Assembly (NCBI GenBank): GCA_016182605.1
Contig: JACPGE010000044.1
Location: 124,001-188,000, forward strand
Reading direction: 5' to 3'
Origin: Candidatus Hydrogenedentota bacterium
GTDB lineage: Bacteria > Hydrogenedentota > Hydrogenedentia > Hydrogenedentales > JAEUWI01
DNA length: 64,000 nucleotides
Shown here: positions 1 through 64,000 of the stretch, piece after piece
Layout of the letters: each line of letters starts with the position of its first letter
How positions within the stretch are numbered: position 1 is the stretch's first letter
Position numbers and translations under genes: made by a program
Notes under the pieces: generated by a model
The model's database searches: none
What the model saw: the letters and a program-made list of their open reading frames with translations, nothing else
What the model was told of the DNA's origin: nothing

Positions 1-102
1 GATGGACTTCCATTCCCCGGTGCCTTCCTCGGCCACCGCGGCGAAGGCCGCGCCATAGATGATGAGTCCGAAGACGAGTCCGATGCGTGCGTGCAATTGC
101 AT
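1..102 (-). CDS. N-terminal fragment of a secreted protein, cut by the window edge
   Basis: The first 34 codons of a minus-strand gene lie here; the rest is outside the window. The start ATG is at 102-100, preceded by a GGAAGG-type ribosome binding site. The peptide begins MQLHARIGLVFGLIIYGAAF and has a short basic start, a hydrophobic core and an AxA-like site near residues 19-23, so it reads as a signal peptide. The mature part is too short to assign a function. Confidence 0.6.
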   Translation of the reverse strand, partial: MQLHARIGLVFGLIIYGAAFAAVAEEGTGEWKSI

Positions 103-261
103 GTCCCATTCCTTCCAGGGCGGCCGCCCTGAGCCCGTGTGCCTTGCACAAGAGTATCTCCGCACGGGTACGCGCCGGTCAAGCCCGCAGTTGACGGCCT
201 GCGTCACGCCGCGTTAGGCTCTACCCATGGTGACGCACGGCCGCCGCTACAGGAGAACTTC

Positions 262-1134
262 ATGCTTGCCACCTTATTGCATTGCGTTGTGATCGCCGGT
301 TGCCTGGCACAAACCGATGGGCCCATGCTGACCATTGGCGCAGTGGCCGATTGCCAGTATTGCGATTACCCCGACGGCGGTGTGCGCCAGTACCGGCGAT
401 CCGTGGAGAAGCTCCGGGAGTGCGTCACGCATTACAACACCCTGCCCCTGGATTACGTGGTGCACCTCGGCGATTTCATCGACCGGGACTGGGAGAGCTT
501 CGACGTGGTGTTGCCCATCACACAGGCGTTGAAACATCCACTCTACCACGTGCTGGGCAACCACGATTTCTCCGTGCCCGACGGCAAGAAGGCGCTGGTG
601 CATGAGAAGCTGGGCATGCCTTCGCGCTACCACGATTTCGCTGTGGGCAAGTGGCGCTTTGTCATAACGGACGGCAACGACGTCAGTTTGCACGGCTGGC
701 CGAAGGACAGCGCGCCCTACCTGGAGGCGAAACAACTACACGAATCACTCTACAAGGCGCAGCCGGTGTGGAATGGCGCCATTGGCGCGGGACAGTTGCA
801 GTGGATCGAATCTGTATTGAAAAAGGCGCAGGCGGCGGGCGAGTCGGCGGTGCTCTACTGCCACTTTCCGCTTTACCCCGCCGATCCGCACTGCCTTTGG
901 AACGCGGAGGCCGTCATTGCGCTGCTGGAGCAGTACCCCGTGGTCAAGGCCTGGATCAACGGCCACAATCACAACGGGGACTACGGCGAGAAGAAGGGCA
1001 TCCACTACCTGACGTTGAAGGGCATGGTGGACACCGCGGAGACTTCGTATGCGGTGCTGCGCGTCTATCCCGATCGCATCGATGTGGATGGCATCGGCCG
1101 GGAACCGGACCGCACGCTGATCATTCGCCGCTGA
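262..1134 (+). CDS. secreted ADPRM-like calcineurin-type metallophosphoesterase
   Basis: This 290-aa protein carries the metallophosphoesterase metal ligands in order: an ADCQYCDY block near residue 32, GDFIDRD, GNHDF, a CHFPLYP block and GHNHNGDYG. The first block, the spacing and the C-terminal GREPDRT resemble Mn-dependent ADP-ribose/CDP-alcohol diphosphatase (ADPRM) more than generic phosphatases, so hydrolysis of a nucleoside-diphosphate linkage is likely. I chose the start at 262 because AGGAGA lies at 251-256 and the protein then begins with a signal peptide (MLATLLHCVVIAGCLA). An upstream in-frame start at 139 would add 41 residues of low-complexity sequence without a ribosome binding site. 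Eukaryotic ADPRM is cytosolic, so export is unusual. It converges on lpd across a shared hairpin. Exact substrate is inferred. Confidence 0.85.
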   Translation: MLATLLHCVVIAGCLAQTDGPMLTIGAVADCQYCDYPDGGVRQYRRSVEKLRECVTHYNTLPLDYVVHLGDFIDRDWESFDVVLPITQALKHPLYHVLGNHDFSVPDGKKALVHEKLGMPSRYHDFAVGKWRFVITDGNDVSLHGWPKDSAPYLEAKQLHESLYKAQPVWNGAIGAGQLQWIESVLKKAQAAGESAVLYCHFPLYPADPHCLWNAEAVIALLEQYPVVKAWINGHNHNGDYGEKKGIHYLTLKGMVDTAETSYAVLRVYPDRIDVDGIGREPDRTLIIRR

Positions 1135-1142
1135 AACACGAA

Positions 1143-1163
1143 GGGAGGGAACGTGTCCCTCCC
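1143..1163. terminator. hairpin between convergent genes
   Basis: GGGAGGGA (1143-1150) and TCCCTCCC (1156-1163) form a perfect 8-bp stem with a 5-nt loop between the convergent phosphoesterase and lpd genes. There is no strong T tract, so termination is inferred from position and symmetry. Confidence 0.55.
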
Positions 1164-1189
1164 TCATGAATTGATTCGTTGTGGTCCGT

Positions 1190-2617
1190 TCAGCTTTTCT
1201 TCTTCAGCGGGCGGTAGATGTGGGTGCTGGTGCCGAAGAGCGCCGCGGCGGATTCCATCACGGTTTCGCTGAGGGTCGGGTGCGGGTGAATGGTCAGATC
1301 GAGATCGCTGGCAAGCGCCCCCATTTCGATGGCAAGCGTCCCTTCCGCGATGAGTTCGCCTGCGCCGGTACCGCAGATGCCCATGCCGAGAATCTGGTGG
1401 GTCTCCGGATCGGTCAGAATCTTGGTGAGGCCTTCCATGCGATCCATTGTCGTTGCGCGGCCCGACGCCGACCAGGGGTATCGGGTGATCTGCACGTTGC
1501 GGCCCTGGGCCGTGGCTTCATTTTCGGTGAGACCGCACCAGGCAATTTCGGGATCCGTGAACACCACAGCGGGGATCGCCAGGGGTTCGAAGGCCACGTT
1601 CTCTCCCGCGATGACCTGCGCGGCGACGCGCCCTTCGTGGCTCGCCTTGTGCGCCAGCATGGGATTGCCCACCAAGTCGCCAATCGCGAAGATGTTGGGT
1701 TCAGCCGTGCGCAGTTGGTCGTCCACTTCAATGAAGCCGCGATCGTTCACGACGACTTTGGTCGACTTCAGGCCCAGGCCGCTGCTGTTGGGCTTGCGGC
1801 CAATGGACACGAGCACCTTGTCGAAAACACGAGTGGCTTTTTTCACGTCCGGGCCTTCGAGCACAACCTTGATGCCGCCTTTTTGCTCGGCCATGGAGAC
1901 CACCTTGGTATTCAGGAGGATTTCGTGGAACTTGCCTTCCAGCCGGTGGTGCAGCGGCTTCACAAGATCGCGATCGGCGCCGGGCAGCAGGCCATCGGTC
2001 ATTTCCACGACGGTCACCTGCGAACCCAGCGCGGCGTATACCGTGCCCAATTCCAGGCCGATGTAGCCGCCGCCAATCAGGAGCAGGGTTTCCGGCACGT
2101 CTTCCAGTTTGAGCGCGCCGGTGGAATTCATGATGCGCGGCGAATCGATGAGCGGACCGAATCGCGCCGGCCGGGATCCGGCGGCGAGCACAGTGTATTC
2201 TGCGCGGAGAATCGATTCTTTGCCATCGTGGCCGAAAACCGCGAGGGTCTTCGGATCCACCAGGTGGGCCCGCCCCTGAATGTAATTGATCTTCCGCGCC
2301 CGTGAGAGCTGCCCGAGGCCGCTGGTCATTTGCTTGACCACGTTCTCCGCGCTCTCGCGCACCTTTGCGATATCTATAACGGGCTCACCAAAGGTCACGC
2401 CATGCGCCTGCGCGTCGCGGGCTTCATTGATGATCTTGGCCACGTGCAGCAGGGCCTTCGAGGGGATGCAGCCCCGGTAGAGGCACACGCCCCCTGGATT
2501 CGCCTCCACATCGATGAGGGAGACTTCCAATCCGAGATCGGCCGCCATAAAGGCCGCTGCGTATCCGCCGGGGCCCGCGCCCAGCACGGCCACCTGTGTA
2601 GTTGCTTTCGTACTCAT
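1190..2617 (-). CDS. lpdA: dihydrolipoyl dehydrogenase (E3 of pyruvate dehydrogenase)
   Basis: E3 reoxidises the dihydrolipoyl arm of E2 with FAD and passes electrons to NAD+. The 475-aa protein has an N-terminal FAD-binding GAGPGGYAAA motif, the redox disulfide block GGVCLYRGCIPSK near residues 42-54, a second GGGYIGLE NAD-binding motif, an AIGDL FAD motif and the C-terminal HPHPTLSE segment with the catalytic His. The length is typical for the family. The start has a GAGGAACG ribosome site. It is the last gene of an aceE-aceF-lpd operon on the minus strand, 54 nt after aceF, and could also serve other 2-oxoacid dehydrogenases. Confidence 0.97.
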   Translation of the reverse strand: MSTKATTQVAVLGAGPGGYAAAFMAADLGLEVSLIDVEANPGGVCLYRGCIPSKALLHVAKIINEARDAQAHGVTFGEPVIDIAKVRESAENVVKQMTSGLGQLSRARKINYIQGRAHLVDPKTLAVFGHDGKESILRAEYTVLAAGSRPARFGPLIDSPRIMNSTGALKLEDVPETLLLIGGGYIGLELGTVYAALGSQVTVVEMTDGLLPGADRDLVKPLHHRLEGKFHEILLNTKVVSMAEQKGGIKVVLEGPDVKKATRVFDKVLVSIGRKPNSSGLGLKSTKVVVNDRGFIEVDDQLRTAEPNIFAIGDLVGNPMLAHKASHEGRVAAQVIAGENVAFEPLAIPAVVFTDPEIAWCGLTENEATAQGRNVQITRYPWSASGRATTMDRMEGLTKILTDPETHQILGMGICGTGAGELIAEGTLAIEMGALASDLDLTIHPHPTLSETVMESAAALFGTSTHIYRPLKKKS

Positions 2618-2671
2618 GAACGTTCCTCAAGGTCTTTCTTCGCCAGTGCATTTCGGCGTAATGAAGCAGGA

Positions 2672-4024
2672 TCACCCTTCCAGGAAGAGCACCCACGGAT
2701 TTTCGAGCGCTTCGACCACCCACCGCAGAAAGCGGGCCGCGTCGGCCCCGTCGATCAGGCGGTGATCATAGGAGAGACTGAGTGGCATCATCGTACGCGC
2801 GGCAAACTGGCCGTTGATGTAGACCGGCTCCACGGATGCGCGCGACACGCCGAGTATGGCCACTTCCGGGGCGTTGATGATGGGTGTGAAGCCCACGCCG
2901 CCGATACCGCCCAGGTTGCTGATGGTGAAGGTGCTTCCCTGCATCTCTTCAAGGGACAGCTTCCGGTCGCGGGCCTTCTTCGCGATGGCCGGCAGCTCCA
3001 TCGCAATCTGCGTCACGGACTTCTTGTCCACGTCGCGGATGGAGGGCACGAGGAGTCCTATCGGGGTTTCCACCGCAACGCCGATATGGTAGTACTGCTT
3101 GAGCGCCACTTCCTGGTTGTCCAGGTCGATGCTGGCATTGAACTTCGGGAATCGCTTCAGGCCCTCGGCGACGATCTTCATGATGAAGCAGGTCACCGTG
3201 AGGCTGCCGCCCTGCGCCTTGATGGCGGCGCCGCGCTTCTGGCGCAAGGCTTCCAGTTCGGTAATGTCTGCCTTCTCGAAGTGCGTCACGTGCGGTATGG
3301 TCGTCCAGCAGCGGGTCATGTGCTCCGTTGTTTTCTTGCGCACGGCGTTCATGGGCTCAATGGCCACGGCGCCCCAGCGATCCAATTCCTGACGGGCATC
3401 CGCCGGGAGGACCGGCGCCGCAGAGACCGGTGTGGCAATCGCGCCGGATACAGACGCGGCGGCAGGTGTGGAAACAGGCGCCTTCCCCGACGATGCCGCA
3501 AAAGCGAGCACGTCTTGTTCGCTCACGCGGCCGCTGCTGTCGGCCGTCGGCACCTCGTGCAGCTTCACCCCGAGACTGCGGGCAAGCTTGCGCACAGAGG
3601 GCGAGGCGAGCACATTGGCGCCCGCGGGGCGCGCGCCTTCGGCAATGGGGGGCGCGGGGGCTGCCGAAACAGGCGCTGCCACATGCACCGTTGCAGGCGC
3701 GGGTGCTGGGACCGGTGCCGCGACCTTCGCGGGCGCGGGTTCCGGGGCGGCCTGTACGGGTGCAGCCTTTGCAGGGGCCGCGGCGCCTTCGCCGTCCAGC
3801 ACGAAGATGATATCCCCCGCTTTCACGGACTGACCGGTTTTTACCTTGATATCCTTGATGGTGCCGCCGACATTGATGGGAATCTCCGCCACGGCCTTGT
3901 CGGTTTCGATCTCGATCACCGGCTGGCCCGGAGAGACCGCATCGCCCGCCTTCACAAGAATGTTGGCCACCGTGCCGGAGGCTACGCCTTCGCCCAGCTC
4001 GGGCAGCTTGAATTCAGTCGCCAT
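2672..4024 (-). CDS. aceF: dihydrolipoamide acetyltransferase (E2 of pyruvate dehydrogenase)
   Basis: E2 carries acetyl groups from E1 to CoA and forms the core of the pyruvate dehydrogenase complex. The 450-aa protein has one lipoyl domain (residues 1-75, lipoylated Lys43 in ETDKAVAE), an Ala/Pro-rich linker of about 60 residues, a peripheral-subunit-binding domain around 139-175, and a C-terminal catalytic domain ending with DHRLIDGADAARF, which holds the HxxxDG active-site motif. It has a single lipoyl domain, whereas the E. coli enzyme has three. An AGGAG site precedes the ATG. It lies 51 nt after aceE in the same operon. Confidence 0.97.
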   Translation of the reverse strand: MATEFKLPELGEGVASGTVANILVKAGDAVSPGQPVIEIETDKAVAEIPINVGGTIKDIKVKTGQSVKAGDIIFVLDGEGAAAPAKAAPVQAAPEPAPAKVAAPVPAPAPATVHVAAPVSAAPAPPIAEGARPAGANVLASPSVRKLARSLGVKLHEVPTADSSGRVSEQDVLAFAASSGKAPVSTPAAASVSGAIATPVSAAPVLPADARQELDRWGAVAIEPMNAVRKKTTEHMTRCWTTIPHVTHFEKADITELEALRQKRGAAIKAQGGSLTVTCFIMKIVAEGLKRFPKFNASIDLDNQEVALKQYYHIGVAVETPIGLLVPSIRDVDKKSVTQIAMELPAIAKKARDRKLSLEEMQGSTFTISNLGGIGGVGFTPIINAPEVAILGVSRASVEPVYINGQFAARTMMPLSLSYDHRLIDGADAARFLRWVVEALENPWVLFLEG

Positions 4025-4075
4025 GAATGCTCCTGCCTTTCAGAAATGGTTTGCTGCAACGCACGCGGCGGGCCG

Positions 4076-6748
4076 CTATGCGGTCATGGGATTCAGTTTG
4101 TTTGACGCTATGCCCAGATCTTTCATCGCCTTCTTCACCGTCTCCGCCTTGATCTTGCCATCCCGCATGAGACTGTAGAGCGTTGCCAGCACCACGAAGC
4201 GGTGATCCACCTCAAAGTGATCTCGCAGCACTTCGCGCGATTCACTGCGGCCAAAGCCATCGGTGCCCAGGCTGGTGATGCCCTGCGGCACCCACGGCGC
4301 GATGCCGTCCGGCTGGATCTTCATGTAGTCCGATGCCGCCACGATCACGCCCTTTTCCTTCGCGAGACACTTGGTCACGTAGGGCACCTTCGCCTTGGAG
4401 CCGGGGTGCAGCATGTTCCAGCGCTCGACGTTCATCGCGTCGCGGCGAAGCTCGTTGTAGCTGGTCACGCTCCATACGTCGGCGGCCACGCCGTATTTTT
4501 CTTCGAGGATCGTCTGGGCGCGCAGCACCTGGTTCATGATGGCGCCGCTCCCGAGCAATTGCGCGTGGTGCTTGGCCTTCTTCAGCGCAGAAGTCTTGAA
4601 CTTGTACATCCCCTGGATGATGCCTTCCTTCACGCCCTTGCCTTTCGGCATCGGCGGCATGGGATAGGCCTCGTTGCCGACGGTGATGTAGTAAAAGCCG
4701 TCTTCCTGGCGCTCGTACATGCGGTGGATGCCCTCGCGAATGATAATCGCCAGTTCGTAGGCAAACGCGGGATCGTAAGTCAATAGATTGGGCACCGTGC
4801 TGCCGAGCACGTGGCTGTGTCCGTCCTGGTGCTGCAATCCCTCGCCGTTGAGTGTGGTGCGGCCGGCAGTCGCGCCGAAAAGGAAGCCCTTGCAGCGCAT
4901 GTCGCCCGCGAGCCAGACGAGATCCCCGATGCGTTGCATGCCGAACATCGAATAGAAGATGTACATGGGGATGGTGTTGATGCCGTGGGTGGCGTAGGCC
5001 GTGCCCGCCGCGAGGAACGACGACATGGAGCCCGCTTCCGTGATCCCCTCTTCCAGCATCTGCCCGTCCACCGCTTCGCGGTAATAGAGCAGATTGTCCG
5101 AATCCACGGGATCGTAGAGCTGGCCCTTGGAGGAGTAAATGCCAATCTGGCGGAAAAGCCCGTCCATACCGAAGGTGCGCGCTTCGTCCGGCACGATGGG
5201 CACGATCAGGCCGGCAATGGACTTGTCGCGCAGGAGTTTGGCCAATACGCGCACAAACACCATCGTGGTGGATACGCCGCGCTCATTGCCTTCGAAGAAC
5301 TCGTGAATCATCTCTTCCGGCGGCGTCTTGATCGGGGCCACATTGTGATGGCGCATGGGCAGATAGCCGCCCAGCGCTTTGCGCCGTTCCTGCAGATAGG
5401 TCATGTTCGGCGCGTCGTCCGCGGGCCGGTAGAAGGGGGCCAGCGCAATCTGTTCGTCGTCGATCGGAATACCGAAGCGGCTACGGAACTCGCGCAGCTC
5501 ATCCTCGTTCAGCTTCTTCTGCTGGTGCGTGATGTTCTTGCCTTCGCCGCTCTCGCCCAGCCCGTAGCCCTTCACCGTCTTCGCGATGACCACGGTGGGC
5601 GCGCCCTTGTGGTTCACGGCCGCATGAAATGCCGCGTAAACCTTTTCCGGATCGTGGCCGCCCCGCTTGATCTTGCGCAACTGCTCATCCGTCATGGTTT
5701 CCATGAACTTGGCCAGGCGCGGGTCCTTCTTGATGAACCAGTTGCGGATGTAGTCCGCGGAGGCCACGGAAAACTTCTGATAGTCCCCGTCCACGGCTTC
5801 GGAAAGCGCACGCAACAGCGCGCCGTCCGTGTCCATTTCGAAGATGGGGTCCCATTCGCCGCCCCAGATAACCTTGATGACGTTCCAGCCTGCGCCACGG
5901 AAAATCCGCTCCAGTTCCTGGATGATTTTGCCGTTGCCGCGCACAGGCCCGTCGAGCCGCTGGAGATTGCAGTTGATGACGAAGATCAGGTTGTCCAGAT
6001 TCTCGCGCACCGCCAGGCCGATGGCACCCAGGGTTTCCGGCTCGTCGCACTCGCCATCGCCCAGGAAAGCCCACACCTTGCCGCCGTTGGCCGGCTTCAG
6101 GCCGCGGTGCTCCAGATAGCGGTTGAAGCGCGCCTGATAGATGGACATGATGGGGCCAAGGCCCATCGACACCGTCGGGAATTGCCAGAAGTTGGGCATC
6201 AGCCAGGGATGGGGATAGGAGGACAGGCCGCCCCCTTTCGCCAGTTCGCGGCGGAAGTTCTTGAGTTGCGCATCGCTGAGCCGCCCTTCCAGGTAGGCGC
6301 GCGAGTATATCCCCGGCGACGCATGCCCCTGGATATAAAGTTGATCGCCGCCATAGGATTCGGTGCGCGCCTGAAAGAAATGGTTGAAGCCCACTTCATA
6401 GAGGTTTGCCGAGGAAGCAAACGTAGAGATGTGACCGCCCACGCCGTCGGACTCGCGGTTCGCACGCACCACCATCGCCATGGCATTCCAGCGAATGATG
6501 GACTTGTTGATGCGCTCCAGTTCGCGGTCGCCCGGGTAGGTGGGCTGTTCTTCCAAAGGTATGGTGTTCACGTAGGCCGTGTTGGCGGTGAACCCTTCCC
6601 GAAGCCCTGCCTGATAGGCGTGACTGGACAACGATTGGAGCAGCGCAATGCCCGCTTCCTGGCCGTTGGCGTCCACAAACGCATCGAATGCCGCCAGCCA
6701 CTCGTTACGGATTACGTCTTCTTGTTCTTTGGTTATTTCCACACTCAC
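4076..6748 (-). CDS. aceE: pyruvate dehydrogenase E1 component, homodimeric type
   Basis: E1 decarboxylates pyruvate with thiamine diphosphate and reductively acetylates the E2 lipoyl group. The protein of about 890 aa aligns with AceE throughout. It has the substrate-region block GGHISTFASSANLYEVGFNHFF, split here as GGHISTFASS and LYEVGFNHFF, the ThDP site GDGECDEPE followed by NLIFVINCNLQRLDGPVRG, and a transketolase-like C-terminal half with ATAGRTTLNGEGLQHQDGHS. I place the start at GTG 6748, after an AGGAAGGA ribosome site; a GTG at 6784 would add 12 residues without homology. It is the first gene of the operon. Its leader contains a promoter and a dyad. Confidence 0.96.
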   Translation of the reverse strand: MSVEITKEQEDVIRNEWLAAFDAFVDANGQEAGIALLQSLSSHAYQAGLREGFTANTAYVNTIPLEEQPTYPGDRELERINKSIIRWNAMAMVVRANRESDGVGGHISTFASSANLYEVGFNHFFQARTESYGGDQLYIQGHASPGIYSRAYLEGRLSDAQLKNFRRELAKGGGLSSYPHPWLMPNFWQFPTVSMGLGPIMSIYQARFNRYLEHRGLKPANGGKVWAFLGDGECDEPETLGAIGLAVRENLDNLIFVINCNLQRLDGPVRGNGKIIQELERIFRGAGWNVIKVIWGGEWDPIFEMDTDGALLRALSEAVDGDYQKFSVASADYIRNWFIKKDPRLAKFMETMTDEQLRKIKRGGHDPEKVYAAFHAAVNHKGAPTVVIAKTVKGYGLGESGEGKNITHQQKKLNEDELREFRSRFGIPIDDEQIALAPFYRPADDAPNMTYLQERRKALGGYLPMRHHNVAPIKTPPEEMIHEFFEGNERGVSTTMVFVRVLAKLLRDKSIAGLIVPIVPDEARTFGMDGLFRQIGIYSSKGQLYDPVDSDNLLYYREAVDGQMLEEGITEAGSMSSFLAAGTAYATHGINTIPMYIFYSMFGMQRIGDLVWLAGDMRCKGFLFGATAGRTTLNGEGLQHQDGHSHVLGSTVPNLLTYDPAFAYELAIIIREGIHRMYERQEDGFYYITVGNEAYPMPPMPKGKGVKEGIIQGMYKFKTSALKKAKHHAQLLGSGAIMNQVLRAQTILEEKYGVAADVWSVTSYNELRRDAMNVERWNMLHPGSKAKVPYVTKCLAKEKGVIVAASDYMKIQPDGIAPWVPQGITSLGTDGFGRSESREVLRDHFEVDHRFVVLATLYSLMRDGKIKAETVKKAMKDLGIASNKLNPMTA

Positions 6749-6851
6749 GGAGCTTGGACATCCTTCCTGGGGGCACGGCCGCACGTTCTGATTCGCCTTG
6801 GCCTTCTTGGGTAATACACGGCGCTACCTGAGAGTGTCTCCCCGGCCTGGC

Positions 6852-6871
6852 CGCGTCTGATGGCAGACGCG
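6852..6871 (-). promoter_or_regulatory. dyad in the aceE leader, possible operator or attenuator hairpin
   Basis: CGCGTCTG and CAGACGCG form a perfect 8-bp inverted repeat around ATGG. It lies between the predicted start of transcription near 6957 and the aceE start at 6748, so it would be in the leader RNA. It could be an operator for a local regulator or a leader hairpin; the sequence does not decide between them. Confidence 0.45.
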
Positions 6872-6964
6872 CCGGTCAGTTCGCCGACAGGGGGTACGGA
6901 TCGCTACGCTGCGTTGGGGAACCCATAGAGACACACTTCGCACGAAGACATGGTGCGCCAGGAT

Positions 6965-6994
6965 ATTTTATGCAAGCGGGGGCCGTAACATCAA
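6965..6994 (-). promoter_or_regulatory. sigma-70-type promoter of the aceE-aceF-lpd operon
   Basis: Read on the minus strand, TTGATG (6994-6989) and TAAAAT (6970-6965) are separated by 18 nt, a good match to -35/-10 spacing. It faces aceE and lies in AT-richer DNA. It leaves a leader of about 210 nt. Nothing else was recognised in the 6749-7048 gap. Confidence 0.55.
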
Positions 6995-7048
6995 GTAACG
7001 GCAGGGATTTATATACTTATCGGTAAGTAACAAGCGGCAAAATGGGCC

Positions 7049-7627
7049 TTATGGGCTCGCTTGCGGCGCTGTAAGGACCCCTATCGCAACCTCAATCACT
7101 TCGTAGATTTCCCCCCGCACCCCGAGATTCGGTATCGACAGGGCAAACCCGGACGCACCTTTGAGTTCCGGAATCACTGCGGAAAACGCAGACGTGTCCC
7201 CCACGGTCTCTCCGGTGAGCGGGTTGGCCACGGCCTCCAACAGGATTGCCACGGGAGCCCCGCCCTCTGGCTTCACTTGGGCGGGGAGTCCTGGATTCGT
7301 CAATCGCACGGGGTTCTCGGCATGGCCATCAAGGACGTAGAGGTCGACCTTGCCTTCAGCCGGCGAAAGCACGGCTTCCAGATTGGCCTCATGCTCGCCG
7401 AGTGCGATGAGGGTGCCGCCATGGGGGGCTGCATGCGTGTGCTCGTGTGCTTCCGCTGAATCCTCCGCCTGTAAAGGCGCTGCTGCTTGTCCGGGGGCCT
7501 CGACCGGTTCCGGGGCCGCGAGATCGGCAGGCGGCGGCGCTTGAGCAGGTTCTGCTGCCGGGCGGCACGCAGACATCAGCGTCATCAGGGCGATGAGCAG
7601 GGCGGAAACGGCAGGCAAATAGTTCAT
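7049..7627 (-). CDS. His-rich periplasmic lipoprotein of unknown function
   Basis: The protein is 192 aa and starts MNYLPAVSALLIALMTLMSAC, a lipoprotein signal with the lipobox Cys at about residue 21. A Pro/Ala-rich linker follows, then a HEHTHAAPHGG cluster and a domain containing VDLYVLDGHAENPVRL. The His cluster suggests metal binding. I recall similar PHGG-type small lipoproteins in PVC-like bacteria near metal efflux genes, but no such genes are adjacent here. GGAGAC precedes the ATG at 7627; longer in-frame extensions lack a signal sequence. Function not assigned. Confidence 0.7.
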   Translation of the reverse strand: MNYLPAVSALLIALMTLMSACRPAAEPAQAPPPADLAAPEPVEAPGQAAAPLQAEDSAEAHEHTHAAPHGGTLIALGEHEANLEAVLSPAEGKVDLYVLDGHAENPVRLTNPGLPAQVKPEGGAPVAILLEAVANPLTGETVGDTSAFSAVIPELKGASGFALSIPNLGVRGEIYEVIEVAIGVLTAPQASP

Positions 7628-7794
7628 GGCAAGTCTCCAGCGCAGCAAGGAACTCCGGCGCGTTGGCCCATGGTAGCACGACACTGTGAAGATGACCAAT
7701 GCCGCAGATGTACTGACAATTCCAACTTGGGTATACTCTCGGGGCCGAAGATAGAACTCACAAAATAAACCGGGATCCAGGGAGTACGCACCCG

Positions 7795-8739
7795 ATGAAG
7801 TGGAGTGTGGTAATGGTATTCATGTGTTGTGCCGGGCTGGCGGGATGCGTGACAAACTACAAGCCGGGCGCTCCCGATGGCGCGGTGGATGTGATTGGAC
7901 ATCGCGGGGCAAGCGCCTACGCCCCTGAGAACACCCTCGCTGCTTTTGAACTTGCGAAGCGCCAGGGCGCCGACTGGTTCGAACTGGATTGCGCGCTCAC
8001 CCAGGACGAAGAGATCATCGTGATCCATGACGACGACCTGGAGCGCACCACGCAAGGCACGGGACTGATCGAAGACCATACGCTCGCCGAACTCAAAAAA
8101 CTGGACGCCGGCGCATGGTTCGATCCGGCCTTCGCCGGTGAGCCCCTGCCCACCTTGCGCGAGTCGCTGGCGATGGCGAAGGGCCGCATCGGGGTCTATG
8201 TGGAAGTGAAGAGCGCGGATGATGATGGGGAATTGATCCGGGCCCTGATAGCGGCGGGCGCATCGCACACGGCGATGACCCCGGAACTGGCCCGTGCGAT
8301 GATGCAATTGATCGAAGACAGCGGCACCCGCAATCTCACGCTGACCCGGAAAGTGCTTGCCGAGATTCGTGAGAAGAAGATGGCGCGGCAGGTGGTGATT
8401 CAGTCCTTTTCACCGGTGGTCTGTTTCGTGGCCTTGCAAGAGGGCGCGGAATTCCGCGTTGAATTCCTGGGCGCCAAGAGCGAAGAGGATCCGGGCCGGT
8501 GGCAGACCTTTCTCGATTTCGGCAATCTCATCGGCGTGCATGGCTTCAACGTGCACCACGAATCGCTCGACGCGGAACAACTGAATGCATTTCACCGTGC
8601 GGGGAAGACCTGCGCCGTTTGGACGGTGGACGACCAGGAGATTATGGTGCGCATGGTGGAATGGGGCGTGGATGGGCTGATCACAAACCGGCCGGACGAC
8701 TGCCTGGCGCGCTTGCGCGAATTGCAGAAGCACCCTTAA
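7795..8739 (+). CDS. glycerophosphodiester phosphodiesterase, lipoprotein form
   Basis: It hydrolyses glycerophosphodiesters to glycerol-3-phosphate and an alcohol. The 314-aa protein starts with a lipoprotein signal (lipobox AGLAGC, Cys near residue 18), so it is probably periplasmic and membrane-anchored. The GDPD fold is clear: GHRGASAYAPENTLAAF, then FELDCALTQDEEIIVIHDD with the metal-binding Glu/Asp and second catalytic His, and a C-terminal VWTVDD segment followed by GVDGLITNRPD. A CCAGGGAG ribosome site precedes the ATG. Its stop overlaps the stop of the convergent PilZ gene by 4 nt. Confidence 0.9.
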   Translation: MKWSVVMVFMCCAGLAGCVTNYKPGAPDGAVDVIGHRGASAYAPENTLAAFELAKRQGADWFELDCALTQDEEIIVIHDDDLERTTQGTGLIEDHTLAELKKLDAGAWFDPAFAGEPLPTLRESLAMAKGRIGVYVEVKSADDDGELIRALIAAGASHTAMTPELARAMMQLIEDSGTRNLTLTRKVLAEIREKKMARQVVIQSFSPVVCFVALQEGAEFRVEFLGAKSEEDPGRWQTFLDFGNLIGVHGFNVHHESLDAEQLNAFHRAGKTCAVWTVDDQEIMVRMVEWGVDGLITNRPDDCLARLRELQKHP

Positions 8740-9758
8740 TCCGGTTTCGCCTGTCCAAATATGCGTTGCGCGATTTCGTCCAGATCTTCGAAATGCGCGA
8801 AAAAACCGCCTGCTTTCGCGGCTTCTCCCAGTCCGGGCTGCCGGCCGCCGTAGAGGTAGAGCGACAACCGCTCGAAGTCCCGGTGCTGGTGAATGATGCG
8901 CCCCAGTTCCAGTCCCGGCAGATCGCACAACTCGTGGTTGATGATCGCGACGGCGGGTGAGGACATCCGCAGGCGGTAGAGCGCGTCCACGGCGTTTTGA
9001 GCCTGAACCACTTCACAGCCAAATCCTTCGAGATGATCTTTGAGGCGTTTGGTGGATTCTGCCGCGCTGTCCACAAGCAGCACCCGTGTACCCGATCGCC
9101 CGGGCTGGAGATCGATGCGCTGACGTTCGAAGGTCGTCGAGATGAAGAACGCGAGATCGCTCTCCAGCGCCTCCTGCCCCACCTTGAACTCGCAACCCGC
9201 GGCAAAGCCTTTTCCGGCGGGCGTCACATTGCGCACTGTGGCCTCCATGGAATCAATAATGGCTCCATCCGGCATGCTGAAAGACAGTCGAATTTGTGCG
9301 CCGTGCTCCAGACGCCGTGATAGACGCACCCGGCAGCCGGAGGAACTCACATCATCGATCTCGGCTTCCATGTCCGGCCCCTGAGCGGTATGGAGCGTGC
9401 ACGGTATGCGCAGCCGCAGCCGCTCCGATTTCCGGAAGGGCACGCATTGCATCGATGCTGGCCACTTCACGCGGAGCGAGGGGCTTTGATACCGGGAGTC
9501 CCAGTCGATGGCCTCGGTATCAAACGCGCAGGCCAGGCCATCGCGAAGAAAACGGATGACCAGCGGATGGCCAATCTCGAAGTCGTATAAAATACCCGGG
9601 CTCAGTTCGGGGCGGTCCAGCAGTACGAACTGACCGTGCCGCCACCCCCGCAACGCAGAACGCAGCCGTCTGCTTACCGGCTTGCCAAGACCTATTTGCA
9701 CGAGAACCATGGTGCCCACGTGCAGATAAGCGTCAAATTCTTTTACAACCTGAGCCAT
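8736..9758 (-). CDS. PilZ-domain protein with a degenerate C-terminal receiver domain
   Basis: The 340-aa protein has three parts: an N-terminal YcgR-like beta domain (residues 1-100), a PilZ-like domain (about 105-215, with IDDVSSSGCRV and GFAAGCEFKV), and a receiver-like domain (about 230-340). In the receiver the acidic pair is VDSAA rather than VDD, and the phospho-acceptor position reads AIINHELCDLPG, with Asn where Asp is expected, so it is probably not phosphorylated. The PilZ part lacks a clear RxxxR at its front, so c-di-GMP binding is uncertain. GGAG precedes the ATG at 9758. It may control motility or surface traits as part of c-di-GMP signalling. Confidence 0.8.
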   Translation of the reverse strand: MAQVVKEFDAYLHVGTMVLVQIGLGKPVSRRLRSALRGWRHGQFVLLDRPELSPGILYDFEIGHPLVIRFLRDGLACAFDTEAIDWDSRYQSPSLRVKWPASMQCVPFRKSERLRLRIPCTLHTAQGPDMEAEIDDVSSSGCRVRLSRRLEHGAQIRLSFSMPDGAIIDSMEATVRNVTPAGKGFAAGCEFKVGQEALESDLAFFISTTFERQRIDLQPGRSGTRVLLVDSAAESTKRLKDHLEGFGCEVVQAQNAVDALYRLRMSSPAVAIINHELCDLPGLELGRIIHQHRDFERLSLYLYGGRQPGLGEAAKAGGFFAHFEDLDEIAQRIFGQAKPD

Positions 9759-10028
9759 GCACCCAATCTCCCTGCTGTGCCGCCCCCGGACGCCGGAAGT
9801 GTAGCACATTCATTTCTCGCGGAAACGTGCACGCATGCAGGCCGTACGTTGCCCTACTGCCTCCAAGAATCCCCTCCCGCAAAGCATTACATCCCGGGAC
9901 CCTTTTGGCGACTGCAGGGAGGTTCGCATAAAGCGTTGAAGGGAGCACAAATCCATACCTCAAAGCCTGAGAACTCTGATATGATATTTTGTCATGCTGG
10001 ACATCCTTGAGGGCAATTTTCGCCATTT

Positions 10029-10048
10029 ATGTCCGATTCGGATATAAT
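10029..10048 (+). promoter_or_regulatory. promoter -10 and operator of the toxin-antitoxin operon
   Basis: A consensus TATAAT lies at 10043-10048, 22 nt before the antitoxin ATG. The near-perfect palindrome ATGTCCGATTCGGATAT (10029-10045) overlaps it, as expected for an autoregulated ParD-type operon. The -35 box is poor. In the rest of the 9759-10069 gap I see only AT-rich sequence. Confidence 0.6.
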
Positions 10049-10069
10049 TCTTGGGTAAGGAACCCGATC

Positions 10070-10342
10070 ATGAACATCTCCCTATCGAAAGGTCTCGAAG
10101 CCTTCGCCCAAGCCAAAGTGGACTCTGGAGACTATAGTTCCATTAGCGAAGTTGTCCGAGAGGGTGTGCGACTCCTCAAGAAGAAGGAAGAAGAAGAAGA
10201 GTCCGACCGGCTGAAATTTCTTGAACTGAAGGCCTTGCTGGCCAAGGGCCTGGAAGATGCTGCGGGCGGACGCGTAAGCGCTTTCGACCTCGATCGCATT
10301 CGGGCGATGGCCCGGAGGAAACTCGATGATCAGGCCCAATAA
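10070..10342 (+). CDS. ParD-like antitoxin
   Basis: This 90-aa protein has an N-terminal ribbon-helix-helix segment (MNISLSKGLEAFAQAKV, then SGDYSSISEVVREGVRLL), a Glu/Lys-rich middle and a charged C-terminal tail of the kind that wraps the toxin. ParD proteins neutralise a ParE toxin and repress their own promoter; the palindrome at 10029-10045 is the likely binding site. The ATG at 10070 follows TAAGGA. The in-frame start at 9989 is rejected because it would run through the promoter. The toxin gene follows 9 nt after its stop. Confidence 0.88.
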   Translation: MNISLSKGLEAFAQAKVDSGDYSSISEVVREGVRLLKKKEEEEESDRLKFLELKALLAKGLEDAAGGRVSAFDLDRIRAMARRKLDDQAQ

Positions 10343-10351
10343 GGCTGGGTG

Positions 10352-10645
10352 ATGGGGCGCGTCTCCTATACGCATGCTGCCGAAGACGATTTGGCGGAAA
10401 TATGGGCCTACATTTCAATTGACAATGAGGAAGCGGCAGATCGCCTTTTGCGTGCCCTTCATGAACAGGCCACTTGGCTTGCGGATATGCCAGAGGCAGG
10501 CCGATACCGGCCGAAATTGGGGGACCGGATCTTGAGCTTCCCTATGGGCAACTACAATATCTATTACCTTTGCGCACAAGACGGCATTGAAGTAATCCGC
10601 GTACTGCACACTGCACGCGACACCAACAGGGACTACTTTTCGTAG
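10352..10645 (+). CDS. ParE/RelE-family toxin
   Basis: The 97-aa protein fits the ParE/RelE toxin superfamily: YTHAAEDDLAEIWAYIS at the N terminus, a central GRYRPKLGDRILSFPMGNY with the basic and aromatic pattern of the family, and an IRVLHTARD C terminus. ParE toxins act on DNA gyrase, RelE toxins on ribosomes. The adjacent ParD-like partner favours ParE, but the target is inferred. Start is ATG 10352 or the overlapping GTG 10349; translation is probably coupled to the antitoxin. Confidence 0.88.
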   Translation: MGRVSYTHAAEDDLAEIWAYISIDNEEAADRLLRALHEQATWLADMPEAGRYRPKLGDRILSFPMGNYNIYYLCAQDGIEVIRVLHTARDTNRDYFS

Positions 10646-10709
10646 GTCTCTATGGGTCCTACAAGTTCTATCAGACCCATGCCGTCTGAATAGATTATCG
10701 GGCGCCACG

Positions 10710-11846
10710 TTATTCCACCACCTGCAGTAGCGCACATTTCAGGTAGGCCGTCTCGGGCATGGCCAGCAACACCGGGTGGTCCGGGCCTGCGCTGCGCCAT
10801 TGGAGCACCCGGACGTGCTTGTGTGCGGCCGAGGCGGCGCGTTTGATCGTCTCGTGAAAGTCTTCGGTGGTGACGAAGTGGCTGCATGACGAGGTTGCGA
10901 GTATGCCACCGGGTTCGAGGCGTTCCAGCGCCATCTTGTTCAGCGCCTGGTAGAGCCCCAGCGCGGCCTTGGTGTCTTTCCGCGCTTTTGCCAGAGCCGG
11001 CGGATCGAGGATGATGATGTCCCATTCCCGATCCTCTTCCAGGGCCTGTTCCACGGGCTGCGCGCGGAAGTCGCACCGCCCCTCCAGGCCGTTGAGCCTG
11101 GCCGTCTCCCGCGCGTGTTCCAGCGCTTTCTCCGAGGTGTCCACCCCGACGATCTCCACCGCGCCGGCCTGTGCCGCGTGGCAACTCCACAGGCCTAGGT
11201 GGCAATGGCCGTCCAACACGCGCGCACCCTTGGCGAAGGGGGCAACAGCAAGCCGGTTCAGGCGCTGATCGAGGAAGAGGCCCGTCTTCTGCGCCTCCCG
11301 AATATCGAATTGAACGCGCAACCCCTCCAGATCGCAGGTGACCAAGGGCGGGATCTCCCCCGCCTCTTCGGTGCGGTTGTTCAGATTCAGGTAAACGCCG
11401 GTGATCCCCTCCACCTCCAGGAACAGCGCGGCCAGGATCTCCCAATGCGCGATGTAATACATGCACTGGGACTGCACCGAGACCACGGAGCCGTAGCGGT
11501 CCGCCACGAGGCCCGGAAGGCCGTCGCTCTCGCCATGAATCCAGCGCCACGCGGTCGAATCAGGAAAAAGTTTCGTGCGCAGCGCGTGGGCGCTGGCGAT
11601 GCGCGCCGCCCAGAAGGCCCGGTCTATGGTGCTCTGGTGATAGTCCAGCACCCGCACGGCGATGCCGCCCCGGGCTTGGTAAAAGCCCCTGGCCACGAAA
11701 CGCCGCTCGCTGGAGAAGAGGTCCACCAGCACCCCGTCCTGCAGGGTAACACTGCTCTTCAGTTCGTTGCGGTAGGCCCACAGGTGGCCCCGCAGGATGC
11801 GGCGTTCTTCTTTCGGATTCAGGGTAAGGGCGGTAATCTCGCTCAA
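10710..11846 (-). CDS. rlmI: class I SAM-dependent rRNA large-subunit methyltransferase, RlmI type
   Basis: RlmI makes m5C1962 in 23S rRNA. The 378-aa protein has an N-terminal PUA domain (ILRGHLWAYRNEL), a linker domain and a C-terminal Rossmann methyltransferase with ARVLDGHCHLGLWSCHAA as the SAM loop, GVDTSEKAL, and the motif IV block IILDPPALAK. The usual FCYTGG-type SAM motif is altered to HCHLGL, so the exact target could differ. The start is TTG at 11846, with an AGGA site 7 nt upstream. The gene stands alone, between the toxin gene and a hairpin. Confidence 0.85.
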   Translation of the reverse strand: MSEITALTLNPKEERRILRGHLWAYRNELKSSVTLQDGVLVDLFSSERRFVARGFYQARGGIAVRVLDYHQSTIDRAFWAARIASAHALRTKLFPDSTAWRWIHGESDGLPGLVADRYGSVVSVQSQCMYYIAHWEILAALFLEVEGITGVYLNLNNRTEEAGEIPPLVTCDLEGLRVQFDIREAQKTGLFLDQRLNRLAVAPFAKGARVLDGHCHLGLWSCHAAQAGAVEIVGVDTSEKALEHARETARLNGLEGRCDFRAQPVEQALEEDREWDIIILDPPALAKARKDTKAALGLYQALNKMALERLEPGGILATSSCSHFVTTEDFHETIKRAASAAHKHVRVLQWRSAGPDHPVLLAMPETAYLKCALLQVVE

Positions 11847-11926
11847 GGGAAATTCCTGTCTATGCTGTGGGCGCGTCCGTGCCGGTCTGTGTCCGTCCAG
11901 ATGCCGTTTTCACCCCAAAATAGGTA

Positions 11927-11952
11927 CGGCGGCATGCCAGAGCATGCCGCCG
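11927..11952 (-). terminator. hairpin after the MFS gene
   Basis: CGGCGGCATGC (11927-11937) and GCATGCCGCCG (11942-11952) form a perfect 11-bp stem with a CAGA loop, 32 nt beyond the MFS stop on the minus strand. A short T-rich stretch follows on that strand. Confidence 0.6.
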
Positions 11953-11983
11953 CAGTATACAACATTCAGGGGTGGGACAGCCG

Positions 11984-13522
11984 CTAGTGGTGGGCGTCCG
12001 TGATATGCACCACCTTGTAGCCGCCCTGAGAACGGAAGTAGAGGATCAGCGCGAGATAGCACACCAGCATGATCGCCGGGAAGATGGCCACGGTCTGCAA
12101 CGCCGCCTTCTTCGAGGTGTCCACCAGTTCCGTGATCGTCGCCTTCTGCGCATCGTCCGTGCTTTCGGCAATCTTCACCGGGTCCACGGCGTTGTACTCG
12201 CCGAAAATGCTGTTCTTGCTCACGGTGTAGGTGGAGACCAGCGCGGTCTGGTTGGCCTGGTCATAGGCTTCCAGACTGGAGGCCGTCTTCGCGTCTTGGA
12301 AGAAGCCCAGAAAAGGCGCGCCCACGATCCCCACGCTCAGCATGCCCACACCCGCGATGGTATTCATCGTCAGCGCGCCACCCTTGGGGAAGCGCTCCGC
12401 GACCACGCCCAGCATGGTGGGCCAGAAGAAGGTCTTGCCAAAGGCGTACAGCGTGGCGGCCAGCAAGACGCCAATGCCGCTGGACTTGGAGAGCGCCGTG
12501 AGCCCGAGAATGGCAATCGTGGCACTGCACGCCAGCAGACCGAGTGGCGAAATGCGTTCCACCACATGGCCCGCCATGAAGCGCAAGCACATCATCACAA
12601 ATGAGGTGTAGACGAGCACCCAGCCCGCCTGCAAGCCCAGCTTGGTCATTTCAGGCTCCATCAGCGTGGAGATCCAGGTGTCGGTGCCGAGTTCCGTTGT
12701 CGCCAGTGGCATCATGATCAGCGCGAGGAAGATGAAGAGCGGCCGGCCAAGCGACTGCACGTACACCCCGAAGCCTATCGAGATCACGAGGATGATCGCC
12801 CACAACACATAGGACGGGGGCGGCGTGGCCGGGAGGGCTCCCACCTGATAGACCATGAGCGACACGATGATCAGCGCGCCGAAGAAGCCCAGCTCCTGAA
12901 GCATGGACTTGTAAGAAACGCCTGCTTCCACCCGTTCGTGCACCGGGAATTTCTTGCCCAGCATCAGAATGCCGTAACCAATGACCGGAATAAACACAAG
13001 GCTGAATTTATACTGCCAAGAATCGAAACCCACGGTGGTCAGAAGTATGGTCAGCAGCCCGCCGAGCACGAGACCGCCCGGCCAGCCCGCGTGCAGGATG
13101 TTCAGCCACTTCGTCTTGTCGCGGTGGAACATGGTTGCCACGACAGGATTGATCACGGCTTCGACCGTGCCATTGCCGAGGGCTGCAATAAAGGTCGCCC
13201 AGTAGAGCATCTGATAGCCGGTGGCAAAGATGGTCATGATGGCAGAGATCAGGTGGCAGGCGAAGGCAAAGCCCATGGCGCGGCCATAGCCAATGTTGTC
13301 GATGATAAGGCTGAAGAGCACGATGCTCAGCGCGAAGGGCCACAGACCCACGCCGAGAATCTCGCCCTTCTGGGTCTCCGTCAGATCGAACTCAACCTGC
13401 CAATCGCCAATGACCATGGAGCGAATGATGAATCCGAAGGCCGTGGCAATGAGCGAAAGGAAGCAGGCCCAAAACAAGGCCTTGTTCCCCTTCTCCGCGA
13501 ATGTGTCTTTATCGTGGGACAT
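11984..13522 (-). CDS. MFS-type membrane transporter
   Basis: The 512-aa protein has about 12 hydrophobic segments in two halves, with short charged loops such as YGRAMGF and FPKGGAL in MFS-like positions. Two longer insertions are present: a soluble stretch between about residues 265 and 300 and another near 420-470 before the last helix. It ends in a short cytoplasmic tail rich in His. I cannot assign the substrate; sugar or organic-acid symport is plausible for this branch. ATG 13522 follows GGAGGGA; the longer start at 13582 has no ribosome site. Confidence 0.8.
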   Translation of the reverse strand: MSHDKDTFAEKGNKALFWACFLSLIATAFGFIIRSMVIGDWQVEFDLTETQKGEILGVGLWPFALSIVLFSLIIDNIGYGRAMGFAFACHLISAIMTIFATGYQMLYWATFIAALGNGTVEAVINPVVATMFHRDKTKWLNILHAGWPGGLVLGGLLTILLTTVGFDSWQYKFSLVFIPVIGYGILMLGKKFPVHERVEAGVSYKSMLQELGFFGALIIVSLMVYQVGALPATPPPSYVLWAIILVISIGFGVYVQSLGRPLFIFLALIMMPLATTELGTDTWISTLMEPEMTKLGLQAGWVLVYTSFVMMCLRFMAGHVVERISPLGLLACSATIAILGLTALSKSSGIGVLLAATLYAFGKTFFWPTMLGVVAERFPKGGALTMNTIAGVGMLSVGIVGAPFLGFFQDAKTASSLEAYDQANQTALVSTYTVSKNSIFGEYNAVDPVKIAESTDDAQKATITELVDTSKKAALQTVAIFPAIMLVCYLALILYFRSQGGYKVVHITDAHH

Positions 13523-13716
13523 GACGCAAGATCTCCCTCCTGCTTGAAGAATATGAATAAGGGACCCAAAAAACCGCCGCACGGGTCAGCCCGGGACCCG
13601 CAGCCCGCTCGCCCCTTCGGTCAAAGGGTCGAAGGCAACTGATAGTACAAAGTTTCACCGGGGCGTTCAAGCGGCCGGAGCAGGCAACCGGAGCAGGAGC
13701 TCTGCGACGTTTTCCC

Positions 13717-13880
13717 GGTACAGTCCCCACCGGTGCTGGTGAATGCTGCGGACCATTGGTCATGCAGGCCGGTGGGTAACAGTCCCCTGCGAGGTGCTTG
13801 GCGGCGAGCGGGTACAGTCCCCGACGGAGCGGGTCAATACTGCGGTGGTGTGGATTTGCAGGCCGTCGGGTACAGTCCCC
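13717..13880. repeat. pair of REP-like units bounded by GGGTACAGTCCCC
   Basis: Two imperfect copies of about 70 bp lie at 13717-13787 and 13811-13880. Each begins and ends with a (G)GGTACAGTCCCC motif, at 13717, 13774 (with one extra A), 13810 and 13868. The interior shares GGT-AAT-CTGCGG and GCAGGCCG blocks. The motif is itself a short dyad (GGG...CCC). This resembles the extragenic palindromes associated with REP-type Y1 transposases, but no transposase is nearby. The cluster fills most of the 13523-13926 gap. Confidence 0.7.
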
Positions 13881-13926
13881 TCGGGGGTTGTCAAGCACTT
13901 TGCGCAAGATAGGGACCCCGGTGCGT

Positions 13927-15159
13927 TCACTCCCGCACGCCTATCCCCAATGCGCGCAGACGCTCATGCTTCCAAGTTCCGTCTTTGTCCGTCATCCCCC
14001 ATGCCGCCTCCCCGGAATCTTGCCACGCCCAGACCCACCAGCCCGCGAAGCCGTATGCCCGGCTCTGTTCCACCTGCCACGCCAGTGCGTCGACACCGGA
14101 TCGGCCCTGGGGCGCTATGATCGAGGTCACCCACTCCCGCTCGTGACCCGGTCCCTTCAAATCGGTGGAAAGGATGCGGCCCGCCTGATCGCTCCCGAGG
14201 ATCTCGACGATGCGACGGAGGTAGTGGAAATCATCCTGCGCGGGATCGCACCAGGGATAGGTGCTCATCACCCAATAGTCGGGCGCCAGTTTCAGATCGT
14301 CCACGATCCACCGCTTCATATTGGAAAAGGCGCTCAGGCGCTCCCCGGGCGTTTTCGCCGTCCAGTAGGGGGCGCTGGACAGGATGGGCAGGAGCACGGG
14401 CGGGGCCTTGGGCCGCTTGCCCGCGGCACGGAAGACGGGCCACACGTGCTTCACAAAGGTTTCCGTGGCCAAAGCCTCCGGCGTGCCGGGCGCGAGGTCC
14501 CACAACCGGGGCTCGGCCGTGCCGAGCGCGTGGTTGCCCATCATGCACCACAGGGCGATGGCCTCCGGGTGGGCCGCGCGCGCCTCGACATACTCAATGC
14601 ACCCGCGGTACCAGTGGGCCGCCTCGTCCCACGGCGTTTCATCGGGCTTTGGCCAATGCCCGGATTGGGCAATCTGCTGCGCCGAATCGATGGAGGCGGG
14701 CATCCACAGGTTGCTCGCCAGATCGATTTCCACCTGCACCCCCGCGGCGGCGCAATCGTCCACAAAGGCCGCGACGCGATCGAGATAGGCCGTGTTTCCC
14801 CAGGCGGCAAGGGGCAGCGCCGGGTCGGGCGCGCGGGACGGCTCCTTCAACGTGTAGGGAATGGAGACGAAGATGTCCACCAGGTTCACCCCCGCGCCCT
14901 TTACCAGCCCGTCGAGAATCCCGCGTATCCGCGCCCGGTGGGCGGCATAATCGACGAGCCACGGCGTCTCCGATCCGTCCAGCCGCTCGTTGAGGTGGGC
15001 CCCGCGAAATCCATGCGCGGTAGACGTGGGGGTATCGGTCTGCGGCTCGTTTGCATGGGAGGAAAAAGGCGGCGCTGCGAAGCTCTCCGCGCCGATCAGA
15101 ATCGCGGGCAGCACCGCCCGCATCAAAACGCTACGAGCTGGGCGCCATCCCATAAGCAT
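13927..15159 (-). CDS. secreted glycosidase-like (beta/alpha)8 protein
   Basis: The 410-aa protein starts with a basic, hydrophobic export signal ending near AESFAAPP. The mature part reads as a TIM barrel of the cellulase/GH5-like type: NLVDIFVSIPYTL, VQVEIDLASNLWM, IALWCMMGNHALG, YWVMSTYPWCDP, ILSTDLKGPGHE and a C-terminal AGWWVWAWQDS. Family and substrate are uncertain, since the classic NEP acid/base motif is not obvious. Its start overlaps the motB stop (TAATG), so it is translated with motAB. Linking a glycosidase to a stator pair is unusual. Confidence 0.65.
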   Translation of the reverse strand: MLMGWRPARSVLMRAVLPAILIGAESFAAPPFSSHANEPQTDTPTSTAHGFRGAHLNERLDGSETPWLVDYAAHRARIRGILDGLVKGAGVNLVDIFVSIPYTLKEPSRAPDPALPLAAWGNTAYLDRVAAFVDDCAAAGVQVEIDLASNLWMPASIDSAQQIAQSGHWPKPDETPWDEAAHWYRGCIEYVEARAAHPEAIALWCMMGNHALGTAEPRLWDLAPGTPEALATETFVKHVWPVFRAAGKRPKAPPVLLPILSSAPYWTAKTPGERLSAFSNMKRWIVDDLKLAPDYWVMSTYPWCDPAQDDFHYLRRIVEILGSDQAGRILSTDLKGPGHEREWVTSIIAPQGRSGVDALAWQVEQSRAYGFAGWWVWAWQDSGEAAWGMTDKDGTWKHERLRALGIGVRE

Positions 15160-16070
15160 TAATGTTCTGATGCCGCGGGTGCCTCGGGCGCAGTCTCGGC
15201 CTCCGGCGCAGTACCTTCGGGAACTGCCGCGTCCGCCGTATCCGGCGTCTCCTGAGCCGGCAATTCCAGCACCTCTTCGTCCAGCACCTGATTCGCGTCC
15301 TCTCCAGTTGGCGCGGCCTCATCCCCAGCGGCTTCGGGCCCGGAGTAAATGACGAATTCCACCCGGCGGTTCTTTGCGCGGCCCTCGGGACTGTCGTTCT
15401 CCGCAATAGGCCGGAACTCTCCATAACCACTCGCCGACATCTTTTCGAGGGGCACGCCGCCCGAGTTCGCCAGATACATGATCACGTTTACGGCGCGTTC
15501 CGTGGAGAGGGAGAAATTGCTGGAGTAGCGCCCGGTTTGAATGGGCACATTGTCCGTGTGCCCCTCGATCTGAATATCGTTTGGCTGCGAACGCAACACC
15601 TCGCCCAGCGGCGTCATGAACGCCCTCGCGGCATCCGTAAGATCGGCCGTGCCCACGTCGAATAACAGCGCGTCGGACAACGACATGATCAATTTTGGAC
15701 CCTTGGGATCGTAGCGCATGGTCAACGATTCCTTCAGCCCCCGATCCTCCGCCACCTTCTTCAGGTCCTCGCCCAACGACTTGAGTTTGCGGAGCCGCTC
15801 GTCCCCGGATCCCTTGTTCGGCCCGCCCTCAGGGGGTAGTTTCCGGCTGCTTCTGGGCGCCGGTACCGCAGGCGCAACGCTCAGTTTGGGATTGTCTCCA
15901 AAAGTCTCCCGAAAGGATGCCGCCGCCTGGGCAAAGCGCACCGCGTCTGCATTCGACATGGCATACATCACCACGAAGAACACCATCAACAGGGTGATCA
16001 GGTCGGCATAGGTAAGCAGCCACCGTTCCTCATTTTCATGCTCTTCGGCGTGCGCCTTCTTCTTGCTCAT
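15159..16070 (-). CDS. motB: MotB-like stator protein with OmpA domain
   Basis: MotB anchors the stator to peptidoglycan and carries the ion-binding Asp. The 303-aa protein begins with a basic cytoplasmic stretch, then one TM segment with LLTYADLITLLMVFFVVMYA, where the Asp of YADL is the expected ion-binding residue. A plug/linker region and an OmpA domain follow, with IEGHTDNVPI and SLSTERAVNV. The last 50 residues are an Ala/Glu/Pro-rich tail. Its start overlaps the motA stop by 4 nt (ATGA). No flagellar genes are in the window, so it could power a flagellum encoded elsewhere or a different machine. Confidence 0.92.
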   Translation of the reverse strand: MSKKKAHAEEHENEERWLLTYADLITLLMVFFVVMYAMSNADAVRFAQAAASFRETFGDNPKLSVAPAVPAPRSSRKLPPEGGPNKGSGDERLRKLKSLGEDLKKVAEDRGLKESLTMRYDPKGPKLIMSLSDALLFDVGTADLTDAARAFMTPLGEVLRSQPNDIQIEGHTDNVPIQTGRYSSNFSLSTERAVNVIMYLANSGGVPLEKMSASGYGEFRPIAENDSPEGRAKNRRVEFVIYSGPEAAGDEAAPTGEDANQVLDEEVLELPAQETPDTADAAVPEGTAPEAETAPEAPAASEH

Positions 16071-16840
16071 CTGCCGGCCTTCATCGCTTCGCGCTCATGG
16101 CGGCCGATAAAAGACATCATCTTTAGTTTCACCACCGTCGGCGTTTCTCCGTTGTAGATGGAAAGTATGCCTTCAATGATCATGTCCCGCACCATGGTCT
16201 GTTCTTTTGCTATGGTGCCAAACTTTTTCGACATGGGAAGAAAGAAGATGTTGGCGGCGCCGATGCCGTAGAGCGTCGCCAGGAAGGCCACGGCAATCGC
16301 GGGACCCAGTGAACTGGCATCTTCCAGGTTGCCCAGCACGTGCACCAGCCCCATCACCGTTCCAATGATCCCGTAGGTTGGCGCAAAGCCGCCCGCAGCA
16401 GCAAAGACCGCGCCGTAGCCCTTCATCTCTTCCTCCTCCAAATACGACTCCATCTCCAGAATTTCCTTCACAAGCTGCGGCGGGGTCCCGTCCACCATGA
16501 GGCGAATCCCCTGCTGCAAGGTGGGGTGATCCACTTTCGGTTTGTAATTTTCCAGGGAAAGCAGGCCGTCGCGCTTGGCCATCGTGGAGATCTCGTTCAT
16601 CGCTTCAATAATCAGCCGCACATCCATGTTGGCTTTCTTGATCAGCATCGGAAGAGCCTTCAGGGTGTTTATCACCTGACGCAGCGTAAAGCAGGCTATG
16701 GTGGCGCCGGTCGTGCCAAAGAAAATGAGTACGAAGGAGGATTCACTGACCAGCGAATGAAGGTGAAGCCCTTCCAGCAGGGCTGTGCCCAGCACGGCAC
16801 AAACAGCGAGAACGATTCCGCCTACCGTAATTGGATCCAT
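16067..16840 (-). CDS. motA: MotA-like stator protein
   Basis: MotA forms the ion channel of the stator with MotB. The 257-aa protein has two N-terminal TM helices, a cytoplasmic loop (about 60-140), and two C-terminal TM helices containing AAGGFAPTYGIIGTVMGLVHVL, given here as GGFAPTYGIIGTVMGL, and AVAFLATLYGIGAANIFFLP. These match the conserved MotA/TolQ/ExbB proton-channel region. ATG 16840 follows AAGGAGGGG. The longer start at 16885 has no support. It is the first gene of motA-motB-glycosidase. Confidence 0.92.
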   Translation of the reverse strand: MDPITVGGIVLAVCAVLGTALLEGLHLHSLVSESSFVLIFFGTTGATIACFTLRQVINTLKALPMLIKKANMDVRLIIEAMNEISTMAKRDGLLSLENYKPKVDHPTLQQGIRLMVDGTPPQLVKEILEMESYLEEEEMKGYGAVFAAAGGFAPTYGIIGTVMGLVHVLGNLEDASSLGPAIAVAFLATLYGIGAANIFFLPMSKKFGTIAKEQTMVRDMIIEGILSIYNGETPTVVKLKMMSFIGRHEREAMKAGR

Positions 16841-16959
16841 GGAGCAATTCCCCTCCTTGGAGGTTTGTGGCCGGTTCGGCGCCACACGGCTTCTCCGGCG
16901 GCGCCAATCTTAGCACACCTCCAATTCCGCGTGCCGCAACTCTTGAATTGGCGATCCCG

Positions 16960-16988
16960 TTGACATTGGCCGGGGCATCCCATAGAGT
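16960..16988 (+). promoter_or_regulatory. sigma-70 promoter of the tetR-type gene
   Basis: TTGACA (16960-16965) and TAGAGT (16983-16988) are separated by exactly 17 nt, 24 nt upstream of the TTG start at 17013. This is one of the best housekeeping-type promoters in the window. Confidence 0.7.
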
Positions 16989-17012
16989 ACCCGCATCCAT
17001 GGAGCCCCGGAA

Positions 17013-17861
17013 TTGAACATCCGCGACCGTATCGAGAAAGCCCTCCGTCGACTCACCGCACTCAAGAGGCCCCAGGATATCTCCGTCAACGACATCGCAC
17101 GCGAATCCGGCCTGAGCTGGCCCACTGTCCGCAGGAACGTGGGCGGCACCGAGGGCATTGTCCACTTCATTCAGGAGACCCAGGGGGAGGATTATCACAG
17201 CGAATTTGTCGACAAGGTGGTTGGACCCACCGATCAGACCCGGGCCCGCGTACTGGAGGCGGCCTTTCAAGTCTTTACGAGCCTGGGTGTCGAAGGCGCC
17301 ACTATGGACCGCGTGGCGGAGACGGCTGGTATGTCCGTCAAGGCCATTGCGTGGCATTTTGACACCAAAGAAGACCTCGCCCTGGCGTTGATGGCGTCCC
17401 GCCTCGATCGGGAGTCCAACCGTATCGCCGCGGAGATGGCGGAAGCCCTCTCCGCAGGCACTGCCAGGGACGCACTCCGTAACTTCGTGCGCCGTCAGGT
17501 GGAGGACACCCGCTCCAACCTGTCGTGGTGGCGGCTGGACAACGAGTTGCTCGTGAGCACGTTGAGCCCGCGTGCGCGCGCAGAACTCCAGGAACTGGAA
17601 GAACTCTTCTTCCAGCGCACGATTGGGCTGGCCGAAGGTCTCGTCTACGACGGACACGTCAACCGGGACTTGAATCCCCAGTCCCTGGCGTTTCTCCTGC
17701 GGCTCATCGCCCTCGGATTGGGCCGTTGGATCGCAAGTGGTGGAGCCACCGTTGAGTTCGAACGCCTCGCGGAGGACGCTGCACAACTCCTCTGGGAGGG
17801 CATCGCGCCCCGGCAGGATAGCCCGACTGCCAGGGGGGCGGACGATCCGCACCCAGTATAA
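17013..17861 (+). CDS. TetR-family regulator with an extra N-terminal HTH
   Basis: The 282-aa protein is longer than the usual 190-220 aa of TetR regulators. Residues 22-50 (ISVNDIARESGLSWPTVRRN) look like one HTH. A second, canonical TetR HTH spans about 70-120 (VLEAAFQVFTSLGVEGATMD, then AETAGMSVKAIAWHF). The rest is an all-helical ligand-binding domain. The start is TTG 17013, with GGAG 8 nt upstream; the nearby ATG at 16999 is in another frame and stops at once. It may control the following dehydrogenase operon, 106 nt downstream on the same strand. Ligand unknown. Confidence 0.8.
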   Translation: MNIRDRIEKALRRLTALKRPQDISVNDIARESGLSWPTVRRNVGGTEGIVHFIQETQGEDYHSEFVDKVVGPTDQTRARVLEAAFQVFTSLGVEGATMDRVAETAGMSVKAIAWHFDTKEDLALALMASRLDRESNRIAAEMAEALSAGTARDALRNFVRRQVEDTRSNLSWWRLDNELLVSTLSPRARAELQELEELFFQRTIGLAEGLVYDGHVNRDLNPQSLAFLLRLIALGLGRWIASGGATVEFERLAEDAAQLLWEGIAPRQDSPTARGADDPHPV

Positions 17862-17967
17862 GGCACGAACGGCACCGCACTTCACTCTGGTTGAAGTTAA
17901 AACGCCGTTCCCTCAGAATGTCCCGCGTACAGTCTATCCGGCAATGTGCGCCTGAATCGGAGTCTCC

Positions 17968-20900
17968 ATGCAATGTCGTCTTCCGTCGAGCCATTACCTC
18001 TCCGCCCTTTCGGTACTCACCGCTGTGCTTCTTTTTGCAGCCCCGTACGTCTTCGCCCAGGGCTATCCCCCGGAAGAGGCCGCCGCGAAAATGACGCTTC
18101 CCGAAGGTTTCCGCGCCGAATTGGTCGCTGCGGAACCCATGATCACCCAGCCCGTCGCCATGGAGTTCGACGATCATGGCCGGCTCTGGGTCGTCCAGTA
18201 CCAGCAATACCCCAATCCGGAAGGTCTCAAACGGGTCAAGGTCGACCGGTGGTCGCGCACGACCTACGACCGCATTCCCGATCCGCCCCCCAGGGGCCCA
18301 AAGGGCAATGACGCCATCACCATTCTGGAAGACACCGATCACGACGGCCGCGCGGACGCCCACCACAATTTTGTGGATGGATTGAATCTGTGTTCGGGCC
18401 TGGCCTTCGGTCATGGCGGCGTCTTCGTGTTGCAGGTGCCCTACCTGCTTTTCTATCCCGATCGCGATCAGAACGACGTTCCCGATGGGGACCCCGAAGT
18501 GCTGCTCACCGGATTCGGCATGGAAGACGCCCACTCTGTGGCCAACTCGCTCTCGTGGGGACCGGATGGATGGCTCTATGGCAATCAGGGCAGCACCGTG
18601 ACCGCCCACATCCGGGGCATAGAATTTCAGCAGGGCATCTGGCGCTATCACCCGCTCACCAAAGAATTCGAACTCTTCACCGAAGGCGGCGGCAATATGT
18701 GGGGTCTCGACTTCGATCCCACGGGGCACGAACTCTCCTCCACCAACTTTGGGCCCTACCTTATGCTCCACGGGGTCCAGGGCGCCTACTACTGGAAGTC
18801 CTTCGGCAAGCATGGCCGCCTGCACAATCCCCACACCTATGGCTACTTCGAACACGTGGAACACCACAACCCCGAAGGCGGCCACGTCTCCGTGGGTGGC
18901 CAGCTCTATCAAGGCGATGCCTACCCGGAGCACTACCGCGGCAAATACATCGCCGCCAATCTGCTCTCCCACAATGTCTATTGGCACGAGGTTACCCGGA
19001 AGGGCTCCACCTTTGAGACGGCCACCGGCGGAAAGCTCCTCGACAGCAACGACACCTGGTTCGCACCGAGCGACCTCGTCCTCGGTCCCGACGGCTGCCT
19101 CTACGTGGCCGACTGGTGCGATCGCCGTACGGCCCACCCCGATCCCGATGCCGAATGGGACCGGAGCAACGGCCGGATCTACCGCATCGCCTACGATGGT
19201 GTGAAGATCCCTGCGCCCTTCGATCTGCGCGCACTGGACAGCAACGCCCTGGTGGACCTGCTGGATCACCCCAACGTCTGGTACCGGCGCCATGCACGCA
19301 CTCTCCTCGCGGAGCGCCGTGACGGCGCGGCGTTCGATCGCCTGAAGGAACAGATCGCCGAGACCGCGAATCCGCAGCGCGCACTGGAATCGCTTTGGGC
19401 CGCGCACGTCTCCGGCGGATTGGATGCCGCTCTGGCCGAAGCGCTCCTGCACCACGCCAACCCGGATATTCGCCGGTGGACTATTCGCGTGCTCGGTGAT
19501 GCGAAGGAGGTGACGGCATCCCAATTCACGGCGATGATGGACACCGCGATGCGCGAGATCGACGTGCACGTGCGCAGCCAGATCGCAAGCACAGCCAAAC
19601 GCCTGCCCGCGCCGCAGGGGCTGGAACTGGCCGCGCGCATTGCCGCGCGAGACATTGATGGCGGCGATCCACATGTGCCGCTTCTGCTGTGGTGGGCCGT
19701 GGAGGCCCATGCCATGGAAGACCCCGGCCTCGTGCTGGACCGCTTCCATACACCCGCCATGTGGGATTCGAAACTTGCCGTGGAGGCCCTGCTCCCGCGC
19801 CTCATGCGACGCTATGCCGCCGACGGCAGCGCCGAGGGCGATCGTGCCGCCACGCGCATGCTCGAATCCGCGCCCGGCGATGCTGCCATGGAGACGCTCC
19901 TCGCCAGCCTGGAACAGGGACTCCAGGATCGGGGCCAGCGCGAGCGCGGCGTCGAACAGGGCGGCCTTTTCGAGGGTGTGGCGGCTACTGCGGCCGAGGA
20001 GACCAGCGCAGTCGAGGAGAAGCCCGTGGCGGAGGAACTCGTCCATACCGTGAACCGGCTCTATGCATCGAGTCCTGACGAAGCTGTGCTTCTGCGCCTG
20101 GCGACGCGCCTGGGCAATGCCGGGGCCTATGAAAAAACAAAAGCCCTCGCGAACGACGAGGCTCTGCCCCCGAGTGACCGTGTGGCGGTCCTCCAGATTC
20201 TGGGTCGCTTCGGCAAGCCCGACTGCATCGACCAGCTCTTTGCCACGCTGGATGCCGAAGACGCGTCCGTGCGCGAGGCCGCGCTGGACGCCCTCCGCCA
20301 TTTCTCGGACGACGCCGTGGGCAAGCGGTTACTGAAGGCCTATCCCGCCGCGGACGCCGCACAGCAGAACCAGATGCGCGGCGTGCTCCTCTCGAAGCCC
20401 AACTGGGCAGGCCTCTTCCTGGCCGCCGTGGATGCCAGGGCCATCGACGCCGCCAGTGTGCCGCCCAACGATTTGCGCGGTGTCGCCCATTTCGAGGACG
20501 AGGCGCTCAACGCCCTCGTGGAGGAACACTGGGGCGCCATTTCCGCGGGCACCCCGGAGGAAAAGCTCGCGGAGATGCGGCGCATGAACAACGAACTCAA
20601 TGTGAAGGGTGGCGATCCCCTGCGCGGCAAGGTGCTCTTCGAGGAGAACTGCAAGAAGTGCCACATCCTCTTTGGCGAGGGCAATCCCGTCGGCCCGGAT
20701 CTCACCCAGGCCAACCGCAAGGATCGCGAGTATCTGCTCGTCAGCCTGGTCGATCCCAGTTCGCTCGTGCGCAAGGAGTACCAGCAGCAGCTCATCGAGA
20801 CCACCGACGGCGAATTCCTGAACGGGGTGCTGGGCGAAAGCGAGACGGGCACGATCAAACTTTTCAACGCCAACGGCGAAGCCACCACAATCTCCACCGG

Positions 20901-21030
20901 ACAAATCGCGGACATGCGCGAAGCGCCCGTCTCCCTCATGCCAGAGGGACTCTTGACCGCCATGACTGGGGACGACGTGCGTGCGCTCTTCGCCTATATT
21001 CAACAGGACGCGCCCGCGGCGCAACCGTAG
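17968..21030 (+). CDS. secreted PVC-type haem-binding dehydrogenase with HEAT repeats
   Basis: The 1020-aa protein has a signal peptide (to about residue 31). A six-bladed sorbosone/glucose dehydrogenase-like propeller follows (about 40-430, starting LPEGFRAELVAAEPMITQP, and including VLGPDGCLYVADWCDR). Next is an alpha-helical HEAT-like region (about 440-870), then a C-terminal cytochrome c domain with CKKCH near residue 894 and a later conserved GPDLT. This architecture is a hallmark of planctomycete-type bacteria, where such proteins are thought to oxidise sugars or derivatives in the periplasm. The substrate is unknown. GGAG precedes the ATG. It leads a three-gene run with an isochorismatase-like gene and a deacetylase. 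Confidence 0.9.
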   Translation: MQCRLPSSHYLSALSVLTAVLLFAAPYVFAQGYPPEEAAAKMTLPEGFRAELVAAEPMITQPVAMEFDDHGRLWVVQYQQYPNPEGLKRVKVDRWSRTTYDRIPDPPPRGPKGNDAITILEDTDHDGRADAHHNFVDGLNLCSGLAFGHGGVFVLQVPYLLFYPDRDQNDVPDGDPEVLLTGFGMEDAHSVANSLSWGPDGWLYGNQGSTVTAHIRGIEFQQGIWRYHPLTKEFELFTEGGGNMWGLDFDPTGHELSSTNFGPYLMLHGVQGAYYWKSFGKHGRLHNPHTYGYFEHVEHHNPEGGHVSVGGQLYQGDAYPEHYRGKYIAANLLSHNVYWHEVTRKGSTFETATGGKLLDSNDTWFAPSDLVLGPDGCLYVADWCDRRTAHPDPDAEWDRSNGRIYRIAYDGVKIPAPFDLRALDSNALVDLLDHPNVWYRRHARTLLAERRDGAAFDRLKEQIAETANPQRALESLWAAHVSGGLDAALAEALLHHANPDIRRWTIRVLGDAKEVTASQFTAMMDTAMREIDVHVRSQIASTAKRLPAPQGLELAARIAARDIDGGDPHVPLLLWWAVEAHAMEDPGLVLDRFHTPAMWDSKLAVEALLPRLMRRYAADGSAEGDRAATRMLESAPGDAAMETLLASLEQGLQDRGQRERGVEQGGLFEGVAATAAEETSAVEEKPVAEELVHTVNRLYASSPDEAVLLRLATRLGNAGAYEKTKALANDEALPPSDRVAVLQILGRFGKPDCIDQLFATLDAEDASVREAALDALRHFSDDAVGKRLLKAYPAADAAQQNQMRGVLLSKPNWAGLFLAAVDARAIDAASVPPNDLRGVAHFEDEALNALVEEHWGAISAGTPEEKLAEMRRMNNELNVKGGDPLRGKVLFEENCKKCHILFGEGNPVGPDLTQANRKDREYLLVSLVDPSSLVRKEYQQQLIETTDGEFLNGVLGESETGTIKLFNANGEATTISTGQIADMREAPVSLMPEGLLTAMTGDDVRALFAYIQQDAPAAQP

Positions 21031-21042
21031 AAGGATGTGAAC

Positions 21043-22084
21043 ATGCGTGCAACATCAATGCGCATCGCCGCCGCGCTCGCCGTGATCCTCACGGCCGCCG
21101 GCGCGCGCGGAACGCGTCTACCAAAACACCCTCACGCCCATTCAGGATCCCAGGCCCATCCTCGCCGATCATCCCGAGTGGGTGCAGCCGGTCGTCGAAG
21201 TGGGACGCTTCGAGGCGCCCGCCCTGGTCATGGACGAGGACGCGACCCTCGACGTGCGCGCTTGGCGCTTTTCTTACAATGCCCGCGGCATCATCGAGAT
21301 GCCCAACCACCTGCGCGGCAAAGAGACCGCCCTCATCGTTGTTCACCCCTGGGGCATCGATGACGGCCAAGGCTGGCGCAGCCCCGAGCCTGCGGGGGTC
21401 TGCGACTTCTGCACGCCCGTCAAGAACCACCTCTCCCACGAACACATCAAGAAGGTGCTGAATCCTTTTATCCAGAGCGCGCGCGGCAAGGTTTCGCTGA
21501 TCATGTACAGCCAGCCCGGCATCGAAGACCCCATCCGCAAGAAACTCTACCGGTCTTTCCGCGCCACCCCGACGGCGGAAGAACGCGCCCAAGGAGAGAA
21601 GGAACTGCACGAGAAGCTTAACAGCTTCAACTATACTGCGGGTGCCCTGCCCGATCTCCTTCACTTCGAGACCGGCACGCCGGTTGTCGAATACTTCAAA
21701 CAATTCCCGGGCCTCGACTCGGGCGATCGTTACAATGGCGCAGGCTACTGGCAGTTGCCCAACCCCGTGGTGAAATCCATCGACCGGGCGCCGGACGACG
21801 TGCTCATTTACGATCAGGAGGGCTACACGCCCCTGCGCGATTTTCTGAAGGCCAATGGCATCCGCCACGTGCTCCTTGCGGGCTACGCCACCGACATGTG
21901 TTTCAAGGCCACGGCCGCGGGCTATGAAAACCTCTCTAAGGACTTCAACGTCTTTCTCGTGGGGGACGCCTCCCTCGCCACCTTCCCCGCCAACCAGGGC
22001 CCAGCCTACGCCACCAACGCCGCGCTGTCTTTTGCGGCCCTGAATCAACTCATCACCCAGATCTCCTGGATCACTTTCAAATGA
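21043..22084 (+). pseudogene. exported isochorismatase-like hydrolase, frameshifted in a GC dinucleotide run
   Basis: A signal peptide starts at ATG 21043 after AAGGA (MRATSMRIAAALAVILTAAGA). The homologous mature protein continues in another frame from about 21110 (ERVYQNTLTPIQDPRP), through to the stop at 22084. The switch falls in GCGCGCGCG (21101-21109). Adding one GC unit would restore a continuous protein with an ARA|E cleavage site. The main domain has ALIVVHPWGIDD and AGYATDMCFKA, where the Cys matches the nucleophile of isochorismatase-like (cysteine hydrolase) proteins. The downstream part is open for 300 codons with no other damage, so this may be a recent mutation, a sequencing error or programmed slippage. 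A GTG start at 21182 would lose the export signal. Confidence 0.75.
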
Positions 22085-22112
22085 ACGTTCCCAACGACAC
22101 GGAGTTTCTCCC

Positions 22113-23015
22113 ATGAAACGCAGAACCTTCTTGAGTGTGGCCGGCGCCGCGGGCCTCGCGAGCGCGGCCACGCCAACGGCAAGTGCCGCACCGGGCCCCT
22201 GGAAAGACGGCAAGCGCTGGGTCTACTCCATTACGTACGACGAGGGCGCGCAGGATCTGCTGAAGCATGCCGTGCCCTTGCACCGCAGCTACGGTGTGCC
22301 CGGACACGTGGCGCTGGTCAGTTCACAGATCGGCGTGCCGCGCAATGTGCCCGGAAGCACCTATCACGGCATGATGATTCTGAACCGCGAAGAGATTCAG
22401 GGGCTCGCCAGGGAAGGGTGGGGCTTCTCCTGCCATTCCATGACCCACGTCAGCACCTCGTTTGAAAATGGCCAGGTTGAAGTGGCCGATGCGCGCAAAA
22501 CCCTCGAAGACGCGATCGGCCTGCCCATTACTGTCTTCACCGTGCCGGGCAGCAATGCGGGCCACCCCGCGTCCCTCCACTTTGCGCCGCTGGGCGGCTA
22601 CAGCGCCATCATGACCATCTACGACTGGACCAACACGCGGGAGACCGATTTGTTGTGGCTCGGACGCTGTCCCATCCACTCGGAATACCCGGCCCCGTTC
22701 TACTCCAAGTTCGATCCTTACAAGCGGCTGCAACAGGCGAAGGCGGAGAGCGGCTGGATCATCGATTACTGCCATTGTCCCATCCCGGGAACCGCCCTGC
22801 ACCCCGCGAAGGATTGCACCAGCGAAGAACTTGAGGCGCGATTCAAGGCCGTGAAAGAAATCGGCGGGGACGAGGTGTGGCTTGCCGAGCCCAACGAGGT
22901 GGTCGCCTTCCTCCTGGAGGACGCAGAGAGCAAGCGCCTCCGCGTGCATCCCGCAGTCCCCGAAGCGATGGTCCTCAACGAGGAAATGCGCGCGCTCTAC
23001 AAACAGCGGCGCTGA
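22113..23015 (+). CDS. Tat-exported polysaccharide deacetylase-family protein
   Basis: The 300-aa protein begins MKRRTFLSVAGAAGLASAA, a signal with a twin-Arg start typical of Tat export. The mature part resembles NodB-fold deacetylases: YSITYDEGAQD supplies the first Asp pair, and FSCHSMTHVS gives the HxxxH-like metal site. TVPGSNAGHPASL and a C-terminal EVWLAEPNEVVAFL follow. These enzymes remove acetyl groups from sugar polymers. It lies 28 nt after the isochorismatase-like gene, likely in one operon, and its stop is directly next to the stop of the convergent membrane gene. Confidence 0.82.
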   Translation: MKRRTFLSVAGAAGLASAATPTASAAPGPWKDGKRWVYSITYDEGAQDLLKHAVPLHRSYGVPGHVALVSSQIGVPRNVPGSTYHGMMILNREEIQGLAREGWGFSCHSMTHVSTSFENGQVEVADARKTLEDAIGLPITVFTVPGSNAGHPASLHFAPLGGYSAIMTIYDWTNTRETDLLWLGRCPIHSEYPAPFYSKFDPYKRLQQAKAESGWIIDYCHCPIPGTALHPAKDCTSEELEARFKAVKEIGGDEVWLAEPNEVVAFLLEDAESKRLRVHPAVPEAMVLNEEMRALYKQRR

Positions 23016-24371
23016 TCACCGCGGTGGTGGTGTGCCATCCCGGAAGCTCCACGTGGGCCAGCGCATTTCCGCGGACTTCATCGTCTCTTCGCCGTTGATC
23101 GCGCCCGCCAGCACGAGTGTTGCGGTGAACACGATCACGAGCGCGCCCGCCCATCGTGCCACCATGGGCAGCCACGCGTCTTCGTCGTCCGTGTCGATCG
23201 CCTCGTGTTCGCGTCGCCACGCGGCATAGACCCCCATCAGGATGAAGAAGAGCCAGAAGATCACGGGCGTCTTGAAGCTGTGCTCCACCCGCGGCTGATA
23301 GAAAAAGAGGCTGTGGATGTTGTGGAAGAGGATCATGAGCAGGGTGAGCCCCATTACCGGCTGCCAGCCCAAATCATTCCGCTCCGCCGCATGCCACCAA
23401 TACCAGATGCCGAAGATCACGAATCCCATCAGCGTCACCAGCAGCAGCCAGGTCTGCGTCTGATCCGCGAGCGCGGACGCATCGCTCCGCCCATACTGGG
23501 TCAGCGTGCCAATCCACTCCGCCTTCTTTTCCGCGGGACGCACCAACAGCACCAGGTGCATCAGCGGGATGAGCGCCACGGCATAGATCATGCCCACGAT
23601 GCTCATCGGCGATGCGCCCTCCGGGGGATCCTCGCTGCGATCGGGCAGCCCAATCATTCCACACGTGAAGATCAGTCCGCCGATGAAGCCGCACCCGATC
23701 TCCATGATATTCCAGTTGTTCATCGTCACCGGAATCTGATGCGACCAGTTGCTCAGGAAACGCCCGAAGAACATGCCGCCCCCAAAGCCCAGGAAGCCGA
23801 AGAACGCGCCGCGCAACCCATAGCCGTAGCCCCGGAGCGCCATCCAGATCACGAAGACGATGCCGCCGCCTATAAAGGGCACGATGGAATTGCCGCGCGA
23901 GTCCACCTGAAAATGCAGGACGTGCTCCACGAATTGTTCCAGCAACAGGCCCGAAACGACGACGCCCACCGCGGCCAGCGCCGCTTCCCACCACACGGGC
24001 CGGCGATCATCGAGAGCCATGCCGATGGCCGCGCCGCCGAAGAGCCCCCAGCAGCCGCCTTGCAGCAACAGCGTGAAGAAGCCGTAGCTGTAATTAATAA
24101 ACGTGTCCGACTTTGCGTAGCCGTGCAGAATGCCGTAGGACATGTCGCCGCCCATGCCAATGAGCAGGCCCCCCAGGAGCGCCAGCACGGGCATGCGGCG
24201 CAGAATGGACTCCTGGCCGCTCACGAAAGCAAAGCCCAGCCCCAGAACCGCCCCGGGATACATGGCCCCGAGCACGCCGCCGAAGTCCCCCCGGATTCCC
24301 CAGGCGATACCCACCGCCATCGCTACAAACAAGGCCCGCAACGCTCGGTCAAAAAGAGGATGGTCTGACAT
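23016..24371 (-). CDS. polytopic membrane protein of unknown function
   Basis: The 451-aa protein has about 10-12 hydrophobic helices and very Gly-rich membrane segments (for example GIRGDFGGVLGAMYPGAVLG near the N terminus, and GFLGFGGGMFFGRFLSNW). It has a conserved-looking GDMSYGILHGYAKSD loop. The start at ATG 24371 follows AGGA. I recognise no transporter family. It stands alone on the minus strand, convergent with the deacetylase operon. Confidence 0.7.
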   Translation of the reverse strand: MSDHPLFDRALRALFVAMAVGIAWGIRGDFGGVLGAMYPGAVLGLGFAFVSGQESILRRMPVLALLGGLLIGMGGDMSYGILHGYAKSDTFINYSYGFFTLLLQGGCWGLFGGAAIGMALDDRRPVWWEAALAAVGVVVSGLLLEQFVEHVLHFQVDSRGNSIVPFIGGGIVFVIWMALRGYGYGLRGAFFGFLGFGGGMFFGRFLSNWSHQIPVTMNNWNIMEIGCGFIGGLIFTCGMIGLPDRSEDPPEGASPMSIVGMIYAVALIPLMHLVLLVRPAEKKAEWIGTLTQYGRSDASALADQTQTWLLLVTLMGFVIFGIWYWWHAAERNDLGWQPVMGLTLLMILFHNIHSLFFYQPRVEHSFKTPVIFWLFFILMGVYAAWRREHEAIDTDDEDAWLPMVARWAGALVIVFTATLVLAGAINGEETMKSAEMRWPTWSFRDGTPPPR

Positions 24372-24742
24372 CGGCAAGATCCTGATACTACGGATTTCGT
24401 TTTTAGAGGGGCGGGGTGCTTTCCCCGGCTGGGGTCTCGCCAACGAGGAGGGCTCCTAACGGCGCATTCCAATGGGTGGCGTGTTCCCGGCGGGAAAGCC
24501 AGAACAGCTTCCCCCTTCATATATCCCTTCCCGAAGCGAAAAGTTCATTCGCGGCGTTTGGGTCCCGCGCAATGTTACACTGTTTCCGGGATTCCGCAGA
24601 CGGCTCGTCCCGGCAGCTTGCCGGGTGCCACCGCCTGCGCCCGGCCCCGATGTGGGTAATTGGGACCGCGCCCGGCGTGTGAGATAGAGGCCCTCCGGGG
24701 CTTCCGGGATGCCGGGTGAACTCGACCCTGAAAGTACGATTA
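24372..24742. other. intergenic region between divergent genes
   Basis: This 371-bp gap separates the minus-strand membrane protein from the plus-strand response regulator. It holds a perfect dyad CCCGGCA-GCT-TGCCGGG (24609-24625) and GC-rich imperfect repeats (CCGGGGCTTCCGGG near 24694). No convincing promoter, RNA or small gene was found. Confidence 0.5.
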
Positions 24743-26101
24743 ATGTCAGAATCGCAAACTTCGACCCCATCCCTCAACGTCCTTATCGTGGATGACGAGG
24801 CCAACATCCGCAAGACCCTCGGGATATGTCTAGACACCCGGGGCCACCGCACGACGGCGGTGAGCAATGTGCGGGACGCCTTGGCGGAAGCCGAGCGGCA
24901 GGTCTTCGATCTGGTTTTTGTCGATTTGCGGCTCGGCACCGACAGCGGTCTGGACCTGATTCCGTCGCTACTGACTGCCAGTCCGTGGCTGAAAATTGTG
25001 GTGATTACAGCCTTTGCGTCCGTTTCTACTGCTGTGGAGGCGATGCGCCGGGGGGCGTCGGACTATATTGCGAAGCCCTTTACGCCGGAGCAGGTAGAAC
25101 TCATAACGCAACGCATAACAACTATACGCAATATGGAACAACGTATTGCAATCTTGGAAGAAAGCCTCGGACAACTCCACCCCGACACAACCTTCTCCTC
25201 CAAACACCCCGCCATGCGGCGCGCCCTCGACCTTGCACGGCAGGCCGCACCCTCCGAAGCCGTAGTCCTCCTGCGCGGACCCAGCGGCACGGGCAAGACC
25301 GTCCTGGCGCGGGCTATCCACGATTGGAGCCATCGCGCAAGCCGTCCATTTGGGGTGGTCTCCTGTCCCACCTTGAGCCAGGAACTGCTCGAGAGTGAAC
25401 TCTTTGGTCATATGAAGGGGGCCTTCACCGGGGCCCATCGGGAGAATCCCGGGCGGGTGGCCGCGTGCGAGGGGGGCACCCTCTTCCTCGACGAGATTGG
25501 CGATTTGCCCTTGGCCATCCAGCCCAAGCTGCTCCGATTCCTGCAGGACCGGGAATACGAGCGGGTGGGCGACCACCAGACGCGCCGGGCAGACGTGCGC
25601 GTGATTGCCGCCACGAACGCCAGCCTGGAGGAGGCCGTGAAGACCGGCCGCTTCCGGGAAGACCTCTATTACCGGCTAAACGTGATCCAGATCGAACTCC
25701 CGCCTCTCTCGGAGCGGCCCGACGATGTGGAAGCGCTGGCCCACATGATGCTCGGCTTTTTCGGCCCCCAGAACCACAAGGCCATGGACGGTTTCACCGG
25801 GGAGGCCCTTCACGCCCTGCGCTCCTATGCCTGGCCGGGCAACCTGCGGGAACTGCGCAATGTCATCGAGCGTGCTGTCATTCTCTGCCCGGCGGGTCTC
25901 ATCGACGCGGGCCATCTCCCGGCGTCCATCGCCCCGGCCCCGCAGGAGGTGCAACTGGGTCACCCCGTCTCCCTGGACGTCATTGAAGAAGCCCACATCC
26001 GGCGCGTGCTGGCCACGGCGAAATCATTGCAGGAGGCCGCCGACACCCTCGGGATCGACCAGGCGACTCTCTGGCGCAAGCGCAAGCAATTCGGCATCTG
26101 A
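24743..26101 (+). CDS. sigma-54-dependent response regulator, NtrC/AlgB type
   Basis: It activates sigma-54 RNA polymerase after phosphorylation. The 452-aa protein has a receiver domain (1-125; acidic pair at 17-18, phospho-acceptor Asp61 in FVDLRLG), an AAA+ domain with Walker A GPSGTGKT near residue 179, the sigma-54 contact loop GAFTGA near 231 and Walker B GGTLFLDEIGDL, and a short C-terminal Fis-like HTH (LQEAADTLGIDQATLWRKRK). The combination with the KinB-like kinase just downstream resembles AlgB-KinB. ATG 24743 has only a weak ribosome site. The two dyads and the sigma-54 promoter immediately after it are its likely targets. Confidence 0.92.
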   Translation: MSESQTSTPSLNVLIVDDEANIRKTLGICLDTRGHRTTAVSNVRDALAEAERQVFDLVFVDLRLGTDSGLDLIPSLLTASPWLKIVVITAFASVSTAVEAMRRGASDYIAKPFTPEQVELITQRITTIRNMEQRIAILEESLGQLHPDTTFSSKHPAMRRALDLARQAAPSEAVVLLRGPSGTGKTVLARAIHDWSHRASRPFGVVSCPTLSQELLESELFGHMKGAFTGAHRENPGRVAACEGGTLFLDEIGDLPLAIQPKLLRFLQDREYERVGDHQTRRADVRVIAATNASLEEAVKTGRFREDLYYRLNVIQIELPPLSERPDDVEALAHMMLGFFGPQNHKAMDGFTGEALHALRSYAWPGNLRELRNVIERAVILCPAGLIDAGHLPASIAPAPQEVQLGHPVSLDVIEEAHIRRVLATAKSLQEAADTLGIDQATLWRKRKQFGI

Positions 26102-26127
26102 AATCCGTGCCTTCGGGTGCGTTACCC

Positions 26128-26174
26128 CTTGCATTTTGCAAGGCGTTCAGGCCTCGCATCTTGTAATCCACAAG
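26128..26174 (+). promoter_or_regulatory. pair of upstream activator dyads
   Basis: Two related 15-bp dyads lie here: CTTGCATTTTGCAAG (26128-26142) and CTTGTAATCCACAAG (26160-26174). They share the form CTTGyANNNyrCAAG, and their centres are 32 bp apart, about three helical turns. They lie roughly 60-110 bp upstream of the sigma-54 promoter, the usual place for NtrC-family enhancer sites. The adjacent NtrC-type regulator is the obvious candidate to bind them. Confidence 0.75.
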
Positions 26175-26227
26175 CCCGCCCGCGCCCCGTCACTGCTTAA
26201 GTCCTATCACACGGTCAATTTGCCTTC

Positions 26228-26242
26228 TGGCACGCCCCTTGC
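26228..26242 (+). promoter_or_regulatory. sigma-54 promoter of the kinase-kdp operon
   Basis: TGGCACGCCCCTTGC has the invariant GG and GC with the correct 10-nt spacing, and matches the TGGCACG-N4-TTGC consensus fully. Transcription would start near 26253, just before the GGAG ribosome site (26254-26257) of the histidine kinase gene. Confidence 0.85.
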
Positions 26243-26265
26243 CTTGTGCTGTGTGGAGTTCACCC

Positions 26266-28134
26266 ATGACCATGCTATCCATTCGGCACAAACTCATCCT
26301 CGCCTCTGCTACCCTGCTGCTCTGCGTGGCCTTCCTGGGCGCCGCCATCATGGCGCAAATCACGAGCCTCAGCCGGGCCATTGACGTCATCCTCCGGGAA
26401 AACTATCGCAGTGTCGTAGCTTGCCAGCAACTCAAGGAGGCGCTGGAACGCATCGACAGCGGCCTGCTCTACGGCTTGGCGGGCCGGGAGGAGGAAGGCC
26501 AGAAGCTGCTGGACGAATACCGGCCGGCCTTCGAAGCAGCCCTTCAGATCGAATTGAACAACATCACCCTGCCCGGCGAGCACGAGAAGGCGGCTCAGAT
26601 CCAAGGTCTTTTCTCGAAATACACGGCCAGCCTTGCCGATGTGATGAATCCGGATGCCAGTATGGAGGCGCGGCAGGCGGCCTATTTCACTTCCGTCCAA
26701 CCCCGCTTCCAACGCATCAAGGATCTTGCGCAGGAAGTCCTGGAAATGAACCAAGCCAATATGACCGGGGCCAACGACGCCGCACGGCGCATGGGGGATT
26801 CCGCGCGGCAACGCATCGGCATTGCCATTATTGCGAGCGCGGTGGCAGCCTTGTTCTTTTCTTACGGCGCGCACCGCTGGATACTGACCCCCATCAACAA
26901 GCTCATCCTCTCGGCCAACGAGATCCGGCGCGGCAACCTGGACCTGGTTATTAACGCGCCGGCCAACGATGAAGTTGGCCAGCTCGCCGCCGCTTTCAAT
27001 GAGATGACCTCGGTCTTGCGCCAGAACCGGAAGCACGATCAATTCAACCTCATACGAACGCGCCGTGCCACGGAAGAAGTGTTCAAGGCCCTCCCCGCAG
27101 CCGTGGCCGTCATCGATCTGAACGGCATTGTCGAAGTGGCCACCGAAAGCGCGGGCCGCCATTTCGGGTTGACGCCCGGCGTAGCCATCCGCGATTTGGG
27201 TCTGCCCTGGCTGCCCAGCCTCGTCAACCGGGCCCTCGATCTCAACCGGCTGGTCGAAGTGCCGGATACGGAAGGTTTCATCCAGCGCTTCGCCGAAGGG
27301 CAGGAACACTTCTTTCAGCCCGTGGCGGTCCCCATCCCCGTGAACCGGCGCCATGCGGAGGCGACGGGCACCGCCCTCCTCCTCCACGACGTCACCCAGC
27401 TTCACGAACAGCGCGAACTCAAACGCAGCGTCGTCTCGACTGTTTCCCATCAGCTCAAGACGCCCCTCCACGCCCTGCGCATGTCCGTCCATCTCTTGCT
27501 GGAAGAACGCATTGGAACCCTGAACGAACAGCAGGTGGAACTGCTCATCGCGGCAAGGGAGGAGAGCGATCGTCTTGCCACAATTCTCGAGGACCTCCTG
27601 GATCTCAACCGTATTGCTTCCGGCCACTCCAACTTGGCGCTGCAACCGGTATCCCCGAAAGTGCTCACACGGGAAGGGATCGATCCCTTCCTCACGGAAG
27701 CCCGGGAGAAAGGCGTCTCCCTCGTGAACAATGTGCCCGATGATCTTCCCGACGTGCTGGCCGATGCACCGCGCATTCATCACGTCTTTGAAAATCTCAT
27801 CGCCAACGCGCTTCGTTTTACCCTGCCGGGGGGCGCCGTCACCCTCTCCGCCACCGCAGACGACGATTGGGCCGCCTTCACCGTCTCCGACACCGGCCCG
27901 GGCATTGAACCGGAATACCTGCCGCATATCTTTGAACAGTTTTTCCGCGTGCCCGGCCAGGATGCGCGCAGTGGTGTGGGCCTCGGGCTCGCCATTGTAA
28001 AAGAGATCGTGGAGGCGCACGGAGGCGCGGTCACGGCAAGCAGCACGCCCGGCGCGGGCGCTTCGTTTACGTTCACCCTTCCCATTCGGGAATTCCCGCA
28101 CCACAATGCCACGCAGTCGCGTGGGGAGGTTTAG
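26266..28134 (+). CDS. membrane sensor histidine kinase, KinB-like
   Basis: The 622-aa kinase has TM1 (about 8-32), a helical periplasmic sensor domain (about 33-183), TM2 (about 185-205), HAMP (207-258), a PAS-like region (about 265-370), a DHp domain with phospho-acceptor His395 in STVSHQLKTPLHALR, and an ATPase domain with VFENLIANALRF, DTGPGIEP and GVGLGLAIVKE. The layout resembles KinB rather than KdpD: it has no Usp domain and only two TM helices. ATG 26266 follows GGAG. It lies directly under the sigma-54 promoter and only 4 nt before the small membrane ORF of the kdp operon. It probably senses an envelope or potassium-related signal and phosphorylates the upstream NtrC-type regulator. 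Confidence 0.92.
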   Translation: MTMLSIRHKLILASATLLLCVAFLGAAIMAQITSLSRAIDVILRENYRSVVACQQLKEALERIDSGLLYGLAGREEEGQKLLDEYRPAFEAALQIELNNITLPGEHEKAAQIQGLFSKYTASLADVMNPDASMEARQAAYFTSVQPRFQRIKDLAQEVLEMNQANMTGANDAARRMGDSARQRIGIAIIASAVAALFFSYGAHRWILTPINKLILSANEIRRGNLDLVINAPANDEVGQLAAAFNEMTSVLRQNRKHDQFNLIRTRRATEEVFKALPAAVAVIDLNGIVEVATESAGRHFGLTPGVAIRDLGLPWLPSLVNRALDLNRLVEVPDTEGFIQRFAEGQEHFFQPVAVPIPVNRRHAEATGTALLLHDVTQLHEQRELKRSVVSTVSHQLKTPLHALRMSVHLLLEERIGTLNEQQVELLIAAREESDRLATILEDLLDLNRIASGHSNLALQPVSPKVLTREGIDPFLTEAREKGVSLVNNVPDDLPDVLADAPRIHHVFENLIANALRFTLPGGAVTLSATADDDWAAFTVSDTGPGIEPEYLPHIFEQFFRVPGQDARSGVGLGLAIVKEIVEAHGGAVTASSTPGAGASFTFTLPIREFPHHNATQSRGEV

Positions 28135-28138
28135 CAGT

Positions 28139-28222
28139 ATGTTGTCCCTCGTCTATGTGTCCATGGGTCTTCTTGTGCTGCTCGCCATGGCAGGACTAAC
28201 GGTCCTTTGTGACCGGGTATAG
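28139..28222 (+). CDS. 27-aa membrane peptide preceding kdpF
   Basis: ATG 28139 encodes a 27-residue peptide with a single hydrophobic helix (YVSMGLLVLLAMAGLTV) ending in CDRV. A GGGGAGG-like site lies upstream in the end of the kinase gene. Small proteins of this shape, ending in a C-[DE]-R motif, commonly precede kdpF in other bacteria, as far as I recall. Position and composition support a real gene, probably a Kdp accessory peptide. Confidence 0.65.
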   Translation: MLSLVYVSMGLLVLLAMAGLTVLCDRV

Positions 28223-28232
28223 GAGCTTCACC

Positions 28233-28313
28233 ATGATCTACCTGTCCGCCATTGTTTTCGCGGCTGTCGCCATCTACCTGGTCTACGCCATCGTCGACCC
28301 GGAACGGTTCTAA
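28233..28313 (+). CDS. kdpF: KdpF, small subunit of the Kdp potassium pump
   Basis: The 26-aa peptide has one TM helix and ends VYAIVDPERF, matching the LxxALLxPERF end of KdpF. KdpF stabilises the KdpABC complex in the inner membrane. An AGGAGC site precedes the ATG at 28233, and kdpA starts 12 nt after its stop. Confidence 0.9.
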   Translation: MIYLSAIVFAAVAIYLVYAIVDPERF

Positions 28314-28324
28314 AGGAGCATCCC

Positions 28325-29983
28325 ATGAACATCGTTTTTGTCATTGCCGTCGTGGCGGGCACCGCCCTGCTTTCCTGGCCCGCCGGCAAATATATGGCCG
28401 CGATGATGCATCCGGCCGCCGGCGCCAAATCCCGCGTGTCGCAGTTGGATCGCATTGCCGGCAAGCTTGCCGAGCAGGACTGGAAGCAATATTGCTTCTC
28501 ACTCCTCCTCTTCAATGCGTTCATGTTCACCGTCACCTTTCTCCTCCTCTCCCTGCAGCAGTATCTGCCGCTGAATCCGGATGGGAAAGGCGCCATCGAG
28601 CCCAGCCTCGTGTTCAACACCACGGCGTCCTTCGTTACCAACACGAATCTGCAACACTACTCCGGCGAAGTCTCGATGAGTTATCTCTCGCAACTTTGCC
28701 CGCTCATGTGGCTGCAATTCGTTTCGGCCGCCACCGGCATTGCCGCGCTGTGCGCCCTGGCCCGCTGTCTCGCCGGCAACGTGCGCTGCGGCAACTTCTA
28801 CCGTGACGTCCTGCGCGCCACCTTTCTCGTTCTGCTGCCGGCCGCCATCATCGTGGCCCTGTTACTCGTCGCGGGCGGCGCGCCCATGACCTTGCAGGGC
28901 GCCGCGACCGCAAGCAGTCCAGAGGGCGTGGTGCAGACGATTGCACGCGGCCCCGTTGCAGCCTTCGTGGCCATCAAGCAACTCGGCACGAACGGCGGCG
29001 GCTTCTTTGGCCCGAACTCCACGCATCCCTTTGAGAATCCGTCGTTCCTCACGAATATCGTGGAGTGCATGTCCATCATGGTCCTCTCCATGGCGTGTGT
29101 GTGGATGTTTGGCCGCATTACGGGACGCCTGCGCCATGCCGCGGTCATCTTCGGCGCCATGGCTTTGTTGCTGACCTTGAAGATTGGCTTCGCGGTTTAC
29201 TTTGAAAGCGCCCCGGCCGCCGCTCTCCATGATTTGCCTCTCGTCGCGAGCAGCAACATGGAAGGCAAGGAATTGCGCTTCGGCTCCACTGCCGGTCCGC
29301 TGTGGGCCGCGTTCACCACCGCCACCAGCAATGGTTCCGTGAATTCCATGCACAACAGCCTCAACCCGCTGGCAGGCCTGGTCCCGCTTGCAGGAATGTG
29401 GCTGAACGAAACCTTCGGGGGCCTGGGTGTGGGCATGATCAACATGTTCCTCTACCTGATTGTCGGGGTATTCATTGCCGGCCTCATGGTTGGCAGAACA
29501 CCCGAATACCTCACCCGCAAGGTGGAAACCCGCGAGATGAAACTCGCCATTCTCGCCTTGCTCGTCCATCCCTTGTTCATCCTGGGCGGCACGGCCCTCT
29601 TCGCCTCCACCCCGTGGGGCATGGGCACGATCAAGAACCCAGGCGCGCGGGGCTTCACCGAGATCCTCTACGAGTTCTCCTCGGCCGCCGCCAACAATGG
29701 CTCGGGCTACGAGGGGCTCGGAGACAACTCGGCGCCGTGGAACATCGCCACGGGCCTGGTCATGCTCCTCGCCCGCTTTATCCCCATCATCATTCCCCTG
29801 GCCATCGCCGGATCGCTGGCAGCGAAGAAGCCCACGCCGGTCACCACCGGCACCCTGCGCGTGGACACGCCCCTCTTCGGGATGGTGCTCCTGGGGAGCG
29901 TAATACTTATTGGCGCATTGCTCTTCCTGCCCGTCGCCGTCCTCGGCCCCGTGGCGGAACATCTTGCGGCACTGCCGCGTTAA
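28325..29983 (+). CDS. kdpA: KdpA, potassium-binding channel subunit
   Basis: KdpA selects and conducts K+ in the KdpFABC pump. The 552-aa length is typical. It has about 10 TM helices, [11 protein letters not shown] as the first selectivity-filter loop, and the highly conserved [19 protein letters not shown] loop. Other conserved stretches are [16 protein letters not shown] and [17 protein letters not shown] precedes the ATG, and the gene is 14 nt before kdpB. Expression is expected under potassium limitation. Confidence 0.97.
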
Positions 29984-29996
29984 AGGAGTCCATTTC

Positions 29997-32090
29997 ATGT
30001 CTCAGACCATTCCGATACAAGAACCCTCGGGAACGGAAGCCAAGCTATCCCGCCGCAAGGCGCGCCAGGCCGCCCTCTTCGAGCCCGATCTCGTCTGGAC
30101 GGCCGCGAAGCAGTCGATCGTCATGCTCAAGCCGTGGCTCATGGTCCGCAATCCGGTCATGTTCGTCACGGAAGTGAGCGCAGCGCTCTCCACCCTCGTT
30201 CTGGCGCTGGATCTCCAGCGCGGGGCCGAAAATCTGCCCTATACCGTCACCGTGGTGGTGGTGCTTTGGCTCACGGTGCTCTTCGCCAACTTCGCCGAGG
30301 CCCTCGCCGAAGCGCGCGGCAAGGCCCAGGCCGAAACGTTGCGGCGCACCCGCGGCACGACCGTGGCGCGGCGGCGGCGCGACGATGCCTCCATCGATAT
30401 CACCACCTCCGACGACCTGCGCATTGGCGACGTGGTGCTGGTTGCCGCGGGCGAGGTCATTCCGAGCGACGGCGAAGTGATTGCCGGCGCCGCCATGGTG
30501 GACGAGTCGGCCATCACGGGCGAGTCGGCACCCGTGGTGCGCGAGGCGGGCGGCGATCGCTCCGGCGTTACGGGCGGCACCCGCGTGCTCTCGGACGAGA
30601 TCACGGTGCGCATCACCACCGGCGTGGGCGAGTCCTTCCTCGATCGCATGATAGCGCTGGTGGAAGGCGCCGTGCGCCAGAAGACGCCGAACGAACTCGC
30701 CCTCACCGTGACGCTTGCCGGCATGACCCTCGCCTTCCTCCTGGTTACCGGCGCCATCGGTCCGATGGGCCGCTACTTCGGCGTCGAGATCCCCCTGCCC
30801 ACGCTCATGGCCCTGCTCGTCTGTCTCATCCCCACCACCATCGGCGCCCTGCTCGCCGCCATCGGCCTGGCCGGCATGGACCGCGCCCTCTCGGCCAACG
30901 TGCTTGCCAAGAGCGGCAAGGCCGTCGAACTGGCCGGCGATGTGGACACCCTGCTGCTGGACAAGACCGGCACCATCACCATGGGCGATCGGCAGGCCAC
31001 GGCCTTTCATCCCCTGCCCGGAATCGATCCGGCACTCCTGGCCGAAGCCGCCATGCTCGCCTCCTTCGGTGACCCCACCCCCGAGGGCAAATCGATCTTG
31101 GTGCTCGGTGAGCAGTTGCTGGGCGCGCGCGCCCCGCGGGAAAGGACCGGGGGCGAACTGATCGCCTTCAGCGCCCATACGCGTCTCAGCGGTCTGAACC
31201 TGCCGGACGGACGGAAATACCGCAAGGGTGCGGGCGATGCCGTGCGCCGCTTTGTCCTCGAGCAGGGCGGCGAGATTCCACCGGCGCTCCAGCCCATGGT
31301 GGACAGTGTCGCGCGTCAGGGCGCCACCCCCATCGTGGCCGCCCTGGGCGGCGAAGTGCTCGGTGTCATCGAACTGTCCGACGTGCTCAAGCCGGGCATC
31401 CGCGACCGCTTCGAGCGCCTCTCCGCCATGGGCCTGCGCGTCGTCATGGTCACGGGCGACAACCCGCTCACGGCCGCAGCCATCGCGGCGCAGGCGGGTG
31501 TGGACGACTACATCGCCGAAGCAACGCCGGAAGACAAGCTCGAATACATCCGGCGCGAACAGCGCGGCGGACGCCTGGTGGCCATGATGGGAGACGGCAC
31601 CAACGACGCCCCGGCCCTCGCGCAGGCGGACATTGGTGTGGCCATGAGTTCGGGCACCCAGGCCGCGAAGGAGGCCGGCAACATGGTCGACCTCGACAGC
31701 GACCCCACCAAGCTCATCGAAGTAATCGAGATCGGCAAGCAACTGCTCATTACGCGCGGCGCCCTTACCACCTTCTCCATCGCGAACGACGTGGCGAAGT
31801 ACTTCGCCATCATCCCCGCCATGTTCGTGCTGGCCCTGCCCCGGTTGGCCCCGCTCAACGTCATGGGGCTTTCCACGCCCCAAAGCGCGATTCTGTCGGC
31901 GTTGATTTTCAACGCCATCATCATCCCGATCCTGATCCCCATCGCGATCAAGGGCGTGACCTACCGCCCCCTGGGGGCCGATGCGCTCTTGCGCAACAAC
32001 CTGCTCATCTACGGTTTGGGCGGCATCCTCGCCCCCTTTGCCGGCATCAAGCTGATTGACCTCGTTCTGGGCGCGACCCAGATCTTCTAG
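29997..32090 (+). CDS. kdpB: KdpB, catalytic P-type ATPase subunit
   Basis: KdpB hydrolyses ATP to drive K+ uptake. The 697-aa protein has the actuator motif TGES (174-177), the phosphorylation motif DKTGTIT with Asp322, the [10 protein letters not shown] nucleotide-binding region and the hinge [15 protein letters not shown] placed the start at ATG 29997, preceded by AAAGGAG at the kdpA stop; the longer open frame from 29910 lies inside kdpA. The Lys/Arg-rich N terminus is normal for KdpB. Confidence 0.97.
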
Positions 32091-32102
32091 GAGTTAACCA
32101 TC

Positions 32103-32672
32103 ATGAAGAACCTCTTCGAACAATGTCTCGCCAGCCTCCGTGTCGTGGCCGCCACCCTGGCGGTCTGCAGCGGACTCTACGTGCTCGTTATCCTCGGCGC
32201 CGCCCAACTGTTCACGCCCCATACCGCCAACGGATCGCTCATCGAAGACGGCAAGGGCGGCTACGTGGGCAGCGAATTGCTCGCCACCGGCTTCACCAGG
32301 CCCGAATACCTCTGGCCGCGGCCCTCGGCATGCAACTACGACGCCTCCGCCACGGGCGGCAGCAACCTCAGCCCCACCAGCGACGCCCTCCGGGAACGCG
32401 TTCAAGGAAGCATCGCGCAATACGGTGTGGAAGCGGGCACGCTCCTGCCCACTGACTTGGTGACTGCATCGGGCGGTGGCCTCGATCCCCACATCACCCT
32501 GCAGGGCGCGCTTGTGCAAACCGCGCGCATCGCCGGTGCGCGGGGCGTCGATGCGGCGAAAGTGGAAGGCATCGTTCGCGCGCATGGCAGCCGCCCGGGA
32601 TGGATCCTCGGTGGCGATCCCATCGTAAACGTGCTCCTGGTAAACTTGGACCTCGACAAGCGGCTTCGCTGA
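32103..32672 (+). CDS. kdpC: KdpC, ATP-affinity subunit
   Basis: KdpC has one N-terminal TM helix (about 14-37) and a periplasmic domain. The 189-aa protein shows the family blocks NGSLIEDGKGGYVGSELLA, YLWPRPSACNYDASATGGSN and LVTASGGGLDPHI. AGGAG precedes the ATG, 12 nt after kdpB. The gene order F-A-B-C is standard. Confidence 0.96.
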   Translation: MKNLFEQCLASLRVVAATLAVCSGLYVLVILGAAQLFTPHTANGSLIEDGKGGYVGSELLATGFTRPEYLWPRPSACNYDASATGGSNLSPTSDALRERVQGSIAQYGVEAGTLLPTDLVTASGGGLDPHITLQGALVQTARIAGARGVDAAKVEGIVRAHGSRPGWILGGDPIVNVLLVNLDLDKRLR

Positions 32673-32703
32673 ACCCGCGCGGGATCGGTGTGGAGTAAAT
32701 CTC

Positions 32704-34356
32704 ATGACGGATGGAAACCGGGCCGAAAGCTTTCTGCGGATCATTCGCCGCTCGCAACGGGGCAAGCTCAAGATCTATATGGGCTATTGCGCCGGCGTCG
32801 GCAAGACTTACCGCATGCTCCAGGAGGGGCGGCGGCTGAAGGAAGATGGCATCGATGTGCTTGCCGGCCTGGTTGAGACCCATGGGCGCAAGGAAACGGA
32901 AGCCCTTGTAGAGGGCCTCAACGTCCTGCCACGCCACCCCACGGCTTACCGGGGCATCACCATAGAAGAAATGGACCTCGACGGGATTCTGGCGCGCCGG
33001 CCGACCGTCGTACTGGTGGATGAACTTGCCCACACCAACGTGCCCGGCAGCCGCAACGCCAAGCGCTACCAGGACGTCGACGAAATTCTGGCCGCGGGCA
33101 TCCATGTCATCTCGACGCTAAACGTGCAGCACCTGGAGAGCCTCTACGAGACCGTCGAGCGTGCCACCGGCGTCAAGGTGCGCGAACGCATTCCCGATCG
33201 GGTCATCGCCGACGCCGATCAACTCGTCAATGTCGACGTGACCACGGAAGACCTGCGCCAGCGCCTGCGTGAAGGCAGGGTCTACACCCCCGAACGCATC
33301 GAGACTGCCTTGGAGAACTTCTTTCAGGATGCGAATCTGGAGCAACTCCGCGAACTCACCCTGCGCGAGTTGGCGGCGCACCTGGATTCGCGGCGCCGCA
33401 ACACGGCGGCGGAAGCGGTACCCTTCGCCCCCGACCAGGTGATGGTCTGCCTCAGTTCCCGCGGGCCAAACAGCGAGGCCCTCCTGCGTTACGCATCGCG
33501 CTTTGCAGGCCGCCTCAACCGCAACTGGTATGCAGTCTATGTGCAGACGGCTTCGGAGAATCCCACCCGCATTGACGCGGGCACCCAGCGGGCACTCGCC
33601 AACACGCTCGCACTGGCCCAGCAACTGGGTGCGACCGTGTTTACCTACAAAGGCGACGATGTGGTGAAGACCATCCTCCAGTTCGCGCGGGAGTACCGTG
33701 TGGGACACATAGTAATTGGCGCACCCGGCCAGGCGCCGTCCCCCTGGCGACGATGGCTTGGAAGACGCAGCCTCGTGGATCGGATTATCACGGGAGCCGA
33801 AGGTATTACCGTGGTGGTGCGCGATACCCGCGTCGCGCCGGCGCTTCCCGCGCTGCCGGAGGACACGCCGGCTGCTTCTCCCGAAGACACCGGCCCGGCG
33901 CAGGCGCCCCACCTCAGCACCGATACGCCCGTGCTCATCTGGACGGAGCCCATGGAGAAGACACTGGCCATGCGGCAACTGCTGGAACGCTGCCTGCCCA
34001 ATGAACTGGAACTCCGCCAGCACGCGTGGGAGCGGCTCCTCGATCGCGAACGGCTCGGCGGCACCTTTGTGGGTGAGGACATTGCCCTTCCGCATGCCCG
34101 CATCGCGAATCTGTCTGCGCCCCGCATCGCCCTCGGCATCGGCAAGGCGGGGGTCTACGATGCCGAACAGGATCGCAATGCCCGCATCGTCATCCTGCTG
34201 CTTTCCCAAGAAGAATTTCCCAACGAACACGTCGCGATGCTCGGGCGTATCTGCCGCATGGCCTGCGACGATACGTGGCGCCGCGAGATGCTCAGCCTTT
34301 CCGACCCCACCGCCGCCGCAGCCTGTGTGCGCGGGTGGGTGGCCGCAGAGACGTAG
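32704..34356 (+). CDS. KdpD sensor domain and Usp domain fused to a PTS EIIA(Ntr)-like domain, no kinase
   Basis: The 550-aa protein starts like KdpD: residues 20-230 form the KdpD sensor domain, with Walker A GYCAGVGKT (27-35) and Walker B VVLVDELAHTNVPG from 102. Residues 245-372 form a Usp domain (VIGAPGQ, DRIITGAEGITVVV). After a Pro/Ala-rich linker, residues 408-550 are an EIIA type-2 domain with the phospho-acceptor His464 in ALPHARI. There are no TM helices, DHp or ATPase domains, so it cannot be a histidine kinase. The fusion is in frame and complete. PtsN (EIIANtr) is known to bind KdpD and affect kdp expression in E. coli, so this looks like the same partnership in one chain. It ends the kdp operon. 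Confidence 0.92.
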   Translation: MTDGNRAESFLRIIRRSQRGKLKIYMGYCAGVGKTYRMLQEGRRLKEDGIDVLAGLVETHGRKETEALVEGLNVLPRHPTAYRGITIEEMDLDGILARRPTVVLVDELAHTNVPGSRNAKRYQDVDEILAAGIHVISTLNVQHLESLYETVERATGVKVRERIPDRVIADADQLVNVDVTTEDLRQRLREGRVYTPERIETALENFFQDANLEQLRELTLRELAAHLDSRRRNTAAEAVPFAPDQVMVCLSSRGPNSEALLRYASRFAGRLNRNWYAVYVQTASENPTRIDAGTQRALANTLALAQQLGATVFTYKGDDVVKTILQFAREYRVGHIVIGAPGQAPSPWRRWLGRRSLVDRIITGAEGITVVVRDTRVAPALPALPEDTPAASPEDTGPAQAPHLSTDTPVLIWTEPMEKTLAMRQLLERCLPNELELRQHAWERLLDRERLGGTFVGEDIALPHARIANLSAPRIALGIGKAGVYDAEQDRNARIVILLLSQEEFPNEHVAMLGRICRMACDDTWRREMLSLSDPTAAAACVRGWVAAET

Positions 34357-34510
34357 CCGCCGGCGCTACAGGATGACGGGCGCGCAAAGGCACTCCGGTG
34401 AGCGGAGGTGCGTCCCGCGCGCCCGTCTGGGCAGATTGAGGCGTTCCCGGTTCGGTACTGGCTGGCATGGCCTCGTAAACTTCCTCCGTCCCATGAAAAA
34501 CTGGGTTGTC

Positions 34511-34543
34511 CATGAGACGGCGCTGCTTCGCCGCCACTTACAT
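34511..34543 (-). promoter_or_regulatory. candidate ECF promoter, orphan copy
   Basis: On the minus strand ATGTAAGTG (34543-34535) and GTCTCATG (34518-34511) are 16 nt apart, the same motif as at 38354 and 41342. It points towards the 3' end of the kdpD-like gene, where I see no convincing protein gene; an 81-codon open frame (34292-34537) overlaps it. It may drive an antisense or small RNA. The rest of 34357-34639 shows nothing else. Confidence 0.45.
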
Positions 34544-34639
34544 CGTGCCGCCCCCTGCTGGCCGTGGCGCCTTGAGCCCGCGTCCTGGAAAGGCGCAAGA
34601 TAGGCTCCTTGAAACTTGGGCCAAATGGGGAGATTCGCC

Positions 34640-36397
34640 ATGAGATTCGCGCCGGGGTTCCGCACGCTTTCGTTCCTATTGCTGATGGCCATGCCCGGCT
34701 TATCGCAGGCAGATGCAGCGCCGACGGCCGCCCGGCCTCTGGCCCCGCCAAAAACCATCGCCTATTCAGCCACGCCCAATGCCTATTTCAATGACCACGC
34801 GGCCGATGCGGCCCAACTCTACGACGGATTCTTCTTTGTTGCGGGGACCTGGGACACGAACGCAACGGAAAATCTGGGACTGAACGCCGCGCCTGGCGCG
34901 CCCGTGGCCTGGCACGACTTGGTGCGCGAAAACCTGGCCCATCTCAATGCAGCGGGTGCCACGGAGAATCTGCTGGGGGTCTACTTCAGCGACGCCGGCA
35001 CGTGGCCCTCGCCCGAAACGCTTCTCGACCCCGCCGCTACCGAGAGCATGACAGCCCAGTTCGCGGCCATTGCCGCCTCGGCAAAAGACCTCGGCTTCCG
35101 GGGCATTTGCGTGGATCTGGAGTACCCCTACCCCCGCTACGCACTGGACCATGCCATTTACGGCTACGAAGACTATACGGCCGAAGACTTGACGGAGGCT
35201 GCCGAAACGCAGGCGCGCGCCATCACCAGCGGCATGCTCAAGGCCTGGCCCGATGCCGTCATTGTCGTGCTGCCTGGCGCCCTGTGGGTGCGTCCACTGG
35301 CACGGGCCTTTCAACTCGGCATGCTGGAGGCCATGGCCGAACACGATGCTCCGGGTGGCCTGCATTTCTTCACGGAACGATCCTACGGCCTTCTCGATCC
35401 CGTTTCCCAGGCCGCCATCCCGCGGGAGACCGACCTGGCCATCCTCGCCCTGGTACAGGACCCCGCCGTGCGCGCCTACTGGTCCAGGCGCTGCTCCGCA
35501 GGCCCCGGCGTGTGGCCCCTGCACATGCTCGAAACGGGGGGCAAGGACTATCCCGTGCGCCCATGGAGCGAGGAACTGGAGGAGCTGGGCCAGCAGATGC
35601 GCATCCTGCGCGCCGTGGCCCGGCGCTACGTCTGGTCCTACTCCGCCAATCCCCTCTGGCACCCCTATACCCCCGAGATCGCGCAGCAGTATCAGCTCGG
35701 TGTGGCCCCCTTCCCCGGTGTCGAGGAATTCCTTCCGGGCTGGCGCCGTATCCTCCAGGATCGTGAACCAATAAACGAGCCCCAGCTCCTTCCCCTGATC
35801 GCCGCCGCGTGGCAACTGGACCAGGGTGTCATCACACCGGAAAGCTACTGCGATCGCTTCGGCACGCCGGCACAATGGCTGATCCTGGGCCCCCTCTCCA
35901 ATCCCTTCGACAATCCCGCCTGGTCCGCGCCCCGAACGCTCCTCAAGCCTCTTCGGCTCGACCGGCCCGTGGCGGGACGGGACAGCATGGTGCGCTGGTT
36001 TCCCTTCAAGAACTATGAACCGCTGGGCTCAATACGCATCATGCCAGCCTTCGAATGGTTCAAGACGGACATGGCCTCCGTTCAACTCGTGAGTGACGTC
36101 GAATCCGAAAGTCCCGTGCAGGCCCTGCTCCACTTGGCTTGGGACGATGGAGCGGCGGTCTGGCTCAACGGCGCCCTGATCTTTGACCAGCGGAGTTACC
36201 CGGAGAGGGGCCATGGCATGCTCTACCGGGATCGCTACGATTTCGAAACACAGGTACCCATCGCCCTGCCGCAGGGCAAATCCCGGCTGGCAGTACTGTC
36301 GATCAATCAAAAAGGCGGCTGGGGCGTGAATCTGCGCATCACTGACAAGGACGGCTGGCCCCTGTCCGGACTGCGCTTTTCCCTGCCACAAGAATGA
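34640..36397 (+). CDS. secreted protein with TIM-barrel-like and carbohydrate-binding-like domains
   Basis: The 585-aa protein has a signal peptide (about 1-26, ending near GLSQADA). Residues 40-400 look like a (beta/alpha)8 enzyme: YDGFFFVAGTWDT, LGFRGICVDLEYPYPR with acidic residues after a strand, AVIVVLPGALWV, GGLHFFTERSYG and YVWSYSANPLWHPY. The last 150 residues resemble a galactose-binding-like module (AAVWLNGALIFDQR, GWGVNLRITDKDG). It is probably a glycoside hydrolase, but I cannot name the family. GGGGAG precedes the ATG. It is a single-gene unit that ends in a strong shared terminator. Confidence 0.6.
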   Translation: MRFAPGFRTLSFLLLMAMPGLSQADAAPTAARPLAPPKTIAYSATPNAYFNDHAADAAQLYDGFFFVAGTWDTNATENLGLNAAPGAPVAWHDLVRENLAHLNAAGATENLLGVYFSDAGTWPSPETLLDPAATESMTAQFAAIAASAKDLGFRGICVDLEYPYPRYALDHAIYGYEDYTAEDLTEAAETQARAITSGMLKAWPDAVIVVLPGALWVRPLARAFQLGMLEAMAEHDAPGGLHFFTERSYGLLDPVSQAAIPRETDLAILALVQDPAVRAYWSRRCSAGPGVWPLHMLETGGKDYPVRPWSEELEELGQQMRILRAVARRYVWSYSANPLWHPYTPEIAQQYQLGVAPFPGVEEFLPGWRRILQDREPINEPQLLPLIAAAWQLDQGVITPESYCDRFGTPAQWLILGPLSNPFDNPAWSAPRTLLKPLRLDRPVAGRDSMVRWFPFKNYEPLGSIRIMPAFEWFKTDMASVQLVSDVESESPVQALLHLAWDDGAAVWLNGALIFDQRSYPERGHGMLYRDRYDFETQVPIALPQGKSRLAVLSINQKGGWGVNLRITDKDGWPLSGLRFSLPQE

Positions 36398-36433
36398 CGA
36401 CCGGACTCTACTCCGAGTCACCCTGAACACCGA

Positions 36434-36460
36434 AAAGCCCTCCTGCCAGAGGAGGGCTTT
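36434..36460. terminator. bidirectional Rho-independent terminator
   Basis: AAAGCCCTCCT (36434-36444) and AGGAGGGCTTT (36450-36460) form a perfect 11-bp stem with a 5-nt loop, between two convergent genes. T residues end the stem in both directions. Confidence 0.85.
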
Positions 36461-36487
36461 CCGGGCTGCGTTTAGACCGCGGCACAA

Positions 36488-38272
36488 TTACTTGTCATCA
36501 TCATCCAAGTCGTCGTCTGAACCATTGCCGTTCTCGTCGTCCGACGAGTCGCTGCCGGAATCGTCGCCGCTTTCGTCATTCTGATCGTCCGACGAGTCGT
36601 TGCCGGAATCGTCGCCGCTGTCGTCATTCTGATCGTCCGACGAGTCGTTGCCGGAATCGTCGCCGCTGTCGTCGTTCTGATCGTCTGACGAGTCGTCGCC
36701 GGAATCATCGCCGTTGTCGTCATTCTGATCGTCCGACGAGTCGTCACCGGAATCGTCTCCGCTGTCGTCATTCCGATCGTCCGACGAGTCGCTGCCGGAA
36801 TCGTCGCCGTTGTCGTCAATCTGATCGTCCGACGAGTCGTCACCGGAATCATCGCCGCTGTCGTCATTCTGATCGTCCGACGAGTCGCTGCTGAAGTTAC
36901 CGCTGTTGACCTCGCCTTCTCCTTCTCCTTCTCCTTCTCCTTCGCCTTCGCCTTCACCCTCACCGCTATTGTCATCATCACCGTCGTCTTCACCACCGTT
37001 ATCATCATCGCCGTCATCGTCGCCGTTATCGTCGTCGCCATCATCGTCACCACCAGACTGTCCCTCACTCGTCAAGACCACTTCCGAACTGGAAACGGAG
37101 ATGAGTTCCACCACACTGTCACGGTTTACGAGAGGCACAACATCCCCAACGCGGGTGTCGATACGAAGCTGTAAGTCGCCGCCGCTGGGCGTGCCTACCG
37201 CAACGCTCGCGCCGTCGATGAAGAGCTCCAACTCACCGGTATTGCCAAGATCTTCAGCTTCCAACTTGAGTTTTTCGCGACCTTCTTCGGCCTCATACTC
37301 CAGTTTTCCGTGGGCGTTGCCTGCGCCAGAAAGCCGGATCTCAAATTCCACATGCTCTTCGGAGTCGTCGTCTGCGTACTCGAGGATGCCGAGCACATCG
37401 GCTTCGAGCGCGTTGTTTACGCCAAGCGAACCATGGGCGTAGAGCTTCTGGCCCGCGGCAAGATTCTCCACCGTACCCGTAGGCACGTAGAAGTCCAGGG
37501 GCAGAAAGATGTCTGCACCTGCAAAGGTCACCTGAATCTGGACGCCGTCGCGGCGCATCACGAGGGAGGACGTCGCGGGATCGACGCTGGTGATCCGGCC
37601 GATGGCCTGGGCTTCAACCGACGAATCGAAGAGGTCCACCTGGAGATCGGGGATAAGCTGGTAGGATCCGTCATCCAGGGAAACCAGGCTGATGCCGCCC
37701 AGTTGCAGCACCAGCAATCCTTCGCCATCCACCGTGGCCACGAAATCGGTGGCCACATTCAACACACCGCCGTCGAGCAGCGCAATGTTCTCGATCACGG
37801 TGCCCGCGTCGGAAGCGAGGGTGAGCTTGGGCGCGGAGAGCATGAGTTGCACTTCGGTGTACTGCCCCTCAGGAATCACTGCGGCGTCGAGCACATCCTG
37901 GACCCCAACCAGACTCAACAGATCGACCTGGATCGGATCGCTGAAGGCGGGCACGAATTCCACCGTGCCCCCCACGTTGCGGCCAAGCAACACCTGATCG
38001 ACATTGACCAGCAGCGAGGCAATCTCGTTCTGGCGCACGATGCGCGCTTTCTGGCCCAAATCCTTTGTAGGCGCCTTCAAGAAGGAATCCGCACCGGCGG
38101 ACAGCAACATGGTCAACTGGGCGCCTTCATTCTGCTCGGGCGGGGTGGGACATCCCGCCAGCAGGGCGAGGGCCAGCAGGGCCACGCCGGTTTGTGCGGC
38201 CCGCAGCCGCAACCGCGAAAATCCCTGAGCCACCGTGTCGGACCATCCATAGCGTTTCGAAGTAATATTCAT
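36488..38272 (-). CDS. DUF4382-like lipoprotein with an acidic 16-residue repeat tail
   Basis: The 594-aa protein has a lipoprotein signal (TM stretch ALLALALLAGC, Cys near 40). A DUF4382-like domain follows (about 45-220, with SLLVNVDQVLL, VQDVLDAAVIPEGQYTEVQL and IPDLQVDLFDSS), then a second beta domain (about 225-390) and a very acidic C terminus. The tail has a Gly/Asp stretch, a GEGEGE linker and seven perfect-length copies of a 16-residue unit of the form SSDDQNDDSGDDSGDD. Such tails often bind Ca2+ or form extended surface stalks. A TGTAAGTG/GTCT promoter motif lies 82 nt upstream of the start. Function unknown. Confidence 0.75.
   Translation of the reverse strand: MNITSKRYGWSDTVAQGFSRLRLRAAQTGVALLALALLAGCPTPPEQNEGAQLTMLLSAGADSFLKAPTKDLGQKARIVRQNEIASLLVNVDQVLLGRNVGGTVEFVPAFSDPIQVDLLSLVGVQDVLDAAVIPEGQYTEVQLMLSAPKLTLASDAGTVIENIALLDGGVLNVATDFVATVDGEGLLVLQLGGISLVSLDDGSYQLIPDLQVDLFDSSVEAQAIGRITSVDPATSSLVMRRDGVQIQVTFAGADIFLPLDFYVPTGTVENLAAGQKLYAHGSLGVNNALEADVLGILEYADDDSEEHVEFEIRLSGAGNAHGKLEYEAEEGREKLKLEAEDLGNTGELELFIDGASVAVGTPSGGDLQLRIDTRVGDVVPLVNRDSVVELISVSSSEVVLTSEGQSGGDDDGDDDNGDDDGDDDNGGEDDGDDDNSGEGEGEGEGEGEGEGEGEVNSGNFSSDSSDDQNDDSGDDSGDDSSDDQIDDNGDDSGSDSSDDRNDDSGDDSGDDSSDDQNDDNGDDSGDDSSDDQNDDSGDDSGNDSSDDQNDDSGDDSGNDSSDDQNDESGDDSGSDSSDDENGNGSDDDLDDDDK
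36548..36883. repeat. seven 48-bp tandem repeats inside a coding region
   Basis: Seven in-frame copies of a 48-bp unit encode the 16-aa acidic repeats at the end of the lipoprotein gene. A truncated eighth copy follows on the low-coordinate side. Copies differ by a few bases, and differences are mostly synonymous or Asp/Asn, Ser/Asn swaps. Copy number is likely to vary among strains. Confidence 0.9.
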
Positions 38273-38353
38273 CGGTCATGTACCTCCTGGGTCTGTGGGG
38301 CGCCGGCGATATGCCGGACAACCATCGAGCGTGCCTTGCCTGCAATAACAATC

Positions 38354-38386
38354 CATGAGACGGGGGAATGGTGGGGCCACTTACAT
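38354..38386 (-). promoter_or_regulatory. candidate ECF promoter of the DUF4382-like lipoprotein gene
   Basis: ATGTAAGTG (38386-38378) and GTCTCATG (38361-38354) are 16 nt apart on the minus strand. Transcription would start about 75 nt before the lipoprotein ATG at 38272. The motif is shared with the kinase operon promoter at 41342. Confidence 0.65.
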
Positions 38387-38454
38387 GGCGGTCCAGGGGA
38401 GGGAAAGAGGCCGGGCGCGGGGCGCAAATGGGGCCGGAAACGCCCGTAAAGGGC

Positions 38455-39216
38455 CTATTCGGCCGGGGTGGTTTCCACTTCGAAGCGCAAGGAACGCTCC
38501 GGAAGCCCAATCTCGACGTCATAATTTGCGGCTTCGAGTCCCAAAAAAGAGGCGCTGCCCAGTTCATCCATCACCCGCGATTCCAGTATCGCGCCGCCAT
38601 GGCGCAGTAATATCCGTGGGCCGGGGGCGGGCGCTCCATCGAGCTGGAGTGCGAGGTGCAGGTTCAACCGGGCCGGGCCGCTGTGTTGCAGCGCAATTCT
38701 CAGGTGGTAGCCATCCTGCGCCATGTCCCATGCGAGGGCATCCGGCATTTCCCGTCCCCACAGTACCGGTGCGGGGTTCAAGGTCACCGGCGTGAAGACG
38801 TCTGCCGCCGCCGAAACGAGGCGCAGGCCCTCTTTCAGCCACTGCAGGGCGATCTTGTGGGGCGCGGTGGCCCGCTGGGCCTCCGCCAGGAGAGAGTGCA
38901 CTTCGCAAAGTTGGCGCAGGCACGGGGGACACGCGGCGAAATGCAGCTCCAGCGCCCGCCGCTCCAGCCCCGGCAATATGCCATCCAGGTATTCCGCCAG
39001 GCTGTTTTCGTCGGGACACTCCCCTGCCGATCCGGGTGCGGCCACGGCCTGCCGCCCCGCTTGGGCCACGAGCAGCCACTCCGAATATGCGCTGGTGCAG
39101 GGCGCGCACGACGCCAGGTGCGCGTGAATCGCTGCGTCACCGGCGGAATGTTGCGCCACGCCCGTGGCCGCGCCGATCGCGAGTTCCATCAGGGTTTCGG
39201 AGTCGGGGCAAGGCAT
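38455..39216 (-). CDS. anti-sigma factor with two zinc-finger motifs
   Basis: The 253-aa protein has two copies of the anti-sigma zinc-binding motif: HAHLASCAPC near residues 30-39 and HFAACPPC near 90-97. No TM helix is evident between them and the C-terminal beta-rich domain (about 150-253), so it may be soluble. Such proteins sequester ECF sigma factors. It follows the sigma gene by 3 nt, with the typical sigma/anti-sigma order, and is the last gene of the FHA-CHAT operon. The CHAT protease encoded first in the operon is a plausible agent of its cleavage (inference). Confidence 0.85.
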   Translation of the reverse strand: MPCPDSETLMELAIGAATGVAQHSAGDAAIHAHLASCAPCTSAYSEWLLVAQAGRQAVAAPGSAGECPDENSLAEYLDGILPGLERRALELHFAACPPCLRQLCEVHSLLAEAQRATAPHKIALQWLKEGLRLVSAAADVFTPVTLNPAPVLWGREMPDALAWDMAQDGYHLRIALQHSGPARLNLHLALQLDGAPAPGPRILLRHGGAILESRVMDELGSASFLGLEAANYDVEIGLPERSLRFEVETTPAE

Positions 39217-39219
39217 GAC

Positions 39220-39819
39220 TTATTCACCGTCCTTCAGTTCTTGCATGCGGTCCATCATGGCCACGCGCAATTTTTCCATGGCCCGCGAATTCTCCACCCC
39301 AATGGTGCCCAGGGGCCGGTTCGTTATCGCGGCGATTTCGTTCAGGGTCTTGCCCGCCAGCCGCAGTTGAATGATCATCGCCTGCTTCTCCGGAAGCCCC
39401 TGCACCGCCGCACGGAACAGCTCCTGGCGGGCCCGCTGTATTTCTTCGTCTTCCAGACTCGTTTCCATGCTTGCGCCTTCCGTGTGCGCCTGATAGGCCT
39501 CCGAAAGCGGGCCCTTGTTCCGCAACGCGTAGTAGTCCAGGACCAGATTGCGCGTCACCTGGACCAGATAGGTCGAGAACTTGGCCCGGCCTTTCCAGGC
39601 CCGCAAGCGCCGCCTATCATCTTCCAGCAGCTTCTGATAGATATGGCCTTCCAGATCGTCCGTGTCCGTGCTCGCCGCGTGCTGACCGCGCCGCAATTGC
39701 GCCGCCGTCGAACGGATGATCCGCCGGTACTGCACCGCGAAACATTCCCACGCTTCGGGATCGCCCGACAGGCAGGCTGCGATGAGCGCTTCTTCTGTTC
39801 TGTAAGGATTAGACGGCAT
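39220..39819 (-). CDS. ECF-type RNA polymerase sigma factor
   Basis: The 199-aa protein has region 2 (EGHIYQKLLEDDRRRL, KFSTYLVQVTRNLVLDYY) and region 4 (GLPEKQAMIIQLRLAGKTLN, then IAAITNRPLGTIGVENSRA), with no region 3, as in ECF factors. It starts at ATG 39819, with a weak ribosome site and the FHA-CHAT stop only 3 nt upstream, so translation is probably coupled. The promoter motif TGTAAGTG-N16-GTCT found four times in this part of the window is its likely target. Confidence 0.92.
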   Translation of the reverse strand: MPSNPYRTEEALIAACLSGDPEAWECFAVQYRRIIRSTAAQLRRGQHAASTDTDDLEGHIYQKLLEDDRRRLRAWKGRAKFSTYLVQVTRNLVLDYYALRNKGPLSEAYQAHTEGASMETSLEDEEIQRARQELFRAAVQGLPEKQAMIIQLRLAGKTLNEIAAITNRPLGTIGVENSRAMEKLRVAMMDRMQELKDGE

Positions 39820-39838
39820 CTTTCACACTTCACTTACA
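39811..39838 (-). promoter_or_regulatory. fourth copy of the ECF motif, at the sigma-gene start
   Basis: TGTAAGTG (39838-39831) and GTCT (39814-39811) are again 16 nt apart on the minus strand, but the -10 side continues AATCC, not CATG. It overlaps the sigma start codon, so transcription from it would begin inside the sigma gene. It could raise anti-sigma expression as feedback, or be a chance match. Confidence 0.4.
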
Positions 39839-41268
39839 GGGCGGGGCGCCCCACGCCACGCCGGGAGCGCCCACCGGGGATCGCCATAAAGCACATAGCT
39901 GGCCCAGGACAGGTCGTTCCCGCCAAAGGCCAGGCGCGTTTCCCGCCGCGCCCGGCGCACGGCCCCGCCAATAGCCGCACCACCCAGCAGGTCCTGGAAG
40001 CATACACTCGCAAAATAGGCGCTGCTCTCCACCTGAATGGGCCACAAGGCGCCCACGAAGGCCTCCACCCCCGAAAACAGAAACTTGGACGCCATCCCCA
40101 CGTTCGCCGCACAGCCGTGTTCGCCCTTGTGTTGCGCCGCCTCCCGCGCCGAGTCGCAGGCATTCGAGAATACGAGCCGGGGCGCCGTCTGAAGGCGCCG
40201 GAAGTGGTTCACCGTGAACGGCCCATCGTGCAGCAGCCATCCCGACCGCTCTGGCGCCGTCGCGTCGTAGTGGCCGTGCCCCAGGTAATAGACCACCTGG
40301 CACCGCTCCATCTCCCGCAGCAGCCGCTCTGCGGTGGCCCGCGCACCGGCCAGCAGGACCACATCCACCGCTGCGGGGCCGTGGGACAGTTCCCGCAGCA
40401 GGGCCTCGCCCGCTTCCTGGGCCGCCGCCAAATCGCCCGTGGGATTGCACACGATCAGCAGGGAGTTGGCCCCAGCTTCGGCACGCGCGGGCAATGTTAT
40501 CGTGAGGTTCTCCAATATCACCTGCCGCCCCAAGTCAAAGTACTCGCCCCAGGTCGTGCCGCCAATCGACGCCAGCTCCCACGGTATCCCGATTAATTCG
40601 CTGTCGTGCGCTATTTGAAGCGGTTGACCCTCTAGCGCGGCCAGTTTCTCGAGCACACGTTCTGGAACCAACTGGCGGGTCAATTGTGCCCCCAAGCTAC
40701 GAATCTCCTCCCACGCCCTGGCCGCTCCCGCGCTCCCCTCAAGATTCGCCAGCCGCACGACATCTTCCAAACGCTGCACCAAGCCCTCCACCAGCGCCGG
40801 GGCAAGCTCCTGTGTGTGCACGCGGGAAACGGGCGCGCTGCCACTCAGCCGGTAGCGGATCGCACCCGCTTCCCAACGGATTTCCAGGGTCTCGCACATC
40901 AAAGGTTGCGCAGCAGCCGCAATAGGCTGGGCAGCCGAGGGCTTCAAGAGCGCAACACGGAGCCGGGTCGCCCCGAGATGTATTGTGGCGGCATCCTGGA
41001 GCAGTTCCGGGCCCGAGAGGCGCTCCAACTGGCCATTTCGAAAGACATAGACCCCGTTCCGGCTCCCGCAATCCTCGACGAACCAGTAGCCCTGTGCGCA
41101 ATAGAATCGCGCGTGCCGCTCCGATACGGTCTGGTCATCCCCCAGGCAAAACTCATTCTCCGGACCGCGTCCGGCGCACACCTGCCCCCCGTCGCTGCTA
41201 AGTGTCTGTCCCACATGGGGACCCGAGTCGACAGTAAGATGCAATTTCCGGTCAGGGCGCTCGCTCAT
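39823..41268 (-). CDS. FHA-CHAT protein, caspase-like protease with phosphothreonine-binding domain
   Basis: The 481-aa protein has an FHA domain at residues 8-95 (CAGRGPENEF, SERHARF, DCGSRNGVYV), which binds phosphothreonine, and a C-terminal CHAT domain (about 215-475). The catalytic dyad is visible: His331 in YYLGHGHYD and Cys371 in SNACDSA. CHAT domains are caspase-like proteases. The gene order FHA-CHAT, ECF sigma, anti-sigma with 3-nt gaps, and the divergent Ser/Thr kinase, suggest that kinase phosphorylation recruits or activates the protease to release the sigma factor. The start ATG 41268 is chosen because the FHA domain begins just after it. Confidence 0.9.
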   Translation of the reverse strand: MSERPDRKLHLTVDSGPHVGQTLSSDGGQVCAGRGPENEFCLGDDQTVSERHARFYCAQGYWFVEDCGSRNGVYVFRNGQLERLSGPELLQDAATIHLGATRLRVALLKPSAAQPIAAAAQPLMCETLEIRWEAGAIRYRLSGSAPVSRVHTQELAPALVEGLVQRLEDVVRLANLEGSAGAARAWEEIRSLGAQLTRQLVPERVLEKLAALEGQPLQIAHDSELIGIPWELASIGGTTWGEYFDLGRQVILENLTITLPARAEAGANSLLIVCNPTGDLAAAQEAGEALLRELSHGPAAVDVVLLAGARATAERLLREMERCQVVYYLGHGHYDATAPERSGWLLHDGPFTVNHFRRLQTAPRLVFSNACDSAREAAQHKGEHGCAANVGMASKFLFSGVEAFVGALWPIQVESSAYFASVCFQDLLGGAAIGGAVRRARRETRLAFGGNDLSWASYVLYGDPRWALPAWRGAPRPVSEV

Positions 41269-41299
41269 GAAAAATCCGTGCGTCGGTTGGGAAAGGGCG

Positions 41300-41330
41300 A
41301 GTATAGTAGAAGGCAATTGAGCCGCTCAAT
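41300..41330 (-). promoter_or_regulatory. sigma-70-type promoter with operator for the FHA-CHAT operon
   Basis: On the minus strand TTGAGC (41329-41324) and TATACT (41305-41300) are 18 nt apart, 32 nt before the FHA-CHAT ATG. The palindrome ATTGAGC-C-GCTCAAT (41316-41330) covers the -35 box, so a repressor may bind here. Confidence 0.6.
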
Positions 41331-41341
41331 GTGGGGGACGC

Positions 41342-41374
41342 ATGTAAGTGACCTTGCTTCGTTTCCGTCTGATG
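41342..41374 (+). promoter_or_regulatory. candidate ECF promoter of the Ser/Thr kinase operon
   Basis: ATGTAAGTG (41342-41350) and GTCTGATG (41367-41374) are 16 nt apart, about 58 nt before the kinase ATG. With the copies at 34511 and 38354 it defines the motif TGTAAGTG-N16-GTCTSATG. Confidence 0.7.
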
Positions 41375-41432
41375 CACAGGGAAACTGGCGCCTGAACGGG
41401 CCCCAACCGCAACCCGGGAACCGGATGCCGCA

Positions 41433-43793
41433 ATGTCAGAGTATCGTAAATCTTCCAATCAGCCGAACTTACCCCACGCGGAGACACAGGAGTTCCATCC
41501 TCAAGCCGCGCTGGATTCCCCTCTGCTTGGAAAGCTCGTTGGCAACTATCACATTCTGGCGCTTATCGGCTGCGGGGGCCACGGCGCCGTCTACAAGGCC
41601 CGGGATATCCGGCTCGGCCGCACTGTCGCTCTGAAAATGCTGCGTTTCCCGGAGGACCGCACCGCACGAGACGGCCTCCTGCGCGAAGCCCAGGTGCTCG
41701 CCCAACTGGGTGAAAACCCGGGGATCGTGCAGATTCACGGCTGGGGCGAATTCGAGGAGAATGCCTACTTCGCCCTTGAATTCTTCGAATCGAACGCCGA
41801 GGCGCTCCTGTCAGGCGCCCCCGAGGGACTTCCCGTCGAGATGGCCCTGAATATCCTTGGTCAATGCGCCGACGCACTCGCCTTCGCCCACGCCCGCGGC
41901 ATTCTCCATCGTGATATCAAACCTGCCAATATCCTCGTGGACCCAGCGGCCGGCCGTGCCAAGCTCTGCGACTTCGGCCTGGCGCGCTTTTATGCCCAAA
42001 CCCAGCCAGGCAGCGGCAGCATTGCGGGTTCCCCGGCATTCATGGCCCCCGAACAGATACGCGGCGGACAATTGAGCCCTGCAAGCGATGTTTTTGCTTT
42101 CGGTGTCACACTCTATCACCTCCTTTGCGGACAATTGCCCTTTGCAGGCAGCACCCGCGCGGAGACTACGTCCCGGATTCTCGCAGGCGAGTGGACGCCA
42201 CTCAAGGTACTGATTCCCGGTTTGCTGCCAGAACTAGAAATCATTGTGGACAAGTGCCTGGCGCCCAATCCATCGGACCGCTACGGAAGCGCCGCCGATC
42301 TGGCCGCCGCGCTTCAACAACTGCGCAAGCCCCATGCGGAAGCTGCCCCGCGAAGCAGGTTCAGATCCGCCTTCGTTTTTGGTGCGGCGCTGTTGGCTTT
42401 GCTGCTCGGCGCGGTTCTGTTCCCCGTGCTGGGATCTGGAAAGCGCGCCACGAACAATGTGGCCGCGGCCGACGCGCGCAATCACCTCGAACGCGGTGAG
42501 TATGCGGAGGCAAGCGACGCTTACCATGCGCTGCTCGAAGCCAATCCCGGCGAGAAGGGCGCACTCTACGGCCTCGGCTATGCGCTGCTTATGGAAGGGC
42601 ATCTGGATGAAGCGGATCTCACTTTCGCCAAAATCGGCGATGCCACCCTTTCTGAGGAAGGCCGTGCCGCGGTGGCCCAGGCACGCAACGAAGCCGCAGG
42701 CGAGCAATCTCTCCGCAGCTTCCTCGCCAAAGGCGGCTCAGCCTTTGGCGCCGTGCTGCTCGCCTCCAGCGAAATGGCACAAGGCCGGTTTCAAGAGGCC
42801 CATGACCGCCTCGCACAGCGCCATGGCGAGGATATGGAATTCGACTGGCAGCGGGCCCGGTTCTGGCAAACCCTTGGGCAGGCCGCCTTCAAGACCGGCG
42901 ACCTCGCCGGGGCGCGAAACGCGTTTGAACAGGCCTCAAAAATCGAAGGATCTGCGCAGGCGCAGGTGGCCCGCGATTATCTGGAAATGACCCAACACCA
43001 ACTTGCACAGGCGGAATACGAACAACTGAGCACCCAAATTTCGCGGATAAAAACCCTGCGCGATGAACTGCCTCTAACACAGCCTTCCGACACGTGGACC
43101 AGCCGGCCCCTGCGGCTCTGGATTCCCCCGGCCACCGCAAAAAACGCGGTGGTTGCCCTGTCGTCTGGACTTGCCGATGTCCTCCCCTGGAAACTCAGCC
43201 GCAACCTTCTCGAACAGGATCGGCGATTGATCGACGTGGTCGACCGCAATTTCACCGCCGCGCTTCTCACCGAACAAGAACTCTCCGCACAGCTCAGCTC
43301 CAGCAGGGATGCAGTTCAACTCGGCGGTCTGCTGGGCGCACGGCTCGCGCTACTCTGTAATTTCAACACGGTCCTCGGCGAGGAATCCCTCGCGGTAACC
43401 GTCGTAGACATCGAAAGCACCCGCGCCATACCCGTGAAGGAATTTCCCCTCGACGGCACGGTTGTAGTTGAGACGTGGGCCGCCGCGGTCTCCGATGCCG
43501 TGCTCCAAACCATCGCACGGTCGTATCCCCTTCGCGGCCGTATACTTCCCATTGCAGACGGACTGCAACTGAATATTGGCTTGCTCGAAGGCGTGAAACC
43601 CGGCATGAAATTCCACGTGATGGCCCAGCCCGCACGGGATTTCGCCCTGCCCGGCATTGCCGCCGTCGTCGATGGCCCGTTGGAATCCGATTCCGCCACC
43701 GTACGCATGGAGGGCGACACGCCAGCCGCCGCGCCCCAGGGTGGCTGGTATGTCGAGGAATTTTCGGGCGAAGCGGAGACGCCCAATGCGTAG
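41433..43793 (+). CDS. transmembrane Ser/Thr protein kinase with TPR and CsgG-like sensor region
   Basis: The 786-aa protein has an N-terminal kinase domain (about 38-290): Gly loop IGCGGHGAVYK, Lys68 in VALKML, catalytic HRDIKPANIL (Asp161), DFGLAR and APEQIRGG. One TM helix follows (about 312-332), then TPR-like helices (345-500), and a C-terminal domain (about 530-700) resembling the CsgG/FlgO fold, with LEQDRRLIDVVDRNFTAALL and LTEQELSA. The outside part therefore looks like a periplasmic assembly or sensing module. It lies in one run with a lipoprotein, an outer-membrane protein and a beta-helix protein. Its product probably phosphorylates FHA-domain ligands. Confidence 0.93.
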   Translation: MSEYRKSSNQPNLPHAETQEFHPQAALDSPLLGKLVGNYHILALIGCGGHGAVYKARDIRLGRTVALKMLRFPEDRTARDGLLREAQVLAQLGENPGIVQIHGWGEFEENAYFALEFFESNAEALLSGAPEGLPVEMALNILGQCADALAFAHARGILHRDIKPANILVDPAAGRAKLCDFGLARFYAQTQPGSGSIAGSPAFMAPEQIRGGQLSPASDVFAFGVTLYHLLCGQLPFAGSTRAETTSRILAGEWTPLKVLIPGLLPELEIIVDKCLAPNPSDRYGSAADLAAALQQLRKPHAEAAPRSRFRSAFVFGAALLALLLGAVLFPVLGSGKRATNNVAAADARNHLERGEYAEASDAYHALLEANPGEKGALYGLGYALLMEGHLDEADLTFAKIGDATLSEEGRAAVAQARNEAAGEQSLRSFLAKGGSAFGAVLLASSEMAQGRFQEAHDRLAQRHGEDMEFDWQRARFWQTLGQAAFKTGDLAGARNAFEQASKIEGSAQAQVARDYLEMTQHQLAQAEYEQLSTQISRIKTLRDELPLTQPSDTWTSRPLRLWIPPATAKNAVVALSSGLADVLPWKLSRNLLEQDRRLIDVVDRNFTAALLTEQELSAQLSSSRDAVQLGGLLGARLALLCNFNTVLGEESLAVTVVDIESTRAIPVKEFPLDGTVVVETWAAAVSDAVLQTIARSYPLRGRILPIADGLQLNIGLLEGVKPGMKFHVMAQPARDFALPGIAAVVDGPLESDSATVRMEGDTPAAAPQGGWYVEEFSGEAETPNA

Positions 43794-45834
43794 GGGCCTG
43801 CTCGTACTGGCCGGGCTTTTTGCCGCCGGGTGCGCGGCCACGCCCGCCACCTTTGAGCGCGGCGGTGTGGCCTATGGCGTTACTGAAGGCCCCTTCCGCG
43901 GCCGCTGGTGGAACTACTATGAGCGCGGCCGCTCCTTTCTCGATGGCGGCTTCTTCGTCGAGGCCGAACAGGATCTCGGGCGTGCCCTGAAGGAACGCGA
44001 TGAGGATCAACGCTGGGCACGCACCTATGGCCTCCACTTCGTTCCCCAATATTTTCCCAATCGCGAGTATGGCGTCGCCCTCTACCACCTCGGCAATTTT
44101 CAAGGCGCCGCGGCTGCACTGGAAACCAGTTATGAGCAACAGCCCTCTGCGCGCGCCGCGTGTTATCTGCGCCTCGCACAGCATGCACTCAGCAAAGACG
44201 ACACCGAAAGACCAAGGCTCGATTTGTCCAGCGCAAATTCAGAAGTTCCGGTCTCCACTTCTACACTTCACTTTCCGATCACCGCAAGAGACAACACGTT
44301 CATACAATCCATCCTGGTCAATGGCGTCGAGCTGCATGTGGGCGCGCCCGCGCCAGAATTGACCGCTTCCGCGGCCATCGCCCTGCAGCCGGGCCTGAAT
44401 CCGGTACGGATCGCCGCAGTGGATGCCGCGGGCCATACCGCCGAACAGCAACTCGAATTCTTCGCCGACTTCGATGGGCCCGCCCTCAGCTTCGATGAGC
44501 CCGTCGAACTGCCGGGACGCATAGCAGGAGTGGTTTACGACCGCGCTGGTGTGACCGCTGTAACCATTGAGGGTATCGATGCCACGCTGACGCCGGGCGC
44601 CAATGGCGAGCTGCGCTTCCACGCAGATCTCGATCAACAGGATCTCGCACCCCCCCTGACTTTCTCTGCCGCCGACACGCTGAAAAACCGCTCCGAGGGA
44701 ACCGTGCCCCTGTCTGTGCTCCACGTCGCAAAGGCGCCCACAGGATTCCTCCTCGCCGCTGCGCCCACGGTGATCCCCTTTTCGGGCAACCTGAACGCCC
44801 TTGTCCAGGGCGGGCAAATCATTGCCATCGCGCAGGCTTCGCCCGCACCGGCCACGCCTTCCATCCGCTTTGTGAATCTGGATAATGGTCAGCACTATCT
44901 GATGGAAGAAGTGATCGCTGAAGTCGAGTTGATCGCCCCCGCCGGCATCCAATCGATTACCCTTAACGGCCAGCCGGTTGACTTCATTCCGGAGCGGGCG
45001 CGTCAGCGCGTGAGCCGGCGCATCCCTTTACCCGAAGCCGGTCCCGTGGAACTCGTCGCCGCCATGGAAGACGCCTCGGGCAACCGCCATGAGACCCGCG
45101 TCACCGTGGAGCGCGTGCTCACCGAGGTGGAATCCCTCGCGCAAAAGCTCAGTCTTGCGATCCTCGGCAATATTTGGGAAGGACCCAACCGGGACCACCA
45201 GGCGGAAGAAACTTTCATCTCCGATGAACTCACCCGCATTCTCTTCGATCAGGACCGCTTCGATCTCGTGGCGCGCAACACGCTGCCCCAAATCCTCACC
45301 GAGCAGGAACTCGCCGCCGCTGTGGGAGCGCGGAATGGCGCCTCCCCCTTGCGCGACCTGGTCTCCGCGGAACTCTTCGCCGTCGGCATGGTCCGCAAAG
45401 ACACCGATACCATCGAAATTATCCTTCAGGCCATCAACCCCGAGAACTCGCAGCTCATGGGTTACGCCGATGTGGCCGGCCGTGCGGACACCAAAGATCA
45501 ACTGCGTTCTCTCGTTGCCGATCTCGCCCTGCGTTTTGCACAGGAGTTTCCGCGGGTGCAGGGCCAGATTATTGACGCGCGCTCCACTACACGGCTCTAC
45601 ACCAGCCTTTCCAGCGACGACCGCATCCGGCCCAACATGAAGTGCATCGTATTCCGCCGTGGCCCAGAGATCCGCGATTCCGCCACGGGCACACTCATGG
45701 GCGCGCCCGCGGATATCATCGCCGAGGGCTGGTTCGACGAGGTGGCCAAGAACCTGTCGCGCATTTTCGTGCCTGCGCAGACCGAGGCGGGCGCCCCCGC
45801 CATTGAGGTGCAGGACTTTGTCATCACCAAGTAA
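43786..45834 (+). CDS. TPR lipoprotein with CsgG/FlgO-like domain
   Basis: The 682-aa protein begins with a lipoprotein signal (LAGLFAAGC). Residues 30-150 contain TPR-like helices (YYERGRSFLDGGFFVEAEQD, YGVALYHLGNFQGAAAALE). Residues 170-480 contain repeated Ig/cadherin-like beta domains. The last 230 residues resemble a CsgG/FlgO domain with LFDQDRFDLVARNTLPQILT and TEQELAAAVG, matching the domain in the neighbouring kinase. The ATG at 43786 overlaps the kinase stop by 8 nt, so translation is coupled. It may build an envelope complex with the outer-membrane protein encoded next. Confidence 0.8.
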   Translation: MRRGLLVLAGLFAAGCAATPATFERGGVAYGVTEGPFRGRWWNYYERGRSFLDGGFFVEAEQDLGRALKERDEDQRWARTYGLHFVPQYFPNREYGVALYHLGNFQGAAAALETSYEQQPSARAACYLRLAQHALSKDDTERPRLDLSSANSEVPVSTSTLHFPITARDNTFIQSILVNGVELHVGAPAPELTASAAIALQPGLNPVRIAAVDAAGHTAEQQLEFFADFDGPALSFDEPVELPGRIAGVVYDRAGVTAVTIEGIDATLTPGANGELRFHADLDQQDLAPPLTFSAADTLKNRSEGTVPLSVLHVAKAPTGFLLAAAPTVIPFSGNLNALVQGGQIIAIAQASPAPATPSIRFVNLDNGQHYLMEEVIAEVELIAPAGIQSITLNGQPVDFIPERARQRVSRRIPLPEAGPVELVAAMEDASGNRHETRVTVERVLTEVESLAQKLSLAILGNIWEGPNRDHQAEETFISDELTRILFDQDRFDLVARNTLPQILTEQELAAAVGARNGASPLRDLVSAELFAVGMVRKDTDTIEIILQAINPENSQLMGYADVAGRADTKDQLRSLVADLALRFAQEFPRVQGQIIDARSTTRLYTSLSSDDRIRPNMKCIVFRRGPEIRDSATGTLMGAPADIIAEGWFDEVAKNLSRIFVPAQTEAGAPAIEVQDFVITK

Positions 45835-45838
45835 AACC

Positions 45839-47275
45839 GTGTTGCACAGGCTCCTGCTGACGCTACTGCTCTGCGGCGCAACCCACAGTGTGTCTGCGCA
45901 GGGATCGGGCGCGCTTGGCGGCGATCGCTCCATCCCGCCCACCCCCGTGCCCGTGGGCTCCGGCGCGCGCGCCGCGGGCATGTCCAATGCCTTCATTGCC
46001 ATCGCCGACGATGCCACTGCCGCCTCCTGGAATCCCGCCGGACTCGTACAGCTCGAGCGTCCGGAAATCGCCGTCGCCGGGTCGCTCACCCGCATGCGCG
46101 ACCGCTTCGATGCCACGGCCCATCCGGAGTTCGGCGATCTCGCCACGGAAGATTTTTCCGATCTCAATTTCCTGAGTTTCGCCACCCCGCTCCCATTCAC
46201 CATCTTCACGCGCAACGCCACGGTCTCCCTCAGTTTTCAGCGCAAGTTCGATTTTGATCGCGCCTTCGAGGCGCGCTACGCCACGGGTTCCGTCGCCGCG
46301 CTCACGCCGCCGCTCGCTATTGGCCAATTCTCCCGCCTGCGCTTTGACCAGGAGGGAAGCCTCAGCACCATCTCCCCCGCCTTCGCCATTGAAGTCACCC
46401 ACCGGCTCTCCGTCGGCGTGGCCCTCAATCTCTGGCGCAGCACCTTCCTTTCGGAGAATTCGTGGACCCAATCCACCCATACGGACGGACTCACCCTGCT
46501 TGGCGGCTCCCCCATCCTCTCCCGCGGCATTTCCCGGGAATCCTACGAGGATTTCAGCGGGGAAAACTTTACCGCGGGCCTGCTGTGGAAAGTGAATCCA
46601 CGCTGGAGTCTCGGACTCCGCTATGACTCCGCCTTTTCCGGCGCCGCGGACTACACGAGCTTCGATCTCGAGGCCCGGCTCAACCTGGCCAGCCCCGCCT
46701 TCACCCCGCTCCTCAATGTAAACCGCTTCAGCGAAGAACGCCGCATCCACCTCCCTGCCACGTGGGCCGTGGGCGCCGCCTGGCGTGCCAACGACCGGCT
46801 TACCCTCGCCCTCGACATCAGCCGCACCGGCTGGAACGGTCTCTACGTCAAGGATTCCCGAGGCCGGAGATTCTCCCTCGTCGACGGCACCGATTGGTCC
46901 AACGGCGCGCAACGAACCGGCTTCGACCCGGCCTGGACGGTCCGCCTGGGAGCGGAATATACCTTTATCCCCCGGGAACCCGGTCTGGATTTGCCGCGCC
47001 TGTGGACGCTCCGCGGCGGCCTCTCCTACGAGGAGGAACCCGCTTCCAACCGATCCTCCCGCTACTACTTCAGCCGCGGTGACGGCACACCGGACGTCTT
47101 CTACGGCGCTTCCGTGGGCGTGGGGGTGTTGTTGGGCCAGCGCGTCAATCTGGACCTGGCTTGGCAGCTTCGTTACGGCCCGGACGTGAACAGGGATTTG
47201 AACCCTGGCGTGGACGGATTCAATGACGATGAAGTGCGGCATCGCGTCATGCTCTCCGCGGTCTTCTACTTCTGA
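45839..47275 (+). CDS. outer-membrane beta-barrel protein, FadL/PorV-like
   Basis: The 478-aa protein has a signal peptide (LLLTLLLCGATHSVSA) and then a barrel typical of the OmpP1/FadL/PorV-type family, including ARAAGMSNAFIAIADDATAA, then SWNPAGLVQLERPEI, and alternating beta strands to a terminal aromatic residue (VFYF). Start is GTG 45839, 5 nt after the lipoprotein stop, with a poor ribosome site. Transport substrate unknown; PorV-like members help deliver surface proteins. Confidence 0.8.
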   Translation: MLHRLLLTLLLCGATHSVSAQGSGALGGDRSIPPTPVPVGSGARAAGMSNAFIAIADDATAASWNPAGLVQLERPEIAVAGSLTRMRDRFDATAHPEFGDLATEDFSDLNFLSFATPLPFTIFTRNATVSLSFQRKFDFDRAFEARYATGSVAALTPPLAIGQFSRLRFDQEGSLSTISPAFAIEVTHRLSVGVALNLWRSTFLSENSWTQSTHTDGLTLLGGSPILSRGISRESYEDFSGENFTAGLLWKVNPRWSLGLRYDSAFSGAADYTSFDLEARLNLASPAFTPLLNVNRFSEERRIHLPATWAVGAAWRANDRLTLALDISRTGWNGLYVKDSRGRRFSLVDGTDWSNGAQRTGFDPAWTVRLGAEYTFIPREPGLDLPRLWTLRGGLSYEEEPASNRSSRYYFSRGDGTPDVFYGASVGVGVLLGQRVNLDLAWQLRYGPDVNRDLNPGVDGFNDDEVRHRVMLSAVFYF

Positions 47276-47316
47276 ACATGACGGGAAGAGCCTTTCAAAG
47301 GTACAATTGAGGATAT

Positions 47317-49038
47317 ATGGGCAATCGAAGTACATGGATACTGGGCGCCGCGGGACTGCTTCTGGCCCTGCTTTCTCCTTCCGTTTGCGCGGAGGACCTC
47401 TACGTCGATGTCAACGCCCCAAACTGCGGCCTGGCCGACGGTTCGGAAGAGTTTCCATTCTGCTCCATACAGGAAGGCTTGGACGCCGCCGCGCTCAGTG
47501 AAGAAGGCTCTATCAAGGTGCTTCCCGGCGTCTACCCGGAACAAGTTATCCTGCGGCCGGATATAGATATCGAAGCCGTTGAGGGGGATGACGACGGCGA
47601 TCCAGTCATTATCGAGTTCGCCCCCACCTCGATCGATTCCCCTTTTGTCGTTATGGGCGCCGGCGATGCCGGCCTGGAAGGCATTACCATCCGCGTTCCC
47701 GCAGGCGCCACGATTCCCGCCGTGCTCCTGCATATACCCGGCGTGCGCATGGAACTCGAAGAGGTCTTCTTCGACGGCGGCCTGAACCGGAACACCACCG
47801 GCATCCTGATTGCGGGAACCGGCTCCTCGCAAAGCCGCATCAAAAAATGCACCTTTACCCACCTCGAAGTCGGCGTCGAAGCCGTCGACACTTCCGTGCG
47901 TATCACGCGCAATCTCTTCACCGAACTCCTTCGTGACGCCATTTACGTGCACGCCCCGGAAAGTGGCGCCGGCCCCTTCGAAGTCCCCGAGATCGGGGTC
48001 TCAGGCACCCTCGAACTCTCCGGCTTCAACCAGTTCCGCGCGGTGGGGGGCTTTGTCGAGGACGATGACGACGACAAACAGATCATCAACCCGGGTGACG
48101 CCTTTATCCTGCGCAACACGACCGGACAAACCCTCTTCGCCCAGTTGAATGATTGGGACGTCTTCGACAGCGCCTCCATAGCAGCGCGCCTCAGCACCGA
48201 TCCGCCCTTCGCCAAATCGGCGCAAGAAAGCGCCACCGTGAACCAAGTGGAACCCTTTGTCTTCGAGCCCTTCCTCGGAAAGAGCGTTTTTCCGGGAAGC
48301 ATCTTCGTGCGCATTAAGGACCGGCACTCCAACACGCCCATAACAGGCGCTTCTCCCCGCCTCCTTCTTGCCGGACTGGACACTGGCATCAATCCCGGCT
48401 TCGACACGCGCAGCAGCCTCTATTCCTTTACCTTCCTCGCGCCCGCCACGTACACCCTCCGCGCGCAGGCCTCCGGGTTTGCCGCGCAGGATCTCAGCGT
48501 GGCCGTTATCCCTGGCGCCATTGAAGCCCGGGAGTTCGTCCTCGATGCCGATGCCATCACCATCCTGCCTCCCACCCTCACCCGCACACTTCCAGCGGGG
48601 CCATCCACCGAAACGATGCCCGTTCTAGAGGGTCTGGCCGAACCACATATGGCCGTCCATGTGTTCGTTGACGGCATTGAATTTGTTGCCGCGCAAGCCG
48701 GCGTCGCAGGGGCATTCTCCGTCATCGTCGGTCCACTTCCCCTGGGTGTCAACATCCTTGCCGCGCGCGCCGAAGATGAACTCGGCAACCAAAGCGAAAT
48801 TTCCAGTTCACTTGTATACGAAGTTCTACCTGCTGGCGAGGGTGAGGGTGAAGGTGAGGGTGAAGGGGAAGGTGAGGGTGAGGGTGAAGGGGAAGGTGAA
48901 GGTGAAGGTGAAGGGGAAGGCAAACTGGCGGGCTGTACACCCGCATCGGGCCCCCGGGAGTATCGTGCAGGCGATATCGCCGCCATGTTCTTCACCTGGG
49001 CGGCACTTTGGGCCCTATCCCGAAAGTCCCAATTTTGA
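47317..49038 (+). CDS. secreted beta-helix protein with GEGEGE linker and Cys-TM C terminus
   Basis: The 573-aa protein has a signal peptide and a right-handed beta-helix (about 25-240: DLYVDVNAPNCG, VLPGVYPEQVIL, GLEGITIRVPAG, FTHLEVGVEAVDTSV). Two beta-sandwich-like domains follow (to about 505), then an uninterrupted GE linker of about 30 residues, and a C-terminal block with GC, a TM helix (DIAAMFFTWAALWAL) and a basic end (SRKSQF). That Cys-TM-basic end resembles protein-sorting tails of the MYXO-CTERM/GlyGly-CTERM type. GAGG precedes the ATG. It may be the exported partner of the upstream outer-membrane protein. Confidence 0.75.
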   Translation: MGNRSTWILGAAGLLLALLSPSVCAEDLYVDVNAPNCGLADGSEEFPFCSIQEGLDAAALSEEGSIKVLPGVYPEQVILRPDIDIEAVEGDDDGDPVIIEFAPTSIDSPFVVMGAGDAGLEGITIRVPAGATIPAVLLHIPGVRMELEEVFFDGGLNRNTTGILIAGTGSSQSRIKKCTFTHLEVGVEAVDTSVRITRNLFTELLRDAIYVHAPESGAGPFEVPEIGVSGTLELSGFNQFRAVGGFVEDDDDDKQIINPGDAFILRNTTGQTLFAQLNDWDVFDSASIAARLSTDPPFAKSAQESATVNQVEPFVFEPFLGKSVFPGSIFVRIKDRHSNTPITGASPRLLLAGLDTGINPGFDTRSSLYSFTFLAPATYTLRAQASGFAAQDLSVAVIPGAIEAREFVLDADAITILPPTLTRTLPAGPSTETMPVLEGLAEPHMAVHVFVDGIEFVAAQAGVAGAFSVIVGPLPLGVNILAARAEDELGNQSEISSSLVYEVLPAGEGEGEGEGEGEGEGEGEGEGEGEGEGEGKLAGCTPASGPREYRAGDIAAMFFTWAALWALSRKSQF

Positions 49039-49090
49039 ATTAAAGTGGTGCCTGCCCCACACCCCGGCCGCACGCCTCTGGACCCCAATC

Positions 49091-49168
49091 GCTAGCCCGC
49101 ATATTTCACCACTCTGAGGCCTCCAGATTAGATTCGGATTGGCAACGTGGTGAAATATGCGGGCTAGC
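49091..49168. repeat. 22-bp perfect inverted repeat, element type TTTCACCAC
   Basis: Arms 49091-49112 and 49147-49168 are perfect complements over 22 bp around a 34-nt centre. The arm contains CGCATATTTCACCAC. A related copy with 14-bp arms lies at 51875-51937, and a degenerate one at 54994-55014. The 49039-49346 gap has no gene that I recognise. Confidence 0.8.
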
Positions 49169-49346
49169 AGTCTGCCGGACTTCAGTCGATACGGCAGACA
49201 ACTTTGAGGACTTTACGCCACGTTTGCCTCCGGTTGATTCCAGAGCTTAGGAGCATTTATACTTAATCCGGCCTCGTTGACGCCCGCACTGGGGAACTGT
49301 GCCGAATTTCTTGGTCGATCTATTCCCCCCACAAGGTTTTTCTCAA

Positions 49347-50270
49347 ATGCTTTATCTACCCAAAATGCTGGCCCCGGATCTCATTCGCCCCAAGATCGTT
49401 GCCAAAGACAAGTGGGCGCTCCTCGACAAGATGGCCGACTTGATGGCCAGCAACAAGCCGCAGGCGCACGGGAAACCCCTTGATCGGCAGACCATATACG
49501 AGGCCGTGGAAAAACGGGAACTCGAACGCACCTCGGCCATCGGACAAGGATGCGCGTTGCCCCATGCGCGCATCTCAGGACTGGATCGGCCCGTGGCCTG
49601 CCTCGTTACCCTGGATCCGCCCGTTGATTTCGGCGCGGACGACCACGAGCCCGTTAGCATTGCCTGTCTGCTGCTCGTCCCCGAGGACGATCCCTCTTCC
49701 ACACTCAAGATCATGGCCGAAGTGGCCCTGCTTATGTCGGAGGACAAGAACCGGCAGTTCATGGCGTCCACCAGCGATGCCACAACCTTGCACGGCTTCC
49801 TCGACGGGCTGAGCACGGGCGTCGAAATGCCCCTGGTCGCGCGCAACATCATGCGCGGGCCTTTCTTCGCCGTCTATCCTGAAACCCCGCTCATCGAAGT
49901 GACCCGCCTGCTGCAACAGCATCTCCTCGAAGCTTGCGGTGTGCACGATCGCGAAGGCCACCTGGTTGGCGTCATCACCTGCGACAGCCTGTTTCAGTAC
50001 GGCTTTCCCGAGTTCTTCGGCCAACTCAAGAGTGTGGCCTTTATCCGGAAGTTCGACCCCTTCGAAAACTATTTCAAGGGGCTCAAGACCGCCACTGCCG
50101 GCGACGTCATGTCCACAGATTTCTCGGCGCTCCCGGAAGACGCCACGCTCCTCGAAGTGGTCTTCGAACTGGCCGTACGCAAGCACGCCAAGGTTTTCGT
50201 GGTGCGCGACGGCATTCTGACTGGAATCATCGATCGCATCACCGTTTTGAACCGTGTGCTGAATTTTTAG
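49347..50270 (+). CDS. PTS EIIA(Ntr)-like domain fused to CBS domains
   Basis: The 307-aa protein has an EIIA type-2 domain (about 1-150) with phospho-acceptor His73 in CALPHARISG, followed by two CBS domains (about 170-300: MRGPFFAVYPETPLIEVTRL, GDVMSTDFSALPEDATLLEV). No EIIB or EIIC domain is present, so this is regulatory, not sugar uptake. CBS domains bind adenosyl ligands. The gene is 9 nt before an ion transporter gene, and the pair is probably one unit. The start ATG 49347 matches the usual N terminus of EIIA domains; GTG 49299 adds 16 residues. Confidence 0.88.
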   Translation: MLYLPKMLAPDLIRPKIVAKDKWALLDKMADLMASNKPQAHGKPLDRQTIYEAVEKRELERTSAIGQGCALPHARISGLDRPVACLVTLDPPVDFGADDHEPVSIACLLLVPEDDPSSTLKIMAEVALLMSEDKNRQFMASTSDATTLHGFLDGLSTGVEMPLVARNIMRGPFFAVYPETPLIEVTRLLQQHLLEACGVHDREGHLVGVITCDSLFQYGFPEFFGQLKSVAFIRKFDPFENYFKGLKTATAGDVMSTDFSALPEDATLLEVVFELAVRKHAKVFVVRDGILTGIIDRITVLNRVLNF

Positions 50271-50279
50271 GGTCGGCCA

Positions 50280-51584
50280 ATGCTTACACTTTCCGTCGTC
50301 ATCTTCCTCGTCGTCTATGTACTTATCGCGTTCGAAGTAATCGACAAGACGGCCGCTGCACTTGCCGGCGCCTCTGCCGTCATCCTCCTCCATGCCGTTC
50401 CCTACGAGGTCGCGCTCCACAGCGTCGACATGAATGTGCTCTTCCTGCTCATCGGCATGATGATCGTCATGAGCATTCTCTCGGAGACCGGATTCCTCGA
50501 ATGGCTCGCCATTGCCATCGCCCAAAGAGCAAAGGGCAATGCCCGCGTCATCGTCCTGCAATTCCTGTTTGTTACGGCCTTCACCTCCGCCTTTCTGGAC
50601 AACGTTACCACGGTTATCCTCATTGCGCCCATCACCATTCTCATCACGCAGTTGCTCGGCGCGCCGACGGCGCCCGTCCTGATCCTCATGGCCATCTTCT
50701 CCAATATTGGCGGCACCGCCACCCTCATCGGCGATCCCCCCAACATCATTATCGGCTCCGGCAGCGGGCTCACCTTCAACGAGTTCCTGGTCAATCTCTC
50801 CCCGCCGGTCATCATCATGACCATCGTTTCCCTCGCGGTCATTAATTTCCGTTTCGGGCCGAAGCTCATTACCTCTGTGGAAGCCCGCCGGCGTGTCATG
50901 CTCGCCGAAGCGCGCCTGGCCATCCTGGATCACAGTCTCCTGCGCAAGAGCGGCTCCGTGCTCGCCATCATCCTCCTCGGCTTCTTCACCAGCCGGCTCA
51001 CCGGTTTTGAGCCCGGCATTGTGGCGCTCGGCGGCGCGGTTCTCATGATTATCGTCTGCCGCATCGATATCCACACGGCGCTCCACAAGGTGGAGTGGGC
51101 CACCATCCTGTTCTTCATCGGCCTCTTCATGCTCATCAGCGCCCTCGAACACAACCAGCTCTTCGAAATCCTGGGCGACAAACTTGTACACGCCACCCAA
51201 GGCAACCTCCTCCTCACCGTCATGGTTATCCTTTGGGTCAGCGCCTTCGCTTCCGCCATCGTGGACAACATTCCGCTTGTTATCGCCATGATGCCCCTCA
51301 TCAAGATCATGATTCCGGCCTTCGCCCTGCAAATGGGTATCGCAGACGATCCCGCGGCCATACACACCACTGTCGAAGCGCCGCTCTATTGGGCGCTTGC
51401 GCTCGGCGCCTGCCTCGGCGGCAACGGCACGCTCATCGGCGCCTCGGCCAATGTGGTGATCGCACAGATTGCCAACCGCAACAATGCGCCCATCACCTTC
51501 ATGGCCTTCACCAAAGAAGGCTTCCCACTTATGATTCTCACCGTCGCCATTGCCGCCGTCTACATGTACTTCCGGTACTTCTAG
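50280..51584 (+). CDS. ArsB/NhaD-superfamily ion transporter
   Basis: The 434-aa protein has about 11-12 TM helices and blocks characteristic of the ArsB/NhaD/SLC13-type superfamily: FLLIGMMIVMSILSETGFLE, TAFTSAFLDNVTTVILIAP, GGTATLIGDPPNIIIGSGS and a matching second half AFASAIVDNIPLVIAMMPLI, then GGNGTLIGASANVV. The DNV/DNI pairs and GDPPN motif fit Na+/H+ antiport or anion transport; arsenite is possible but no ars genes are near. The preceding EIIA-CBS protein probably controls it. A hairpin follows its stop. Confidence 0.87.
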   Translation: MLTLSVVIFLVVYVLIAFEVIDKTAAALAGASAVILLHAVPYEVALHSVDMNVLFLLIGMMIVMSILSETGFLEWLAIAIAQRAKGNARVIVLQFLFVTAFTSAFLDNVTTVILIAPITILITQLLGAPTAPVLILMAIFSNIGGTATLIGDPPNIIIGSGSGLTFNEFLVNLSPPVIIMTIVSLAVINFRFGPKLITSVEARRRVMLAEARLAILDHSLLRKSGSVLAIILLGFFTSRLTGFEPGIVALGGAVLMIIVCRIDIHTALHKVEWATILFFIGLFMLISALEHNQLFEILGDKLVHATQGNLLLTVMVILWVSAFASAIVDNIPLVIAMMPLIKIMIPAFALQMGIADDPAAIHTTVEAPLYWALALGACLGGNGTLIGASANVVIAQIANRNNAPITFMAFTKEGFPLMILTVAIAAVYMYFRYF

Positions 51585-51585
51585 G

Positions 51586-51611
51586 CCGCCTCGGCAGCCT
51601 GCCCGAGGCGG
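51586..51611 (+). terminator. hairpin after the ion transporter gene
   Basis: CCGCCTCGG (51586-51594) and CCGAGGCGG (51603-51611) make a perfect 9-bp stem with an 8-nt loop, 2 nt after the stop codon. No T tract follows. Confidence 0.6.
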
Positions 51612-51714
51612 GGCTCAAGGGAAGATGCGCGGTGGCCAGTTGGCAGTCTGGCGCAGGCGAAGCGGGGCAGCCATGACAGAAACTTCACTCGAAAGCCTGT
51701 ATGCGGGCCCGGAA

Positions 51715-51836
51715 GTTTGGAGCCGGCGCCGCTATCCCGGATAAATCACGGGCTCCAAACGATGTAGTCATAACGCCGGCTCACACATATCGTTGCCTCA
51801 ACTTCAAGTCTGGGAATCACAATCAGCCCGTGATTT
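51715..51836. repeat. nested inverted repeats in an intergenic region
   Basis: GTTTGGAGCC (51715-51724) pairs with GGCTCCAAAC (51751-51760), and AAATCACGGGCT (51743-51754) pairs with AGCCCGTGATTT (51825-51836). The two dyads interlock. With the copy at 51875-51937 they fill most of the 51612-52127 gap. A 23-codon open frame at 51674 is not supported. Confidence 0.6.
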
Positions 51837-51874
51837 AGCCTGCCCAGCGAACGCCAGCACCATCGTCACGCTGA

Positions 51875-51937
51875 GCATATTTCACCACCGTCCAAGTTGA
51901 ACTCGTTGCCAAGAAGCCTTGAAGTGGTGAAATATGC
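51875..51937. repeat. second copy of the TTTCACCAC inverted repeat
   Basis: GCATATTTCACCAC (51875-51888) and GTGGTGAAATATGC (51924-51937) are exact complements. The arms share their core with the 49091-49168 element, but the central 35 nt differ. Confidence 0.75.
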
Positions 51938-51987
51938 GGGCTATCCCCGTTCCCCGGAAAGCGCGCTTCAACACTGCTTGCAGGACA

Positions 51988-52018
51988 TTGAATATTTCGC
52001 CCGGTGAAGGAGTATTAT
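51988..52018 (+). promoter_or_regulatory. weak candidate promoter of the nine-gene cluster
   Basis: TTGAAT (51988-51993) and TATTAT (52013-52018) are 19 nt apart, 110 nt before the first gene. The spacing is longer than ideal. Confidence 0.3.
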
Positions 52019-52127
52019 AAGCGAATCGCTCTCGGCGGGACGCCCAATGAACCGCATACCGGAGAGTCCGTGCCAGACCGCCCGGGAGGAACGGCGCCAA
52101 CGCCGTAAGTCGCAAGAAAGGGATGTT

Positions 52128-53972
52128 ATGATTTCGCGTGTGCAAATCCTGATAGCCGCACTCACCATTGCAGGCATTGCGGTATTCCATCCGAGCGCCC
52201 ATGCCGCGCAGCCTTTCAAGGAGTTGGTCGGTAGCGTTGCCGTGGGCGAGGTCGCGAGCGGTCCCCTGCAGGTGCCCTACATTACATGGGGGGGCGACGC
52301 CGCCACCTTCTACGCCAATGGCGGTCTGACGACGGCGCCAGGAAGCCTCTTCCAGACGCAGGGCCTGAACTTGAAGCTCCGCGCTGGAGATGACTTTGTC
52401 CAACAGGTGCGGGACTATCTCAGCGGGAAAAGCCCCTTCTTGCGCGGCACCTTTCACATGATGGGACTCGCTTCCGAAGTCATTGGCAGCGATCCGCGCA
52501 CCAAGGGCGTGGTCATCCTGCAAATGACGTGGTCCGCGGGCGACCACATGGTGTCTCGAAACACCGTGAAAACCGTTAACGACTTGAAAGGCAAGACCAT
52601 TGCCATCCAGCAGGGCGGCCCGCATGTTGGCATGCTCGATGACATCCTGAAATCCGCGCAGTTGTCCTGGGACGACATCAAAGTCGTCTGGGCAAAAGAT
52701 CTCACCGGCTCGCCGGACAGCCCCGCGGAATTGCTCCGAAGCCGGAATGATATTGACGCCTGTTTTGTCATCACGCCAGACATGATCGGCCTTTGCGGCG
52801 GCCTGCAAAATACCGGCTCCGGCGCCGAAGGCACCGTAAAAGGCGTGCGCGTCCTCGTGTCCACGGCCGAGCTTTCCCGCTCCATCGCCGATGTCTATGT
52901 TTGCCGGAAAGATTTCTACGACAAAAACAAGGCGTTGATTACCAAGTTTGCCGCCGGTTACATGAGGGCGTGCGAAACCGTATTGGACCTCAAGAAAACC
53001 TATGAATCCAAGGGTTCACCGGAATACATTCAACTGTTGAAAATGGTCCAGGACATCTATGGGCAGCAGACCATTCCGACCCTGGAAGAAGACGCCCACG
53101 GCCTCATAGCCGATGCAACCTTTGTCGGTTATCCCGGCAACGTGGCCTTCTTCACCGGTAAAAACAATCTGGCCGGCTTCGATGCCTTTCAAACGGCTGC
53201 GCTCGACCTTGCCGTGCGCCTCGGCTACGCGAAAGTCAAAACGGGCCTCCTGCCTTCAGGATTGGATTACAACAGCCCTCTCTTTCGCAGTTACCTGACC
53301 AAGCTGGATGCCATCGGTGGAGAACGCTTCCGCGCGGAGGCCGTGGCGCAGGAAATCGAGGAGTTGAGCGCCGGCGGCGACTTGGACGACCGCACCATTC
53401 TCTCATTTACGGTCAATTTCGCTCCGAACCAGAATGAGTTCAGCGACATTCAGTACGGCGCGGAGTTTCAGCGCGTGGTGGAACTCGCCAGCAAGTATGG
53501 GAACGCCGTAATTGCCATTCGCGGCCACGCCGACCCTTCGAAAACCCTGCTGGAACTCGTGAAGTCCGGCATGGCGAAGGGTGTCCTGAAGCGCTCCGGA
53601 ACCACCGGCAACTATACCTACTCTCTCGAAGGCCGCCCACTCGACCTAAGCCAGACCCAACACATTACCGAACTCGTGGAGAAGGGCGCCTTCGACGGCG
53701 TCCCCGGCTCGAATCCCCGCGAGACCATGCAGGCAGCCCTGAACCTCTCCCTCACCCGTGCGGAAGCCGTTCGCGACAGCGTCATCACCTACGCCAATGG
53801 CAAGGACCTGCGTCTCGACAAGTCCCAGATTCAGCCGCTGGGCGTCGGAATCCGCGAGCCCTTCATTGCCAAGCCCGCGAATATGGATGAAGCACAACAG
53901 AATATGCGGGTGGAATTCCGGCTGTTGCGCGTTTTGGCAGAAGCTTCCACGCAGAGTGACTTCGATTTCTAA
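52128..53972 (+). CDS. substrate-binding protein fused to an OmpA-like domain (cluster gene 1)
   Basis: The 614-aa exported protein (signal MISRVQILIAALTIAGIAVF) has a periplasmic binding domain of the NrtA/SsuA/TauA-like type (about 35-390: PYITWGGDAATFYANGGL, VNDLKGKTIAIQQGGPHVGM). The C-terminal domain (about 420-600) is OmpA-like, with FTVNFAPNQNEFSD, IAIRGHADPS and SLTRAEAVRDSV. This would tether ligand binding to peptidoglycan. It starts the cluster, and the ATG at 52128 follows AAGAAAGGG. A vWA gene follows 31 nt later. Confidence 0.85.
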   Translation: MISRVQILIAALTIAGIAVFHPSAHAAQPFKELVGSVAVGEVASGPLQVPYITWGGDAATFYANGGLTTAPGSLFQTQGLNLKLRAGDDFVQQVRDYLSGKSPFLRGTFHMMGLASEVIGSDPRTKGVVILQMTWSAGDHMVSRNTVKTVNDLKGKTIAIQQGGPHVGMLDDILKSAQLSWDDIKVVWAKDLTGSPDSPAELLRSRNDIDACFVITPDMIGLCGGLQNTGSGAEGTVKGVRVLVSTAELSRSIADVYVCRKDFYDKNKALITKFAAGYMRACETVLDLKKTYESKGSPEYIQLLKMVQDIYGQQTIPTLEEDAHGLIADATFVGYPGNVAFFTGKNNLAGFDAFQTAALDLAVRLGYAKVKTGLLPSGLDYNSPLFRSYLTKLDAIGGERFRAEAVAQEIEELSAGGDLDDRTILSFTVNFAPNQNEFSDIQYGAEFQRVVELASKYGNAVIAIRGHADPSKTLLELVKSGMAKGVLKRSGTTGNYTYSLEGRPLDLSQTQHITELVEKGAFDGVPGSNPRETMQAALNLSLTRAEAVRDSVITYANGKDLRLDKSQIQPLGVGIREPFIAKPANMDEAQQNMRVEFRLLRVLAEASTQSDFDF

Positions 53973-54003
53973 GGCCCCACCGTTTCTCATGAAAGGCGAG
54001 CAT

Positions 54004-54945
54004 ATGAAACAGGGACTCCTCGGTCTGGTGGCCGCATGGGCACTGACATGCGCCGCCCTGCCCATGAACGCGCCGCGCGCAGAGGGCTATGCGGAACACG
54101 TGGTGATTATCCTCGATGGCTCCGGCTCCATGAGCGATCCCATCGACGATAACGGAAACAAGATGGATGCGGCCAAAAGCGCGTTGAAAGAAGTGCTGAA
54201 ACAAATTGAACCCGGCACGGAAGTCGGCTTACTCGTTTTCAGCAGCCACAGTCCGGCCGGCCCGTGGCACTATCCGCTCGGCAAACTGGAGATAGACCGG
54301 CTGATCGGCGCCATCGATCGGGTTCAAGCCGGAGGCGGGACGCCCTTGGGCGAATTCATCAAGCGCGGCGCCGATACGTTGATCGAAACACGCAAACAGC
54401 AATTCGGCTACGGCGCCTACCGCCTCCTCATCGTGACCGACGGGGAAGCCACGGACATGGACGTCATGCTGCGCTACGCCAAGGAAGTGACCAGCCGCGG
54501 GATTTCCATGGATGTGATTGGCGTGAAAATGGATCGGCAGCCCGCCCTCTCCAAGCTCGCCCGCTCTTACCGGGAAGCCAACAACCCGGAATCCCTGGCC
54601 CGCGCCATCGAAGACGTCTTCGCCGAACTCAGCCCCGATCAGCCTGGCGACACCGCCGTTGAGGACTTCGAGTTGCTCCAAGCCTTGCCCGCCGGCGCCG
54701 CGAAAGCCATGCTCGACGGGCTGACTAAGACTTCCGACGCCCCTATCGGCGCCATGGCGCCCCTTCCAGAGATCCCGACTCCAGATGCCGTACCTCGCCA
54801 CGCCTCCAATCCAACGCCATCGCAAAATGCCGGCTCGGACAATGGCATGTTCTCCATGCCAGGCGCAGGCATCTTGCTGGTTATTTTCATCGTGGTCATG
54901 GGCGTCGTCTCGGGAAATGCGAAGAAGCGGAAGCGGAGGCGCTGA
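54004..54945 (+). CDS. von Willebrand A domain protein with C-terminal TM anchor (cluster gene 2)
   Basis: The 313-aa protein has an N-terminal signal, a vWA domain (about 30-205) and a C-terminal TM helix (GILLVIFIVVMGVVSG) with a Lys/Arg-rich end. The MIDAS is complete: DGSGSMSD, Thr in GGTPLGEF and Asp in VTDGEATD. vWA domains mediate metal-dependent protein contacts. The domain lies outside the cytoplasm. GAAAGG precedes the ATG. The 54946-55063 gap contains a degenerate TTTCACCAC-type repeat. Confidence 0.87.
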   Translation: MKQGLLGLVAAWALTCAALPMNAPRAEGYAEHVVIILDGSGSMSDPIDDNGNKMDAAKSALKEVLKQIEPGTEVGLLVFSSHSPAGPWHYPLGKLEIDRLIGAIDRVQAGGGTPLGEFIKRGADTLIETRKQQFGYGAYRLLIVTDGEATDMDVMLRYAKEVTSRGISMDVIGVKMDRQPALSKLARSYREANNPESLARAIEDVFAELSPDQPGDTAVEDFELLQALPAGAAKAMLDGLTKTSDAPIGAMAPLPEIPTPDAVPRHASNPTPSQNAGSDNGMFSMPGAGILLVIFIVVMGVVSGNAKKRKRRR

Positions 54946-54993
54946 GCTCATGTGAAAGCCTGCCGGAGCACGACGCCAGCATGCATACCTTGC

Positions 54994-55014
54994 GGCGGTG
55001 AAGTATGCTCAGCG
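54994..55014. repeat. degenerate copy of the TTTCACCAC repeat arm
   Basis: GCGGTGAAGTATGCTCAGC resembles the reverse complement of the arm at 51872-51890 with two changes. A poor partner lies at 54979-54990. Confidence 0.5.
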
Positions 55015-55063
55015 CAATTGGCAGGCCGGTGTGTTGCGCAATGATTAACGGGATTGGAACTCC

Positions 55064-56644
55064 ATGAAACAGCAACAGAAAGCAGTGGGTTGCATTGCCG
55101 CGGCGGTCGTTTGGGTCCTGATCCTCTTCATTGCCGCCGGCGCCTACAAGTTTGCAATTCAGCCTTTTTTTGCCGGGGAACTGGAAAACAGCACCGGCTC
55201 GGAAAGTCCGTACGACCACGACATCACATTGGCACTGGATTCCTTCTCGGGCTACGCCGTGCTGCGCTCGCCTGCCTTCGCAGGCCAACTCAAGTCCCAC
55301 CGCATCCGCCTTAACATCCAGGACGACAAAGCCGGCTACACCGCAAGAATGAAAGCCCTGCAAGAAGGTGCAATCCAATTCGCCGCCTTCACTGTCGACT
55401 CTTACCTCAGCGCGGGGGCCGCCCTCGGTGAATATCCCGGCACCATTATTCTCATAATCGACGAAACACGCGGCGCGGACGCCATCGTCGCCAAGAAGCA
55501 AGACGTCGCCACCATTCAGGATCTGGACCATCCCGAGGCCCGCTTCGTACTCACGCCAGATTCGCCAAGCGAATTCCTCGCGCGTATCGTCCTTGCCGGC
55601 TTCAGCCTCCCCAGCTTGCCGCAAGACTGCTGGGAAGAGCTGGATGGCGCGGAGGCCGTCTTCAATCAATTGCGTGCTTCGAAGGGGGGGGAGAAGCGCG
55701 CCTACGTCTTGTGGGAGCCCTACGTTTCCAAGGCGCTCGCCGACCCTGCCGTACACATCCTCCTCGACAGCAGCAAGCTTCAAGGCTACATCGTGGATGT
55801 GCTCGTAGTGGAGCGCCGCTTCCTCGCGGCAAACCCCGCCGTGGCCGCCACCGTGATCGAAAGCTATCTGCGCACCCTCTATTCCTATCAAAGCCGCGAC
55901 GGCGCCATGCAGGACTTGCTGCTCGATGACGGAAAAAAAACCGGCGTCAAGGATCTCTCCAAAGAACAGGCCGCAAAACTTGTCGATGGCATTCGCTGGA
56001 AGAACACCGTGGAAAACTTCGGTCATTTTGGTCTGGACTCCGAGGCGCAACGCGACGGCGCCGTGCATATGGAAGACATGATCGCCAACATTCTCCGGGT
56101 CCTTCTGCAAACCGGCGCAATACAAGGCGACCCGGTCGGCAACATGACCCATACCCTCTACTACGATCAAATCCTGCGCGGTTTGCAGTCTCAAGACTTT
56201 CACCCCGCCCGGACCGCCAACGTCATACAAGGCGTGGACGGCCAGGCGCCCCAGGAATCCGTGGCCACCCAGGACGTGTTGCCGGAACTCTCCGAACCGC
56301 AATGGGCAGCCCTGGCGCCGGTGGGCGAGCTGCGAATGGAACCCATTTCCTTCGCGCGCGGCACGGCGAGGATCAACATCCAAAGCCAGCGCGATCTCGA
56401 AGAACTTTCAAAACGCCTCCAGGCCTTTCCGCGCTACTATCTGAAGATTATCGGCCATGCGCGGGCAGAAGGCGATTCGGAAGCGAATCTGCAATTGGCC
56501 ACGGAGCGCGCAAATGCCGCGATGCAGGTGCTCCTGCAATTCAACGTGGCCCCCCAGCGCATTCACACGGAGGCCCAGCCCCCGAGACTGGAGAACGGAT
56601 CAGCACAATCGGTAAGCTTCCAAGTGGGACAGCCACCTTATTGA
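55064..56644 (+). CDS. membrane-anchored substrate-binding protein with OmpA domain (cluster gene 3)
   Basis: The 526-aa protein has one N-terminal TM helix (VGCIAAAVVWVLILFIAAGA) without an obvious cleavage site, a binding domain (about 50-360: ITLALDSFSGYAVLRSPAF, YVLWEPYVSKALADPAVH), and an OmpA-like end (about 420-526: ISFARGTARINIQSQRDLEE, IIGHARAEGDSEANLQLATE). It is a paralogue in layout of cluster gene 1. Its TGA overlaps the next TTG start. Confidence 0.82.
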   Translation: MKQQQKAVGCIAAAVVWVLILFIAAGAYKFAIQPFFAGELENSTGSESPYDHDITLALDSFSGYAVLRSPAFAGQLKSHRIRLNIQDDKAGYTARMKALQEGAIQFAAFTVDSYLSAGAALGEYPGTIILIIDETRGADAIVAKKQDVATIQDLDHPEARFVLTPDSPSEFLARIVLAGFSLPSLPQDCWEELDGAEAVFNQLRASKGGEKRAYVLWEPYVSKALADPAVHILLDSSKLQGYIVDVLVVERRFLAANPAVAATVIESYLRTLYSYQSRDGAMQDLLLDDGKKTGVKDLSKEQAAKLVDGIRWKNTVENFGHFGLDSEAQRDGAVHMEDMIANILRVLLQTGAIQGDPVGNMTHTLYYDQILRGLQSQDFHPARTANVIQGVDGQAPQESVATQDVLPELSEPQWAALAPVGELRMEPISFARGTARINIQSQRDLEELSKRLQAFPRYYLKIIGHARAEGDSEANLQLATERANAAMQVLLQFNVAPQRIHTEAQPPRLENGSAQSVSFQVGQPPY

Positions 56645-57417
56645 CGGAACGGCCTGTGTTCAAACCAAATGCTGTTGACGACCAAACCTTACGAAGAAGC
56701 ATGTACCTCTCCGTGCTGGGCAGCCCATGGACTCTTCTGCCCATGCTTGCGGGGTCTACGCTCTTCGTTGCCTCATGGATTTTGGGGATTCGTCCCGATT
56801 TGGGAATGCTGGCCGGTCTCACGGGCGCCCTCGGGGCAGCGGGCATGTTCTTCACGACGCTGATTCTCCGCGGAGAATCCTTCGCGCGGCGCGCCCTCGA
56901 CGATTTTCAGGCCGACGCCCGAAACGAAAGGGAAGCCCAATTGGACCGGCTGGAGGCGCAATTGCAGGCCGATGAGGACCCCCGCACCGACGCGGCCTTG
57001 CGCGACCTCCGCTCCTTGACCGCCGCCTTCGAAGTGCTGACCCGGAATGAAGACGGCGAGGCGGGCCAGGCGCTGTTGATCAACGTGCACATGAACGTGC
57101 TGCAAATGTTTGAGCAGGCCGTGCGCTCCCTTGAACAGTCCTATGCGCTCTGGCAGACTATTCAAGATCTTTCCACGCGGGAGGCGCGCGAGCCGCTTTG
57201 GAAGAAGCGGGAGAACGTTGTCAACGAAATCCTCCTGAGCATCCGCCAACTCGGCGCGCTACTCGCTTCGTTGCAGGATAGCGGGAGCATCCCCGGCGGC
57301 CCATCGGACTTGGCGCAGGTCCGGGAGGAATTGGAACAAAGCCTCCGCGTCGCAAAACAGACCGGCGCGCGGTTGAGGGCATTCGAACAGGATTTAAGGA
57401 CGGGCGCCGGTGAATAA
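56641..57417 (+). CDS. membrane protein with coiled coil (cluster gene 4)
   Basis: The 258-aa protein has two TM helices (about 33-75: LLPMLAGSTLFVASWILGI, LAGLTGALGAAGMFFTTLIL) followed by a long charged helix region (about 80-258) rich in Glu, Gln and Arg, likely a coiled coil in the cytoplasm. I recognise no family. Start may be TTG 56641, overlapping the previous stop, or ATG 56701. The PspA-like gene follows. Confidence 0.65.
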   Translation: MTERPVFKPNAVDDQTLRRSMYLSVLGSPWTLLPMLAGSTLFVASWILGIRPDLGMLAGLTGALGAAGMFFTTLILRGESFARRALDDFQADARNEREAQLDRLEAQLQADEDPRTDAALRDLRSLTAAFEVLTRNEDGEAGQALLINVHMNVLQMFEQAVRSLEQSYALWQTIQDLSTREAREPLWKKRENVVNEILLSIRQLGALLASLQDSGSIPGGPSDLAQVREELEQSLRVAKQTGARLRAFEQDLRTGAGE

Positions 57418-57473
57418 TTTTCTTGTGCCGCTGTAAATCAGGAATGTGCACTTTAGCACGAAGGAGACAGGAC

Positions 57474-58301
57474 ATGGTCAGGGCACTCTATCGTTGGTTC
57501 AAGGCCGTTGGATACCTTATGACCGGCCAGCTTGATTCTGCCCGGCGCACGCTGGACTCCAACCCCCATGTCATGGCGGCAAAGTATGACGACGTCATAC
57601 GGGAGAAGACCGCCCGCATTCATCAGTACAAGCAGGCGGTCGCCGGCCTCATCGCCCAGCAGGAGGGCAAGCTGCAAAAGATCAAGGCCCTCACCGATGA
57701 GGTCGGCCGGCTGGAAGATCTCAAGGCGGGCGCCCTGGCAAAGGCCAAGAAGCGCGTCGAGGAATTGAAGGCCGCCGGCAAGCCCCTTGAGGCCATTCAT
57801 ACCGACGAAGACTATCTGCGCTGCCAGACGGCCTTCAAGGATTTCTCCGGCACGCTCGCGGAGAAACAGGCGCGCATTGACGAACTGGAAGAACATATCG
57901 GCGAATACAGCAAGCGCGTCGCCGAACACAAGGTCCAGCTTCAAAGCCTTATGCGGGAGATCGATCAGATCAAGGCCGAGAAGACCGATGCGGTCGCGGA
58001 TGTCATTACGGCGCGCGAAGAGAAAGAAGTGGCCGATACGCTCGCCGGAATCGCGAAGGACGGCGCCGCCGAAGAATTGCAGCGCATGCGCCAGCTTCGA
58101 AATGAACTGAAGGCCGAAGCCCGCGTCAGCAAGGAGCTGGCCGGCACCGATTCACGCGCGCAGGAAGCCGATTTCCTGGAGTACGCGCGCAAGGACCAGA
58201 GCAAGAATGAATTTGATGCCTTGATCGGCCTGGCCGCGGAGGCCGACGGGGTTAAGACCAGCGTGCCGCAAGAGAAACCCGAGAGTGCACTGCCCGAATA
58301 A
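57474..58301 (+). CDS. PspA/IM30-family protein (cluster gene 5)
   Basis: PspA proteins bind stressed inner membranes and form ESCRT-III-like assemblies. The 275-aa protein is almost entirely helical, starting LYRWFKAVGYLMTGQ and continuing with long heptad-rich coiled-coil segments (LIAQQEGKLQKIKALTDEVG, QARIDELEEHIGEYSKRVAE). It ends with a charged tail. It is longer than typical PspA (about 220 aa), and no PspF or PspBC genes are present. AAGGAGACAGGAC precedes the ATG at 57474. Confidence 0.82.
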   Translation: MVRALYRWFKAVGYLMTGQLDSARRTLDSNPHVMAAKYDDVIREKTARIHQYKQAVAGLIAQQEGKLQKIKALTDEVGRLEDLKAGALAKAKKRVEELKAAGKPLEAIHTDEDYLRCQTAFKDFSGTLAEKQARIDELEEHIGEYSKRVAEHKVQLQSLMREIDQIKAEKTDAVADVITAREEKEVADTLAGIAKDGAAEELQRMRQLRNELKAEARVSKELAGTDSRAQEADFLEYARKDQSKNEFDALIGLAAEADGVKTSVPQEKPESALPE

Positions 58302-58362
58302 GCGGAGCAGCTTCACCCAAGCGGCCCAACCAACCCGTGGTATACATGAAGGAGATCGACAG

Positions 58363-59406
58363 ATGGGAAGAATCATTATTTTCGCTGTGTGCGCGGCAGC
58401 CCTTGCGCAAACTGCATTCGCCGCGAAGCCCCCCGTATTCTCTCTGGCCTGGAGTGAATACCCCTCCTGGAGTGCCTTTGGCGTCTGCCACGAAACCGGC
58501 CTCATCAATGGCGCCGCCGGAAAACTCGGGTCCATCGAAGAGAAATGGGGCGTGGACATCGAGTTGAAGGAAGCCGAATACGACCCGTGCATCGCCATGT
58601 ATGGCGCGGGCCAGACAGACGCTGTCTGTATTACCAACATGGACGTGCTCAACGCGTCGCTTTCGCGGCCCGGTGTGGCCATTCTGGCCACGTCCACCAG
58701 TTACGGCGCCGATGCCTGCATCGTGTCCTCTGCGATCGCCGATGTAAAAGACCTGAAGGGCAAGAAGGTGCGGGGACTGGCCTTGAGTGTCTCCGAATAT
58801 TGCTTTGCCCGGAACCTGCAGATCCTGGGCGAAGACCCCGCGGAATACACCTTTGTCAACATGGATCCCGGCGCGGCAGCCCTGGCAATGCAGCAAAAGC
58901 AGGCGGACTTCGATGCCATCGTCGTGTGGAATCCCTTCGTCCTGGATACGCTCAATCAACGCAAGGATTGCCACGTGCTCTTCGATTCCTCCTCCATCCC
59001 CAACGAAATCATTGATATGGTGGTCATGTCGGAAAGCGCGCTCCAAAAGCCCAAAGGAAAAGAGTTCGCCTCTGCCGTGGCCGACGCGTTTTATGCGCTG
59101 AACAAGCGCATGGCCGACGCCACTACACGAGACGACACCTTGATCGCGCTGGGCGAAAAATTCTCCAATCTGGACCTTCAGTCTATGCGGAAAGTCGTTC
59201 AGCAAACCAAATTCTACGCCACCCCGGAAGAAGCCACAAAGCTGTTCGACAGCGCGGAACTCAAAGACACCATGACCAAAGTGGTGGACTTTTGCGTGAA
59301 AATGGAAATTGTGGCGAAGAAGCCCGTCGTCGCCTTTGGGGCCGGTGCAACGGGCAACCTGGTTTTCGATCCCGCCTATATTGCCGCAGCCGCGGCGAAA
59401 CCATAA
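58363..59406 (+). CDS. ABC substrate-binding protein, NrtA/SsuA-like (cluster gene 6)
   Basis: The 347-aa protein has a signal peptide (IIIFAVCAAALAQTAFAA) and a bilobal binding domain: FSLAWSEYPSWSAFGVCHE, YDPCIAMYGAGQTDAVCITN, ADVKDLKGKKVRGLALSVSE and ADFDAIVVWNPFVLDTL. It lacks the OmpA domain of cluster genes 1 and 3. It is next to the permease and ATPase genes, so it is the likely soluble receptor of the transporter. GAAGGAG precedes the ATG. Confidence 0.85.
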   Translation: MGRIIIFAVCAAALAQTAFAAKPPVFSLAWSEYPSWSAFGVCHETGLINGAAGKLGSIEEKWGVDIELKEAEYDPCIAMYGAGQTDAVCITNMDVLNASLSRPGVAILATSTSYGADACIVSSAIADVKDLKGKKVRGLALSVSEYCFARNLQILGEDPAEYTFVNMDPGAAALAMQQKQADFDAIVVWNPFVLDTLNQRKDCHVLFDSSSIPNEIIDMVVMSESALQKPKGKEFASAVADAFYALNKRMADATTRDDTLIALGEKFSNLDLQSMRKVVQQTKFYATPEEATKLFDSAELKDTMTKVVDFCVKMEIVAKKPVVAFGAGATGNLVFDPAYIAAAAAKP

Positions 59407-59496
59407 GCTGCCCGCATTTGTCCGGGGCGCCGGCGCCGGGGATTCTTGAGTCCCTGGCGCCTCCAAATGTAATCTGGGCAGGGAGGAATCGCACCT

Positions 59497-60300
59497 ATGA
59501 TCGGCGAACCTATCGCCAGAGTCTGGCATGTCACGCTGGGTATCGGGGCCGTGCTGTTGCTGCTCATCGCCTATACCATTTTGTCCATGCGGCAGCACCG
59601 GGAAAACCCCGATGACAAGACCATCCCGAGTTGGAGCCAACTGAGCGAAGGCGTCAAGAAATCGGTGGAGGTGAACCAGCGCTCGAACGAGCGGTGGGTT
59701 GTGGCTGACGCGCAAGCTACCAGTTTGCGCCTCTTCTGGGGGGTGTTCTGGGGTGTCTCAGGCTCGCTCCTCATCGGCATGCTCATGGGGTGTTTCGCCT
59801 TTGTCGAAGCCTTTCTCTATCCGCCCCTGGCATTCCTGGCCAAGATTCCGCCCATTGCCCTCCTCGCCGTTTTCTTCGTCCTCGCCGGCACGGGCGAAAC
59901 CATGTACGTCACCATGATCGCTTTTGGCGTCTTGCCCACCCTGGCACAAACCGTATACCTTGCCGTGAAAGAAGTGCCCGCGGAATTGCGCTACAAGGCC
60001 TACACGCTCGGCGCGTCGCACCTCGAAATCATCTGGAATGTCCTGTTGCGCCACGTGCTGCCCAAACTCATCGATGCGATTCGCCTCCAGATCGGGCCCG
60101 CTATGGTCTACCTGATCGCCGCCGAAATGGTGGTCGGCGATGTCGGCTTTGGCTACCGTATCCGCCTGCAATTCAAACTCCTCAACATGAGTGTCGTCTA
60201 TCCCTATATCGTCGTCCTTGGCGCTTTTGGCTTTGGCATCGACTACGCCCTGCGAAAGCTTCAAGCCTTCGTTTCTCCCTGGTATGCGAAAGGATACTGA
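59497..60300 (+). CDS. ABC transporter permease, NrtB/SsuC-like (cluster gene 7)
   Basis: The 267-aa permease has about six TM helices and the EAA loop that contacts the ATPase (AYTLGASHLEIIWNVLLRHV). Its N-terminal helix and cytoplasmic loop are followed by a LPTLAQTVYLAVKEVP block. It belongs to the nitrate/sulfonate/taurine-type permeases. A GGGAGG site precedes the ATG at 59497. Confidence 0.9.
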   Translation: MIGEPIARVWHVTLGIGAVLLLLIAYTILSMRQHRENPDDKTIPSWSQLSEGVKKSVEVNQRSNERWVVADAQATSLRLFWGVFWGVSGSLLIGMLMGCFAFVEAFLYPPLAFLAKIPPIALLAVFFVLAGTGETMYVTMIAFGVLPTLAQTVYLAVKEVPAELRYKAYTLGASHLEIIWNVLLRHVLPKLIDAIRLQIGPAMVYLIAAEMVVGDVGFGYRIRLQFKLLNMSVVYPYIVVLGAFGFGIDYALRKLQAFVSPWYAKGY

Positions 60301-60302
60301 CG

Positions 60303-61256
60303 ATGGACCAGCCAGCTTCGCTCGCGATCGACTGCCTCTCCCATGGTTTCGGGACGAAACCCGTGCTTCACGATGTGCAACTCCGCATTTTGCGCGGACA
60401 AATCGTGGCCTTGGTGGGTCCAAGCGGATGCGGTAAATCCACCCTGCTCCGGGCCATCGTCGGCACCCATCTTCCCCGCCAGGGCACCGTCACCGTCTTC
60501 TCCGGCAATTCCCACTTGACGGGACATGTTGTCGAAGGCCCCGGACGGGATCGCGGCATCGTGTACCAGCACTATTCCCTGTTCCCCTTTCTGACCGCGG
60601 TAGAAAACGTCGCCTTTGGCCTGATGCTCGATCAAACGAATATTTCGTACCGCCTCTTCAAGTTTCCGCGATGGTTGAAGCGCCGCGCAGAACATCTGAA
60701 ACAAGCACGGGAATTCCTCGACCGCGTCGGACTGGGCAGCGCGGCCAGCCTCTACCCCAGCGAGATGTCGGGCGGCATGTGTCAGCGCGTGGCCGTCGCG
60801 CAGGCGCTGATTATGAAACCCGCCTTGCTGCTTTTGGACGAGCCCTTTGGCGCCCTCGACGAAGCAATGCGCGAAGAGTTGCAGCGCATGCTCCTTGGGC
60901 TTTATCAAGAGAACCTCGCGGCGAGACGAAAAGGGGAACTGGAGCCGCATACCATGTTCATCGTCACGCACGAGTTGAACGAGGCCCTCTATGTCGGCGA
61001 CCGCGTCGTGGGGCTCTCCCAGTATTGGGACTGGCGCCAGGCCGGTCATGCGCAGCCACCTGGGGCAACGGTCGTTTATGATTGTTCCGCGCCCATCTTC
61101 GAACCGGACGATACGCGCGATTTCTCGTGCTTTGCCGGCCAACGGGAAGAGATTCGAGACGTGGTGTTCAATCCCGATAGCGCCTATCCCCGGGAAAAAC
61201 ATCTGCGCTACTGGCAAGAGCTGGAACAGCAGCGCGAAGCGGAACCCGCGCCATGA
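60303..61256 (+). CDS. ABC transporter ATPase (cluster gene 8)
   Basis: The 317-aa ATPase has Walker A GPSGCGKST, a Q-loop in VYQHYSLFPFL, the signature MSGGMCQR in place of LSGGQQQR, Walker B LLLLDEPFGALD and the switch His in IVTHELNEAL. A C-terminal extension of about 70 residues (GLSQYWDWRQAGHAQPPGAT onward) is longer than in NrtD/SsuB. It follows the permease by 2 nt and overlaps the AAA+ gene start by 4 nt. Confidence 0.92.
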   Translation: MDQPASLAIDCLSHGFGTKPVLHDVQLRILRGQIVALVGPSGCGKSTLLRAIVGTHLPRQGTVTVFSGNSHLTGHVVEGPGRDRGIVYQHYSLFPFLTAVENVAFGLMLDQTNISYRLFKFPRWLKRRAEHLKQAREFLDRVGLGSAASLYPSEMSGGMCQRVAVAQALIMKPALLLLDEPFGALDEAMREELQRMLLGLYQENLAARRKGELEPHTMFIVTHELNEALYVGDRVVGLSQYWDWRQAGHAQPPGATVVYDCSAPIFEPDDTRDFSCFAGQREEIRDVVFNPDSAYPREKHLRYWQELEQQREAEPAP

Positions 61257-63073
61257 CCGCGAAAGCGCAGGAGTTCATGAAGCAAGCCGGGCGCATGTTG
61301 AACGCAGGCCAGGCGCGTACCCTCCTCTTCTCAGGAAACATGTACGATATCTTCCGGCATTCGGATGAAAAGGGAGATGCCTACCACACCCTCGCCGACT
61401 TCATCGTTCAACAGTGGCGGGACTCCGGGCATACCCTCGTGATCTATGAGATCAACGGTCCCGTGCGCTTCATCGACTCCAAAGAAAAGGAACTCGCGCG
61501 CGCGGCCTGGCTTCAATGGCGCACCGGCTATGACGAGCACGATCTTGCCATTTCGAAGATGTTGCAGCCGCGCCAAGTGAAGGAGGCCACCGAGTCGTAT
61601 CTCAAAGACTTCGACGATCACCTGCTCGGCGCCGTGGGGAACCCAACCGTCGCCCTGGAATTTTTGCGCCAGCTTTGCCTCTGTTCGCGGTCGTCCACGC
61701 CCGGCGGACCCCTCTTCGGTCGGAAACTGCTCGTCCTTATTGAAGCGGCCGACCTCATCTTGCCCCTGGGCGACATCGCCACCCTCTCCGACAGCGACCG
61801 CCACCGCGTTTGCGTATGCCACGATTGGTTCTCCGACCCAGGCTTCGTTTCGGGCAACGACTCGGTCATCCTGCTCACCGAGTCCCGAAGCATGCTCAAC
61901 GCGCGCGTCGCGCAGTTGCCCCACGTCTTGGAGGTCGCGATCCCCGCGCCAGACAGCGCCGCACGACTCCACTTTTTACAGTGGTTCAAGAACCGGCCAC
62001 AGGCAAAGGTGAAACTGGAACATTGGAGCACGGAGGAAGCGCTCGCGGAGGCAACCGCCGGATTGACCCTGCAGGCCCTGCAGCAACTGCTGAAAGGGGC
62101 GGCGCATTCAGGCGCGAAACTCGATCGGGAACTGGTGATCAAGAAGGTGGAGGAACACATTTGCAGCCAGCTCTCAGAGGACATGATCGAGTTCAAGAAA
62201 CCCCAGCACCATTTGGAAGACACCGTGGGGTTCACGACGCTCAAGAAATTCCTCCGCGAGGAATTCATACCGCGATTGCGGGCGCCGGAAGACTACGCCT
62301 TGCCTGGCGCCGCCGTCTGCGGGCCTATCGGCGGCGGAAAAACCTTCATCTTTGAGGCCGTCGCCGCGGAACTCGACATGGTGGTCCTCGTCCTGAAAAA
62401 CATCCGCAGCCAATGGTTCGGCCAGACCGATGTGCTTTTCGAGCGGCTGCGCCGCGTCCTCGCCGCCCTGTCGAAAGTGCTCATCTTTGTCGACGAGGCC
62501 GACACCCAGTTCGGCGGTATCGGCCCAGACACCCACGAGACGGAACGGCGGCTTACAGGAAAGATTCAGGCCATGATGTCCGACCCGCAACTGCGCGGAC
62601 GGGTCATCTGGCTCCTTATGACAGCCCGCATCCATCATCTTTCCCCAGATATCCGCCGTCCGGGACGCGTGGGCGATCTCATCATTCCCGTGCTCGATCC
62701 AGAAGGCGCGGATCGGCTGGAGTTTATCCAATGGATGGTGAAGCCGGTGCTGGAAGCCCCGCTGGATGATAAGCAACAGGCCGAATTGGACCGGTTGACT
62801 CAGAAGTTCTCGTCCGCAAGTTTTGCCGCCATCCGGTCGGAACTCAAGGCCCACAAGAGCATCGGCGGCGGCCCGCTCCCCTTCGAACGCGTCCGCGCAA
62901 TCATGCACGACCATATCCCACCGGCCATAGAAGGCACCCGCCGCTATCAGACCCTCCAGGCTCTCGTGAACTGCACACGCCGGAGTCTTCTGCCCAATCC
63001 GGCCGTGAGCGACGAAGAGCGGAAAGAATGGCACGCCGAATTGGCACGCCTGGAATCCGAGGGCATCCGCTGA
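61253..63073 (+). CDS. tandem AAA+ ATPase with degenerate first domain (cluster gene 9)
   Basis: The 606-aa protein has an N-terminal half (about 15-250) that looks like a degenerate AAA-type domain without Walker A (LLVLIEAADLILPLGDIATL, VILLTESRSML). The C-terminal half is an active classical AAA domain: Walker A GPIGGGKT (357-364), Walker B KVLIFVDEAD (about 406-415), and an Arg finger in DIRRPGRV. The architecture resembles Ycf46-like ATPases. It may remodel PspA or ABC-complex partners. The ATG at 61253 overlaps the ATPase stop (ATGA). Confidence 0.88.
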   Translation: MTAKAQEFMKQAGRMLNAGQARTLLFSGNMYDIFRHSDEKGDAYHTLADFIVQQWRDSGHTLVIYEINGPVRFIDSKEKELARAAWLQWRTGYDEHDLAISKMLQPRQVKEATESYLKDFDDHLLGAVGNPTVALEFLRQLCLCSRSSTPGGPLFGRKLLVLIEAADLILPLGDIATLSDSDRHRVCVCHDWFSDPGFVSGNDSVILLTESRSMLNARVAQLPHVLEVAIPAPDSAARLHFLQWFKNRPQAKVKLEHWSTEEALAEATAGLTLQALQQLLKGAAHSGAKLDRELVIKKVEEHICSQLSEDMIEFKKPQHHLEDTVGFTTLKKFLREEFIPRLRAPEDYALPGAAVCGPIGGGKTFIFEAVAAELDMVVLVLKNIRSQWFGQTDVLFERLRRVLAALSKVLIFVDEADTQFGGIGPDTHETERRLTGKIQAMMSDPQLRGRVIWLLMTARIHHLSPDIRRPGRVGDLIIPVLDPEGADRLEFIQWMVKPVLEAPLDDKQQAELDRLTQKFSSASFAAIRSELKAHKSIGGGPLPFERVRAIMHDHIPPAIEGTRRYQTLQALVNCTRRSLLPNPAVSDEERKEWHAELARLESEGIR

Positions 63074-63133
63074 ATCCAAGGCCCGGCGACCCCCAAAAAT
63101 CGCCCCAGCCTCCTTCCTTGGATTTCCGCCCCG

Positions 63134-63511
63134 TGCCAGAACAATCTCAAGCAGTTCGGGCTCGCCTTCAAGATGTACGGCAACGAGTCCAAACGGAAGA
63201 AATCCCCCCCCCCCTGCACCGGCACAAGCTCCTGGGAAGTGATCATGGCCGGCGGCGCGCGCAGATACAACAACTACCTGAAGTGCGGTTACAGCTACCC
63301 GGGCATCATGATCAATCCTGCCGGCCCGTGCGGCACATCCGCAGAAGGGCAATCCGGGGTTGCCCCCGATCCAGTGAGCAGCACTTGTCCGCCCCGCTCT
63401 ACAACGGGTAAGATCCATGCATGGCCCGTGGGGCCACCGGAATACTCGGTCCGGCGGCCCTTTGGGGTGTACGGCTTTCCTGCCCGCAAAGCCCAAAGCA
63501 GTTCCGGATAA
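63134..63511 (+). pseudogene. remnant of a prepilin-like (DUF1559-type) protein
   Basis: From 63134 the frame reads CQNNLKQFGLAFKMYGNESK, a strong match to the conserved start of the DUF1559/prepilin-like secreted proteins of planctomycete-type bacteria, just after the missing N-terminal pilin helix. The following part has short similarity (SPPPCTGTSSWEVIMAG, CGTSAEGQ) and then drifts. No start codon, signal or TM helix precedes it, and it runs in frame from the AAA+ stop. An 11-C tract at 63204-63214 is a likely site of damage. The 63074-63133 part shows nothing. Confidence 0.7.
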
Positions 63512-63520
63512 TTACACACC

Positions 63521-64000
63521 ATGGCATCCATCACCACCATTTCCCCCGCGGCATTAAATGCGCTCCTCGAAAATGACCCCCAACTCGCCGTCATCGACGT
63601 GCGCACGCCCGCGGAATACGCCGGAATGCACGCCAGTTTCGCCGCGCTCACCCCCCTTGATGCCCTCGACCCCGCCGCAATTGCCCAATCCACCGGTGCG
63701 AGCAGCGGCAAGACGCTCTATATCTTCTGCCGCAGTGGCGCGCGCGCCAAGGTGGCCTGTGAAAAGTTTCTCGCCAAAGGCCTCGAAGACGTTTGCCTGA
63801 TTGAGGGTGGCATCCTCGCCTGGGAAGCCGCAGGATTGCCCGTCGTACGCGGACAGAATGCCGTCTCCCTCGATCGCCAGGTCCGCATTGCGGCCGGATC
63901 CCTCGTTCTTGCGGGCGCGCTGCTCGGATACGCCGTGCATCCGGCGTTCTTCGCACTGTCTGGCGCAGTGGGCGCGGGGCTCCTCTACTCCGGCCTCACA
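63521..64000 (+). CDS. rhodanese-like sulfurtransferase with C-terminal membrane region, cut by the window edge
   Basis: The 160-residue fragment has a rhodanese domain (residues 1-110: VIDVRTPAEYAGMHAS, the active-site loop IFCRSGARAK with the catalytic Cys, and LIEGGILAWEAAGLPV). From residue 127 it becomes hydrophobic (IAAGSLVLAGALLGYAVHPA), resembling YgaP-type rhodaneses with a DUF2892 membrane hairpin. No good ribosome site was seen before the ATG. The end is outside the window. Confidence 0.88.
   Translation, partial: MASITTISPAALNALLENDPQLAVIDVRTPAEYAGMHASFAALTPLDALDPAAIAQSTGASSGKTLYIFCRSGARAKVACEKFLAKGLEDVCLIEGGILAWEAAGLPVVRGQNAVSLDRQVRIAAGSLVLAGALLGYAVHPAFFALSGAVGAGLLYSGLT

Follow-up and report, generated by a model that had tools for sequence, protein, structure and literature searches.

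The nine-gene locus

The window, that is the whole 64,000-nucleotide stretch of DNA analysed here, carries nine open reading frames between positions 52128 and 63073. All of them lie on the + strand; an earlier note on this DNA had reported them on one strand. The genes and the sites within them that are discussed below are as follows.

g1, 52128..53972, +: secreted NitT/TauT-type SBP (NMT1-type) fused to an OmpA-like domain (NMT1, 6.8e-8)
g2, 54004..54945, +: vWA protein (VWA, 2.9e-13; alignment, hydropathy)
g3, 55064..56644, +: N-terminal TM anchor, SBP-like domain and OmpA-like domain (OmpA, 1.4e-12; SBP-type NCBIfam matches)
g4, ~56641..57417, +: two TM helices followed by a helical (coiled-coil) domain, predicted to be on the cytoplasmic side
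g5, 57474..58301, +: diverged PspA/IM30 (ESCRT-III-like) protein
C-terminal LPE motif of g5, 58290..58298, +: proposed AAA+ docking or entry tag
g6, 58363..59406, +: free periplasmic SBP of the importer (TIGR03427, 1.4e-49, below cut-off; TauA, 5.8e-6)
g7, 59497..60300, +: ABC importer permease of the TauC/SsuC/NrtB type (BPD_transp_1, 4.4e-16; SaoP/TauC)
g8, 60303..61256, +: ABC importer ATPase (ABC_tran, 2.9e-31)
g9, 61253..63073, +: tandem AAA+ protein (PF00004, 2.9e-14)
Walker A of the C-terminal AAA domain of g9 (GPIGGGKT), 62321..62344, +
Pore loop 1 of the C-terminal AAA domain of g9 (QWFG), 62411..62422, +

Of the several 4-nt overlaps claimed earlier, only that between g8 and g9 (ATGA at 61253) is certain. 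The start codon of g4 is ambiguous (TTG at 56641 or GTG at 56659), and g3 and g4 overlap only if the TTG is used; the remaining intergenic gaps measure 2-118 nt. Promoter and terminator scans of the locus gave no signal above that of shuffled sequences.

The complete nine-gene order was found again in a genome of another phylum (G144, locus L123), with 37-68 % identity per gene. In three genomes of the same phylum as the window (G055, G058, and G025) the order is preserved contig by contig, the genes being split over contigs. Protein identity of the window genes to their counterparts in these four genomes is 36-75 %. The arrangement is not a product of chance, and the recurrence of the gene order bears out the earlier view of the cluster as a conserved unit. 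Such loci fall into two diverged types, a nine-gene type I, to which the window belongs, and a six-gene type II, a division that is new in this analysis.

A diverged PspA and a tandem AAA+ protein

The g5 product matches the Pfam PspA profile (PF04012) at 4e-6, with 27.0 bits against a curated cut-off of 33.9 bits. Its earlier assignment to PspA/IM30 is supported by profile and fold comparison, although it misses the Pfam threshold. The type II PspA partners from the same phylum exceed the PF04012 cut-off in a genome search, and g5 aligns to type II PspA with an E value of 9e-6 across 219 columns (hhalign). A profile restricted to type I PspA reaches Vipp1 at no better than E 0.3. In the AF2 model of g5 (pTM 0.46; the AF2 models were built from one or two sequences), helices are predicted at residues 2-28, 31-100, 112-193, 199-221, and 244-258, which matches the PspA layout of helix 0, a long helical hairpin, helix 4, and a C-terminal helix. 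Using this model in Foldseek, the top seven matches were all Vipp1/PspA, the best at 5.4e-4. A separate canonical PspA is encoded elsewhere in the same genome (G000:C122).

The PspA proteins that accompany the AAA+ protein have a short conserved motif at the C-terminus, either LPE or [KR]x[ILMV]G[P], behind a linker of variable sequence. In type I, LPE closes nine of the ten complete sequences and LPV the remaining one, again after a variable linker. No such motif was seen in 30 canonical PspAs, and all six held-out partner PspAs whose genes are unlinked to an AAA+ gene carried one. These tail motifs of partner PspAs are new in this analysis, and their sequence does not resemble MIM1 or MIM2. 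The tail motif of g5 is proposed to be a candidate AAA+ docking or entry tag.

The C-terminal domain of g9 is a classical AAA domain with Walker A and B motifs, a pore-loop aromatic residue, and two Arg fingers. In the N-terminal region, what looks like a degenerate AAA domain lacks Walker A; in a motif table of 36 sequences, this motif was gone from all sequences that could be aligned there (35/36). The sensor-1 Asn that is typical of AAA enzymes is swapped in most members, mostly for A, C, or S. The best structure matches of g9 are CDC48/VCP. No MIT domain was found in g9 by Pfam, NCBIfam, or motif alignment. A scan of the genome contigs with the AAA+ protein returned one locus only.

Envelope modules and importer

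A profile of g1 and its relatives matches the taurine-binding protein TauA (3.6e-15) and the peptidoglycan domain of Acinetobacter OmpA (3.4e-15). The Asp and Arg residues that contact the peptidoglycan ligand are kept in g1 (GHAD ... NLSxxRA) and, by alignment, in the type II proteins. In the OmpA-like domain of g3, which reads GHARAEG, the ligand Asp is lost in five of five orthologues; this protein has a conserved C-terminus, ...SVSFxxGQxPY. Peptidoglycan tethering, earlier attributed to the SBP-OmpA proteins in general, is supported for g1 and not for g3. The g2 protein has a signal peptide, an intact MIDAS (DxSGS / GGTPLG / VTDGE), a C-terminal TM segment, and a basic tail, which places its vWA domain on the periplasmic side.

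The g4 protein gave no matches in Pfam or NCBIfam; orthologues are present at three loci (L077, L078, and L123). Its AF2 model is all-helical and of low confidence. A profile-profile alignment of g4 to PspA (probability 5 %), a PDB sequence search, and Foldseek, for which the query was a poor single-sequence model, picked up no relationship of g4 to ESCRT-III/Snf7.

The cluster encodes the parts of a NitT/TauT importer, with an NMT1-type SBP, a BPD_transp_1 permease, and an ABC ATPase. All matches to the substrate models TauA, SsuA, urea (Uca), and Sao fall under their curated cut-offs. In another genome (G323, locus L126), genes for a 4-hydroxyphenylacetate decarboxylase with its activase and cystathionine genes lie between the permease and the SBP; these enzyme genes indicate no single substrate.

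Distribution of the PspA/AAA+ pair

Type II PspA and type II AAA+ were found together in 19 of 386 genomes, PspA alone in 1, AAA+ alone in 3, and neither in 363 (Fisher p 4e-28, with phylogeny ignored). In the sole PspA-only genome (G032) the operon reaches the contig end; in the three genomes with type II AAA+ only, type II PspA was not detected. Co-occurrence is similar for type I, where the two exceptions lie at contig ends. The two genes are non-adjacent in G369 and six other genomes.

Bare type I PspA-AAA+ dyads are present in seven of the ten genomes of the same phylum that have a type I AAA+ gene. They retain exactly PspA and AAA+, and lack the transporter, SBP, vWA, and g4 genes. Their AAA+ proteins are ~60-65 % identical with the same motifs, and in the AAA+ tree they are scattered among the nine-gene loci. 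The vWA gene is missing from most AAA+ loci. Every genome found to have orthologues of the type I transporter genes, g3, or g4 also carries a type I cluster. The transporter/SBP-OmpA/TM-coiled-coil set also accompanies PspA-AAA+ in both types and in several phyla, while type I and type II AAA+ proteins share only 23-28 % identity.

The idea that the nine parts form one indivisible machine is not supported, in view of the dyads. When independence of the two halves was checked, as the earlier note had suggested, it was found in one direction: PspA/AAA+ occurs without the transporter, and the type I transporter genes were found only alongside the cluster. Because this link is asymmetric, the PspA/AAA+ pair is regarded as the core and the transporter/sensor part as optional. 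That the AAA+ gene is bound to PspA and not to the transporter is new in this analysis.

Comparison with known systems

The earlier note had not recognised the cluster as a named system. The general system has in fact been published, and the general idea was reached independently there: in passages of Ravi et al. (2024; PMC11237479), PspA is found together with a protein that carries two AAA+ domains, an inactive one at the N-terminus and a second one, in operons that also encode an ABC ATPase, a permease, SBP-OmpA (PBPB-OmpA) proteins, and a Snf7 homologue with a TM segment. Vps4-like action and ATP-dependent membrane remodelling are proposed in the same paper. As far as these passages go, the window has in common with those operons PspA, the tandem AAA+ protein with a dead N-terminal copy, the ABC ATPase, the permease, SBP-OmpA, and a helical TM protein; it adds a periplasmic vWA protein, two more SBPs, and a fixed nine-gene order. 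The vWA gene and the three-SBP layout are not mentioned in the main text of PMC11237479, nor are the two types and the tail motifs in its passages on these operons, the supplement aside.

With the archaeal and eukaryotic ESCRT-III and Vps4 proteins (CdvB/CdvC), the locus shares an ESCRT-III-superfamily polymer protein that ends in a short motif, a classical AAA+ protein dedicated to it, and the AAA pore-loop aromatic residue. It differs from them in that its AAA+ protein has no MIT domain and is a tandem with a dead N-terminal domain. The canonical Psp systems (PspFABC, Lia, PspAA) have a PspA-family protein in common with the window, but PspF, PspB, PspC, and Lia genes are absent among the nine genes. 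The SBP, permease, and ATPase families are those of NitT/TauT importers (TauABC, SsuABC, NrtABCD, and the Uca SBP TIGR03427), although all scores are under the curated cut-offs and the SBPs are multiplied and fused to OmpA-like domains. In the archaeal Meth_adaptin ESCRT loci (PMC10936438) an ABC SBP is likewise encoded beside ESCRT-III/Vps4; this SBP is ProX-like, and the text of that paper has no OmpA, permease, or ABC transporter.

A possible ESCRT-III/Vps4-like core

The AAA+ protein very probably acts on PspA, as proposed earlier, in view of the transporter-free dyads and the co-occurrence of the two genes. The favoured reading, at slightly better than even odds, is a dedicated ESCRT-III/Vps4-like core that is coupled in type I and type II operons to an importer and envelope modules. 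Besides the dyads and the co-occurrence, the PspA tail motifs, the AAA+ motifs of g9, and the fold of the g5 model speak for it; the g5 score below the Pfam cut-off, the weak Vipp1 match of the type I profile, the replaced sensor-1 Asn, the lack of an MIT domain, and the three genomes with type II AAA+ but no type II PspA speak against it. A clearly less probable rival is that two functionally separate modules share an operon for co-expression only. One would be a sulfonate-type importer equipped with envelope sensors, the other a PspA-AAA+ pair that repairs the membrane and has no contact with the transporter. The frequency of transporter-free dyads, their scatter over the AAA+ tree, and the genomes in which PspA and AAA+ stand apart speak for such a separation; recurrence of the accompanying set in both types, despite the low AAA+ identity and across several phyla, speaks against it, as does the finding of orthologues of g3, g4, and the type I transporter genes only in genomes with the cluster.

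It is rather unlikely that the AAA+ protein serves as a chaperone in the assembly or quality control of the importer or the SBPs, with PspA only supporting the membrane during insertion. The overlap of g9 with the ABC ATPase gene in the nine-gene form would suit this role, but the dyads keep PspA and lose every importer gene while the AAA+ motifs remain unchanged, and the conserved tail motif belongs to PspA. AAA+/vWA pairs are common, and the presence of both genes in one operon could suggest a MoxR-type pair in which g9 works with g2. This pairing was rejected as highly improbable on vWA topology and AAA clade: the vWA domain of g2 lies outside the cytoplasm, g9 is a classical-clade tandem protein, and most AAA+ loci have no vWA gene.

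For the ESCRT-III/Vps4-like core, the gene content, domains, conservation, co-occurrence, and motifs were observed, while polymerisation, hexamer formation, docking, threading, the direction of coupling, and the substrate are inferred. The g5 protein would form polymers at the cytoplasmic face of the plasma membrane. The g9 protein would form a classical AAA+ hexamer. Its dead N-terminal domain would recruit the substrate, and its active C-terminal ring would pull on PspA, C-terminal motif first, leading to cyclic disassembly or remodelling of the PspA coat. In type I and type II operons this core would be coupled to the NitT/TauT-type importer (g6-g8); the observed link between the importer and the pair is their shared operons. 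Anchoring or nucleation of the PspA coat could fall to g4, the cytoplasmic coiled-coil protein with two TM helices, while the wall-tethered g1, the membrane-tethered g3, and the membrane-tethered vWA protein g2 could report the state of the solute or the envelope.

Significance

Whether any ATPase recycles the polymers of bacterial ESCRT-III relatives is an open question. It has been called unclear if this role falls to PspF, or if there is an equivalent ATPase for Vipp1 (PMC8281802), and systems of Vps4 with ESCRT-III have been placed in archaea and eukaryotes only (PMC10936438). It is conceivable, if somewhat short of an even chance, that several bacterial phyla have a functional ESCRT-III/Vps4 counterpart in which a dedicated pseudo-AAA/AAA tandem ATPase recycles PspA polymers by recognising a short linear motif at their C-terminus (LPE for type I and KTxGP-like for type II), and that an importer equipped with wall-anchored solute sensors gates the cycle in some of the lineages. 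The strict PspA/AAA+ partnership and the conserved tail motif offer a two-protein, point-mutable handle on the polymer-recycling question, and the transporter-linked forms would connect membrane remodelling with solute sensing at the cell wall.

Gene content and conservation of the cluster

The nine genes g1-g9 occupy 52128-63073 on the + strand, the coordinates reported in an earlier note based on the sequence alone. The following assignments were obtained with Pfam:

g1 and g6, + strand, NMT1-type solute-binding proteins (SBPs)
g2, + strand, vWA domain
g3, + strand, OmpA domain
g5, + strand, PspA_IM30, with a score below the curated cut-off
g7, + strand, BPD_transp_1 permease
g8, + strand, ABC ATPase
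g9, + strand, AAA domain in the C-terminal half

The product of g4 carries two transmembrane (TM) helices followed by further helices and matched no family in Pfam or NCBIfam. Of the several 4-nt overlaps claimed previously, that of g8/g9 is certain and one of g3/g4 is possible if a TTG start is used, while the remaining junctions are 2-118 nt apart.

Genome searches showed the nine genes to be a conserved unit. Among 68 species genomes of the same phylum, all from one order, the gene order recurs in G055 (L077 and L040), G058 (L078, where the contig stops within the PspA gene) and G025 (L093 and L037, with a gap at g4-g5). The complete order is present in locus L123 of G144, a genome from another phylum. 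Identities to the window proteins range from 36 to 75 % among the relatives. The flanking genes listed for L123 differ from those of the window, so that the conserved unit is g1-g9. In G323, a window-like (type I) relative from another phylum, extra genes sit between the cluster permease and SBP (L126:3364-10000): a 4-hydroxyphenylacetate decarboxylase, its activase, two cystathionine-pathway genes and then a helicase-like gene (L173).

In the region upstream of the cluster (49299-51584), inspection of the translations points to two adjacent genes on the same strand, one for a PTS-IIA-like/CBS-domain protein and the other for an ArsB/NhaD-like multi-TM transporter. At 47317-49038, a long (GE)n tract in a secreted right-handed-repeat-like protein precedes a hydrophobic segment at the C-terminus, which may be a surface-sorting tail. 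Directly downstream of g9 (63130-63260) lies a remnant resembling pilin-like proteins (QNNLKQFGLAFKMYGNES...).

The earlier note did not assign the cluster to a named system. The general form of the module is, however, already published. Operons of PspA, a two-domain AAA+ protein, an ABC transporter and SBP-OmpA proteins are described by Ravi et al. (2024; PMC11237479), whose text covers the main idea of that note. The terms "vWA" and "von Willebrand" are both absent from the main text of that paper.

Two types of locus and a PspA/AAA+ pair

Window-like loci (type I) encode AAA+ proteins with 57-65 % identity to g9 within the phylum; for the diverged type II loci this is 23-28 %. The usual type II order comprises six genes, PspA - SBP-OmpA - permease - ABC - TM coiled coil - AAA+, and is seen in G046, G048, G049, G051, G177, G150, G353 and others; the operon of G186 has an additional SBP-OmpA. 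A vWA gene adjoins the operon of G353, from another phylum (L138:16353-17102), and the vWA association may thus extend beyond type I.

Type II calls were made in 386 genomes using thresholds of >140 bits for PspA and E <1e-60 for the tandem AAA+. Both proteins were present in 19 genomes, PspA without AAA+ in one (G032, whose operon is cut by the contig end) and AAA+ without PspA in three (G120, G171 and G158; Fisher p 4e-28, uncorrected for relatedness). The type I genome sets also match, save for G025 and G058, in which the missing member falls at contig ends.

Ten genomes of the phylum encode a type I AAA+, and seven of these have only a dyad at the locus, PspA followed by AAA+ (L032-L036, L038 and L039); genome searches of the seven found no orthologues of the type I permease, g3 or g4. 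Type II dyads also occur (L139 and L140), and in some genomes the AAA+ gene stands apart with the type II PspA elsewhere. On a maximum-likelihood AAA+ tree, several forks of which are weakly supported, the dyads are interspersed among nine-gene loci, so that several losses of the transporter/sensor part are probable.

In G023 (L032:3338-6634), the closest dyad relative is oriented divergently from adjacent genes read by eye as encoding a YqiJ/NfeD-like membrane protein, a protein of the flotillin/band-7 kind and the start of a coiled-coil protein, a neighbourhood that resembles the PspA/band-7 context described by Ravi et al. Intact genes of the pilin-like proteins that the remnant downstream of g9 resembles lie near the dyads L034 (11224-12093) and L038 (8263-9387).

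PspA and its C-terminal motif

Taken alone, the sequence of g5 argues weakly for PspA. Type I and type II PspA profiles align end to end (E 9e-6). An AlphaFold2 model of g5, confident in the hairpin only, has the PspA helix order, and its first seven structure matches are Vipp1/PspA. A canonical PspA (160 bits) is encoded elsewhere in the same genome (G000:C122:71281-71928), making the cluster PspA a second, diverged copy.

The ten complete type I PspAs that were aligned end, after a variable linker, in LPE (9/10) or LPV (1/10). Type II PspAs carry [KR]-x-[ILMV]-G near the C-terminus, most often followed by P; it occurs twice in L127/L188, L178 and L181. This pattern was spotted in the first alignment and was present in all six unlinked type II partners retrieved later (L176-L181); it is absent from the tails of the type II PspA of G353 and of a weaker-scoring second copy in G286 (L197). 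Neither motif was found in 30 canonical PspAs of the phylum. By analogy with the MIM motifs of ESCRT-III in ESCRT-III/Vps4 systems, we infer that the tail motif is a putative docking or entry site for the AAA+ protein.

The AAA+ protein and the periplasmic parts

In all sequences aligned there, the N-domain of the g9 family has a GN..D-like motif in place of Walker A and lacks a P-loop. Walker A, a Walker B of the DEAD type and both Arg-finger positions are present in the C-domain; the usual sensor-1 Asn is substituted in most members. Pore loop 1 has an aromatic residue (W-F/Y-G, W-V-G, W-Q-G or Y-V-G), as in threading AAA enzymes. The closest solved structures are CDC48/VCP, and NCBIfam matched CDC48 first and CdvC, the archaeal Vps4, second.

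Peptidoglycan tethering had been proposed for two SBP-OmpA proteins. It is supported for g1, which like its relatives joins a TauA/SsuA-like SBP to an OmpA domain that is nearest to the Acinetobacter peptidoglycan-binding domain and keeps the ligand Asp and Arg. It is doubtful for g3, since the ligand Asp of its OmpA-like domain is lost in 5/5 orthologues. The g2 vWA domain retains its MIDAS motif and has a periplasmic orientation, features that speak against a MoxR pairing of the classic kind.

Proposed mechanism and significance

In the favoured model, PspA would form a coat on the inner leaflet that is recycled by its own AAA+ protein, with g4 as the link between coat and membrane. The importer, tethered SBPs and vWA protein may pass on a solute or envelope signal; alternatively, the importer part itself may be what is stabilised. 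The first half of this mechanism, coat recycling by a dedicated AAA+, is fairly well supported by the comparative evidence. Whether PspA/Vipp1 have an ATPase that acts for them as Vps4 does for ESCRT-III is a question left open in PMC8281802, and PMC10936438 places Vps4 plus ESCRT-III systems outside bacteria and notes an archaeal ESCRT locus with a ProX-like SBP. It is against that question and that placement that a bacterial PspA/AAA+ pair would matter.

What the first reader, a model, noticed from the sequence alone, without database searches (positions are those of the whole stretch)
52128..56644. Substrate-binding domains fused to OmpA peptidoglycan-binding domains, twice
Cluster genes 1 and 3 each pair a NrtA/SsuA-like binding domain with a C-terminal OmpA-like domain. 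Binding proteins are normally free or lipid-anchored. A wall-tethered receptor suggests sensing or delivery to a transporter at fixed sites. One copy has a cleavable signal, the other an uncleaved TM helix.
Basis: seen in the sequence. Interest (0 to 1): 0.55.

Follow-up and report, generated by a model that had tools for sequence, protein, structure and literature searches.

The report
Wall-binding receptor pair beside membrane-remodelling operon
Two proteins here really do join a small-molecule receptor to an OmpA-type cell-wall domain, and they belong to a conserved, already noted but untested operon; one of the two keeps the residues needed to grip the cell wall, while the other has lost a key one in every relative examined.

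Summary
Gene 1 (52128-53972) and gene 3 (55064-56644) each carry a TauA/SsuA-fold binding domain and a C-terminal OmpA-like domain. Its OmpA domain, split by an insert of about 60 residues, keeps the peptidoglycan-binding Asp and Arg in every informative row (48 of 48). Gene 3's family keeps the Arg (75 of 75) and never has the Asp (0 of 75). Gene 3 is also held in the inner membrane by an N-terminal helix. The genes belong to a nine-gene operon: SBP-OmpA, VWA, SBP-OmpA, membrane/coiled-coil protein, PspA-like, free SBP, permease, ABC ATPase, AAA+ ATPase. I found it under eleven phylum labels, and a version on Vibrio plasmids has TelA in the place of PspA. Ravi et al. 2024 (PMC11237479) already described the PspA/AAA+/ABC/PBPB-OmpA operon and proposed that OmpA binds wall and PBPB binds solute. 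So this is a member of a known, untested kind. Apparently new are the strict two-copy asymmetry and the PspA/TelA exchange. Most likely it is a wall- and membrane-anchored importer coupled to membrane remodelling; that mechanism is inferred.

The parts
52128..53972 (+). gene 1: secreted substrate-binding/OmpA fusion, 614 aa
52257..53276 (+). gene 1 substrate-binding domain (residues about 44-383), TauA/SsuA/NrtA fold
   Evidence: VIA-align: TauA 6ssy Z 28.3, rmsd 2.9, 289 aligned, model residues 45-381
53388..53537 (+). gene 1 OmpA-like domain, first half (residues 421-470), with Asp469 at 53532-53534
53538..53711 (+). gene 1 insert inside the OmpA-like domain (residues about 471-528)
   Evidence: Asp-to-Arg spacing 71-78 residues in 60 rows and 31 in two Vibrio rows, against 15-16 in gene 3 relatives
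53712..53933 (+). gene 1 OmpA-like domain, second half (residues 529-602), with Arg544 at 53757-53759 and the NxRVEF motif
54004..54945 (+). gene 2: von Willebrand A domain protein with N-terminal signal and C-terminal TM helix (by eye); MIDAS residues D-x-S-x-S, T, D invariant in 52 of 52 rows
   Evidence: Pfam VWA 2.9e-13; start codon; MIDAS count
55064..56644 (+). gene 3: membrane-anchored substrate-binding/OmpA fusion, 526 aa
55211..56182 (+). gene 3 substrate-binding domain (residues about 50-373)
   Evidence: TauA 6ssy Z 27.3, rmsd 3.3, 289 aligned
56309..56578 (+). gene 3 OmpA-like domain (residues about 416-505): Arg467 in place of the Asp (56462-56464), Arg482 kept (56507-56509)
   Evidence: PF00691 1.4e-12
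56641..57417 (+). gene 4: N-terminal hydrophobic segment(s) followed by a charged, probably coiled-coil region; start uncertain (TTG 56641, GTG 56656 or ATG 56701)
   Evidence: no Pfam family; conserved family A5; sequence
57474..58301 (+). gene 5: PspA/IM30-like protein
   Evidence: PF04012 5.3e-6, below Pfam cut-off; family profile hits Vipp1/PspA structures at 1.2e-4 to 2.2e-4
58363..59406 (+). gene 6: free substrate-binding protein
   Evidence: TIGR03427 1.8e-49, 168.7 bits against a cut-off of 333.9
59497..60300 (+). gene 7: ABC permease
   Evidence: PF00528 4.4e-16
60303..61256 (+). gene 8: ABC ATPase
   Evidence: PF00005 2.6e-31; start codon
61253..63073 (+). gene 9: AAA+ ATPase with one detectable AAA domain at the C-terminal end
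   Evidence: PF00004 2.9e-14 at residues 355-474; Walker A/B conserved

Best explanation
Genes 1-9 encode one envelope machine: an ABC importer of the TauA/SsuA/NrtA class whose receptors are held at fixed places and which is coupled to a cytoplasmic PspA-like/AAA+ membrane-remodelling pair. Gene 1 is secreted and docks on peptidoglycan through its OmpA domain (Asp469/Arg544). Gene 3 is fixed in the inner membrane by its N-terminal helix, and its Asp-less OmpA domain binds something other than ordinary diaminopimelate, most likely a partner protein such as gene 1 or the VWA protein. Gene 6 is the free receptor. All three keep strongly conserved, different binding domains, and one permease/ATPase serves them. 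Ligand or wall/membrane spacing sensed by genes 1-3 would be passed on through the VWA protein and gene 4 to the PspA-like protein and the AAA+ ATPase. Shown: fusions, domain folds, residue states, anchor type, gene order, co-occurrence. Inferred: peptidoglycan binding by gene 1, gene 3's partner, the ligand, and the coupling.
For: Operon order is shared by 78 loci under eleven phylum labels. All nine genes lie together in 17 of 78 loci plus the window, many loci being cut by contig ends. Where the operon is split, all 12 whole genomes searched still carry gene 1 and the AAA+ gene, and 11 carry a close permease. Gene 1 keeps Asp and Arg in 48 of 48 informative rows; gene 3 has Asp in 0 of 75 and Arg in 75 of 75. 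Gene 3 has an N-terminal membrane helix in 77 of 78 rows examined. Both binding domains are TauA-like in the models and hold many invariant residues (78, 43 and 53 positions at 97% or more for genes 1, 3 and 6). D271 and R286 of A. baumannii OmpA are reported as critical for diaminopimelate binding (PMC6572160, passages).
Against: No ligand, binding or interaction was tested. One Poribacteria genome (L031) has genes 1-5 and 9 but only a weak permease match (26% identity, E 1.3e-16), so the importer may be dispensable. Vibrio plasmids have TelA and no AAA+ gene in the annotated stretch, so the PspA/AAA+ coupling is not universal. The insert in gene 1's OmpA domain could disturb wall binding. 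Two of 11 other OmpA proteins from related genomes also have Ser at the Asp position, so loss of Asp alone does not prove loss of wall binding.
Confidence: 0.38

Rival explanations
1. Sensor, not delivery: the anchored binding domains of genes 1 and 3 report a ligand or the wall-membrane distance and switch the cytoplasmic module (PspA/AAA+ or TelA); the linked transporter answers or clears the signal.
For: The cytoplasmic partner is a stress protein in both versions, PspA-like or TelA (PF05816 2.9e-49). The L031 locus lacks the importer genes. Binding domains of this class serve as regulatory domains in NrtC/CmpC, which rank among the structural neighbours (9u9z_C Z 25.3, rmsd 3.0, 304 aligned).
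Against: A close permease is present in 11 of 12 whole genomes searched, and free SBP, permease and ATPase stay in the operon in most loci with enough sequence (permease 38 of 49).
Confidence: 0.3
2. One reading: both fusions are wall-tethered receptors that raise local ligand concentration for a transporter at fixed sites.
For: Both have an SBP and an OmpA fold; an ABC importer is adjacent.
Against: Gene 3's family lacks the Asp in 75 of 75 informative rows and is membrane-anchored.
Confidence: 0.15
3. Scaffold only: the SBP domains no longer bind a ligand and serve as structural spacers or protein-docking parts in an envelope complex.
For: Neither fusion reaches the cut-off of a named SBP equivalog or subfamily (TIGR01728: gene 1 32.5 and gene 3 26 bits against 163.5). 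In gene 3 the SBP domain has no larger share of invariant positions (43 of 324) than the OmpA domain (17 of 90).
Against: The SBP domains hold many invariant positions across phyla, 78 of 340 in gene 1 and 43 of 324 in gene 3, more than a mere spacer would be expected to need (inference).
Confidence: 0.12

Closest known systems
PspA/Snf7-AAA+-ABC-PBPB/OmpA operons (Ravi et al. 2024, PMC11237479, section 18 read)
   Same: [quoted passage not shown] same proposed roles for the two domains
   Different: The section describes 'a' fusion protein; here two distinct fusions occur with opposite Asp states, plus a VWA gene. TelA and VWA are not mentioned in its main text (supplements not available to me)
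RefSeq 'phosphate ABC transporter substrate-binding/OmpA family protein' (Vibrio plasmids pIFO15642, pSEA1)
   Same: 28-29% identical over 83-86% of gene 3; the gene 1, VWA, gene 3 order; free SBP, permease and ATPase nearby
   Different: TelA in the PspA position, no AAA+ gene in the annotated stretch, shorter insert in gene 1's OmpA domain
TauA/SsuA/NrtA substrate-binding proteins
   Same: Fold
   Different: Normally free or lipid-anchored (general knowledge); here fused to OmpA and below the family cut-offs
OmpA/Pal/YiaD peptidoglycan-binding domain
   Same: Fold; gene 1 keeps Asp, Arg and the NxRVEF motif
   Different: Gene 1 has an insert between Asp and Arg; gene 3 lacks the Asp

Membership tests
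PspA-AAA+-ABC-PBPB/OmpA operon of Ravi et al. 2024 | PBPB-OmpA fusion protein | tested here: met
PspA-AAA+-ABC-PBPB/OmpA operon of Ravi et al. 2024 | ABC ATPase and permease in the operon | tested here: met
PspA-AAA+-ABC-PBPB/OmpA operon of Ravi et al. 2024 | PspA homologue | tested here: met
   PF04012 5.3e-6 but below the curated cut-off; family profile hits Vipp1/PspA structures first at 1.2e-4, with unrelated coiled coils close behind
PspA-AAA+-ABC-PBPB/OmpA operon of Ravi et al. 2024 | AAA+ protein with two AAA domains, N-terminal one inactive | tested here: inconclusive
   C-terminal AAA with Walker A/B found; no family detected in the N-terminal half
PspA-AAA+-ABC-PBPB/OmpA operon of Ravi et al. 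2024 | Snf7 homologue with a TM segment | tested here: inconclusive
   gene 4 has hydrophobic segment(s) and a helical-looking tail, but no Pfam family and no informative PDB match
OmpA-type peptidoglycan-binding domain | gene 1: Asp and Arg that bind diaminopimelate | tested here: met
   48 of 48 informative rows, one row gapped; all 14 further rows
OmpA-type peptidoglycan-binding domain | gene 3: Asp that binds diaminopimelate | tested here: not met
   0 of 75 informative rows, four rows gapped; two Vibrio copies have Ser
OmpA-type peptidoglycan-binding domain | gene 3: Arg that binds diaminopimelate | tested here: met
   75 of 75 informative rows
OmpA-type peptidoglycan-binding domain | actual binding to peptidoglycan | not testable with these tools
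   needs a pull-down or calorimetry
SsuA family (TIGR01728) | score above the curated cut-off of 163.5 bits | tested here: not met
   gene 1 32.5, gene 3 26, gene 6 65.8 bits
putative urea ABC SBP (TIGR03427) | score above the curated cut-off of 333.9 bits | tested here: not met
   gene 6 168.7 bits, gene 3 36.6 bits

The most novel reading that the evidence does not exclude
Genes 1 and 3 form a matched two-point gauge across the periplasm. One receptor is gripped by the wall through a complete OmpA site. The other is fixed in the inner membrane, with an OmpA domain that gave up the diaminopimelate Asp in its common ancestor in order to dock on a protein partner. Ligand occupancy or wall-membrane spacing read by the pair controls an ESCRT-III-like PspA/AAA+ machine or, exchangeably, TelA.
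Probability: 0.14. Interest if true: 0.72.

Novelty: new member of a known kind. Interest (0 to 1): 0.4.

Why it matters
PspA and TelA are widespread membrane-stress proteins whose inputs are poorly understood. This operon joins them, across distant phyla, to wall-bound and membrane-bound receptors and an importer. The fixed difference between the two OmpA domains gives a simple binding test of which part holds the wall. The Vibrio plasmid version puts the system into cultivable bacteria.

Tried and rejected
Viral contigs: no relative of gene 1 (1 of 8 scans), so it is not a phage trait as far as tested. Literature: of the word searches, brought up Ravi et al. 2024 as the only relevant paper on the fusion; others (SBP, OmpA, PspA, VWA, AAA together; TelA/PspA/OmpA/VWA together; the RefSeq product names together; an Asp-less OmpA/SBP combination) gave nothing relevant in their listings. 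These cover open-licence PMC papers only.

Duplication of one ancestral fusion against two independent fusions: profile comparison aligned only the SBP parts (probability 83), so this stays open. VIA-align rows covered mainly the SBP parts of both models, so the OmpA assignment rests on sequence profiles, secondary structure and residues, not on those searches. Gene 4 as a Snf7 relative could not be shown. The gene 3 tree (quick method, long branches; 77 rows, loci rows under 450 aa left out) did not place the window with the other Hydrogenedentota rows, nor exclude it; I draw no transfer claim from it.

Considered and dropped: that the OmpA part of gene 1 is a chance match (rejected, because both halves match independently and Asp, Arg and the NxRVEF motif are invariant or nearly so); that gene 3's Asp loss is local to this genome (rejected).
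Full report
What is there. The window holds a run of nine same-strand genes, 52128-63073. Gene 1 (614 aa) has a cleavable-type signal, a binding domain with the TauA/SsuA/NrtA fold (TauA 6ssy Z 28.3, rmsd 2.9, 289 aligned) and a C-terminal OmpA-like domain. Pfam misses that last domain, most likely because an insert splits it: the spacing from Asp to Arg is 71-78 residues in 60 rows and 31 in two Vibrio rows, against 15-16 in gene 3 relatives. The family profile still matches solved OmpA domains on both sides of the insert (3td3 and 5wtp), and hhalign against other OmpA proteins aligns both halves separately (probabilities 78 and 33). Gene 3 (526 aa) has an N-terminal membrane helix, a TauA-like domain (Z 27.3, rmsd 3.3, 289 aligned) and a clear OmpA domain (PF00691 1.4e-12).

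It asked whether the OmpA parts lack the Asp and Arg needed for peptidoglycan binding. D271 and R286 of Acinetobacter OmpA are the reference pair (PMC6572160, passages seen). I aligned the relatives found near gene 3 in the named genome collection. Gene 1: Asp in 48 of 48 and Arg in 48 of 48 rows with a letter (49 rows, window included; one fragment gapped; one locus, L068, appears as two fragments). Fourteen further rows all keep both: six repeat genomes already counted, six are new genomes, two are Vibrio plasmids. Gene 3: Asp in 0 of 75 rows with a letter (79 rows, window included, four truncated); the residue is Arg 38, Ser 31, Ala 3, Gly 2, Ile 1; Arg at the second position in 75 of 75. 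The two Vibrio copies also have Ser and Arg. So the two OmpA domains differ in a fixed way in Pseudomonadota as well as in Planctomycetota and Verrucomicrobiota, which suggests that the loss in gene 3 is old. As a control, 9 of 11 other OmpA-domain proteins from related genomes, fetched as hits of gene 3 itself, have the Asp and two have Ser. Loss of the Asp is therefore unusual but not unique, and it does not by itself prove loss of wall binding.

Conservation. One scan of the named genome collection with four gene 3 sequences found 78 loci. They carry eleven phylum labels taken from the submitters' titles, nearly all metagenome bins: Planctomycetota, Verrucomicrobiota, Hydrogenedentota, Sumerlaeota, Lentisphaerota, Poribacteria, Omnitrophota, Acidobacteriota, Myxococcota, Thermodesulfobacteriota and Pseudomonadota. 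The order 1-2-3-4-5-6-7-8-9 recurs, with 9 moved to the front in some Planctomycetota. Among loci with enough sequence, gene 4 follows gene 3 in 68 of 69; the VWA gene precedes it in 50 of 73; gene 1 lies upstream in 42 of 61; the PspA-like gene follows in 50 of 63; the permease in 38 of 49; the AAA+ gene in 18 of 45. The misses are partly split operons. In 12 genomes searched whole, chosen partly because their loci were incomplete, gene 1 and the AAA+ gene were found in 12 of 12. A permease match was found in 12 of 12, but the one in the Poribacteria genome is weak (26% identity). The system is sporadic: gene 3 in 4 of 68 genomes of the window's phylum, the window's own included, and gene 1 in 6 of 148 genomes drawn from one planctomycete class, the centre genome included.

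A second version. Protein searches of plasmids found gene 3 relatives in six Vibrio plasmids over 83-86% of its length, named by RefSeq 'phosphate ABC transporter substrate-binding/OmpA family protein' (four further records match only the SBP part), and gene 1 relatives over 91-94% in the same six (a seventh matches 69%). In the two stretches read, the order is ABC ATPase, gene 1, VWA, gene 3, gene 4-like, TelA, free SBP, permease. TelA is confirmed by Pfam (PF05816 2.9e-49), and no AAA+ gene is annotated there. The constant core is therefore the two fusions, VWA, gene 4 and the ABC importer; the cytoplasmic partner is either PspA-like plus AAA+, or TelA. That the gene 4-like protein is the same family is judged from position and size, as no family model matched it.

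What it most likely does. The importer genes, the free SBP and two anchored SBPs point to capture of a small, probably anionic solute, going by the TauA/SsuA/NrtA fold (inference). Gene 1 should sit on peptidoglycan and gene 3 in the inner membrane. The VWA protein keeps all metal-site residues (52 of 52 rows), as expected of a binding adaptor. Inside, the PspA-like protein and an AAA+ ATPase with intact Walker motifs are the usual parts of membrane remodelling. How the outside talks to the inside is not known. Delivery and sensing both fit; I put delivery with coupling slightly ahead because the importer stays with the fusions.

Prior work and novelty. I did not find in that paper's main text the terms VWA, von Willebrand or TelA, and the section read draws no difference between two fusions; its supplements were not open to me. 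The new content is modest: two fusions, not one; a fixed Asp difference; different anchors; a PspA/TelA exchange; and a wide distribution.

Limits. Phylum labels are the submitters'. Residue counts are of sequences, not independent events. Models are predictions without ligands. No binding, transport or interaction has been tested.

Noticed in passing
L108:16197-17348 and L109:16193-17344: In Vibrio plasmids the operon carries TelA (toxic anion resistance) in the position of the PspA-like gene, and no AAA+ gene is annotated nearby.
   Followed up: partly
L031:7099-15632: A Poribacteria locus has genes 1-5 and 9 with no free SBP, permease or ATPase; the best permease in that genome is only 26% identical.
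   Followed up: partly
L033:7002-12401 and L034:6906-12534: In Lentisphaerota genes 1-4 stand alone, and the permease and AAA+ genes lie together on another contig.
   Followed up: partly
L065 (genome G078, C1:755812-757218): The AAA+ gene of this Pirellulaceae genome has an in-frame stop and is broken into several frames, while genes 1-6 look intact.
   Followed up: no
L008 and L014: Two other OmpA-domain proteins from genomes of the window's order also have Ser at the peptidoglycan-binding Asp position.
   Followed up: no
47317-49038: ORF ending in a long Gly-Glu repeat (GEGEGE...) followed by a C-terminal hydrophobic stretch, possibly a cell-surface protein linker (by eye).
   Followed up: no
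49299-51584: Two genes just upstream look by eye like a PTS-IIA/CBS protein and an ArsB/citrate-type membrane transporter; not checked against families, and not part of the nine-gene set followed here.
   Followed up: no
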